From Endozoicomonas sp. (ex Botrylloides leachii) (lineage in GTDB: Bacteria; Pseudomonadota; Gammaproteobacteria; Pseudomonadales; Endozoicomonadaceae): a stretch of 45,554 nt of DNA. Of this stretch, positions 1 to 45,554 are shown piece by piece. The translations under genes were made by a program, and so were the position numbers. How positions within the stretch are numbered: the first letter of the stretch is position 1; each line of letters opens with the position of its first letter. Location: assembly GCA_028728195.1 (NCBI GenBank), contig JAQYUY010000087.1:1-45554 (forward strand), given 5' to 3'. Below the pieces are notes generated by a model, which was given only the letters and a program-made list of their open reading frames with translations, was not told the origin of the DNA and did no database searches.

Positions 1-1196
1 ACTGCCTTTTCTGGAAGATCATCTATATTAACATTATCCAAGCCACCGGTTAGCTGGCCCCCTTCAGCTATATGAATTTGTCCAGAAACAAAACCATCAA
101 TTTTTATTGCTGTTGACTCAGCAGAGGTCAGCTGGCCTTTAATAGAAATGACTTTATCTGTGCTTGATCTCGAAATATCCGGGGAAAGCGTATTATTCAG
201 GGCAAAATCAACCTGTTTATATAAATCTTTATTTCCGTCATTATCACTATCATCAACATTACCATCGCTATCAAGATCAACCTTAATGTAGTTGCTTTCA
301 TCATCAGGAAGTATTAAGTCATCTCTGTCACCTACTTGGTTATACCCTGTTATAGGGTCAATATTAGAATTGACTACAGCCTCTAAGGTTGCTATCTGAT
401 GCGTATAAACTGGCGCACCTCCTAGCTGGCCGCCTTCTGCTACATAAATAGCACTGCTATTTTCCCCTGTAGCACTGATACGGCTATTGATATCTGACAC
501 AATAAAATCAGTGTAAGCATTAGATTGCAGATTAATGGCATGATCATCAATTGACTCAGCAATTCCGTTATTCTTAACAACAAAGCCACCATCAAGGGTT
601 GCTTTTCCTCCCGTGGCATTAGTTCCTGCTGATTCATATACGGATCCTGTTATTGGTCTTGCTTCACCGGTAATATAAATACCGCCTTTAACATTGCCCG
701 AGTTTTTAATAGACCCTACTAAGGCGATTTCATCACCACCTGGATTGCCAATATGTATAGCCGCTTTATTAAAGTCTTCTAATGGACCAGGCCCATCGAC
801 TGACCAAACAGTCATATTATCAATATGGATACCATCTAAAGTACCATCAGATATATTTATTGCATTACTACCATCCAGCGTGAATAGATTGGTTCTTAGA
901 ATAAGTCGTGAACCTGACTTATCTAGAACCGAATCAATGGCTGGACGATAAAGTACTTTTAAAGGTCTTTGATCCCCAGTTTCAAGATTACCACCATTAT
1001 CGGTATAGTCCTGAGGATCAAAAATATTAGGCAGATTACCAAAATCATCCGGTACATGGTTATCTTCATCAACAACAATCCAAGGATGTGATACAACCCA
1101 GTTATCAGCAAAGGCTTTCTGTTGTGATGATAATGTTAGTAATACCATGCTGATACATGCAGAAAGTTTTTTAAGCGGCCATTTATTAGGGTGCAC
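1..1196 (-). CDS. Autotransporter/adhesin-like secreted protein, C-terminal part beyond window edge
   Basis: An open frame on the minus strand runs from a GTG at 1194-1196 to the left edge, so only the N-terminal ~398 residues are seen. The start is preceded by AAGGA (about 9 nt upstream). The first ~30 residues form a signal peptide: basic HPNKWPLKK, a hydrophobic stretch, then KAFA followed by DN. The rest is a low-complexity beta-helix-like passenger with repeated modules such as SSAIYVAEGGQLGG and STAIKIDGFVSG. These match modules in the next gene, so the two are paralogues. An Asp-rich stretch (DLDSDGNVDDSDNDGNKD) resembles a calcium-binding loop. A beta-barrel would be expected beyond the edge but is not visible. 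Likely an outer-membrane or surface adhesin. Confidence 0.75.
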   Translation of the reverse strand, partial: MHPNKWPLKKLSACISMVLLTLSSQQKAFADNWVVSHPWIVVDEDNHVPDDFGNLPNIFDPQDYTDNGGNLETGDQRPLKVLYRPAIDSVLDKSGSRLILRTNLFTLDGSNAINISDGTLDGIHIDNMTVWSVDGPGPLEDFNKAAIHIGNPGGDEIALVGSIKNSGNVKGGIYITGEARPITGSVYESAGTNATGGKATLDGGFVVKNNGIAESIDDHAINLQSNAYTDFIVSDINSRISATGENSSAIYVAEGGQLGGAPVYTHQIATLEAVVNSNIDPITGYNQVGDRDDLILPDDESNYIKVDLDSDGNVDDSDNDGNKDLYKQVDFALNNTLSPDISRSSTDKVISIKGQLTSAESTAIKIDGFVSGQIHIAEGGQLTGGLDNVNIDDLPEKA

Positions 1197-1264
1197 GTTC
1201 GCTTTCCTTGCTATTTAATTAATTAAATAAAGTCCTTTCAGTAGCATAATTTTTTTTACTTTAA

Positions 1265-4200
1265 TTAAAATTCATACCGCGCTTTTGCTGAGAAGTTGTT
1301 GGATAAAAAGTTTTTGCTCCAATTGATATTGTAAGTAGCATCAAGTGTCCACCTTTCCATAAAGTCAATACTTAACGCCATACCACTTTGAAGCCTAAGT
1401 TGATCGCGAGAAGGGCCTGTTACAATAAATGAATCACCCCCTGCTAAATACGTGGCTTCTACTTCAGTTCCGCTTCTCTTTGCATCGTAATACCCCATCA
1501 TGCTAATTTCTGGACGTATGCTATAACCGTACTCTGTAGGTAAGGCTAGCCTGAAGCCAAAACCAAACTCCATGATCTGATAGTCTTTTATGTCTATCTT
1601 TTTCTCAAAACCGGTATTACCTTTTTCTTCATAGGCATCAAAGGTCATATGACCATAATGAAGCTCTATTTGAGGACTAATATCAATCGCTCCATAACCA
1701 AATTTACGGCCTGTGATCAAACGCATGCCAAACGTATTGCTGTTATAACTGCCAGTAACTTGTTTACTCAGTAATAATTGACTGGTATCACTCTTACCTT
1801 TGCCTGCACTGAATATTGCATCTGTATACCAACCATCGCTATACCAATGGTTGTAAAACGTTGCCATATAATTGTTGACCGTGCTGGCTGAATAATTGTC
1901 ACCTTTAATTTTATTGCGCGTCCAGCTGCCTGCAACGCCTAAACGAAAGGTATTAGTCAGCTCTGTATCTGCACCTAAAATAAAACCTGACATAGTGCCT
2001 GTGAATCCATTACTACCCTCTATTTTGTCATGACGACTATTGCCGTAAATGAATTGCCCCCACCCTGCACCATTCATAAAGCTAAAGCCGGATGAAATGC
2101 CGTGGTGTGAATTGTAAATATCTTCGTAGAAAGCATCGCCATCATAATCAAAATAATTATCACCAAAGCCAAGACCTGTTACTAACTGCAAACGTTGATG
2201 CACGATTTGTTGTACGGCGGTGAGTCCTTGACGATCGGTAGGATTGACAGGTTCTAGCCCATCAACCAATGTCTGAACATTATCTTCAGTTAAGGAGTCA
2301 AGCATAGCGGCTTGCTTGTCAAGATTTTTACTGTCTTTAGAGGTAGCCGCTAGAATAGCATTAGTTAATAGCTCTTCTTCTTGTTCGGTTGCATCTAAGT
2401 CATCAACAATATCATTGATGGCCTTTGGCTTAATATGAATCTTGTAATGCCCATCATCGGTAAACTCTTGGCTCACATTAAATAAAATGCTGTCTTCCCT
2501 GATAAAATCTTTGTTTGTTGTAGCCGAGAAGTCATTTGATAAATTTCCTGTTAACGCAGGATTATAATCGATCACCGTTACATATTTTTTCTCAACCATA
2601 TCATGAAAAGCTGCGGCCGATTTGGGGTGAAGGGTAAATTGACTTCCCTCACTCTCTGCCGACAAGCTTTGATCTACGGTAATAACGGCACTGTCTCGGT
2701 TGTAACCATTCATTACCTTGACAGTTGTGGTTTCAGGTGCAGTAAAGTCACCTGCAATATGCACACTAGCATGGGTGCTGACTTCTAAGTGCTCTAAACC
2801 AGTTATGGTATCTGCCATTACACTACCGCCAGATACCTTGATATGCTCAATATTAGAGATAGCTTTACTATTAATAGTGCCAGCTTCCACAGCCATGTAA
2901 TCATTGGAGAGCGTACTACCAGCAATTTTACCCTGAGTTAAGGAAGTATCTTGTACCTGAATAAATTGCAGCCTTGATTCAGCGTCTCTAAAATCCACTG
3001 CATAGTTATTCGTACTGTCTGTGCTTGCTGTGCTGATAGAGCCGCCACTAATGGTCACCCAACCGTTTATTGTGCCATCAATATCAATTGCGGAGCCTTC
3101 TAAGCTGGTGATGTTACCACCACTTGTAACCTCAATTGCTGACTGACTAGCGTCATCACCCAGTTCTGCATTTTCTGCAACGTAAATAGCCGATTTATTA
3201 TTTGCAACGGTGCTTAACGTTCCTTCAATACTGATCAAATCAGCTTTTGAATACTCATTTAAATAGATTGCATGATTATCATAAGCTTGGGCAATACCAT
3301 CTGATAACACATGATAACCGCCTCTGAGTTCAGCATATTCTGCAGCAACACCGGCACTTATATAGGCAGACTGGTCACCCTCATTAATAGCAGCTACTGA
3401 TGAAGGAGGGGCTGCATTAGTTGCAGCTGAATGTCCACCAGAAATCACAATACCGTTGTTGATAATGCCTCTGTAGTTTTTAACAGTTCCGTAATAATTA
3501 CCATTGACTCTAATGCCTGCTTCATCGGTGGCATTAGTCGCTGTAATCTCGCCTCTGCTCACGACAATGGCGCCGTGAGCAGCACCATCTATTTTTATTC
3601 CACTACCGTTATCAGAAGATAATTTGCCTTGTATATTGATGATGGGTGTAGCATCGCTACCTGAGTAATAAAGGCTATCATCAACTGAAATTTCTTGGCC
3701 TAATAACCCACCAATCTGGCCACTTTCTGCAATATAGATAGCACTGCTTCCTGCTCCAGAAGAGCGAATAGAGCTGCCGGTTTGAATAGAAATAACATCA
3801 ATGAAGCCATGCTGATCTATTTGCATGGCATGGTCATTTTCTGCCCAGATATAACCATTGTTTTGCAGTGTAATGGATTCTAAAATGACAGATTTCTCTG
3901 TTTGACTGGTTCCCTGAACATTAACAGCACTGCCGGAGGTTGTATGAATGTTCCCCTCTAGATTAATGCCATTACGAATATAACCATTATTATCTAATGT
4001 ATCCGTCAACTGGCCTGATTGAGTAATATTTATCGCAGCTGATTCTGGCGTAAATGCTGAGCCATTATATAAACCTGCATTTGTTTGTATGCTACGGTCT
4101 GGAAAAATAAGTATGCCCGATAAAGAACCATTGATTTCTAAGGCAGCCTGACTATTACCTGTTGCTTTTATATCATCATTAATAAGTAATCGGTCATTTT

Positions 4201-4321
4201 CAAAACCACTATCAATAATAACAGGTTCACTAATAACTAAATCAGCTGCTCTTGCGGAATGATAGCAAGCAACACTTAGTGCAGTTATAAAAAATATTTT
4301 ACTTTTATTTAATGAAATCAC
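1265..4321 (-). CDS. Autotransporter outer-membrane beta-barrel protein
   Basis: A 1018-residue classical monomeric (type Va) autotransporter. It starts with GTG, with AAAGG about 11 nt upstream. Residues 1-25 are a Sec signal peptide ending HSARA before ADL. Residues ~26-700 are a passenger of degenerate beta-helix repeats (SSAIYIAESGQIGG, KSAIYVAENAELGD, GSGIKIDGAAHG) rich in S, T, N, G and D, with no cysteine after the signal peptide. A helical linker near 670-740 leads to a C-terminal barrel of ~278 residues (about 741-1018), with alternating aromatic strands and a terminal KARYEF ending in Phe, as expected for BAM-dependent insertion. Function is probably adhesion or surface interaction; no protease or esterase motif was seen. 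It lies 68 bp upstream of a paralogous gene in the same orientation, so cotranscription is likely. Confidence 0.9.
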   Translation of the reverse strand: MISLNKSKIFFITALSVACYHSARAADLVISEPVIIDSGFENDRLLINDDIKATGNSQAALEINGSLSGILIFPDRSIQTNAGLYNGSAFTPESAAINITQSGQLTDTLDNNGYIRNGINLEGNIHTTSGSAVNVQGTSQTEKSVILESITLQNNGYIWAENDHAMQIDQHGFIDVISIQTGSSIRSSGAGSSAIYIAESGQIGGLLGQEISVDDSLYYSGSDATPIINIQGKLSSDNGSGIKIDGAAHGAIVVSRGEITATNATDEAGIRVNGNYYGTVKNYRGIINNGIVISGGHSAATNAAPPSSVAAINEGDQSAYISAGVAAEYAELRGGYHVLSDGIAQAYDNHAIYLNEYSKADLISIEGTLSTVANNKSAIYVAENAELGDDASQSAIEVTSGGNITSLEGSAIDIDGTINGWVTISGGSISTASTDSTNNYAVDFRDAESRLQFIQVQDTSLTQGKIAGSTLSNDYMAVEAGTINSKAISNIEHIKVSGGSVMADTITGLEHLEVSTHASVHIAGDFTAPETTTVKVMNGYNRDSAVITVDQSLSAESEGSQFTLHPKSAAAFHDMVEKKYVTVIDYNPALTGNLSNDFSATTNKDFIREDSILFNVSQEFTDDGHYKIHIKPKAINDIVDDLDATEQEEELLTNAILAATSKDSKNLDKQAAMLDSLTEDNVQTLVDGLEPVNPTDRQGLTAVQQIVHQRLQLVTGLGFGDNYFDYDGDAFYEDIYNSHHGISSGFSFMNGAGWGQFIYGNSRHDKIEGSNGFTGTMSGFILGADTELTNTFRLGVAGSWTRNKIKGDNYSASTVNNYMATFYNHWYSDGWYTDAIFSAGKGKSDTSQLLLSKQVTGSYNSNTFGMRLITGRKFGYGAIDISPQIELHYGHMTFDAYEEKGNTGFEKKIDIKDYQIMEFGFGFRLALPTEYGYSIRPEISMMGYYDAKRSGTEVEATYLAGGDSFIVTGPSRDQLRLQSGMALSIDFMERWTLDATYNINWSKNFLSNNFSAKARYEF

Positions 4322-4741
4322 GACGAAGATACCTTTACGTCGATATTTAAAAATAGAGTATCGTTTTTTTGTATCGGATTAATTTACAGATAGCATTAAC
4401 AATCATTTTATTTTTTATATAAAAAATATTGTTAAAGAAAAATAATTGACATATTGTATTCTATTTATACTTTTATATTCATGACCTCAAATTCTTTCAA
4501 GATATTAACTCTATTCGGCTATAACCTTTATTTTAATGAGTAAATTTTAAGAAAAAACCAACAGACTATCGATAAATACGTAAAAATATTAAATCTTGTA
4601 TCTTTAATTCATTTAGTTATATCTTTACTTTACGCCTTACCTTAACCAAAAAACTCAATGAATATCTATACTCATTATTAATGATTATTTCTTAAATAAC
4701 CCCCTAAAAATGTTATAACCAAGTTAAAGGAATAACTTTCA
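4322..4741. other. AT-rich divergent intergenic region
   Basis: 420 bp between the divergent autotransporter gene (minus) and the DUF4124 gene (plus). It is very AT-rich with no credible ORF. A perfect TTGACA lies at 4446-4451 on the plus strand, with weak -10 candidates (TATACT at 14 nt, TACTTT at 16 nt spacing). Promoters for both flanking genes should lie here, but I cannot fix them. Confidence 0.4.
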
Positions 4742-5419
4742 ATGAGAACTCTCTTGCCCTGCTTTGTATTCTTGACAGTATTTTTCTTTACTGCGACTCT
4801 TCAATCAACCATATTCGAATGGGTTGATGAAAAAGGCATTAAGTACTTTAGCGATAGACCTCGAAACAATATAGCTGAAAATGTCCCTGAAAACAGGCAA
4901 GATAATTTCATTCCGCTAGCAAAAGACACAAGAGCCGCTAGTGATAAGCTAAAAGCTCTTCAAGGTAATTGGATACAAATAAATTCAAGCCCATCTACTC
5001 TAGAACTGATTAATCGTATGGATGCTATTTGGGGATCAATAGCTAAGCCCATGGCATTTGACAAAATGGAAAGCCTCCTGACAGTACAAAGAAATACTAT
5101 CACCTTACAAAATAAGCCTAACGAAGTCGTTACTCAAACCAATACCTACAAAGAAACGCAACGACCAATGCATACAGCTAAACTAGAGTTTTATAATGGG
5201 ATACCACTAGAAGTTAGTGGCTACTGGAGTTTTGAAAAAGGCTTTAACCCTGTTGTCAAAGGCTTTCTTGATCAACTCGAAGCTAACAATAATATCTGGA
5301 AATATTCAGAGCAAGTCCGTTTTGATATACAAGCTAGCAAATTAATGGTAACCGTCAAACTACCTGCTGAGTTCAAAATACCCCTACTAAAAATCATCTA
5401 TGAAAAACAATATAAATAA
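4742..5419 (+). CDS. DUF4124 domain-containing envelope protein
   Basis: 225 residues. The ATG follows AAAGGA at a normal distance (10 nt). Residues 1-21 are a hydrophobic signal peptide or anchor. The DUF4124 signature follows at once (FEWVDEKGIKYFSDRP, about residues 25-40), a short beta-hairpin motif common in exported gammaproteobacterial proteins of unknown function. The remaining ~170 residues contain charged and beta-rich segments I do not recognise. The protein is probably periplasmic. It sits alone between the divergent autotransporter and pyrD and could be cotranscribed with pyrD (69 bp gap). The biochemical role is unknown. Confidence 0.75.
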   Translation: MRTLLPCFVFLTVFFFTATLQSTIFEWVDEKGIKYFSDRPRNNIAENVPENRQDNFIPLAKDTRAASDKLKALQGNWIQINSSPSTLELINRMDAIWGSIAKPMAFDKMESLLTVQRNTITLQNKPNEVVTQTNTYKETQRPMHTAKLEFYNGIPLEVSGYWSFEKGFNPVVKGFLDQLEANNNIWKYSEQVRFDIQASKLMVTVKLPAEFKIPLLKIIYEKQYK

Positions 5420-5488
5420 CACAAGTTACTGGTAACTCTTAGGGTAATACGTATAATTTCTTCAAGATTTTAATCATGTGGATATATC

Positions 5489-6517
5489 ATGTACTCGTTT
5501 GCCCGTAAATTATTATTTCAACTGTCAGCTGAAACGGCTCATGACCTTGCTCTGGATATGATTGGTGCAAGCAACCGTCTAGGCCTTCTTGGCTTGATGT
5601 CAGCAAATATACCCAGTAAACCAAAAGAAGTAATGGGCTTAGTATTTAACAACCCCGTAGGATTAGCGGCAGGGCTCGATAAGAATGCTGATTGTATTGA
5701 TGGTATGGGTCGTTTAGGTTTTGGCTTTGTAGAACTTGGAACAGTGACCCCAAGACCTCAACCAGGCAACCCCAAACCAAGAATGTTTAGGCTAGTGAAG
5801 CAAGAAGCCATTATTAATCGAATGGGATTCAATAACTTAGGTGTTGACTATCTTGTTAATAAAGTGCGTAAAAGTAAATATAATGGCGTGATTGGTATCA
5901 ATATTGGCAAAAATAGTGATACACCAGTGGATAAGGCATCGGAGGATTACCTGATTTGCTTACGCAAAGTATACCCTTATGCTGATTATGTAACGATTAA
6001 CCTTTCCTCTCCCAATACCCCTGGGCTAAGAAAATTACAATTTGGTGATGACTTAAAGCGGCTGCTCAGTGCTGTAAAGCGCGAACAATCTTTGTTGGCA
6101 GTGCAACATAACCGCAAAGTACCCCTTACATTGAAAATCGCCCCCGATATGACAAATGAAGAAATCGCTGATATTGCTCGTTGTGTGCTTGATCATGGTA
6201 TTGAAGGTGTGATTGCCACCAATACAACCATCCAAAGAGATAGCATTAAAGGCTTAAAGCATGCCGATGAACAAGGCGGCTTAAGTGGGGCACCTTTAGC
6301 TGATCAATCAACAAAAGTCATAAAAATATTAGCCGATGAGCTATCAGGGCGATTGCCTATTATAGGCGTTGGAGGCATCAACAGCGCAGCCGCAGCCGCA
6401 GCTAAGATCAAAGCAGGCGCCAGTTTGGTGCAAATTTATTCTGGGCTAATTTATCAAGGCCCAGAATTAATTCGTCAAGTAGCTGAAGGTATTTATGCCT
6501 GTGAAAAGGAAGGCTAA
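5489..6517 (+). CDS. pyrD: Dihydroorotate dehydrogenase (quinone), class 2
   Basis: 342 residues, the usual class 2 length (E. coli 336). It oxidises dihydroorotate to orotate with FMN and passes electrons to membrane ubiquinone, the fourth step of de novo pyrimidine synthesis. The N-terminal helix [19 protein letters not shown] is the membrane-associating extension typical of class 2. Visible family motifs are [11 protein letters not shown] (58-68), RMGFNN (111-116), the catalytic-serine segment [11 protein letters not shown] (171-181) and GVGGI for phosphate binding near the C-terminus. No strong Shine-Dalgarno is visible, but the start matches the conserved N-terminus. A clear terminator lies 38 bp after the stop. 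Confidence 0.97.
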
Positions 6518-6554
6518 CTTTATCAACAGCTATTTATCGAGAACGATGATAATG

Positions 6555-6580
6555 AAACCCCAAGCTATTTTGGGGTTTTA
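6555..6580 (+). terminator. Rho-independent terminator of pyrD
   Basis: Perfect 9-bp stem AAACCCCAA (6555-6563) with TTGGGGTTT (6570-6578) and a 6-nt loop, followed by TTA. The AAAACC side also allows some function on the opposite strand, where dinG ends. Confidence 0.85.
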
Positions 6581-6845
6581 AAATTGTGTCTCTACAAATG
6601 AAGGTATTTAAAGGTTTCTTGTATGCCGGAGATATCCGTCATACTATCCCAGTTATCGCACTGACCTTGATGTCAGCCTATTAACAACGATTGACGAGCT
6701 TGAAGATATTTGTGTGGGGAAATACCCTTATTCAAATAGAATATTGTCAAAGTGAGCTGTTTTTTTGAAAAATGAGTTATGCAACAGTCCCTTTATCCTG
6801 CTCGAGCACTGTCTGTTAATGCTCAACTGTCGCAAACACATGTCC

Positions 6846-9002
6846 TCAGTGACGCTCAATCTTTCGGGAAAATGGTGGCAACGAATCTAAAATTATTTTT
6901 CCGTAACGTTTAGTTACTACACGTCGATCTAGCAATGTAATTTGACCAGTATCTTGCTCTGTTCTCAATAAACGGCCACAGGCTTGTACTAGCCTGATAG
7001 CTGCATCAGGCACAGTTATTTCCATAAAAGGGTTGCCACCTTGCGCCTCAAGCCACTCCGCTAAAGCTGCTTCTACAGGATTATCTGGCACAGCAAAAGG
7101 AATTCGAGCAATAATAACATGCTCACAATAACTGCCTGGCAAATCGATACCCTCTGTTAGACTAGCTAGGCCAAATAATGTACTGCTATCGCCTTGATCA
7201 ATATGTTTTCTATGAAGTTTAAGCAGCTGCTGACGAGAATAATCATCTTGTAGTAAAATACTATCTTGAAGCTCAACAGATAAGCCTTCATATACATCGT
7301 TCATTTGACGTCGCGAAGAAAACAGTACCAAAGTGCCCTGCTGTTGGTTTATTAGTTCAGGTATTCGCTCTATCAACACATTGGTATGTTCCTGTGTTTC
7401 TCTAGGGTCTGTGTCCATAGCAGGCACTACAAGCAAGGCCGCACGATCATGCTCAAAAGGGCTCGGCACAATTACACAACGGGACTCAATGGGAATACCC
7501 GAGCGCATACGATAACGATCAAAATGCCCCAAAGCAGATAAGGTTGCTGATGTAACAATAGCAGCGTAACAAGGCGCCCAAAGCCTTTCGTTTAATGTAC
7601 TTGCAGAGAGTATGGGACTACTAAAAACTTCAAGTTCTTCACCAAACGCATTTTCACTCCATTTTAACCAACGTCCGCAAGGTGGTTTATCGGTTGCATC
7701 CCGCTCAGTATAGCTTTGCCACAATTGAAATTGGTTCTGCAATCGAACCACTATCGAACCTATTTCAGGGAAGAGCTGCTCTGCTTGCCAGCGCTCAATA
7801 CCCGGTACATCGCCATCCATAGCATCGTTAAGTAGCTTACTTACTTTTTCTAATAAATTACCGGCTTTACTAAAACCTGTTTTAAGTAGGTTGGCCTGAT
7901 CAATGACAACATCAGGGACAATACCATTTGGCAATCGATAAATAGCCACTTGCGCATTACCCTGTACCCGTGGTTCAAAATGTGCAATGGAATGCAATAA
8001 TTGGCGGGTATGATTCAGTTGGGTAATCAGCGCCTCAAACTCCGGTTGTATTTGCTGCAATCGCTTAGCTATATCATTGGAGGGCTCATGTTGAGCAAGC
8101 ACTTTCTGCAAGTATTTTCCGGCCTTATCTAGCCAACTAGCTGTCGCTTTTAGTCGAGAATGGCAAGCAAAATGATTAATCGCCTTATCTGGCAAGTGAT
8201 GACCCTCATCAAAAATATAGACGCAGTTTTTTGGTGCCGGTAGAATGGCCCCGCCTCCCAGCACTAAGTCAGCCATAACTAAATCATGATTGGTCACAAT
8301 AATATCAGCCCGCTCTAAGTCAGCCCTGGCATTATAAAAAGGGCATTGACTGAAATAGCTGCAATGTCGACCACTACATTGTGCATGATCTGTTGTAATT
8401 ATCCGCCACTGATTATCATCTAATGCATCAGGCCAGCTATCTCTATCGCCTTGCCACTGTGATGCTGCAAATTTTTCCAGCATATTTTGGTATAAAGCGC
8501 GATCGGTGCTATCTTGCTCAAGACTAAAACCTTCTTCTGCAAATAAACTCGCTAATGAGGCCGTCGCTTTTTCTTCCTGTAACAGCCTATCCAGTTTACT
8601 CAAACAGGCATAGCGTCCTCGACCTTTTGCTAGAGTAAAAGAGAATGTCATGCCCGTATTATTCAGAATATCCGGTAGATCCTTACTAATAATCTGTTCT
8701 TGAAGCGTAACTGTAGCCGTGGATATCACTACGGTTTTTCTGCTCGCCTGAGCCATTACAATACTGGGTATTGAGTATGCTACGGTTTTTCCCGTACCCG
8801 TACCTGCTTCAATCACCGTAACCGAAGGTGCAGATACTCGAACCCCTTTATCATCTTTTTGAATCTTACCCAACTCTCGGGCAAGCTCTGCAATCATTTG
8901 TTTCTGTCCGGAGCGAGCTTTTAAAGACTTTTTTTCAAGAAACATGCTGTACGCTTTCTGGATAGCTTTTTTATGTTTTTCTTCAAGCACTGCTGTCATC
9001 AC
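6846..9002 (-). CDS. dinG: ATP-dependent DNA helicase DinG
   Basis: 718 residues, matching the E. coli length (716). It is an XPD-like superfamily 2 5'-3' helicase that unwinds R-loops and forks and acts in DNA repair. The Walker A AGTGTGK is at 66-72 and the DEAH-type box DEGH at 265-268. Four cysteines at 133, 209, 214 and 220 are spaced as the [4Fe-4S] cluster ligands of DinG. Helicase motif VI (QACGRLLR) lies near the C-terminus. The start MMTAVLEEKHK aligns with the E. coli N-terminus. It is convergent with pyrD and appears to be transcribed alone. Confidence 0.96.
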   Translation of the reverse strand: MMTAVLEEKHKKAIQKAYSMFLEKKSLKARSGQKQMIAELARELGKIQKDDKGVRVSAPSVTVIEAGTGTGKTVAYSIPSIVMAQASRKTVVISTATVTLQEQIISKDLPDILNNTGMTFSFTLAKGRGRYACLSKLDRLLQEEKATASLASLFAEEGFSLEQDSTDRALYQNMLEKFAASQWQGDRDSWPDALDDNQWRIITTDHAQCSGRHCSYFSQCPFYNARADLERADIIVTNHDLVMADLVLGGGAILPAPKNCVYIFDEGHHLPDKAINHFACHSRLKATASWLDKAGKYLQKVLAQHEPSNDIAKRLQQIQPEFEALITQLNHTRQLLHSIAHFEPRVQGNAQVAIYRLPNGIVPDVVIDQANLLKTGFSKAGNLLEKVSKLLNDAMDGDVPGIERWQAEQLFPEIGSIVVRLQNQFQLWQSYTERDATDKPPCGRWLKWSENAFGEELEVFSSPILSASTLNERLWAPCYAAIVTSATLSALGHFDRYRMRSGIPIESRCVIVPSPFEHDRAALLVVPAMDTDPRETQEHTNVLIERIPELINQQQGTLVLFSSRRQMNDVYEGLSVELQDSILLQDDYSRQQLLKLHRKHIDQGDSSTLFGLASLTEGIDLPGSYCEHVIIARIPFAVPDNPVEAALAEWLEAQGGNPFMEITVPDAAIRLVQACGRLLRTEQDTGQITLLDRRVVTKRYGKIILDSLPPFSRKIERH

Positions 9003-9267
9003 TCATAAGATATCGCTCTAAAAAGTTAGGATGTATATGATTTAGCCAAATCATGTCACTATAGCTTTTATAATAAACCTTAGCTTTTATTTAGCTCTGC
9101 TATCCACTTTATGTAATGGTTAGCACCTATTTTTCCACAGCTAATTAGCTTAACTGATACTACAGCCCGTTTCCTCATTCGCTACCATGAATATAGCTAT
9201 CAAATGATTTCAACCAGTCCTGAGTGTTAAATATTAAATGTTGGATATCCAAAGAAGGCTTCTTCTT

Positions 9268-9609
9268 TTAGAACGTATAGGCTACAAGCCCTACCAATAA
9301 ATGGAGCTTAACGCCACCATACCAGTGTGCTGAAAACTTACCCCTCCTTACTCCATCCCTGAATATTTTATAACGAAGTGCCCAACTTTTTTCACAGACT
9401 GAAATGCCTGTTGAGTCAATATAAGAAGATACCTTACCATATCGTGCCTGAAAAAAAGCTGATAGTACTATAAGTGCTTGCGGTATCAGCTCAATAAACC
9501 GGTTATAACTGACCAGCTCGTGGCAGTGCTCGCGCCAATATTTACAGATATGGTTAATATAAAAATGCTTCAAACAACGATAGCCACTAAGACGCAATAT
9601 GTTGGCCAT
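9268..9609 (-). pseudogene. Truncated IS982-family-like transposase
   Basis: The open part (113 residues) matches the centre of IS982-type DDE transposases: LSGYRCLKHFYINHICKYW, then LVSYNRFIELIPQ, then YIDSTGISVCEKSW containing the first catalytic Asp, then KFSAHWYGGVKLHLLVG. Complete members are about 290 residues, with an N-terminal helical region and a C-terminal half carrying the remaining catalytic acids. Both are missing here: the frame ends right after KLHLLVGLVAYTF and is closed upstream by a stop in the same frame. I did not find intact terminal inverted repeats. This is a dead insertion-sequence remnant; the IS982 assignment comes from remembered motif similarity. Confidence 0.75.
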
Positions 9610-9982
9610 GTTATACCAAATCAGTTTCTTATGTAGAACTCAGCTCAAAGGAAAAAATAGAAAGCGGCAGAAATGCCTTAGGAGTAAATCAGGGAGCATA
9701 ATCTACAAGTAGATGCTTTCTTATTTTAAAGCTTGCTATGCAGATTGGAATAAGCTTTACGGAGAAACTGAGCGGATAGTTAGTCTATTTCAAAAAACTT
9801 AAGCAATGATACCGTGGTTAAAAAAGCGGGATGGTATTAAAAAATTTTGTATTTTTAAGTGTGTTGATAATAATCAATTTGCTTACACCAAACTAATAAG
9901 TTTGTTTGTATATCAAATATTAAGTACTGCTATCTAATCGTCATCTCAATAGCTTAGGCTTCACTGACTATAATGTAAGTTT
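9610..9982. other. Non-coding, decayed AT-rich stretch
   Basis: About 370 bp between the transposase remnant and the tRNA hairpin. The only open frame of note is a 29-residue plus-strand one (9713-9802), with residues such as YADWNKLYGETERIV; it has no clear ribosome-binding site and I do not recognise it. It may be further remnant DNA of a mobile element. Confidence 0.35.
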
Positions 9983-10014
9983 TCATATAATACGCCATTC
10001 GACGTATTATATGA
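9983..10014. repeat. Perfect 12-bp inverted repeat (hairpin) downstream of tRNA-Arg
   Basis: TCATATAATACG (9983-9994) and CGTATTATATGA (10003-10014) are exact reverse complements with an 8-nt loop. It begins 27 nt beyond the 3' end of the minus-strand tRNA, so it may be a 3' processing or termination structure, although no U-tract follows on either strand. An end of a mobile element is an alternative. Confidence 0.6.
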
Positions 10015-10041
10015 TAGTTATAGATTTAGCTTACTAACCAT

Positions 10042-10116
10042 TGGCGCTCCTGACAGGAATCGAACCTGTATCTACGGCTTAGGAGGCCGTTGTTCTATCC
10101 GTTGAACTACAGGAGC
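10042..10116 (-). tRNA. tRNA-Arg (anticodon CCT)
   Basis: 75 nt on the minus strand including an encoded CCA. The acceptor GCTCCTG pairs with CAGGAGC. The D arm contains TAGTTCAACGGATAGA, the anticodon arm is ACGGC-CTCCTAA-GCCGT, and the T arm ACAGG-TTCGATT-CCTGT is intact. Anticodon CCT reads the rare AGG codon. It stands alone, with mobile-element debris on its 3' side, which fits a past integration site. Confidence 0.95.
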
Positions 10117-10203
10117 TTAAATGATGGCTGAGTATAGTCAATATCTACTCATGGGGGTAGAGTGTAACGAAATAAGGTCTCCTTTCCAACAATTAACAAC
10201 GTA

Positions 10204-10416
10204 CTATTTTCGGAGCTTCCTATTTTTCTTCCCTTTGCTACATTTGCTTTTGGAGTATTGACGTTCAAACTCGATTATTTTTTCAGCTAATGCTTTATTG
10301 TCTACTTTGAGTTGTCCTTCAAGGTAGGCTTTTCGTAAATGCTTGAAATGCTTTTCTGACAAATCAAAATCTACAATATCTGTTTTTCTGTAGTCAGGCT
10401 TTGCCTGCTCTTCCAT
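10204..10416 (-). CDS. Small FlgM-like (anti-sigma-28 type) protein
   Basis: 70 residues; the ATG follows AAAGG at a suitable distance. Residues ~15-52 (FDLSEKHFKHLRKAYLEG, then KVDNKALAEKIIEFE) follow the pattern of the FlgM C-terminal half: a helix with Leu and Ala, Gly, a hydrophobic, x-D, then a second helix with A-x-x-I-I. FlgM binds sigma-28 (FliA) through this half. The usual flexible N-terminal half is missing, and the tail is strongly basic (KSKCSKGKKNRKLRK), which is unusual. No flagellar gene is nearby. It may be a shortened anti-sigma factor or an unrelated small helical protein; the call is tentative. Confidence 0.4.
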   Translation of the reverse strand: MEEQAKPDYRKTDIVDFDLSEKHFKHLRKAYLEGQLKVDNKALAEKIIEFERQYSKSKCSKGKKNRKLRK

Positions 10417-10571
10417 AGATTAAACCTTTACAAAACAAACACTAGATATCATCTGTTAACGGTAATAAGCAAAACGCAAGGCCACCAGTATCAGTTTAAA
10501 ATATCTGCTTATCTTGCATTTTAGCTTGCTATTGATGTCATCGGCTGTATTTCAGCTGCTATTAGGTTGCA

Positions 10572-10637
10572 GCCGCTTACGGCATAGATTAAGTGCACGG
10601 TGTCTATGCCTTGACGTTTCTATGCCCCATAAGCGGC
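10572..10637. repeat. Imperfect inverted repeat after trhO
   Basis: GCCGCTTACGGCATAG (10572-10587) pairs with CTATGCCCCATAAGCGGC (10620-10637) with two unpaired bases, and an extra CTATGCC copy at 10603-10609 offers an alternative fold. It starts 2 nt after the trhO stop codon on the minus strand. It is probably a 3' structure or terminator, although no U-run follows. Confidence 0.5.
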
Positions 10638-10639
10638 TA

Positions 10640-11554
10640 TTATCTGCTGTCACCCAAGTGCTTTTCCCCTCTTTTTTTTGACAGTTGTATTTGTTTCTCT
10701 CGTTCGGCAAACCTTTGTCGCTGGCTGTCGGTTAGCTTGTCATGACAATAAGGGCAGCTGATGCCCCGCTTAAACAAGGGACTTTTTTGGTCATCCTTGG
10801 TAATAGGCTGGCGGCAGCCGTGGCACATAGAATATTGACCGTGTTCTAATGAGTGATTAACAGATACACGCTCGTCAAATACAAAGCACTCACCTTGCCA
10901 TAGGCTTTTTTCTTCTGGTACGTCTTCTAAATATTTCAAAATGCCACCTTCAAGGTGGTAGACCTCTTCAAATCCTTGTTCTTTAAGATAGGCGGTTGAT
11001 TTTTCACAGCGAATCCCACCAGTACAGAACATGGCGACTTTTTTATGCTGTTGAGGGTCTAAGTGCGTATTTGCATAGTTTGGGAATTCTCTAAATGACT
11101 TAGTATTTGGGTTAACCGCACCTTTAAAAGAGCCTATAGCGACTTCATAGTCATTACGAGTATCAACCACTAGCACATCAGGTTTTGAAATAAACTGATT
11201 CCAATCTTTAGGTTTAATATAAGTGCCAACAGCCTTTTTAGGGTCAATACCTTCAACCCCCATGGTGACAATTTCGCGCTTTAGTTTCACCCGCGTACGC
11301 AAAAACGGGGATTCTGAATGGTAGGAAAATTTGCAGCTGATATTATCTAGGCGAGCATCTGATTGAAGCCATGCTAGTGTAGCATCAATGCCATCTTGTG
11401 AGCCGGAAATCGTACCATTGATACCTTCTTTTGCCAGCAGCAGTGTGCCTTTGACATGATGCTCTTTTAGAACCCTTAATAAGGGAGATTGTAGTTCTTG
11501 ATAATCTTCAAGGGTGACAAATTTATAAAGTGCGCAAATAACGGTTACTGGCAT
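10640..11554 (-). CDS. trhO: tRNA uridine(34) hydroxylase TrhO (rhodanese family, YceA)
   Basis: 304 residues from the chosen start. It catalyses oxygen-dependent hydroxylation of U34 in a subset of tRNAs, the first step towards cmo5U/mcmo5U. An N-terminal acylphosphatase-like domain (VICALYKFV to [13 protein letters not shown]) is followed by a rhodanese domain with [12 protein letters not shown] and the active-site loop CTGGIRC (Cys about 177). A C-terminal Cys motif CHGCRQP and CPYCH is present. I prefer the ATG at 11552-11554 ([12 protein letters not shown]) over one 8 codons upstream, because family members begin this way and AGGA lies 11 nt before it, while the longer start has no ribosome-binding site. 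Confidence 0.93.
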
Positions 11555-11809
11555 ATTCCGGTTTATCCTGTTAATCATCGGACAGACAGTGCTTTCTGAT
11601 GCTTTGATATCAGTAAGGCTTAGAAGCGTACACTCTTTTCACGAGCTGAAAGCAACTAAGGTGATAAAGGTCTGAAGAATACATCATGTAATACAATATG
11701 ACTATTTTTTAGCCACTTTTATCAACTAAGCAGGAAAGAATAATATTGTAACGATATGCATTTGGATTATCTCAAGAAGGTGATATCCCCTATTATTTTT
11801 CCTAACTTA

Positions 11810-14800
11810 TTATTTTTTATTTGTTTTCTTTGTTTTATTTGAAAAAAGCTTATCTAATGATACCTTAGGGTTATCAAGGGGGCCTTTTATCTGATAACGA
11901 ATACTAGCCAGTTGGTCCACTTTGCTTCCTAAAAGCTGGTCAGCCAAGAAAATAATTCCTGTTACTTGCGGTGCCGCACCAAGAAGAACACTAAAGATAG
12001 GCAAGTTAGAGCTAAAGGGCAGCGTAACCACAACGCTCATGTCCATAAGGCCTTCATTACCATTAATAACGCCATTTAATTTAAAGTCAGATGATGGGCC
12101 TGTAATAACTATTGGGTTATTGAAGGTAATCATACCTTTATTAAAATGCAGGGCGCCATCAAGTTTATCAAAGCTAATACCAGAGGCAAAAAGGTCTGAA
12201 AAGTCTAGCTTTAGCCGTCGTCTTAGTGATTCAGTATTGAGTAAGCCAAATAGCTTGAGAGCATCTGTGCCGCCTTCTAATTTTTTTAGGCGACCATCAC
12301 GAATATGAAGGTCGACTGTGCCTAACACATTGAAGAAATTAACACCAAAGGGAGAGCCTTCCCAGTTTAACCTACCCTTTATTGTACTTTCTTTTGCTTG
12401 AATAAAAGGGGAGAAGCCAAAATCTTTCTGGAGCTGCTCTATCTTTCTGCCATCGAGTTCACCGCTCACCCAGGTATATTGCCTACCATTGCGTTGCAAC
12501 CACTCGCCGTGACCTTTGAATGCCATGGAAGACACAGTAGCTTGTAAGGGTTCAACCTTTATACCATTAGCTACTTTTCTTACTTTAAAGGAAAGCTGGT
12601 TTATTGTTTTTTTGCCTATCACCAATTTTTCAATAGATACATCTGCCTCCGGTATAGAAAGAGGACTGACAGTTAAGTCGTTTTGCTGAGCGCTATTATG
12701 TTTATCATCTTGCTTCTCAGGTAATAGAAGACGATTAATAACCAGTTGGTAAGGCTCTGATACATTTTCAGGAACCCATAAACTGCCAGAAACCGCATCA
12801 CTTTTTAACGTTAATTGCAGTGACTGCTCATGTGGTTTAAGCCCTATGTGCACATGATGTAGTGAGTGATTTTCATACTGCAATTGACCAATGGATATGT
12901 TATCAAGCCTAAGCCAATCAAAAAAAGCATGGCCCCGATTATTTGAAGCTTGCTCCTTAAATCGGTTATACCAAGGTGTAATGTCCAGATCTGTTAAAGC
13001 CCCTTGAACTCGGATAATTTTTGGCTGAATGCTAGGTAATGGCGTGCCAATCTGTACATTTTGGCCTAATACAATAGCGGCTCCCTGAACTGTATTATCT
13101 ACATTTAGGTGTACCTCTGCTTTCATTAGGTCTTTTAATGTCAGGTTTAAACCATTATCCCCTGCTTGAGCAATGTACTTTATAAACAAGGATTGCTTGG
13201 CATCGGCTTTTTTATAAAATGGCTCGGGCAAGTCAACAGCTACTCCTTGTAAATCACTGTTTATATCTACTGTTGTTTTATTATGTTGTTGATCAATAGC
13301 TAACACTCCAGAGTAACGGGTTTCTCCTTTTAGTAAATTCAAGGAATTGATAGCTAGTAAGTCATGAATAGACTTGATATTTATTTTACTATTCCAGTGA
13401 ACTTTGGTCATTTTTAATCTATTATCAGCTACCACACTGGAGATTGAGGCATCAACTGGCTGGTGCCATAAAATACCACGCAGTTTTTTAGAGGTAAGTC
13501 CAGCTACAGTTGAAAAGTTGATATCGCCATTAATATGATCAACGGAGACTTTATACTCTGGTAGTGCAAAGGTGTAATTTTTAACCTTACCTTTAACCTC
13601 TACCTTGGTATTCTCAGGATGAGCGACAGGTATCGTTAATTCAACCTGACTAGCAAGATCACCTTTTAACTGCCACGTTTTCGCTGCGCCTGCTAGCAAG
13701 TCATTTATCGGTGTTTCGGTAAGAAGTTTATGAAAGCTATTTTTTTTAAATAGCGCACGTCCTTTGACAGAAACAATCGTATCTCCTTTTAGGGGCACAG
13801 TTGCTATTATATTGGTTAAGTTGGCGCCTAGCATCTGCATTTTTTTGCCTTGTACTTCTACTCTGTTATTATTAACAAATACTTTACCATTGAGTGCCGT
13901 AATAGCTGGCCAATCTTTGTGGTAATGAAACAAGGCATCTGACATATCAAAATATAGGCCCCAATTGGCGTCTTCCGGCGTATTCGTTTTTTCGATGACG
14001 CCATTGTAAACAAAGCCACCTTGGTGAATGACGCCACGTTGAAGCGAAAAGCCTAACCAATTGGCTAGCCCTGAAGATAAAGCAGGTAGTTTTGTAGGAA
14101 TATATTGCTTTGCCCCTTGGAGTTTTCCTTCCTTCAAGCCGACAGTCAGTGCCATTGTTGAAGGCTTTGCATTTAGGGGGATATCTAGCGCTAGCTGTCC
14201 GGTGAGCTGGCCTTCTTTTCCTTTTAGTTTGATCAAGTCACTTTTTAAGGTATATGTTTTATCTGCTACAGCCCAATAAAGGCGTGTTTTTGCAGTGTCG
14301 TAGTGCCATGTTTTTGGGAATAGATTCAAAAGGCCAAAACTGAATTGATGAGCATTCAAGTCAAAATAACCTTTTAACAAACTCATTCTTAACACACCTG
14401 ATACATTACTAGCAGAGGGCGCATCATGCCATGCAGCAATAGCGACCCGATCCAGCTTTGCGCTAAGATCAATATCAAATGGCTTGCGAAAAGGGTAAAG
14501 CTTTAGTGCAAAATCATTAATAGTACCGCTAGGATTCAGCGTTGTTAACAACTTAGCAGGTAAGCTCGGTAATAAACCTGATTGAAGTAGTATTTTCTTT
14601 AGTGGCGCAAGTTGAATTTGCTTGTTAGCAATTGTCACTGAATACTCGGGTGATAGCTTACTGGCCATATACCAATTACCCGATGAAAGTATGTGTTCAT
14701 CTAGTTTTAGCGCTGTATTATTTAACCAAAGTGACCAATGGGCACCTCTGATCCCTTCACTAAATAGCGAAGTATTACCCGAGGCTGTATGCTTTTTTCC

Positions 14801-15637
14801 CGATGTTGAAGTGTAATCTAGTGTGGGGATCTCCAAATTACCTGCTACTTGCCATTGACCCTTTTCGTAAAACCATGATAGATCGCCACCAACAATAGCC
14901 TTAGTTACTCGGTTATGGCACTGAGCATAAAGCAGGCAGGCTTGGCCAAAGTCGATATGATTGAAAAATAGTTTTCCATTCCAACCCTTTTCAGCAAAGC
15001 CATGGCCCGATAAACCAATAGAGCCAGATCCCAACTCAACTCTGGCATCAACTCTCTTCTCATTTGATTGATTTTTGAAGGAGAAATAAGGCATTTGTAA
15101 ATTAGCATTGCGACCATTATTGCGCATGGCTTCTAACGATAATGCTGTAATATCTAGATGTCTCTGATAATGTAGCCAATTAAATAATCGTGACTGAATA
15201 AGATTATTTTGAGAGCTATTCTGTATAGCTAGATTGGCCAGTGTCCATTCCCCAGTTTGGTCTTCTTTCAATTTGAGATAAACACCACGGACTTTAAGGT
15301 ACGTAAAAACCGGTGTGCGATGTAGCAGACTCTCAGGAAGATTTAACTCAAGATCTAACTGATCAATAGTAAGGTCGGAACTTTCTGTATTAAACGACTG
15401 TAAATCCAGCTCTTTCACAGTCAATATTGGCATACCTCCATGCCAATTTGTTGAGAGACTGCCAACTTTTAATGAAACACCCAATTGTTTATCTAAGTAA
15501 GAAATTAGTGAGGTTTGAAAAAAAGGTAAGCAAGTAACAATAATGCGAGCGCCCATTATGACCACTAATACAATTAGCAGGCTTGCAATGAGCAAACGCC
15601 AACTCCAATTGTAAAGCCGTAATAAAGCTTGATTCAT
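11810..15637 (-). CDS. yhdP: YhdP/AsmA-like intermembrane lipid transport protein
   Basis: 1275 residues, the length of YhdP (E. coli 1266). Residues ~13-37 form a single N-terminal transmembrane helix, followed by a long periplasmic repeating beta-groove of the AsmA/TamB type (DUF3971 and AsmA-like C-terminal region, including SGISFDKLDGALHFNKGMI and NGVINGNEGLMDM). The family forms bridge-like conduits carrying phospholipids from the inner to the outer membrane. It ends in a basic tail, KTKKTNKK. The start codon lies directly next to the rng stop, so the two are translationally coupled. It is the last gene of the mre cluster seen here. Confidence 0.92.
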   Translation of the reverse strand: MNQALLRLYNWSWRLLIASLLIVLVVIMGARIIVTCLPFFQTSLISYLDKQLGVSLKVGSLSTNWHGGMPILTVKELDLQSFNTESSDLTIDQLDLELNLPESLLHRTPVFTYLKVRGVYLKLKEDQTGEWTLANLAIQNSSQNNLIQSRLFNWLHYQRHLDITALSLEAMRNNGRNANLQMPYFSFKNQSNEKRVDARVELGSGSIGLSGHGFAEKGWNGKLFFNHIDFGQACLLYAQCHNRVTKAIVGGDLSWFYEKGQWQVAGNLEIPTLDYTSTSGKKHTASGNTSLFSEGIRGAHWSLWLNNTALKLDEHILSSGNWYMASKLSPEYSVTIANKQIQLAPLKKILLQSGLLPSLPAKLLTTLNPSGTINDFALKLYPFRKPFDIDLSAKLDRVAIAAWHDAPSASNVSGVLRMSLLKGYFDLNAHQFSFGLLNLFPKTWHYDTAKTRLYWAVADKTYTLKSDLIKLKGKEGQLTGQLALDIPLNAKPSTMALTVGLKEGKLQGAKQYIPTKLPALSSGLANWLGFSLQRGVIHQGGFVYNGVIEKTNTPEDANWGLYFDMSDALFHYHKDWPAITALNGKVFVNNNRVEVQGKKMQMLGANLTNIIATVPLKGDTIVSVKGRALFKKNSFHKLLTETPINDLLAGAAKTWQLKGDLASQVELTIPVAHPENTKVEVKGKVKNYTFALPEYKVSVDHINGDINFSTVAGLTSKKLRGILWHQPVDASISSVVADNRLKMTKVHWNSKINIKSIHDLLAINSLNLLKGETRYSGVLAIDQQHNKTTVDINSDLQGVAVDLPEPFYKKADAKQSLFIKYIAQAGDNGLNLTLKDLMKAEVHLNVDNTVQGAAIVLGQNVQIGTPLPSIQPKIIRVQGALTDLDITPWYNRFKEQASNNRGHAFFDWLRLDNISIGQLQYENHSLHHVHIGLKPHEQSLQLTLKSDAVSGSLWVPENVSEPYQLVINRLLLPEKQDDKHNSAQQNDLTVSPLSIPEADVSIEKLVIGKKTINQLSFKVRKVANGIKVEPLQATVSSMAFKGHGEWLQRNGRQYTWVSGELDGRKIEQLQKDFGFSPFIQAKESTIKGRLNWEGSPFGVNFFNVLGTVDLHIRDGRLKKLEGGTDALKLFGLLNTESLRRRLKLDFSDLFASGISFDKLDGALHFNKGMITFNNPIVITGPSSDFKLNGVINGNEGLMDMSVVVTLPFSSNLPIFSVLLGAAPQVTGIIFLADQLLGSKVDQLASIRYQIKGPLDNPKVSLDKLFSNKTKKTNKK

Positions 15638-17110
15638 TTATGCAAGCACCACGTCAAACTGTTCTTGACTGTAGATAGGTTCAACCTGAAAACGGATAGG
15701 TTTACGAATAAACTCTTCTAAGTCGGCGACATTACTAGATTCTTCATCTAGCAAGCGATCGACAACCGTTTCCGATGCCAAAACAAGATAACCGTTACTT
15801 TCGTAAGCGCGAGCAATGCGAAGAATTTCCCGAAAAACTTCATAGCATACGGTTTCTGCCGTTTTTAATGTACTGCGACCATTACACGTTAGGCAAGGCT
15901 CACAGAGAATACGCTCTAGAGATTCTCGTGTACGTTTTCGAGTCATTTCAATCAACCCAAGATCACTGACTTCTGTTGTATTCGTTTTTGCATGATCTCT
16001 TTCTAACGCTTTGTCAAATGTTCTCTGTACCTGACGCTGATGCTCAGCGTTTTCCATATCAATGAAATCAATAATGATAATACCGCCAAGATTCCTTAAT
16101 CGGAGCTGTCGTGCTATCGCAGCTGCTGCTTCAAGATTCGTTTTAAATATCGTTTCTTCTAAGTTCCTATGACCTACAAAAGCACCTGTGTTCACATCTA
16201 TTGTGGTCATTGCTTCCGTTTGATCGATGACTAAATGACCGCCTGACTTGAGCTGAACCTTGCGACTGAGCGCTTTATTAATTTCATCTTCTACCCCAAA
16301 CAGGTCAAAGATAGGGCGCTCACCTGAATAATATTCCACCCGCCCATTCATTTGAGGAACCAGTTTTTTAACAAACTTGTGCACTTTATAAAACGCTTCC
16401 TGAGAATCAATGCGAATTTTCTCAATATTCGGGTTCACTAGGTCACGCATTGTTCTTAACTGCAATGACAAATCTTCATAGAGAACAGCAGGCGCTTGGC
16501 TTTCACGGATGACTTCTTGAATACTAGCCCACAATCGCCTTAGAAAAACAATATCTTCTTGAACTTCTTGCTGACCAATACCTTCAGCAGCTGTTCGCAA
16601 AATAAAACCGCAGGGGGCATGTTCATCCATATGTTCTATGCAAAGTTCAACTAATGTACGTAGACGCTCGCGCTCTTCTTCATCCTCAATTCTCAGCGAA
16701 ATGCCAACATGGTTATTTTGCGGCATCATCACTAGGTAACGGGCAGGTAAAGAAATATGGGTTGTTAACCGAGCCCCTTTAGTTCCAATGGGGTCTTTAG
16801 TTACCTGTACTACTAAGGATTGACCTTCATGCACTAGATCTAAAATGGGATGCTCAGTGTGACCTACCGCACTTTTATCATTGCAAGGGATTATTTCACT
16901 TGCATGAATAAACGCAGCACGTTCTAGCCCAATGTCAACAAAAGCTGCCTGCATACCAGGTAATGCCCTGACAACTTTTCCCTTGTAAATATTACCTACA
17001 ATGCCACGACTGCAGGCACGCTCAATGTATATATCTTGGAGGATGCCATTTTCTAACAGGGCCACGCGAGATTCCATCGGCGTGATGTTCATCAGAATCT
17101 CTTCACTCAT
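15638..17110 (-). CDS. rng: Ribonuclease G
   Basis: 490 residues (E. coli 489). An RNase E/G-family endonuclease that matures the 5' end of 16S rRNA and degrades mRNA. The S1 RNA-binding domain lies about residues 36-125 (GIVGNIYKGKVVRALPGMQAAFVDIG). The catalytic DNase-I-like core has magnesium-binding Asp in DVNTGAFVG (305-313) and IIDFIDM (346-352). The Zn-link cysteines are in CEPCLTC (403-409). No RNase E-type C-terminal scaffold is present, which separates it from rne. It lies downstream of maf in the conserved order and directly precedes yhdP. Confidence 0.96.
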   Translation of the reverse strand: MSEEILMNITPMESRVALLENGILQDIYIERACSRGIVGNIYKGKVVRALPGMQAAFVDIGLERAAFIHASEIIPCNDKSAVGHTEHPILDLVHEGQSLVVQVTKDPIGTKGARLTTHISLPARYLVMMPQNNHVGISLRIEDEEERERLRTLVELCIEHMDEHAPCGFILRTAAEGIGQQEVQEDIVFLRRLWASIQEVIRESQAPAVLYEDLSLQLRTMRDLVNPNIEKIRIDSQEAFYKVHKFVKKLVPQMNGRVEYYSGERPIFDLFGVEDEINKALSRKVQLKSGGHLVIDQTEAMTTIDVNTGAFVGHRNLEETIFKTNLEAAAAIARQLRLRNLGGIIIIDFIDMENAEHQRQVQRTFDKALERDHAKTNTTEVSDLGLIEMTRKRTRESLERILCEPCLTCNGRSTLKTAETVCYEVFREILRIARAYESNGYLVLASETVVDRLLDEESSNVADLEEFIRKPIRFQVEPIYSQEQFDVVLA

Positions 17111-17414
17111 TCCCTATCCCTCAGTTTCCTTCAATGATACATATGTTAAGAGTCTACACAGGAGTCTTTGCAATCTTTTTATAGCTAATACCCATCGGTA
17201 CACCCTGACTTTATGCTACTGTGCTGACAGTATAATAGATAGCACTGCCATCATAATGCCTTACAATAGCTTTGTGCTTACTCATGATGCAATCTTCATG
17301 TTATAACAGCAGTATCTAGAATCAGATACTATTTCTATTAGGCTCATAGTCTATGAAATGTATTAAAAGCAACTATCTATAAGACATGAAAATAGCCTTA
17401 TTTTTTTATTGCTG
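17111..17414. other. Intergenic region between maf and rng
   Basis: 304 bp, AT-rich, with no supported ORF and no clear terminator. The gap is larger than elsewhere in the cluster, so rng-yhdP may have its own promoter here. Confidence 0.35.
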
Positions 17415-18023
17415 TTAGTCAGGCAGCAGGTTAGCAATAGCAAACTTTTTTAATAATATTGTTGTTTCATAAAGAGGCAACCCCATAACACCGCTGTAAC
17501 TGCCCTCTATTCGTTTTATCAATGTCGCACCTAATCCTTGAATTGCATAGCTGCCTGCTTTTCCTTCTGACTCACCACTGCTGATATACCGCTTAATTTG
17601 TTGATCACATAGTCTGGCCATCTGAACACGAGTGACCGATAACACAGTATCAATGTGCCCGTCATGGCTAACAGCAACGCTTGACATGACCTGATGGGTT
17701 CGTCCACTAAGAGCACGCAATGTCTCATAAGCATGATAATTATCTGTGGGTTTACCCAGTATCTTATTATCAAGTACTACAGTGGTATCAGCTGCTAACA
17801 CTGGCATGCTTGCCAAGGCCTGCTCTTTGACGGTGCTCCATCCGTAATGTGCTTTCTCTAATGCCACTCTGACGACATAATCTTGAGGCAGCTCATTCTT
17901 TTTCGGTGTTTCATCAATACTACCTGACAGCGGTGTGAACACAATGCCTGCTTGTTTGAGCAACTGCTTCCGACGAGAAGATTGAGAAGCAAGATAAATT
18001 ACCGGTTGGCTATCTTTCATCAT
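17415..18023 (-). CDS. maf: Maf/YhdE-like nucleoside triphosphate pyrophosphatase
   Basis: 202 residues. Maf proteins hydrolyse dTTP/UTP or modified nucleotides to monophosphates and are linked to septum formation and house-cleaning. Motifs: N-terminal YLASQSSRRKQLLKQAG (substrate loop), PVLAADTTVVLDNKILGKP with the catalytic Asp, LSGRTHQVMS, and EGKAGSYAIQGLGATLIKRIEGSYSGVMGLPL. These fit the YhdE (dTTP/UTP) subgroup. Its ATG overlaps the mreD stop by 4 nt, so it belongs to the mre operon. Confidence 0.94.
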   Translation of the reverse strand: MMKDSQPVIYLASQSSRRKQLLKQAGIVFTPLSGSIDETPKKNELPQDYVVRVALEKAHYGWSTVKEQALASMPVLAADTTVVLDNKILGKPTDNYHAYETLRALSGRTHQVMSSVAVSHDGHIDTVLSVTRVQMARLCDQQIKRYISSGESEGKAGSYAIQGLGATLIKRIEGSYSGVMGLPLYETTILLKKFAIANLLPD

Positions 18024-18508
18024 ACTACTCTAAAGTAACGTCGGAGAAAGCCTAGTGCCGCAAAGGCCCAAGGCCATAGTATGGCGCTGGTCACTGACGG
18101 TAATAAGTACCATAATGTGGGATCCGATAGCCCAACAAAACTGCGTATCCACATCGTTAATAGTTGATAACAATTAATAACAATGAACACAATAAAGGTT
18201 TGTTGCCACCATGGGAACATTCTTAATCGGCGGTGCGAACTTAGTACAATAAACGATACTAGTAGCATGCCCATTGCATTCAGACCAAATAGAGAACTAA
18301 AAAATAAATCCAGAATAAGGCCAGTGATAAAAGCAAAGAACAACCCAAACCGGTTAGGTAATGCCATCGTCCAGTATATCACAACTAATGGTACCCAAGC
18401 AGGTCTGGCAACGGATAACCACATAGGTAAAGGCACTATACTCAGCACTATTGCGATGAGTAGTGACATCCAGACAACCCAGTGGGCATTAGAAACCTGC
18501 GCACTCAT
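18020..18508 (-). CDS. mreD: Rod shape-determining protein MreD
   Basis: 162 residues, an integral inner-membrane protein with five or six hydrophobic helices, the usual length for gammaproteobacterial MreD. The motif FITGLILDLFFSSLFGLNAMGMLL is characteristic. It works with MreC, MreB, RodA and PBP2 in the elongasome. It overlaps mreC by 4 nt upstream and maf by 4 nt downstream, a sign of translational coupling. Confidence 0.93.
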   Translation of the reverse strand: MSAQVSNAHWVVWMSLLIAIVLSIVPLPMWLSVARPAWVPLVVIYWTMALPNRFGLFFAFITGLILDLFFSSLFGLNAMGMLLVSFIVLSSHRRLRMFPWWQQTFIVFIVINCYQLLTMWIRSFVGLSDPTLWYLLPSVTSAILWPWAFAALGFLRRYFRVV

Positions 18509-19365
18509 TGATGGTTGGCCTCTTGTTGTTTACCTGTCGTATTATTTTTATTTCTAAATATCAGCAATACCAATCGGCTTCGGTTAACTTCTGCAGCTGG
18601 CTGAACAAATACTTGTGAAAATGGTTGCCCTGGTTTATAAATAACTTGTTTTACTATGCCAAGGGGATACCCTGCGGGATAATGCTGCCCAAGCCCTGAG
18701 CTAGTCAGTAAATCCCCTTTTTTAAAATCTGCTGTATTAGAAATATGCAATAGTTCAAGCTGATCAGGGTTTCCGGTACCCGCAGCAATAGCGCGATAAC
18801 CCGTTCTATTATTCTGCACTGGGACTCGGCTTGAGGTATCGGTCACAAGCATTACACGACTACTCACCTTGGAAACTTCAATAACCTGCCCCATTACACC
18901 ACGGGCATCAACAATTGCCTGCCCAAGAAATACGCCATCAACACTACCTTTATTGATCATCACTATATGAGAAAAGGGATCTGGATCAACACCGACAATT
19001 TCTGCCACAACCACTTGCTCATTGACCATTTCAGATGAATTAAGGAGCTGTCTCAAACGCCTGTTTTGGGTTGTCAATGAGGCAAGTTTTTGTATTTTTT
19101 GTTCAAGAATCAGGTTTTTAGCTTTCAGCTGCGTATTCTCTTCTAGCAGTTCCCCGCGAGAAACCACAGCTTCGCTGGCAGCACCGACAATCTGTGATGG
19201 TAAGTCGGCTAGCCAGTAAATAGGCGTAGCAGCTACATTAAGCCAAACTCTAACATGAGATAGATAACTGTACCGATGATCAACGACCATCAGCACTACA
19301 GATAATACGACTAATAAGATAAACTGCGTCAACATCGATTGACGTTGGCTAAATATAGGCTTGAT
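18505..19365 (-). CDS. mreC: Rod shape-determining protein MreC (apparent ATC start)
   Basis: Periplasmic elongasome scaffold: a short cytoplasmic tail, a transmembrane helix (about residues 11-28 from the start chosen here), a coiled coil (ELLEENTQLKAKNLILEQKIQKLASL) and two beta-barrel domains including NKGSVDGVFLGQAIVDARGVMGQV. The first ATG (19333-19335) has no ribosome-binding site and would remove the conserved cytoplasmic KPIFSxxxS tail. That tail is encoded in frame just upstream (KPIFSQRQS), behind an ATC at 19363-19365 that lies 6 nt after AAAGGAG. I therefore extend the gene to that ATC (286 residues). A conventional reading would start at 19335 (276 residues). Confidence 0.9.
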   Translation of the reverse strand: MKPIFSQRQSMLTQFILLVVLSVVLMVVDHRYSYLSHVRVWLNVAATPIYWLADLPSQIVGAASEAVVSRGELLEENTQLKAKNLILEQKIQKLASLTTQNRRLRQLLNSSEMVNEQVVVAEIVGVDPDPFSHIVMINKGSVDGVFLGQAIVDARGVMGQVIEVSKVSSRVMLVTDTSSRVPVQNNRTGYRAIAAGTGNPDQLELLHISNTADFKKGDLLTSSGLGQHYPAGYPLGIVKQVIYKPGQPFSQVFVQPAAEVNRSRLVLLIFRNKNNTTGKQQEANHQ

Positions 19366-19611
19366 AACCCACTCCTTTAGTCCTTACAACGGCTAGAACG
19401 GGCTGTCGACGATTTAATCGTGAACTCAATGGTTCGCAAAGGCCCTTAACAGAATGCGTATCCCTGTAGTTGTTCCTGATTACGAAACCGCTGGTTTTTG
19501 CTCAGTAAGCGTCAACAGCTTCCCTGCGTACAAAAAACAGATCATTAACAGAAAAAATTACACTATCTGCCTAGCACTGTTCAATCCGATACACGCCTCA
19601 TTTGGGAAGAT

Positions 19612-21166
<1,555 letters not shown>

Positions 21167-21454
21167 ATGTCTATAAACAACGCACAGATTAAAGCCGCGG
21201 CCCACCTGGCTCGTCTTACCATTAATAAGCATGACGAGGCGGCTACAACCAGCACCATCAGCCAGATTCTGGAACTGGTTGATAAAATGCAAACAGTAGA
21301 TACTCATGACGTTAAGCCCATGGCACACCCTTTAGACGCTGTACAACGACTGAGAGCTGATGAGGTGACTGAAGTCGATGAGCGCGAACACCTGCAACGC
21401 CATGCACCCGCGATAGAGGAAGGTCTTTTTCTCGTACCACGGGTTATTGAATAG
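21167..21454 (+). CDS. gatC: Asp-tRNA(Asn)/Glu-tRNA(Gln) amidotransferase subunit GatC
   Basis: 95 residues, the small belt subunit that stabilises GatA on GatB. The start MSINNAQIKAAAHLARLTI matches the family pattern, and the C-terminal LRADEVTEVDEREHLQRHAPAIEEGLFLVPRVIE is typical. First gene of gatCAB. The strong AGGAGG lies 22 nt before the ATG, too far for normal use, and no closer one is visible. Confidence 0.95.
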   Translation: MSINNAQIKAAAHLARLTINKHDEAATTSTISQILELVDKMQTVDTHDVKPMAHPLDAVQRLRADEVTEVDEREHLQRHAPAIEEGLFLVPRVIE

Positions 21455-21531
21455 TGTTAAGTATGCTAACGTTATCCCGCAGAAAGCCATTAGCTTTCAT
21501 ATTGCCATGCTAAATAGCTAAACAACGACCT

Positions 21532-22989
21532 ATGTACGATAAAACACTCGCAGAACAAAGTCGAGCTCTCACTGAGGGTACCATTTCAAGTGTTGAGCTC
21601 ACCCAGAGCTACCTTGATCGCATAAAAAAACTGGACACGCATCTCAACAGTTATATTACCGTAACTGAAGAGCTAGCTTTAACTCAAGCTGCCGATGCCG
21701 ATAGGCAAAGAGCAATGGGTAATAGCCAACCTCTAATGGGTATTCCTCTAGCCTATAAGGATTTATTTTGTACTAAAGGGATTAAAACCAGTTGCGGCTC
21801 AAAAATGCTAGATAACTTTATTTCACCTTATGAATCCACAGTGACTAGCCGATTTCATAACGCGGGAGCAGTCATGCTGGGGAAAACAAACATGGATGAA
21901 TTCGCCATGGGTTCATCTAATGAGAATAGTTACTATGGACCAGTAAAAAACCCTTGGGATCATGCCGCTATTCCCGGTGGTTCTTCTGGTGGCTCTGCCG
22001 CTTGCATTGCAGCACGATTAGCTGCCGGCGCGGTAGGTACAGATACCGGTGGTTCTATTCGTCAACCAGCCTCTCACTGTGGTATTACTGGCATAAAACC
22101 AACTTATGGTCGTGTATCCCGTTACGGAATGATTGCTTATGCTTCTAGCTTGGATCAAGCCGGCCCAATGGCTCAGACAGCTGAAGATGCTGCTATGATG
22201 CTCAATATCATGGCGGGATTTGACCCCCGTGATTCTACGTCTATTGACAGAGAAGTGCCTGATTACACCGTAACACTGAACAACTCTCTAGAAGGTATGA
22301 CCATTGGTCTACCTAAGCAGTATTTTACTGGTGGCCTCAGTAGCGATGTTGAGCAACGCATTCATGAATCCATTGCCGAATACAAAAAGCTTGGCGCAAA
22401 AGTTAAAGATATCAGCCTGCCAAATAGCGAGCTATCTATTGCTGCTTACTATGTCATTGCGCCTGCGGAAGCCTCATCTAATCTATCTCGTTTTGATGGT
22501 GTGCGTTTTGGCTATCGCTGCAATAACCCTAAAAATCTCGAAGATCTCTACAAAAGAAGCCGTAGTGAAGGTTTTGGAGAAGAGGTAAAGCGTCGTATTA
22601 TTGTGGGAACTTATGCTCTGTCTTCTGGTTATTATGATGCTTATTATATCAAGGCACAAAAAATACGGCGCCTAATTTGTAACGATTACCTTAATGCTTT
22701 TAAAGAATGCGATATTATTATGGGTCCTACCGCGCCAACGCCTGCTTTTAACATAGGCGAAAAAAACAATGACCCCGTAGCTATGTATCTATCTGATATT
22801 TATACACTTTCAGTTAATCTTGCTGGATTACCTAGCATCTCAGTGCCCATTGGTCTAGGTAATAATAACCGACCCGTAGGGTTGCAAATTATCGGCCAAC
22901 ATTTTGATGAAGCCAAACTACTTAATGTTGCACATAAACTACAACAGTCGACTGATTGGCACCTAAAACAACCATCAACTCTACGCTGA
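21532..22989 (+). CDS. gatA: Glu-tRNA(Gln)/Asp-tRNA(Asn) amidotransferase subunit GatA
   Basis: 485 residues, the amidase-signature subunit that releases ammonia from glutamine and sends it to GatB. The Ser-cisSer-Lys triad is visible: Lys76 (IPLAYKDLF), Ser151 in [10 protein letters not shown] and Ser175 in DTGGS. Length and spacing match the family (Lys79/Ser154/Ser178 in well-studied members). It lies between gatC (77 bp) and gatB (16 bp), with no obvious Shine-Dalgarno before its ATG. GatCAB implies that tRNA-Asn and/or tRNA-Gln is charged indirectly in this organism. Confidence 0.98.
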
Positions 22990-23005
22990 TTTCGAGGTAT
23001 TGATA

Positions 23006-24451
23006 ATGCAATGGGAGACAGTAATCGGGTTGGAAGTTCATGTCCAGCTCGCAACTAAAACTAAGATCTTCTCTGGCGCTGCTACTGCTTTTGGTGCAGA
23101 ACCAAATACGCAAGCATGCGCTATTGATTTAGGATTGCCCGGTACTTTGCCGATAGTAAATAAGGAAGCGGTCAATCAAGCAATCAAGTTTGGTCTGGCA
23201 ATTGGCGCCACCATAAATACAGTTAATGTATTTGAAAGAAAAAATTACTTCTATCCTGACCTACCCAAAGGCTACCAAACTACTCAGCTGGCAAAACCTA
23301 TTGTTGGTTCAGGTCATGTCAGTGTTACATTGGATGATGGTACCTACCAAACAGTTCGTATTCATCATGCCCACCTTGAAGAAGATGCAGGTAAAAGCGT
23401 TCATGAAGGCTTTCAAGGCATGTCTGGTATTGATTTGAATCGTGCAGGTACACCGCTGATAGAAATTGTTACCGAACCAGATATGCGTAGCGCTAAAGAA
23501 GCGGTTGCTGTTGCCAAAAAACTACATTCTATTGTCACCACTCTTGGCATTTGTGACGGTGAAATGGCTCAGGGTTCTATGCGCTTTGACGTTAATATTT
23601 CTGTCCGCCCTAAAGGTCAAAGAAAACTTGGTACACGTACCGAAACCAAGAATTTAAATTCTTTCCGCTTTATGGAACAGGCTATAAACAAAGAAGTTGA
23701 GCGACAAATTTATATTATTCAGGAGGGCGGTGAAGTCATTCAAGATACGCGACTTTACAATGGTGATACTGGCAAAGCGCGCTCAATGCGTAGCAAAGAA
23801 GAAGCGAATGACTACCGTTACTTTCCTTGCCCTGATCTGCTACCTATCGTAATTGAACCAAGTCTATTGGAAAAAATAAAAGCAGACATGCCAGAATTAC
23901 CCGAAGCCAAAAAAGCACGTTTCATTCAGGATATGGGGCTAAGCGAATACGATGCAGATATTCTTTCTGCTAACAGGGCAACAGCTGAATACTTTGAAGC
24001 CGCAATGAAACATGCTGGAGATTCCAAACTAACGGCCAACTGGGTTATAGGTGAGCTGGCAAAAGCACTCAATCGAGATGATATTACGATTATTAACAGC
24101 CCAGTGTCTGCTGAAGTTTTAGGCGGCCTAATTGCGCGCATCAAAGATAATACCATTTCTGGAAAAATCGCCAAGCAGGTTTTTGAAGCATTATGGAAAG
24201 GTGAGGGATACTCAGCAGATGATGTCATTGAGAAAAAAGGCTTAAAACAAGTAACGGATACTAGTGCAATTGAAAGCATGGTTGACCAAGTGTTAGCTGC
24301 CTGCCATAAACAGGTTGAACAGTATCGCTCTGCTCCTATAGAAAAGCGTGGCAAAATGATGGGTTTTTTTGTGGGTCAGTGTATGAAAGCCTCCAAAGGA
24401 AAAGCTAACCCGACGATGGTTAATGAAATCCTAAAAGCTAAGCTAGAATAA
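23006..24451 (+). CDS. gatB: Glu-tRNA(Gln)/Asp-tRNA(Asn) amidotransferase subunit GatB
   Basis: 481 residues. It binds mischarged Glu-tRNA(Gln) or Asp-tRNA(Asn), phosphorylates the side chain with ATP and amidates it with ammonia from GatA. The N-terminus [15 protein letters not shown], the metal- and substrate-binding [25 protein letters not shown] and the C-terminal YqeY-like tail domain (VNEILKAKL) are clear. I chose ATG 23006-23008 over a TTG two codons upstream because GAGG lies 8 nt before it and family members begin MxWExVIGLE. Confidence 0.97.
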
Positions 24452-24718
24452 TATGATCTCTTTAATTAGAATAAAAACGTCAGATAACATCTATTTTTTG
24501 CTTATTTGTAACGATGTTACCAAGCTAAAAAATAAGAAAACCAAAAGATTTAAACGTCGATATTTGTCTAACTTATCTAAAAAAATACAACCAGAGGCAT
24601 AGTCCTCTGTTATACTGCTTTTACACAATATATACTTTCCGATAAAGGTGTTGAATTTCAGCTTACAGTTCTGACAAAGGCTGTGAACACCCCTTAAGAA
24701 CAAACTAAATAAGTTGAT

Positions 24719-25585
24719 ATGCATCAAAATATATCATTTACCTCGCAGCGGCTTACTATTGCCGGTCACCTTTACCTGCCAGAAAAAGGTCATAAGCCTT
24801 TTCCTTTGGTCATTCTCTGTCATGGTTTTTGTGGTGTTAAAGAGCTTCTAATTCCTAACTATGCCGACTATTTTTCTAGGCATGGCTATGCTGTATTAAC
24901 ATTTGATTATCGCGGTTTTGGCGAAAGTCAGGGAGAACAGGGAAGACTGCAAGCTAATTATCAGATAGATGATATTCTGTCTGCTATTGACTATGGTGTT
25001 AGCCTTAATAATATTGATCCTGAGCGGATAGCACTGTGGGGTACGTCTTTTGGCGGAGCTAATGCAGTTGTCGCAGCCGCAAAAGATCATCGGATTAAGT
25101 GTCTATTAATACAGCTAGCATTTGCTGATGGGGAGCGGGTCATTACTGGCCGTATGTCTGAGGAAGAAAAGCTTCGGCTCCAGAAAAGCATAGAGCGGAT
25201 GAAAATAAAAAAATCAACGACTGGCCGAGAAATGATGGTGCCTATTGCCAAGATTCTCTCCGACCCACAATCAGTTGATTTTTACAAAACTTATAGGATG
25301 CAATTTCCAGCATTAGGAATCAAAATTCCCTTTCTAACTATTGCGGAAACTATGCAACATAAGCCTGAACAGTATATTAAAGATATCGCAGCTCCTGTAA
25401 TGATCGTTGCGGCCGAAAATGATGGCGTAAATCCTGCTGAAGAGTCAAAGCGTTTGTATGCTTTAGCCTCTGAGCCAAAGCAGCTGCATATAGAGGCCAA
25501 AGCCACACACTACGAACTCTACAATAGCAAACATTTTAATCATGTCGTAAACCGACAATTGAAGTGGCTAAAGGCGCATTGTTAA
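24719..25585 (+). CDS. Alpha/beta hydrolase (S33-type esterase/peptidase fold)
   Basis: 288 residues. The oxyanion region HGFCG (35-39), DYRGFGES (63-70) and nucleophile elbow GTSFGG (108-113, Ser110) are followed by the acid AENDG (Asp235) and His264 in ATHYELY, giving a complete triad. The fold and layout resemble dienelactone-hydrolase or serine aminopeptidase-like esterases. No signal peptide, so probably cytoplasmic. Substrate unknown. It stands alone after gatB (~267 bp gap). Confidence 0.85.
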   Translation: MHQNISFTSQRLTIAGHLYLPEKGHKPFPLVILCHGFCGVKELLIPNYADYFSRHGYAVLTFDYRGFGESQGEQGRLQANYQIDDILSAIDYGVSLNNIDPERIALWGTSFGGANAVVAAAKDHRIKCLLIQLAFADGERVITGRMSEEEKLRLQKSIERMKIKKSTTGREMMVPIAKILSDPQSVDFYKTYRMQFPALGIKIPFLTIAETMQHKPEQYIKDIAAPVMIVAAENDGVNPAEESKRLYALASEPKQLHIEAKATHYELYNSKHFNHVVNRQLKWLKAHC

Positions 25586-25613
25586 TATTAATTTAATAAG
25601 GTCCTAGCATAAA

Positions 25614-25715
25614 ATGTCGGGATACCTTCTCAGACGAATAGTATTTTTCCTATCCTCATCGTTATTTTTATTCATTATCAAAGCGGCTTCGGTGACTATT
25701 TTTGCATTTAGCTAA
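25614..25715 (+). CDS. Possible 33-residue small membrane protein
   Basis: A short ATG-to-TAA frame encoding MSGYLLRRIVFFLSSSLFLF and a hydrophobic remainder, consistent with one membrane helix after a basic start. The AAGG upstream is too distant (about 13 nt) to be convincing. It could be a chance ORF or an N-terminal relic of a permease. Low confidence. Confidence 0.2.
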   Translation: MSGYLLRRIVFFLSSSLFLFIIKAASVTIFAFS

Positions 25716-25778
25716 CTTAATATATTGCGTATTGGCGTTCAATCTTATCTTGTATTATAACAAAGGGTGCAGATCTTT

Positions 25779-26235
25779 ATGATTTACCTGCCAAAAAAAA
25801 TTTATATTTTCACACCCAGATTTTGGCAGTCTCATAATAACTCGCTTGATATGTTCGAATACTAGTCGAGTGGACTTCAGATTAACACTAAATAGTCATC
25901 TGTATTGCCATGCAATGTATTTTGAGCGACATGATCGTTATAATATCGAGATAACAGAGTTTGGTTATGGTGATATTGATTTTCCTATTTTTTTTCAAAA
26001 TAAGGGGATTTCTTATATCTACCACTATATCGAAGCACTGACTGCACTGGAAATTGGATCAGTTTATTTTGCGGTGGATAGCGTCGTTTCTCATCATTTA
26101 AGGCATGCTCTGCACAGAAGTGGTATGGAAAATAAGTTTTCCCTAAATAGCTTCCATGGATACCCTGTTATGATTCAGGCAAAAGCAAAAGAATGCTTTA
26201 TCGCAAAAAATTGGATGTTAGACTCATCGTCATAA
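25779..26235 (+). pseudogene. Hypothetical gene with apparent one-base frame interruption
   Basis: An ATG at 25779-25781 (AAAGGG upstream) opens a 28-codon frame, MIYLPKKIYIF onward, that stops at 25863. A run of eight A (25793-25800) lies inside it. In the next frame an open stretch runs from 25783 to the stop at 26235, and a single-base change at the A-run would join both into a ~152-residue protein. The conventional ORF in the second frame starts at TTG 25846 or ATG 25915 (FERHDRYNIEITEFGYGDID and on to NWMLDSSS). I recognise no family or motif and no signal peptide. It may be a broken gene, a slippage-controlled gene, a sequence error, or a shorter intact gene from 25846. Confidence 0.4.
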
Positions 26236-26553
26236 ATAATTAAGATGATAGTTGCTTATACCGCTCAGCCAGAAGACAACGAATAGAACATAATAATATA
26301 AATTTTCTAGCCCGACTAAAGCGCCTTATACGAAGGAATACCTGCTTTTCTAAATAAGCCAAACCATGCTATAGAGCAATTAGCGAATTCATATACTGCG
26401 AGCACTATCAACTGATTTTAATCATTGTCAGCCTCTGGCATACAGCAGAGGCTTGTATCTACATAGGCTTGCAAGCATATTTTTAAGCATCTAAGCTTTT
26501 TTTCAATTCAAGCTCGCTAGCCTGTCAGCAACTAATGAGATAAGTCAAATGCG
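26236..26553. other. Intergenic region before slyB-like gene
   Basis: 318 bp with no supported ORF. It contains one hairpin, GCCTCTG (26431-26437) with CAGAGGC (26446-26452) and an 8-nt loop, without a U-tract. It lies between two genes pointing towards each other and may help end transcription. Confidence 0.4.
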
Positions 26554-27030
26554 TTATTGCACTTTCACAACACGACTGGTATCACCCTGACTCAAGATTT
26601 TAACATTGTCTCCCTTTGTCAAAGGCGCATTCGGGTCTACCTGCTGTACAACAGAAATATATCGACCATTGTCCAATTTGATGGTTAGCTCTATTCCTTG
26701 CTTGGTTGTCAGTTTCTGTTCAGCCATGTTGCCCAACACACCACCTGCCACAGCGCCTGCAATCGCCGCAACAGAGCTACCACTGCCTTCACCAATATTA
26801 GATCCTGCCGCTATGCCACCAATAGCTCCACCAGCTAAACTGCCAACACCTGATTGAGTGCCCTGTAATTTAACAAATTTTACCTCGGTAATGGTGCCAA
26901 AGTTGACGTTCTGTGTAGTTCTTGCTTCATCTCGAGAATAGGTTTCCCCTGTTAAATCTGACATACAGCCTGATAACATCATAACCAAAAGCGACATTAG
27001 TACCATTGGTGTTATTTTATTTACTACCAT
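26554..27030 (-). CDS. slyB: SlyB-like outer-membrane lipoprotein with glycine-zipper 2TM domain
   Basis: 158 residues, the SlyB/Pcp length. Lipoprotein signal peptide with lipobox LSGC (Cys22). Residues ~62-105 form a glycine-zipper double-helix segment (GVGSLAGGAIGGIAAG, then AAIAGAVAGGVLGNMAE), followed by a beta domain ending DNGRYISVVQQVDPNAPLTKGDNVKIL. SlyB proteins insert in the outer membrane, form rings around barrel proteins and respond to envelope stress (PhoPQ in enterobacteria). Monocistronic, convergent with the hypothetical gene upstream. Confidence 0.88.
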   Translation of the reverse strand: MVVNKITPMVLMSLLVMMLSGCMSDLTGETYSRDEARTTQNVNFGTITEVKFVKLQGTQSGVGSLAGGAIGGIAAGSNIGEGSGSSVAAIAGAVAGGVLGNMAEQKLTTKQGIELTIKLDNGRYISVVQQVDPNAPLTKGDNVKILSQGDTSRVVKVQ

Positions 27031-27307
27031 ACAATCTCCAGCTTATTTTAGTTTCATGCCCACCGATTTATAAGATATTATGTTATCACTTCGGATTTCA
27101 CTCATCTTAGTTATGGGCTGTTTGTAAAAACTTTAATTTCTCTTAGTTTGTACTTTGTAACATTTTTATATTCAAAGAGTATACAAAATTATACTTGCTT
27201 ATACCTATAGAACTTGAAAAATTTAGCGTTTGTCTATCTCATTTTATTGATACAGAAAAACGTTAGCGCTTTTTATCAACATAATGAGGCAACAAAGTAT
27301 ATTCGCT

Positions 27308-30300
27308 TTACTTCAACCATGCTCTTGCATTACGAAACATTTGTATCCAAGGGCCATGTTCTGCCCAACTATCTGGGTGCCAACTATGTTGAACCGTTCT
27401 GAATAGGCGCTCTGGATGAGGCATCATGATGGTGACTCTTCCATCTTCTGATGTAAGACCAGTTATACCTTGAGTGGTTCCATTGGGATTGTAAGGGTAG
27501 CGCTGAGTCGGTCGACCTGTATTATCAATATATTTCAGTGCTATTTGCCTTTTTTCTGCTAGGGCTGCAAGCTGTCCCTCTTTTGAAAATTCAGCTAAAC
27601 CTTCTCCGTGCGCGACAGCAATAGGCATTCTAGCGCCCACCATATTTGACAGTAAGAGTGATTGACTAGGCTGCACTTCAACCATAACCAAGCGTGACTC
27701 AAACTGTTCAGATTGATTTCTAACAAAGTGCGGCCAGTGCTCTGTGCCAGGAATCAACTCATGAAGGTTAGATAACATCTGACAACCATTACAAACACCC
27801 AAAGTAAAGCTATCCTGCCGATCAAAAAAGTATGCAAACTGATCTCTTAAGCTTTCATTACACAAAATCGATTTAGCCCAACCTTCTCCTGCGCCTAAAA
27901 CATCACCATAAGAAAACCCACCGCAAGCTGCTAGCCCTTGATAATCTTTGAGCTGTCGTCGTCCTGTAATCAAATCGCTCATATGCACGTCAATCGCAGA
28001 AAAACCCGAACACTCAAATGCAGCAGCCATTTCTGTATGGCCATTTACTCCTTGTTCACGCAGAATCGCAATAGCCGGTCTTACACCTGTAGCAATATAA
28101 GGTGCAGCAATATCCTTTCGCACATCAAAAGGAACAGCCGCATGAAGCCCTTGGTCATGATCATCAAGCAAATTATCAAATTCTTGTTGAGCACACGCTT
28201 CATTATCGCGCATTGCCTGTATTCGATAGCTAGTTTCAGCCCACCAGCGTTGAAATTTTACCCGGCTTTCATGCAATACGGGCTCACCATTAAAAGTAAA
28301 GCAGATGCTCTGCCCACCTCTTAATGTTCCGATGGTATGACTGCATTCACCCAGACCATTTTGAGCTAATATATCTTTCACCTTACCTTTATTGTCTCGA
28401 TGAACTTGTATCACTGCACCGAGTTCTTCATTAAATAAAGTAGAAAGCACCTGACTTTCGGTTGTTATTAACTTATTCAAGTTAACAGTAATACCGGTGC
28501 GCCCAGCAAAGGTCATTTCTATTAACGTTGTGAATAAACCACCATCTGAACGGTCGTGATATGCAATAAGGTAATCGTTTGCAATCAGAGTTTGGACGGC
28601 TGCAAAAAATCCTTTAAGATCTTTAGGGTTGTCAAGATCAGGTGCTTCATTGCCCACTTGGCAGTACACTTGCGCGAGCGCTGATCCCCCCAGACGGTTT
28701 TTACCTCGGCCTAAATCAATAACAATAAGGTCAGTATCTCCTTGATCCGTTCTGAGTTGTGGTGTGACCGTTTTACGAATATCAATAACAGGAGCAAAAG
28801 CAGAGACAATAAGCGATAAAGGTGATGTGACCGACTTACTCTTTCGATCGTCATGCCAGCTGGTTTTCATTGACATGGAATCCTTGCCTACCGGAATACA
28901 AATACCCAATTCAGCACAGAGCTCCATTGCCACTGCCTGAACTGTATCAAACAGTCGCACATCTTCTCCAGGGGCACCAGCTGCTGCCATCCAGTTAGCA
29001 GACAGTTTAATATCGCCAATGTTAGTAATGCGGCTGCTGGCGATATTCGTGATTGCTTCCGCGACCGCCATACGGCCTGATGCGGGGGCATTAACAAGTG
29101 CAATAGGTGCACGTTCACCTATAGCCATGGCTTCTCCAGTATAGGTATTAAAACTTGTAGCAGTAACAGCACAATCCGCCACGGGTACCTGCCATGGGCC
29201 AACCATCTGATCTTGGGCTACTAGCCCCGTTACGGTTCTATCACCAATAGTGATGAGGAAACTTTTACTGGCCACCACCGGCAACTTGAGCACATTTTGT
29301 ACAGTATCCAGTACAGTGACGTCACCCAGCATCAAGGGCGCGACGTGTATAGCTGAGCGTGTCACGTCTTGGTGCATTCGAGGCGGTTTTCCTAACAATG
29401 TCGCAAGTGGCATAGCCACGGGTGTATTATTAAAATAACTATCTTCTACCTGTAATTGTTTTTCTTCTGTTGCTTTGCCCACAATAGCATAAGGGCAGCG
29501 TTCTCTTTGACAGATAGCCTCAAACTGAGCCAGTCTATTCGGCGCAATAGCTAATACATAACGTTCTTGAGATTCATTGCACCACAGCGCTAGCGGTGAC
29601 ATCCCTGGCTCATCATTATCAATAGCGCGTAACTGGAAGTGACCACCGCGGCCACCGTCATTGACGAGCTCAGGCAGCGCATTAGATAACCCACCTGCCC
29701 CCACATCGTGGATAAAGCTAATCGGGTTTTTGTTGCCCAGTTGCCAGCATCGATCGATAACCTCTTGACAGCGACGCTCCATTTCTGGATTGCCCCTTTG
29801 TACACTAGAAAAATCAAGTTCTTCCTGTCCGTCACCTGACGCGATTGATGAGGCAGAACCGCCGCCAAGACCAATCTGCATGGCAGGCCCACCTAGTACA
29901 ACCAAGGATGCATTGACAGGTATCGGGTCTTTTTCAACATGATCATCACGAATATTACCCAGACCACCAGCGAGCATTATTGGCTTATGATAACCATACA
30001 CCTGTAACCCTTGCTCAGTGTTAACTGCAGTTTCCAATGTTCTGAAATAACCACATAAGCCTGGGCGACCAAATTCATTATTGAAGCTTGCACTTCCCAA
30101 GGGGCCTTCAGTCATAATATCAAGGGCTGAAACAAGCCGATCCGGTTTGCCATAAGGGTGTTCCCAAGACTGCTGAAAGCCAGGGATATTTAGATTAGAA
30201 ACAGAAAAACCAGTAAGCCCTGCTTTTGGTTTGGCGCCTTTTCCTGTTGCACCTTCATCCCTAATTTCACCACCTGCTCCAGTAGACGCACCTTGCCAAG

Positions 30301-31210
30301 GAGAAATCGCGGTAGGATGATTATGGGTTTCTACTTTCATTAGGATATGCACATCTTCCGCAGAATACTGATATGCTTGTGACTGGGGCTCTGGATAAAA
30401 ACGTTGGGCTTTGAACCCATTGATAACCGATGCATTATCTTTGTAGGCTGATAGCACACCCTTGTTATTCATCTGATGGGTTGTGCGAATCATCTGAAAC
30501 AGAGAGTGCTCTTGTTTTACACCATCAATAGACCAAGACGCATTAAAAATCTTATGCCGACAATGTTCGGAGTTAGCCTGAGCAAACATCATCAGTTCGA
30601 CATCTGTTGGATTGCGTTGCATCTTCTGATAATTGTCAAACAGGTAATCTATTTCATCACTTACAAGCGCCAGACCTAACTGCTGGTTAGCCGCTAAAAG
30701 CGCGGCTTTGCCGCCAGCTTGCAGGTCAATTTCTACTAAAGGTTCTGGCTCAAACTCTAAAAATAACCGCTCTGCATCCTGCATATTATATAGAACCGTT
30801 TCTGTCATCCTATCATGGAGTTCACCTGCCACCAGCTCTCGCTCACTAACAGATAGCGGTTTTGTAACGTCCAGATAATAAGCAACGCCTCGCTCTATGC
30901 GCTTAACCTGAGCTAAATCACAATTATGAGCAATTTCTGTTGCTTTGCTTGACCAAGGAGATAAGGTACCAAGACGCGGCGTAATGAGAAATAAATGGTC
31001 TGATGGATTCTGTCGGCATTTCTGTGAACCGTAGGTTAATAAGCGTTGAAGAACACTATATTTCTGTTTGTTGAGCTTCGAGTGAAGAGCAACAAAGTGC
31101 TGATATTCTCCATAAATACCGGTCACGCTCGGTACTTTCTCTTGAACAGAGAGAAGCAGCTTATGAGCACGAAAATCAGAAAGTGTTGGGGTGCCACGCA
31201 ATATCAGCAT
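27308..31210 (-). CDS. purL: Phosphoribosylformylglycinamidine synthase (large single-chain type)
   Basis: 1300 residues (E. coli 1295). It converts FGAR, glutamine and ATP to FGAM in purine synthesis. N-terminal PurS-like region, FGAM synthetase domains with [12 protein letters not shown] and [23 protein letters not shown], a second AIRS-like half, and a C-terminal class I glutamine amidotransferase with nucleophile GVCNGCQML and the His-Glu pair in MMPHPERLF. The start [19 protein letters not shown] matches the family. The gene stands alone, with tadA 135 bp upstream in the same orientation. Confidence 0.98.
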
Positions 31211-31345
31211 CTTTAGGCTTGTCCTTAGACTTAACTCAGCAACGTCATAGGGTGTGTATCATAATCGAAACGCACCCTAGGAAACCAGCGACAGAGTAAT
31301 GTCATTGCAAAGGAGGTGTTTTTGCTCTACTTAATGGTTAAGAGG

Positions 31346-31837
31346 CTACAGTGCTACCTTCTCTTTAACCTGTTGGCGCCTCATTTTAAAAAATGCACTA
31401 ATGATCTCACTGCACTCTTTAGCCATCACTCCGGCGGTTACTTTTATCTTATAATTCATCTGCGGTTGAGCTAACACATTGCTCATGCTAACAATCGCAC
31501 CTGCTTTTGGCTCAGAAGCACCATAAATAACTCGGCGCACCCTGCTGTGAACGAGAGCACCTGCACACATCGTGCAAGGCTCAAGCGTGACATAAAGATC
31601 ACAGTTTATCAGTCGGTAATTCCCTATCGCGATTGCCGCTGCCTGTAAGACCAAAATTTCTGCATGAGCCACTGGATTACAGCTAGAAATCGGTTGGTTG
31701 TGTGCCCTAGCAATGATTTTTTTGTCATAAACAACAACAGCTCCGACGGGCACTTCGCCTTTTAACGCAGCTTTTCTGGCTTCATCAAGCGCTTCTGCCA
31801 TCCAGACATTATTACTAATGTTTGATAAATCTGTCAT
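31346..31837 (-). CDS. tadA: tRNA-specific adenosine deaminase TadA
   Basis: 163 residues (E. coli 167). It deaminates A34 of tRNA-Arg(ACG) to inosine. Zinc/cytidine-deaminase motifs HAE (58-60, catalytic Glu60) and PCTMC (87-91, zinc Cys88 and Cys91) are present, with GEVPVGAVVV at 27-36. C-terminal basic helix FFKMRRQQVK is typical of TadA tRNA binding. Upstream of purL in the same orientation; the two could be cotranscribed. Confidence 0.96.
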   Translation of the reverse strand: MTDLSNISNNVWMAEALDEARKAALKGEVPVGAVVVYDKKIIARAHNQPISSCNPVAHAEILVLQAAAIAIGNYRLINCDLYVTLEPCTMCAGALVHSRVRRVIYGASEPKAGAIVSMSNVLAQPQMNYKIKVTAGVMAKECSEIISAFFKMRRQQVKEKVAL

Positions 31838-32054
31838 ACATAACCACTAGCAGCGATAGGCAATGCAGCACGGTTTGTAGCCGCAAATTAAAAATACTTA
31901 AATAATACACACTATTAAATATTATATCGAAAATAGAAAAACATATAAAAAAATATATTGCCTTTAATAATTTCACAATGCGACCGAGATATGAGATATA
32001 TAGTAAGAACTACATCACTTTTTACTGATTTGTTACCAGCGGAGGGTATAATCA

Positions 32055-32558
32055 ATGTCTTTTAAGCAAAATGTTGAAGAAAACCTGCAACACTTTGCCC
32101 AGAGCATTGGTCTGGGCGAACTGACCTTAAACGAACATGATGCCTGTGGACTCTGTTTTGACGATACCTTAGTCGTTAATATGGAATACTTAGTAGACGA
32201 TGAAGCTCTCGTCTTTGTTGCCTCAATCAGACCTATGGATGCTCATGATATAGCGAAAACTAATTTGTATGAAACGATGCTATCTTTCAACCTGCAACAC
32301 CATAGTATGCAGGGGGCATTTATTGCACTAAATCATGATAAGTCAGAAGTTTTATTGATTCGCTCGATACAGGCCTCTGCTGATTATGGTCTCTTTGAAA
32401 CATCTCTTGAGAAGTTTGTTAACACATTGGAGTGGATTGTTGGCGAGCTAGAGTCAGCCCAGAAAAACAATGGTAAGAGTAATAAGAATGATAAGTCTGA
32501 TAAGCTAATCCCCAAGCCACCTGCGAGCGGCTCTGGCGATATGGGCATGATGGTCTGA
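32055..32558 (+). CDS. CesT-family type III secretion chaperone
   Basis: 167 residues; the ATG follows GGAGG. Residues ~5-135 show the class I T3SS chaperone pattern: N-terminal helix (FKQNVEENLQHFAQSIGLGEL), an acidic beta-sheet core (DACGLCFDDTLVVNMEYLVDDEALVFVASI), a central amphipathic helix (NLYETMLSFNLQHHSMQGAFIALN) and a C-terminal helix (FETSLEKFVNTLEWIVGELES). A flexible Lys/Asn/Ser-rich tail of ~30 residues follows, longer than usual. It would bind an effector or translocator and deliver it to SctN. It sits upstream of the sct operon but has its own terminator, so it is a separate unit. Its partner is not next to it. Confidence 0.8.
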   Translation: MSFKQNVEENLQHFAQSIGLGELTLNEHDACGLCFDDTLVVNMEYLVDDEALVFVASIRPMDAHDIAKTNLYETMLSFNLQHHSMQGAFIALNHDKSEVLLIRSIQASADYGLFETSLEKFVNTLEWIVGELESAQKNNGKSNKNDKSDKLIPKPPASGSGDMGMMV

Positions 32559-32576
32559 TTGCTCAGACCCTTTTTT
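32552..32576 (+). terminator. Rho-independent terminator overlapping the chaperone stop codon
   Basis: GGTCTGA (32552-32558) pairs perfectly with TCAGACC (32563-32569) across a 4-nt loop, followed by C and six T (32571-32576). The left arm includes the TGA stop codon (32556-32558). Confidence 0.92.
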
Positions 32577-32868
32577 CTATCATCTCGAATACTTCTTATA
32601 CTGCTTACCTCCGTTTCTATATCTTAAGCACACAGGCCAACCTCCTTTAGAGTTTGGTCCCAGTCCTTACGCTCGTAACAAGATAATCATCAGCTTGTCA
32701 TTACATTTAAATTAACCTCTTGCCGATAGCCATAACAAGAGGGTTTATTGCAATACCTATTTATACACCAGGATTGTACATACTAAGGGCTATTAGCAAA
32801 GGATTAAGCATTTAGTTTAGCTTTAGCGTGTACAAATAGGACTACACGTAGTGAAAGGAGACACTGTT
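32577..32868. other. Leader region of the sctN-U operon
   Basis: About 290 bp without a gene. A second weaker hairpin, CCTCTTG (32716-32722) with CAAGAGG (32736-32742), precedes GTTTATT. The promoter of the sct operon is expected between there and sctN; I see no confident -10/-35 pair. AAAGGAG at 32854-32860 is the sctN ribosome-binding site. Confidence 0.45.
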
Positions 32869-34200
32869 GTGCCCGATGCTTTTAATTATCTCACCAACGC
32901 TTTGAAAAAAGCTGTGGATGATGCTCCATTGGTTGATATCAGGGGGCGTGTTACCGAGGTAAAAGGCATGATTATCAAAGCTGCCGTGCCTAATGTAAAA
33001 GTGGGTGAACTATGTCGATTGATATCGCCTACAGAAAATAATACGGAGTACGCAGAGGTTGTTGGTTTCCAAGAAAATGAAACAGTGCTTGCTCCCTTAG
33101 GAGAACTAATGGGTATTTCTTCTAGTACGGAGGTAATACCTACTGGCACAGTTCATCACGTCGGGGTAGGCAGTCATTTGCTTGGCCATGTGCTTGATGG
33201 TATGGGTAATCCACTCGATAAACATGCGTTTAATGGCATAGAGCCGGAAACATGGTATCCGGTTTATGCAGAGTCTCCTGATCCAATGAGTCGACAAACT
33301 ATCTCTCAACCTTTACCACTGGGAATTAAAGCATTGGATAGTTTACTAACGTGTGGTGAAGGGCAACGGATGGGTATATTTGCAGCGGCTGGTGGCGGTA
33401 AAAGTACACTGCTTTCTATGCTTGTTAAAGGCGCTGAGGTTGACGTGACTGTTCTGGCTCTAATAGGCGAACGAGGAAGAGAATTACGAGAATTTATCGA
33501 GCATGACTTAGGAGATCAAGGTATAAAAAAATCAGTCATTGTTGTAGCAACGTCTGATAAATCGTCAATGGAGCGCATCAAAGCAGCCTATACAGCGACA
33601 GCCGTTGCTGAGTATTTTAGAGACCGAGGCAAGCGTGTCTTGTTATTGATGGACTCCGTGACTCGTTTTGCTAGAGCCCAGAGAGAAATTGGCCTTGCTG
33701 CAGGAGAACCGCCCACTCGCAGAGGTTTTCCTCCCTCCGTATTTGCTACCTTACCAAAATTAATGGAACGGGCAGGAATGTCTAGTAAGGGTTCTATCAC
33801 AGCCATGTATACCGTACTGGTTGAAGGAGATGATATGACTGAGCCGGTTGCAGATGAAACCCGCTCCATTCTTGATGGTCATATTATTATGTCGCGTAAA
33901 CTGGCAGCCTCCAATCATTATCCAGCCATTGATATCATCGCCAGCACAAGCCGTGTAATGTCTACTATCGTACCAAATGAACACATTATAGCCGCAGGTA
34001 AAATCAGGGAGCTTTTATCGAAATATGACGATATTGAGCTACTTGTAAAAGTAGGTGAATACAAACCAGGCTCTGATCCTGTGGCAGATGAAGCCCTGCA
34101 AAAAATAGCAAGCATCCAAGAATTTTTACGCCAGAGCACCAATGAATATTTTAACTTTGATGACGCTGTCTCTTATTTGCGACAAATTGCAGGTACCTAA
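32869..34200 (+). CDS. sctN: T3SS export ATPase SctN (YscN)
   Basis: 443 residues. Hexameric F1-beta-like ATPase at the cytoplasmic base of the injectisome that strips chaperones and unfolds substrates. N-terminal hexamerisation domain with [11 protein letters not shown], Walker A AAGGGKST (about 173-180), [12 protein letters not shown], Walker [18 protein letters not shown], and AVSYLRQI at the C-terminus. The GTG at 32869 is chosen because AAAGGAG lies 8 nt upstream; a GTG six codons earlier overlaps that site and is unlikely. First gene of sctN-U; its stop TAA overlaps the sctO ATG by one base. Confidence 0.96.
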
Positions 34201-34661
34201 TGCTTCATGACTTGCTAAAAGTTAAAAAAATACGAGAAGAATCTGCTTATCAGAAGGTGCTCCAGTGCAAGCGCTTATTGGCAGAGGCTCAGCAAAAGCA
34301 AAAAGATAAAGAACAAGCCCTAGAAGATTATACTAATTGGCGCTGTAAAGAAGAGCGCACTCTATACGATAACATATTGAATGCAGACGTTCGGCAATAC
34401 GATCTCTGTTTTCTAAAACAGAAAGTAGCCGCTATGAGGGAGAAAGATGCTGAGCTGGAACAGGCCATAGAGATAGCCAAAAACCATGTTGTCGAAACAG
34501 AGCAGCACCTAAAAAACGCAACAGAGGCTTATCATAAGGCCATGCAGGCAGTAAAAAAATTTGAGGAATTTACCAAAGTACTTGATGAAGAAGCCGCTAA
34601 AGAAGCTGAGCGGTTAGAAGACATTGAAATGGAAGAGTTTTCTGTACGTCCAAATCGCTAG
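34200..34661 (+). CDS. sctO: T3SS stalk protein SctO (YscO)
   Basis: 153 residues, almost wholly a charged alpha-helical coiled coil rich in Lys, Glu, Ala and Gln, as in YscO/FliJ. FliJ-like proteins insert in the ATPase ring and link it to the export gate SctV. Sequence conservation in this family is low, so the call rests on size, coiled coil and position between sctN and sctP. Start codon overlaps the sctN stop (TAATG), a reinitiation arrangement. Confidence 0.85.
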   Translation: MLHDLLKVKKIREESAYQKVLQCKRLLAEAQQKQKDKEQALEDYTNWRCKEERTLYDNILNADVRQYDLCFLKQKVAAMREKDAELEQAIEIAKNHVVETEQHLKNATEAYHKAMQAVKKFEEFTKVLDEEAAKEAERLEDIEMEEFSVRPNR

Positions 34662-34682
34662 CGCACTCACTGGAGGCGAACC

Positions 34683-35546
34683 ATGCAAATTGACCAAAAT
34701 TCAAACACACAGAGCCAGCAAAATAATACATCGATTACTGATCAAGCACAGCAGCGACAATCAAGTCAGAAGGTCTCAGAAAATGAAGCTGAAAAGTTTG
34801 CTGATCAACTAAAGAAAAAAGACCAAGCTAATAAACCAAAAAATCACAAAAATGATGAAGAAGAGCAATCGCTAGACAGTATTTTTGCCGAACAAAGTAA
34901 GCATGCTAAAAGCCTGCTTGCTCTTCAAAGCAAAGAGGCCAATCAAGGGACCAATAAGGATAAATTAAATCAATTGCTCAACGGTGAGTTGGAGCGATCT
35001 CTTGCAGACGAAATAAATAAAGATGGCAAGCAGGGGCTTGATGATCAGAAAAACGCTTTAAACTCCCTTGATCATAACAGGTTCAGAGAGCAGATGGATT
35101 CGCCATGGTCTCATATTCAAGATGCTCAATTGAAAGCAGATATGCAAATGAAAGAGATCCAAAAATCACAAAGTATCAAGGCTATTGAGGCTGCATTACA
35201 AAAAATGGCAGATCAAATACATGTATCAGCTAAAGATGCCGTTAATGGTGCAGAAATAAGAATTACAATAAAAGACACTATTCTTCCAGGAACAGAAGTG
35301 CGCATTAACCGCCATGGAGGAGAGCTCACTGTGACCATGAATACCTCGTCGCTAGATTCTCACAACTTTCTAGCGCAACATGCTGCCAGTCTTCAAAAAC
35401 AACTTGATGAACGTTTTTCTACTGAAATAGTTCAGCTCAGCTTAGACATGGCCGGTGATATGAATGATCAAGGCGGTGACAATTCCAGGAATGAGTATGT
35501 TGAAGATGAAACCGTTGATATTGATAGAAAAAATAAACGCATATAG
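34683..35546 (+). CDS. sctP: T3SS needle-length/substrate-switch protein SctP (YscP/HrpP-type)
   Basis: 287 residues; the ATG follows GGAGG. Residues 1-160 are a hydrophilic, Gln/Asn/Lys-rich, probably extended ruler. Residues ~165-257 form a compact C-terminal domain (GAEIRITIKDTILPGTEVRI, then HGGELTVTM, LAQHAASLQKQLDERF) like the FliK/HpaP switch domain that contacts SctU. A loose acidic tail follows. Known members vary greatly in ruler length, which sets needle length. Family recognition comes from the C-terminal domain plus position; the ruler has no alignable motif. Confidence 0.82.
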   Translation: MQIDQNSNTQSQQNNTSITDQAQQRQSSQKVSENEAEKFADQLKKKDQANKPKNHKNDEEEQSLDSIFAEQSKHAKSLLALQSKEANQGTNKDKLNQLLNGELERSLADEINKDGKQGLDDQKNALNSLDHNRFREQMDSPWSHIQDAQLKADMQMKEIQKSQSIKAIEAALQKMADQIHVSAKDAVNGAEIRITIKDTILPGTEVRINRHGGELTVTMNTSSLDSHNFLAQHAASLQKQLDERFSTEIVQLSLDMAGDMNDQGGDNSRNEYVEDETVDIDRKNKRI

Positions 35547-35553
35547 GTAAGGC

Positions 35554-36525
35554 ATGTCAACACAGCCTTTAGAGTTAATAAAACTTACATCTGAGCAGGC
35601 TAAACTCAGTAGAGCGCTATCATGCCTGAAAACAGATTATGAAACCACTATTGCAGGACAAACTGCTCGGTTCACCCTATCGGCAATTAAACAGAGCCAT
35701 GTTTTTAACTATACACTTGAGTTAAATATTAATAATGCGCCAGCAACGATTGAACTGGATGCTCATGCTGTTAACTCCTTTTTACCCGAGCAGCTTAATC
35801 ATGACGTAATCAGCGTATTACCTGATGAATTATTAATGGCTGTTTTACACTATCGCATTGTTCCAATCGCGCAACAAACAGCTCAATTTATTGATATGCC
35901 CATTGAGGTATTAGGTCTAAGACCAAGTAGCACTGGCTCAGTAGATATGGGCCTATTGATATCGGCTAATATTGCAAATATCAATTGTTCTGCACTAATA
36001 GATAACAGTGACGTTATTTTTTCTTTATTCAATGCACTGCCAAGAGCGTATAACCCCGCCATGCAAAATATTCCTGTTCGTGCAGGGATTGAATTAGGTC
36101 GCTCATTATTATCTACCAAAGAAATAAAAGAGTTGGAAACAGGTGATATTATTTTCCTGCAACAACATGTCACTGGTAACCAGATCATTATTCGATTGAA
36201 CCCTCATATCGCATTTATTGCCGAAATGGATGGGGAGCAAGTTACAATTCAACAGAGGATAATCACCATGGATGACGAGCTGAATGAGCATGAAGAAGGC
36301 GTAGACCTTGCTGATTTATCTGTAGAATTACTCTTTGAAATAGGCCGGCAACAATTCAATGCCAGCGATCTAACTGGTCTTAACCCAGGTTTTGTTTTCG
36401 AACTAGACCGGCCTATAGAGCAGCCCGTTCGCATTCGAGCCAATGGAAAGGTCATTGCAGAATGTCAGCTAGTGCAAATAGAAAACCGATTGGGCGCAAA
36501 AATTACTCAATTGAATAAAACATAG
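35554..36525 (+). CDS. sctQ: T3SS cytoplasmic sorting-platform protein SctQ (YscQ)
   Basis: 323 residues. SctQ forms the pods of the sorting platform with SctK and SctL. The N-terminal half is poorly conserved; residues ~165-235 resemble the first SpoA (surface presentation of antigens) domain, and residues ~252-320 are the clear C-terminal SpoA domain (VELLFEIGRQQFNASDLTGL, then RPIEQPVRIRANGKVIAECQLV). An in-frame internal start at 36268 would give this second domain as a separate product. ATG follows AAGG, 7 bp after sctP. Confidence 0.9.
   Translation: MSTQPLELIKLTSEQAKLSRALSCLKTDYETTIAGQTARFTLSAIKQSHVFNYTLELNINNAPATIELDAHAVNSFLPEQLNHDVISVLPDELLMAVLHYRIVPIAQQTAQFIDMPIEVLGLRPSSTGSVDMGLLISANIANINCSALIDNSDVIFSLFNALPRAYNPAMQNIPVRAGIELGRSLLSTKEIKELETGDIIFLQQHVTGNQIIIRLNPHIAFIAEMDGEQVTIQQRIITMDDELNEHEEGVDLADLSVELLFEIGRQQFNASDLTGLNPGFVFELDRPIEQPVRIRANGKVIAECQLVQIENRLGAKITQLNKT
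36268..36525 (+). CDS. Predicted internal-start product SctQ-C
   Basis: An in-frame ATG at codon 239 of sctQ (MDDELNEHEEG) is preceded by AGAGGA (36254-36259) with an 8-nt spacer. It would encode 85 residues carrying only the C-terminal SpoA domain. YscQ-C of Yersinia and SpaO-C of Salmonella arise in the same way and have similar length. Expression is inferred, not shown. Confidence 0.65.
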   Translation: MDDELNEHEEGVDLADLSVELLFEIGRQQFNASDLTGLNPGFVFELDRPIEQPVRIRANGKVIAECQLVQIENRLGAKITQLNKT

Positions 36526-36562
36526 TTAGCTACTGTAGCGCTATAGACCATGGAAGCCGGCA

Positions 36563-37225
36563 ATGGATAGCATTATCACTCTAACAAGTCCGTTTTATCT
36601 GCTACTTCCATTGGCATTGATGTCTCTTATTCCCTTTTTCGCTGTTATGGGCACTTCTTTTTTAAAGCTGGTTGTTGTGTTCTCTATTTTACGCAACGCA
36701 ACTGGTTTGCAGCAGATTCCACCCAATATTGCCATGAATGGCCTTGCGATAATCTTATCGCTTTACATTATGGCGCCTGTAGGCTACCAAGCCAGTGAGA
36801 TTATCAAACAGCATAATCTAAGCTTTACCGTTGAAGATATGTCTTGGGTAGACAGTGTAAAAGCATCTATGGAGCCTTATCGAGAGTTTCTTAAAAAAAA
36901 TACAAATAAGCGCGAGCGTGGATTCTTCCTAAAAACGGCAGGTGCTTTATGGCCAGAAAAATACCGTGCAGAGCTGGATAAAGATGATTTTATAATTTTG
37001 ATGCCAGCCTTTTGTATTTCTGAATTAGCCAAAGCATTTCAAATTGGTTTCTTATTGTATCTACCATTTGTCGTAATTGATTTGATTATCTCCAATATTC
37101 TGTTAGCCATGGGAATGATGATGGTATCACCTATGACGATATCCCTGCCTTTCAAGCTCTTATTATTTGTTATGCTCGATGGCTGGACCCGCCTGACCCA
37201 TGGACTGGTGTTGAGCTATGGTTGA
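36563..37225 (+). CDS. sctR: T3SS export-gate protein SctR (YscR/FliP family)
   Basis: 220 residues (YscR 217). Four-helix inner-membrane protein; five copies assemble with SctS and SctT into the export-gate helix that opens into the needle base. Motifs FLKLVVVFSILRNATGLQQIPPN, MPAFCISELAKAFQIGFLLYLPFVVIDLIISNILLAMGM and VSPMTISLPFKLLLFVMLDGW are diagnostic. Overlaps sctS by 8 nt. Confidence 0.97.
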   Translation: MDSIITLTSPFYLLLPLALMSLIPFFAVMGTSFLKLVVVFSILRNATGLQQIPPNIAMNGLAIILSLYIMAPVGYQASEIIKQHNLSFTVEDMSWVDSVKASMEPYREFLKKNTNKRERGFFLKTAGALWPEKYRAELDKDDFIILMPAFCISELAKAFQIGFLLYLPFVVIDLIISNILLAMGMMMVSPMTISLPFKLLLFVMLDGWTRLTHGLVLSYG

Positions 37226-37481
37226 CCCTGATGTTATCACACTATCAGCTCAAGCATTGATGCTCACACTACTTTTATCAATGCCGCCAATTATTGCAGC
37301 CTCTGCAGTTGGCCTGCTCGTCAGTCTTTTACAAGCTTTAACTCAAATACAAGAGCAAACCTTACCTTTTGCTTTCAAGCTGATTGCCGTCATCATCAGC
37401 ATACTACTCACTGCTAGATGGGTAGGAATAGAAATTTATAATTATTCGCTCACCATCATGAATCAAATTCCGGGACTATAA
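37218..37481 (+). CDS. sctS: T3SS export-gate protein SctS (YscS/FliQ family)
   Basis: 87 residues (YscS 88) with two hydrophobic helices forming a helical hairpin around the SctR5T core. Family features are the first helix LMLTLLLSMPPIIAASAVGL, VSLLQALTQIQEQTLPFAFKL between helices, and an N-terminal MVDPDVITLSAQAL. It starts inside sctR and ends one base before sctT, so the trio is translationally coupled. Confidence 0.96.
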   Translation: MVDPDVITLSAQALMLTLLLSMPPIIAASAVGLLVSLLQALTQIQEQTLPFAFKLIAVIISILLTARWVGIEIYNYSLTIMNQIPGL

Positions 37482-38273
37482 ATGATGCTACCGGTCAATG
37501 AACTAAAAGACTGGTTTTATGTACTGAGCATGGGGTTGCCTAGGTTATTAGCAATGTTTACTGTTCTGCCCATGCTCCATAAAAAAATTCTTGGTGGTAC
37601 CATGATCAGGAATGGTATCTGTATGTGCTTGGTTCTATTTTTACATCCTTTGATTGCCGACAGTAAACCTGATGAATCTATTCCTATCTTTGTAACAGCA
37701 GGCATTGTGCTAAAGGAAGTTTTCATTGGGGCACTGATGGGCTTTTGTATAGCTATTCCATTCTGGGCATTGGAGTCAGCCGGTTTTTTTATTGATAACC
37801 AACGTGGTGCCTCTATGGCCAGTGTAATGAATCCCTTTTCTGGCTCAGAAACCTCATCTCTTGGATTACTGTTTTCACAGGCTTTTATTGCTCTTGTAAT
37901 GACCAGTGGTCTCTTTTTACTCTTATTAAAAAATCTATTCCTCAGTTATGAGACATGGCCAGTATTTAGTTATTATCCCGAACTCAATATGAAAGCGACA
38001 CTATTCTTCCTTGGTCAGTTTGACCTCATTGTTAGCCTCTGCATGTGGCTTTCTGCACCTGTAGTCATTTCAATGTTCATAACCGAATTTGGTATTGCGC
38101 TAATTAGCCGCTCAGCACCGCAACTTAATGTATTCATTCTTGCTATGCCAATTAAAAGTGGTGTGGCCGCAGCCATTTTAGTAATTTACGTGGGAACAAT
38201 AATGGTACTATCTCGTCAACATTTGATGGATATGGGCAGCTTGTTTAAAAGCTTGGGGATACTCTGGCAATGA
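37482..38273 (+). CDS. sctT: T3SS export-gate protein SctT (YscT/FliR family)
   Basis: 263 residues (YscT 261), with about six or seven hydrophobic segments. FliR-like motifs include GLPRLLAMFTVLPML, IVLKEVFIGALMGF and FFIDNQRGASMASVMNPFSGSETSSLGLLF. SctT is the single-copy subunit of the export-gate helix. It overlaps sctU by 4 nt (ATGA). Confidence 0.96.
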   Translation: MMLPVNELKDWFYVLSMGLPRLLAMFTVLPMLHKKILGGTMIRNGICMCLVLFLHPLIADSKPDESIPIFVTAGIVLKEVFIGALMGFCIAIPFWALESAGFFIDNQRGASMASVMNPFSGSETSSLGLLFSQAFIALVMTSGLFLLLLKNLFLSYETWPVFSYYPELNMKATLFFLGQFDLIVSLCMWLSAPVVISMFITEFGIALISRSAPQLNVFILAMPIKSGVAAAILVIYVGTIMVLSRQHLMDMGSLFKSLGILWQ

Positions 38274-39319
38274 GTGCTGAAAAAACCGAAGAGCCCACCC
38301 CGAAAAAATTGCGCGATGCTCGAAAAAAAGGTCAGGTTGCTAAAAGCAAGGAAGTATCAGGTACATTTGGATTAATTGCTGTACTGATTACGCTATGGAT
38401 TATGGGGAGCATGCTGATGGAAAGCATTGAGCAGATGCTCTTATTTCCAGCTAAAGTCTATAATGAAAATTTTGATTTTGCTCTAAAAGTAGTCGTTACT
38501 GGCATACTTGATGAATTTATTTTCCTATTACTACCGCTGGTTTTGGTGGCTATGTTTTCAGCCATTATAGGCAATGCTATGCAATTTGGCCTGCTATTTT
38601 CCTCAGAATCTATTAAACCAGATATTAAAAAAATTGACCCTATTCAAGGGGCAAAAAAAATATTCTCCATGAAAAATCTAGTAGAATTTTTCAAATCTAT
38701 TTTCAAAATAATTTTCCTATCTTTTGTTGTATATTACGTTATTAGTACCAGCATGAAAGATATGGTCAACATTCCTTATTGTGGTTCTAAATGCATACTC
38801 CCTGTAGCAGGGGAAGTGATGAAGCAACTTCTGCTTTATTCTGTTGCTGCTTTTATAGCCATTGCTGTGTTGGATTATTTATTCGAACGTCATAATTTCA
38901 TGAAACAACAGCGTATGACTAAAGATGAGGTAAAAAGAGAATATAAAGAAATGGAAGGAAGCCCTGAGATAAAAAGCAAGCGAAAAGAAATCCATCAGGA
39001 AATTCTGAATTCTGCGGATAATACTAAAAAATCAGATGTTGTCATTAAAAACCCAACACATCTTGCCATTGGATTGCATTACCGCCAAAAAAGTACGCCA
39101 TTACCGGTTATTATGGTTAAAGGGAGAGGCGCTCATGCGCGGTTTATTGTCAAGGTTGCAGAAAAAGAAGGCATCCCTGTGCTAGAAAACGTTCCTTTGG
39201 CTCATGCACTATTTGATGTGGATATTGCTGCTTATATTCCTAGTGAGCTAATCGAGCCTGTTGCCGAAGTATTCCGATGGGTTCAGGAAACCAAAGAAGA
39301 AGAAAAATACCAAGACTGA
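38270..39319 (+). CDS. sctU: T3SS switch protein SctU (YscU/FlhB family)
   Basis: 349 residues (YscU 354). N-terminal MSAEKTEEPTPKKLRDARKKGQVAKSKE motif, four membrane helices (~33-205), then a cytoplasmic autoprotease domain. The self-cleavage site NPTH is intact at 261-264, as required for the early-to-late substrate switch controlled by SctP. Highly basic linker DEVKREYKEMEGSPEIKSKRKE. Last gene of the operon; convergent with the dioxygenase gene. Confidence 0.97.
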   Translation: MSAEKTEEPTPKKLRDARKKGQVAKSKEVSGTFGLIAVLITLWIMGSMLMESIEQMLLFPAKVYNENFDFALKVVVTGILDEFIFLLLPLVLVAMFSAIIGNAMQFGLLFSSESIKPDIKKIDPIQGAKKIFSMKNLVEFFKSIFKIIFLSFVVYYVISTSMKDMVNIPYCGSKCILPVAGEVMKQLLLYSVAAFIAIAVLDYLFERHNFMKQQRMTKDEVKREYKEMEGSPEIKSKRKEIHQEILNSADNTKKSDVVIKNPTHLAIGLHYRQKSTPLPVIMVKGRGAHARFIVKVAEKEGIPVLENVPLAHALFDVDIAAYIPSELIEPVAEVFRWVQETKEEEKYQD

Positions 39320-39403
39320 ATGCTTACTAGTTAACCAGCTAAAACTAGCGGCAAGAGCATAAAAGTTATAGCTTACACGAACTCTCGAAAGTACCAAATC
39401 ATA

Positions 39404-39427
39404 GCGCTATAACAACAGCTATAGCGC
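39404..39427. repeat. Perfect 8-bp inverted repeat between convergent sctU and dioxygenase genes
   Basis: GCGCTATA (39404-39411) and TATAGCGC (39420-39427) with an 8-nt loop. A smaller GCATC-AAA-GATGC hairpin follows at 39468-39480. They may form a bidirectional termination zone; no U-tract is present. Confidence 0.45.
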
Positions 39428-39537
39428 CATGTGCACACTTAAATACCGCTATAAAATAGACTCAAAGGCATCAAAGATGCAAACTGTCGTAAGCGACAAA
39501 TAATATTGACCACAAAAGTAAATCTGAATAACTGCCT

Positions 39538-40512
39538 TTATTTATTCCAATACTTAAGACCTAATAGCTTCTCTCCCAAAGAAGATAGCTTAGCGGTGCT
39601 ATAGCGTGTTTGCTCTAAGCGTCGAGGGTCACCGGGAAAAGCATGACCTTCTGGTGCGACTCTGTTCTTCCATGAGTTGATTCGCCACTGCCGCATAGGT
39701 TGGTTGTTTTCTTCCGCTGGCATCATTGAAATATACTGAGCAATACGCACCTTGTTTTTCGATCGATTAGCACGAATACCATGTGGTTGACTTGAATTAA
39801 ATATCAACAAATCACCCGCCTCAAGCTTAACCTTCTCAATCTTATCTTCCAAGCCAGTGATGTCTGGTTTGAAATGATCACGATCTTTAGGCTGAGTAAG
39901 TTTCCAGCTATCATACGTACGATAAAGTTCAGGGATACATTGAAATCCGCCCATATTTTCGTCGGTTTGGTCATTAAGCGCCAGAACGCCCTGCACATTT
40001 TGAGGCTTAGTATCCGGATCATAATCCCAGTGGATAAAACTTTTGTATTCAAAGCCTGGGCGCAAAGGGAAATTAAGATTTGCGCGATCAATAGTGCACC
40101 ATAATGCTTCTACTCCCCAGATATCGACAAAAGCATCATACACTCTTGGGCTCTGGCGGTTATTCCAAAGTAATTGATGATTGTAGACTTCAACCATACC
40201 GGTACCAACCAACTCTTTCATATCTGCTTCAGCACGCTCTTTGGTATACCAAGTCAGGGGGTCATTTTTATTTTTATCTTCAAATGTCCAAATAAAATCT
40301 CCCGTTTCTAGTGCTTGCTCCCGAGGAACGGCTTGCTTAATCACAATATAACCGTTATGAAGCCAAAATGCCCAGTCATCTTCACTTAAAACACGCAGTG
40401 GCTTTCCGTTAGAACGATCGTTTAATTTAATTTTACTGGATGTGGCTAGTGAAGGATTTCCAGGTATTTCTTTATGATTCTCATTAGGGTTTTTTGCTAC
40501 TTCAGTACCCAT
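39538..40512 (-). CDS. Phytanoyl-CoA dioxygenase (PhyH) family Fe(II)/2-oxoglutarate oxygenase
   Basis: 324 residues. The double-stranded beta-helix core carries the facial triad: HWD (His161 and Asp163) and distal His244 in SQPHGIRAN, with Arg residues in NRSKNKVRIAQY for the 2-oxoglutarate carboxylate. About 40 polar residues (Asn, Lys, Pro, Ser) precede the fold. The family hydroxylates lipids, amino acids, ectoine or natural products; I cannot say which, and ectoine hydroxylase-specific context (ectABC) is absent. Convergent with sctU, dnaE upstream in the same orientation. ATG at 40510-40512 follows a weak AAAGAGGG-like site (GGAAAAGAGGGCAG) with acceptable spacing. Confidence 0.82.
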   Translation of the reverse strand: MGTEVAKNPNENHKEIPGNPSLATSSKIKLNDRSNGKPLRVLSEDDWAFWLHNGYIVIKQAVPREQALETGDFIWTFEDKNKNDPLTWYTKERAEADMKELVGTGMVEVYNHQLLWNNRQSPRVYDAFVDIWGVEALWCTIDRANLNFPLRPGFEYKSFIHWDYDPDTKPQNVQGVLALNDQTDENMGGFQCIPELYRTYDSWKLTQPKDRDHFKPDITGLEDKIEKVKLEAGDLLIFNSSQPHGIRANRSKNKVRIAQYISMMPAEENNQPMRQWRINSWKNRVAPEGHAFPGDPRRLEQTRYSTAKLSSLGEKLLGLKYWNK

Positions 40513-40668
40513 GCAAACTGCCCTCTTTTCCTATAGCGTTTTGGTAAGATCAATCAAAACAGTGATATTAGATCGTCGTATTCTTTTATCACCACTGCAT
40601 ACCTTAATCAGATGAAAGTATAGCTTGTTATGGCATCTGAACAATATAGCCTTTATTATTAGCTGTTG

Positions 40669-43600
40669 CTATGAATTGTACTTTATACGTACCGCATCGT
40701 CGCCCAACCATTGGCGTAAACTGAGTATCAACTCATCACTGGGATTAACTTTCCACTGATCACCTAATACAACATTGGCCGCGGCACCATCACCACAATA
40801 ATTAATCTGTATGGGTAAGTCGCCAGCATGCGTTTCAAGTAAAAAAGCTAGTCGGTCAGCAAAATCTTTTCCTACTGTGTGAATAGACAAATTAATAATC
40901 AGGCTGCGAGCATAATGACAACGCGCATTCATTAAGTTCATAACTTTTTTCGTTCTAACTTTTAAGTCGCTGGAATAATCATCATGGTTAACTTCTCCTT
41001 CCACCACTAAGACCGCATCTTTTTGAATCAGCGACTGGCAATCATTAAAAACATCAGCAAAAACAGCAATTTCTATCCGTGCCGTACGGTCATCAAGTGT
41101 AATAAAAGCCATTTTATCGCCACGTTTATTTTTCATGATGCGCATATTTACAACTAACCCGACTATGGTTTGAGTCTCATTTCGAGCAGCTTGTAAGTCT
41201 TTAATTCGATGGCGGATAAAGTGTTTAATCTCATCTTCGTAGGCATCTATCGGATGCCCCGTCAAGTAAAGCCCAAGGGTTTCTTTTTCTCCTTGAAGAC
41301 GAGCTTTATCTGGCCATGGGTGCACATCAGCATAGGCAGCATAAACCTCTTTTTTATCTGCTGGAACCAGCTCACCAAACAGGTCATTATGACCTGAACT
41401 AAAACTTTTACTGGCCTGTTCTGCGGCTTTGACTGCTTCTTCTTGACTGGCTTCCAATACCGCTCTATTTCTACCTAACTGCCCATGAGATGCCTCAGGC
41501 CCCAATACATCAACTGCACCTGAACGCACCAGTGCTTCTAACACGCGTTTATTTACTCGCTTTAAATCGACTCGCTGACAGAAATCAAAAATATCCGTGA
41601 AATTACCCCCTTCAGCACGTGCTTGAACAAAACTGTCAATAGGGCCTTCACCTAAGCCTTTAATAGCACCTAATCCATACACAATCTGCCCATCTTCATT
41701 AACGCCGAACATATACTTACCACTGTTAACGCTAGGCGGTAGTACTGTCAGCCCCATATTCCGACACTCTTCAATAAATATGACCACTTTATCCGTATTT
41801 TGCATATCAGAACTCATGACCGCAGCCATAAATTCTGCCGGATAGTGCGCTTTTAGCCACAACGTCTGATAGGAAACCAATGCATAAGCGGCAGAATGTG
41901 ACTTGTTAAAACCATATCCTGCAAATTTCTCTACCAGATCAAAAATCTTCATCGCTAATTCACCATCAATGCCATGGCGAATTGCGCCCTCTTCAAAGAT
42001 AGCGCGCTGCTTGGCCATTTCTTCAGGCTTTTTCTTACCCATGGCACGACGCAGCATATCAGCACCTCCAAGGGTATAACCTGCAAGTACTTGAGCAATT
42101 TGCATAACTTGTTCTTGGTATAGAATGATGCCGTAGGTGGGTTCAAGAATGGGCTTTAGAGACGCATGTTGGTATTGGGCATCCGGGTAAGAAACCTTTT
42201 CTCGTCCGTGCTTTCGGTTGATAAAATTATCTACCATGCCTGACTGTAACGGCCCAGGACGGAACAAAGCCACTAATGCGATAATATCTTCAAAACAATC
42301 AGGGAGTAAGCGTTTAATAAGATCTTTCATTCCGCGGGATTCCAGCTGGAATACGGCGGTAGTGTCTCCTTTTCTAAGGAGAGTAAATGCTTCTGGATTT
42401 GCAAGATCAATTTGCGCAATATCCAGAGGCTCTTTTCCTTCTTGTCGGCGACGGGGGTTAATCATTTTCAGCGCCCAGTCAATAATCGTTAAGGTGCGCA
42501 ACCCAAGAAAATCAAACTTAACCAGACCGGCAGCTTCTACGTCATTTTTATCAAACTGGGTAACAATACCTTCTCCATGTTCATCGCAGTAAAGCGGCGC
42601 AAAGTCGGTTAGTGTTGTCGGCGCAATAACTACTCCACCAGCATGTTTGCCTACGTTACGAGTTATTCCCTCCAGCTTCAGTGCCATTTCCCAGATTTCA
42701 TCGGCTTCTGTATCTTGTTTCAGAAAATCTTGAATCGTCTCTTCCTGTTCATAGGCTTTATTAAGCGTCATGCCTATTTCGAAAGGAATCATTTTTGAGA
42801 GTCGGTCAGCAAGACCATAAGATTTTCCTTGAATACGGGCGACATCCCGAACAACCGCTTTTGCTGCCATGGTTCCAAAGGTGATAATTTGTGATACTGC
42901 ATCGCGGCCGTAGGTTCGAGCAACGTAGTCGATGACTAGATCTCGGCCATCCATACAAAAGTCAACATCAAAATCAGGCATTGAAACCCGTTCAGGGTTC
43001 AGAAATCGTTCAAAAAGCAAATCGTATGCTATGGGGTCAAGGTCGGTAATTTTTTGTGCGTAAGCCACTAAAGAACCTGCACCAGAGCCTCGTCCAGGCC
43101 CCACAGGGATGCCATTTTTTTTTGCCCACTGAATAAAGTCCATGACGATCAAAAAGTAACCGGGAAACCCCATCGCTAAGATAGTATCTATTTCAAAATC
43201 TAGGCGTTCCCGATAAACCTTTTCCTTATCGGCATATGCTGGGTCGTTTTTATCGAGAATCTGCTCAAGCCGTTCCGATAAACCATCGTGAGAAAATTGA
43301 CGAAAAAAGACATCCATAGTCATACCATTGGGCACAGGGTATGCTGGAAGAAAAGGTTCCCCAAGACGGATATTAATATTGCAACGTTTGGCTATCTGAA
43401 CTGTATTTTCAATTGCTTCAGGAATATCCGCAAACAGTTCAAGCATATCCTCCTCAGATTTTAAATATTGTTCTTGCGAGTAACGGCGGCTACGCCGAGG
43501 GTCGTCTAACGTAACGCCCTCGCCAATACAAAAACGTGCTTCATGCGCTTCAAAGTCCTCTTTAGACAGAAACATAACATCATTGGTAGCAACAACCGGG

Positions 43601-44178
43601 CATTGATACGCATCGGCTAATTTCATTGCGCTGTGGAGATAGTCTTCATCTCCAGCTCGATTTGTTCTTTGTAGCTCGAGATAAAAACAATCAGGAAACG
43701 TTCTCATCCACTCTTTTAATGCATTTATGGCGGCTGTTTCATTGTTGGCTAATAATGCATGGCCAATATCACCTTCACGACCACCAGACAGTGCAATCAA
43801 CCCCGCTGACTTCTCTTTGATCCATTCACGCTTCACAATAGCTTTTCCGTGGTGTTGGTTTTCCAGAAAAGCTTGAGAGATCAGTTTAGTCAGGTTTCTA
43901 TAACCCGTTTCATTCATGCATAACAGTACCATACGGCTTGGTCCATGATCGTCATCAACTGGACTGACCCATATGTCCATGCCACAAATAGGCTTAAGCC
44001 CAGCTCCAATCATGCTGGTGTAAAATTTTACCAGCGAGCAAAAATTCGACTGGTCAGTAACAGCCACAGCAGGCATTCCTGCATTTGTCATCGTTTTTAT
44101 CAATGATTTAATGCGAACCAGTCCGTCGCTCAAGGAAAATTCGGAATGAAGCCTTAGATGAACAAACCGTACAGACAT
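40669..44178 (-). CDS. dnaE: DNA polymerase III alpha subunit
   Basis: 1169 residues (E. coli 1160). Replicative polymerase. N-terminal PHP domain (FVHLRLHSEFSLSDGLVRI), family C palm with catalytic aspartates in PDFDVDFCMDGRD (near residue 400), VGPGRGSGAGSLVAYA, the fingers region with KHAGGVVIAP, a helix-hairpin-helix region (CQRVDLKRVNKRVLEALVRSGAVD) and a C-terminal OB domain (IVGLVVNMRIMKNKRGDKMAFITLDD). ATG start matches MSxRFVHLRLHSEFS in the family. No immediate operon partner in this window. Confidence 0.98.
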   Translation of the reverse strand: MSVRFVHLRLHSEFSLSDGLVRIKSLIKTMTNAGMPAVAVTDQSNFCSLVKFYTSMIGAGLKPICGMDIWVSPVDDDHGPSRMVLLCMNETGYRNLTKLISQAFLENQHHGKAIVKREWIKEKSAGLIALSGGREGDIGHALLANNETAAINALKEWMRTFPDCFYLELQRTNRAGDEDYLHSAMKLADAYQCPVVATNDVMFLSKEDFEAHEARFCIGEGVTLDDPRRSRRYSQEQYLKSEEDMLELFADIPEAIENTVQIAKRCNINIRLGEPFLPAYPVPNGMTMDVFFRQFSHDGLSERLEQILDKNDPAYADKEKVYRERLDFEIDTILAMGFPGYFLIVMDFIQWAKKNGIPVGPGRGSGAGSLVAYAQKITDLDPIAYDLLFERFLNPERVSMPDFDVDFCMDGRDLVIDYVARTYGRDAVSQIITFGTMAAKAVVRDVARIQGKSYGLADRLSKMIPFEIGMTLNKAYEQEETIQDFLKQDTEADEIWEMALKLEGITRNVGKHAGGVVIAPTTLTDFAPLYCDEHGEGIVTQFDKNDVEAAGLVKFDFLGLRTLTIIDWALKMINPRRRQEGKEPLDIAQIDLANPEAFTLLRKGDTTAVFQLESRGMKDLIKRLLPDCFEDIIALVALFRPGPLQSGMVDNFINRKHGREKVSYPDAQYQHASLKPILEPTYGIILYQEQVMQIAQVLAGYTLGGADMLRRAMGKKKPEEMAKQRAIFEEGAIRHGIDGELAMKIFDLVEKFAGYGFNKSHSAAYALVSYQTLWLKAHYPAEFMAAVMSSDMQNTDKVVIFIEECRNMGLTVLPPSVNSGKYMFGVNEDGQIVYGLGAIKGLGEGPIDSFVQARAEGGNFTDIFDFCQRVDLKRVNKRVLEALVRSGAVDVLGPEASHGQLGRNRAVLEASQEEAVKAAEQASKSFSSGHNDLFGELVPADKKEVYAAYADVHPWPDKARLQGEKETLGLYLTGHPIDAYEDEIKHFIRHRIKDLQAARNETQTIVGLVVNMRIMKNKRGDKMAFITLDDRTARIEIAVFADVFNDCQSLIQKDAVLVVEGEVNHDDYSSDLKVRTKKVMNLMNARCHYARSLIINLSIHTVGKDFADRLAFLLETHAGDLPIQINYCGDGAAANVVLGDQWKVNPSDELILSLRQWLGDDAVRIKYNS

Positions 44179-44512
44179 GATGGGCTATCGTAAAAATGAT
44201 GGGGCTTTATTCTAACAGTCTGTCGAGCAGCTAATCCAGTCATCTAATCTGATACTTAGCACTGGATAATGGCCTTGTTGCAGGTAATCAGCAGCGCTGA
44301 CTTTATTCAAGTATACAAAATATCAAATCAGTTAATTATCTTTTAATTTCATATATTTACATAAAAAAACACACAAGTCGTGCTATACCTGATTATGTAG
44401 CATTGTAAAAAAACTGTGTGCAGCCAAACATACCGTAAGATATTACCTGTCATTGACTAGCTGCATACCACCTATCTAACTCATGACAGGATTGATGATA
44501 AAGAGGTTTATG
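44179..44512. other. Divergent dnaE/HU regulatory region
   Basis: 334 bp, AT-rich. No supported ORF. Promoters for dnaE (minus) and the HU gene (plus) should lie here. AAGAGG at 44501-44506 is the HU ribosome-binding site. Confidence 0.4.
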
Positions 44513-44794
44513 ATGAACAAAAAAAAATTGATCGAACAGGTTGCTTCCCTTTCTGGTTTCTCTACTCATGCAGCTGAGCGCACCGTGAATGCATTTATTC
44601 AGCAAACTCAGCGCACTTTATCACAAGGGGATAGTATACAACTGGTTGGTTTTGGTACTTTTTCTGTAGCAGAGCGCGCGGCTAGAAAAGGCCGTAACCC
44701 TCAAACAGGTCAGGAGGTTGGTATTCCTGCTTGTAAGCTTCCGCAGTTTAAAGCAGGAATTAAATTGAAAAATGCTGTAAATCACCAAGAATAG
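44513..44794 (+). CDS. HU-family nucleoid DNA-binding protein
   Basis: 93 residues. The HU/IHF fold is clear: MNKKKLIEQVASLSGFSTHAAERTVNAF, the beta-hairpin start GDSIQLVGFGTFSVAERAARKGRNPQTGQEV and the C-terminal helix FKAGIKLKNAV. The DNA-intercalating Pro is in GRNPQTG. I chose ATG 44513 (6 nt after AAGAGG); the adjacent ATG 44510 and a distant one at 44483 are less likely. It is closer to HU than to IHF, but does not look like the main hupA/B (shorter matches, QEVGIPACKLPQF), so it may be a second HU-like protein. Confidence 0.9.
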   Translation: MNKKKLIEQVASLSGFSTHAAERTVNAFIQQTQRTLSQGDSIQLVGFGTFSVAERAARKGRNPQTGQEVGIPACKLPQFKAGIKLKNAVNHQE

Positions 44795-45013
44795 CCATAA
44801 AACACGGCGGGATCAGGCAATACGTTAGTGTTTGTTACATTGAGCACGCTATTTTTTCAGGATATTTTATATTTTGTATCTGATTTTTCTTGTCCTTATC
44901 GTCTCAGCAGCATTTAATGTAGCTGGCTATATACAGAGAACTGTCCGCTGACCCAATTTACCGAGACCATAAATGATTACGCACACGTCAGAAAAATTGA
45001 CAGAATATCTGGG

Positions 45014-45343
45014 TTAACCCATTGCCTTTAAAATATTTAAGATCGCCCGTTTCTTTTTGAGATCGACTTGATGGAGACTGCGCATGATTTCATGGTCAAC
45101 ATCGGTATCACAAATTGTATCTGCTGGTTGAGCTAGATACTGGTTTCCTCTACCCGTAGCCAGCCACTCAAACGATACCCCTAGCACCTCAGACATTTTG
45201 CGCAGATTTTCCAAACTAGGACTACTCATCTTCGTTTCCCACTGAGCTAGTGCGCTACGGGAGATACCAATTAAATCAGCCAAAGCTTGCTGAGAAAGCT
45301 TTTTCCCTTTACGCGAGCGTAAAATCCGTATTGTCAGATCCAT
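45014..45343 (-). CDS. Cro/CI-type (XRE) helix-turn-helix transcriptional regulator
   Basis: 109 residues. N-terminal HTH_3 domain (MDLTIRILRSRKGKKLSQQALADLIGISRSALAQWETKMSSPSLENLRKMSEVLGVSFEWLATG), about residues 1-65, followed by ~44 residues with DADHEI-like polar helix and KKRAILNILKAMG. I chose ATG at 45341-45343, with GAGG 7 nt upstream, over an in-frame TTG eight codons earlier. Possible phage-type or housekeeping repressor; targets unknown. Autoregulation is common for this family. Confidence 0.82.
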   Translation of the reverse strand: MDLTIRILRSRKGKKLSQQALADLIGISRSALAQWETKMSSPSLENLRKMSEVLGVSFEWLATGRGNQYLAQPADTICDTDVDHEIMRSLHQVDLKKKRAILNILKAMG

Positions 45344-45463
45344 TCCTTTGCCTCGCAAAATCAACACCCATACTGCTTAAGCGTATAACCCATATCACAT
45401 ATTATCATCGGCAACGTTGTACTATCTCTGAATGATAGATCTTCTAAAAGCAATTGAATTTGT

Positions 45464-45493
45464 TAACTACGCTATTGCCCATCACGGTAGTTA
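45464..45493. promoter_or_regulatory. Inverted repeat upstream of the right-edge gene
   Basis: TAACTAC (45464-45470) and GTAGTTA (45487-45493), 7 bp with a 16-nt spacer, ending 20 bp before the predicted TTG start. It could be an operator or a leader hairpin, perhaps for the adjacent XRE regulator. Confidence 0.3.
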
Positions 45494-45513
45494 GAAAACA
45501 TGAGGGGTATAAT

Positions 45514-45554
45514 TTGAAAAAAACTATTGTATCGCTTGTTTTATCAGGAAAGGG
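45514..45554 (+). CDS. Start of a probable exported protein, cut by window edge
   Basis: A TTG at 45514-45516 with GAGGGG 7 nt upstream opens a frame MKKTIVSLVLSGKG to the window edge. Basic residues followed by a hydrophobic stretch look like the beginning of a signal peptide. Too short to identify. Confidence 0.4.
   Translation, partial: MKKTIVSLVLSGK

Follow-up and report, generated by a model that had tools for sequence, protein, structure and literature searches.

A conserved internal start codon predicts a second, SpoA-only product of sctQ in Endozoicomonas and its family

Short SctQ products in described injectisomes

Internal starts in sctQ genes have been described, in the literature that we could find, only for Yersinia, Salmonella, Shigella, and Xanthomonas, most subscription journals being outside our coverage; our comparison with the internal starts of these known pathogens is drawn from the published papers. 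In Salmonella, the short form SsaQ-S is not essential. In Yersinia, YscQ-C is a proven product that starts at Met218 of YscQ, and the M218A change abolishes both secretion and C-ring foci (PMC4295842). Shigella Spa33-C forms a 1:2 heterotrimer with the full-length protein and is largely needed (PMC8211105). SpaO-short of Salmonella SPI-1 forms a 2:1 complex with SpaO, in which it docks on the SpaO N terminus, and translocation without it is about 5-fold lower but not abolished (PMC13059759). Xanthomonas HrcQ-C, which belongs to a plant-pathogen Hrp system, starts at an ATG at codon 211 with a GAGG 11 nt upstream and is called accessory because higher expression makes up for its loss (PMC8553256).

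The loss phenotypes of the Salmonella and Shigella short forms range from mild to complete. The first-pass annotation of the DNA discussed here had stated that such short forms are needed for the sorting platform; this holds for Yersinia and largely for Shigella, whereas Salmonella and Xanthomonas partly tolerate the loss (PMC4295842, PMC8211105, PMC13059759, PMC8553256), and the word “needed” is therefore true of some systems only. A SpoA-only partner of a larger SpoA protein is also found in flagellar FliM/FliN and in Pseudomonas syringae HrcQb, where the partner comes from a separate gene rather than from an internal start.

An internal start signal in sctQ

The window, by which we mean the whole stretch of 45,554 nucleotides that was analyzed, carries sctQ at positions 35554 to 36525 (+), within a run of sctN-O-P-Q-R-S-T-U (32851 to 39319, +) that was recognized by family searches and gene order, with sctS and sctT named by their order and length within the run. 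The 323-aa product, the full-length sorting-platform pod or C-ring protein, matches Pfam FliMN_C and the NCBIfam equivalog model TIGR02551 SpaO_YscQ (1.6e-31; 110.3 bits against a cut-off of 100.8), and this score, together with a type III secretion neighborhood of sctN, sctO, and sctP upstream and sctR and sctU downstream, places it in the SctQ family. It comprises a SpoA1-like domain with a weak PF01052 match (36061 to 36225, +; 4.0e-5, 25 bits), an acidic linker of residues 241 to 249 (36274 to 36300, +), and a SpoA2 domain of residues 252 to 320 (36307 to 36513, +; PF01052).

Ahead of SpoA2, positions 36254 to 36270 read AGAGGA-TAATCACC-ATG, that is, a Shine-Dalgarno (SD)-like hexamer (36254 to 36259, +; anti-SD duplex of -5.8 kcal/mol), a spacer of 8 nt, and an in-frame ATG (36268 to 36270, +) that is codon 239 of the 323. 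The core of the hexamer is the AGG codon of Arg235 (36256 to 36258, +), and none of the other five internal in-frame ATGs in the gene has so strong a duplex. Initiation here would yield a protein of 85 aa, SctQ-C (36268 to 36525, +, stop codon included), that begins MDDELNEHEEG and consists of SpoA2 only. The hexamer, the spacing, the in-frame ATG at codon 239, and the 85 residues had been given in the first-pass annotation and are exact on rereading of the sequence. Its description of the product as SpoA only also stands, given that the 85 aa hold one whole SpoA domain (PF01052 positions 3 to 71 of 73, E value of 4.2e-18; FliMN_C/SpoA in Pfam), spanning residues 14 to 82.

Taken in one sequence, the motif is weak. 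The genes of the window hold 301 internal in-frame ATGs, of which 11 (about 4%) have a 4-base SD core at 4 to 10 nt and 5 a 5-base core. As SctQ has six internal Mets, simple arithmetic puts the chance of one such pair at about 20%. When the window sctQ alone was shuffled synonymously within the gene, the same anti-SD energy arose in 2.1% of cases (P = 0.021). Thus, the case had to be decided by conservation.

Conservation of the start and of its ribosome-binding site

A protein search of relatives and the family found sctQ in all 37 of the family genomes, and, once further regions had been added, 38 sctQ genes from these 37 genomes, with 21 to 48% protein identity to the window SctQ, were aligned. 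Codon 239 is Met (ATG) in all 38, even at 21% identity, and it is the sole invariant Met of the window SctQ; each of the other internal Mets is shared by 1 to 6 of the 38. Met239 lies at the end of SpoA1, within the linker, and the flanking columns of the alignment are variable. In the 27 closer homologues, which represent four genera, AGG occupies -12 to -10 without exception (12 of 12 in genus g7 and 10 of 10 in g6), while it makes up 39 of the 349 remaining Arg codons of the same genes (11%), and the other conserved Arg columns have mixed codons in which AGG is rare. The first-pass annotation had named loss of the SD/ATG pair in close relatives as grounds for refutation; the comparison shows the opposite: both the start and its SD are kept beyond what amino acid constraint would ask for.

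The ten distant sctQ genes (genera g2, g3, g5, and g8) keep the ATG, with a different preceding sequence and different amino acids; most have a GGAG or GGAGG core 5 to 6 nt upstream, and the rest have weaker or worse-placed signals. Four family members (L028, L029, L030, and L037) have a weak SD of -3.0 to -3.2 kcal/mol. When the synonymous shuffles are combined across the family, Fisher P values are 1e-3 for 13 representatives below 50% identity and 1e-4 for 19 representatives below 70% identity. Conservation lifts the SD/ATG pair well above chance.

As a control, we compared every internal in-frame ATG of sctN-O-P-Q-R-S-T-U, 76 in total, in up to ten relatives. The sctQ site alone combines Met in all relatives with an SD of -4.5 kcal/mol or stronger in 9 of 10. 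Some pairs in sctN, sctP, and sctU look stronger, but their SD is not retained among these relatives. Two sctN ATGs, at 33109 and 33835 (codons 87 and 329), each have AGGAG 5 nt upstream and in the window genome look stronger than the sctQ site; we considered them as further internal starts and set them aside, the SD being kept in only 1 of 10 and 3 of 10 relatives, respectively. The runner-up in the control is codon 41 of sctT (37602 to 37604), with Met in 8 of 8 and an SD in 6 of 8, where the SD likeness is probably due to conserved Gly codons ahead of the Met.

A search for related loci gave a single distant match. Outside the family, seven genes in a class sample of 369 genomes score over the SctQ model cut-off. 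An ATG stands exactly at the aligned position in six of the seven; two of these have strong SDs, and three (L068, L071, and L072) have weak ones, so that the sample is better evidence for the ATG than for the SD. In the remaining gene, a GTG preceded by GGAGG lies seven codons upstream.

The predicted product and the openness of its start

In an AlphaFold2 model of SctQ (m95633dbd5709; mean predicted local distance difference test [pLDDT] score of 81), the pTM of 0.50 leaves the domain arrangement uncertain. The final SpoA1 strand covers residues 229 to 237, and Met239 follows this strand, ahead of a linker that is predicted to be disordered (pLDDT below 50), after which SpoA2 begins. Foldseek matches are FliM-FliN SpoA fusions, FliN, YscQ-C, HrcQb, Spa33, and the SpoA2 domain of SpaO, and the nearest solved chain is YscQ-C (3uep_A; 6.1e-14), aligned from SctQ residue 240. 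The predicted product contains one whole SpoA domain, with homology to YscQ-C. Modeled alone as a monomer, SctQ-C gives a poor AlphaFold model (pLDDT of 60) that does not confirm the fold of the product by itself; this would be expected of an intertwined dimer, yet a poor model lends no support to one.

How does this locus compare with the described systems? As in Yersinia, the ATG lies at the SpoA1-SpoA2 boundary, YscQ-C is the nearest structure, and the genome encodes Ysc-type partners. In contrast, the overall kinship to YscQ is distant, whole-protein phmmer reaches YscQ-C over the C-terminal part only, and YscQ-C is proven, whereas SctQ-C here is a prediction from sequence. Salmonella SpaO-short and SsaQ-S and Shigella Spa33-C are likewise C-terminal SpoA2 products of internal starts, and the Salmonella and Shigella short forms enter 2:1 complexes with the full-length protein (PMC13059759, PMC8211105); SpaO-short has 101 aa and starts from GTG203, compared with 85 aa from an ATG in the prediction made here. 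Xanthomonas HrcQ-C also starts at an internal ATG that follows an SD of the GAGG type and precedes a C-terminal SpoA domain (PMC8553256), in a system that, unlike the one here, is of the Hrp type and in which the short form is accessory under high expression. FliM/FliN and HrcQb have matching folds.

RNA folding around the internal start gave no signal (z = 0.09). The predicted mean unpaired probability is 0.32 at the internal start versus 0.56 at the main start, and 86% of sampled background sites are predicted to be at least as open as the internal start region. In terms of SD strength, the internal site equals or exceeds the main one in 31 of 38 genes; most closer homologues have a weak main SD. 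The main sctQ start may be coupled to translation of sctP. We speculate, tentatively and with the odds rather against it, that the balance between the internal and main starts sets a 2:1 SctQ-C:SctQ pod ratio by translation and that this is an ancient trait of single-gene sctQ; a 2:1 output would fit the SD strengths, but given the lower accessibility and the possible coupling to sctP, we keep it as a hypothesis.

A probable two-product gene and rival readings

We posit that sctQ is very probably a two-product gene that makes SctQ-C by internal initiation, as Yersinia yscQ does. The observed basis is the signal itself, kept in spite of synonymous drift and placed at a domain boundary, together with the kinship of the product to YscQ-C and the presence of the partner genes. 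Initiation at 35554 would give full-length SctQ, while other ribosomes would initiate at the AGAGGA/ATG of the same mRNA and make the 85-residue SpoA2 protein. By analogy with YscQ-C, Spa33-C, and SpaO-short, two intertwined copies of SctQ-C would then join a single full-length SctQ (2:1), and this homodimer would stabilize SctQ and help build the cytosolic sorting-platform pods with SctK, SctL, and SctN. Translation from codon 239, dimerization, stoichiometry, and role are all inferred.

Could the same pattern arise without a second protein? One account is that Met239 and Arg235 serve the full-length protein, in structure or binding at the SpoA1-SpoA2 junction, and that the SD-like AGG is incidental. 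Arg235 is kept in 30 of 38 genes, which does imply some protein constraint on this residue; still, the synonymous choice of AGG in every closer homologue is beyond the reach of such constraint, some distant sctQ genes lack the Arg yet have another purine-rich SD ahead of the conserved ATG, and the linker is predicted to be disordered and varies in its other columns. We regard this account as unlikely. Less likely again is a programmed ribosome pause at the SD-like AGG, which would let SpoA1 fold before SpoA2, with no separate protein made: the site does lie at a domain boundary, where a pause could aid folding, but a pause leaves unexplained both the invariant ATG, whose distance from the SD is 5 to 9 nt in the majority of the 38 genes, across two divergent sctQ groups, and the homology to proven internal starts (PMC4295842, PMC8553256). 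That the pair is a functionless accident is the least credible reading of all; the frequency of comparable motifs in the window and the shuffle of the window gene alone would leave room for it, and conservation in 37 genomes and the 76-ATG control contradict it.

If sctQ is such a two-product gene, it adds a new and well-supported case to a known kind, already described from Yersinia, Salmonella, Shigella, and Xanthomonas. Our literature search, with most subscription journals outside its coverage, found no account of this sctQ example, of its family-wide conservation, or of SctQ internal starts in marine bacteria. On this comparative evidence, an arrangement established in a handful of pathogens of animals and plants would extend to a whole family beyond the model genera, SctQ-C is arguably a conserved injectisome part and not a peculiarity of model pathogens, and annotation of one protein per gene would overlook the predicted product in each of the 37 family genomes searched.

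The injectisome in its genome

The genome (2.64 Mb in 165 contigs, rated 100% complete) carries the core injectisome genes over four contigs: SctV and SctC on C96; SctJ, SctK, SctL, and an SctI-like protein on C48; SctD and SctF on C3; and SctN to SctU on the window contig, C152. The matched frames are without internal stops, and the apparatus therefore looks intact. The first-pass annotation had read the internal start as a sign of a functional, not decayed, injectisome; that reading draws better support from the core genes elsewhere in the genome, which are intact, than from the internal start by itself. SycN, TyeA, SctK/YscK, and a YscX-like protein slightly under its cut-off are also encoded and point to an injectisome of the Ysc type. 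Flagellar FliM/FliN-like and FlhA-like genes are present separately.

Several minor observations were made along the way. On C48 (L060, 7240 to 8954), the gatekeeper is seemingly split, with a TyeA-like protein of 261 aa that has a long N-terminal extension and, upstream of its gene and at the expected YopN-like place, a separate 290-aa open reading frame (ORF) with no convincing family match. In G002, a relative of the same genus, there is a second sctQ, divergent at 21% identity (L042, 565 to 1605); it too has the internal ATG, with AAGGA at 6 nt before it, and points to a second injectisome there. In two relatives, SpoA-only ORFs of 120 aa (L046, 334 to 696) and 102 aa (L047, 1177 to 1485) were considered as a split SctQ of the HrcQa/HrcQb type and rejected, as they are more likely flagellar FliN, judging from FliO downstream of the one in L047 and strong FliMN_C matches in both; the two genes adjoin a FliM-like ORF and perhaps belong to a second flagellar system. 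In the window, an ORF at 39538 to 40512 (-) that by eye resembles a phytanoyl-CoA dioxygenase-type enzyme adjoins sctU, convergent with the injectisome operon, and a 113-aa ORF at 9268 to 9609 (-) resembles, also by eye, a fragment of an IS transposase.
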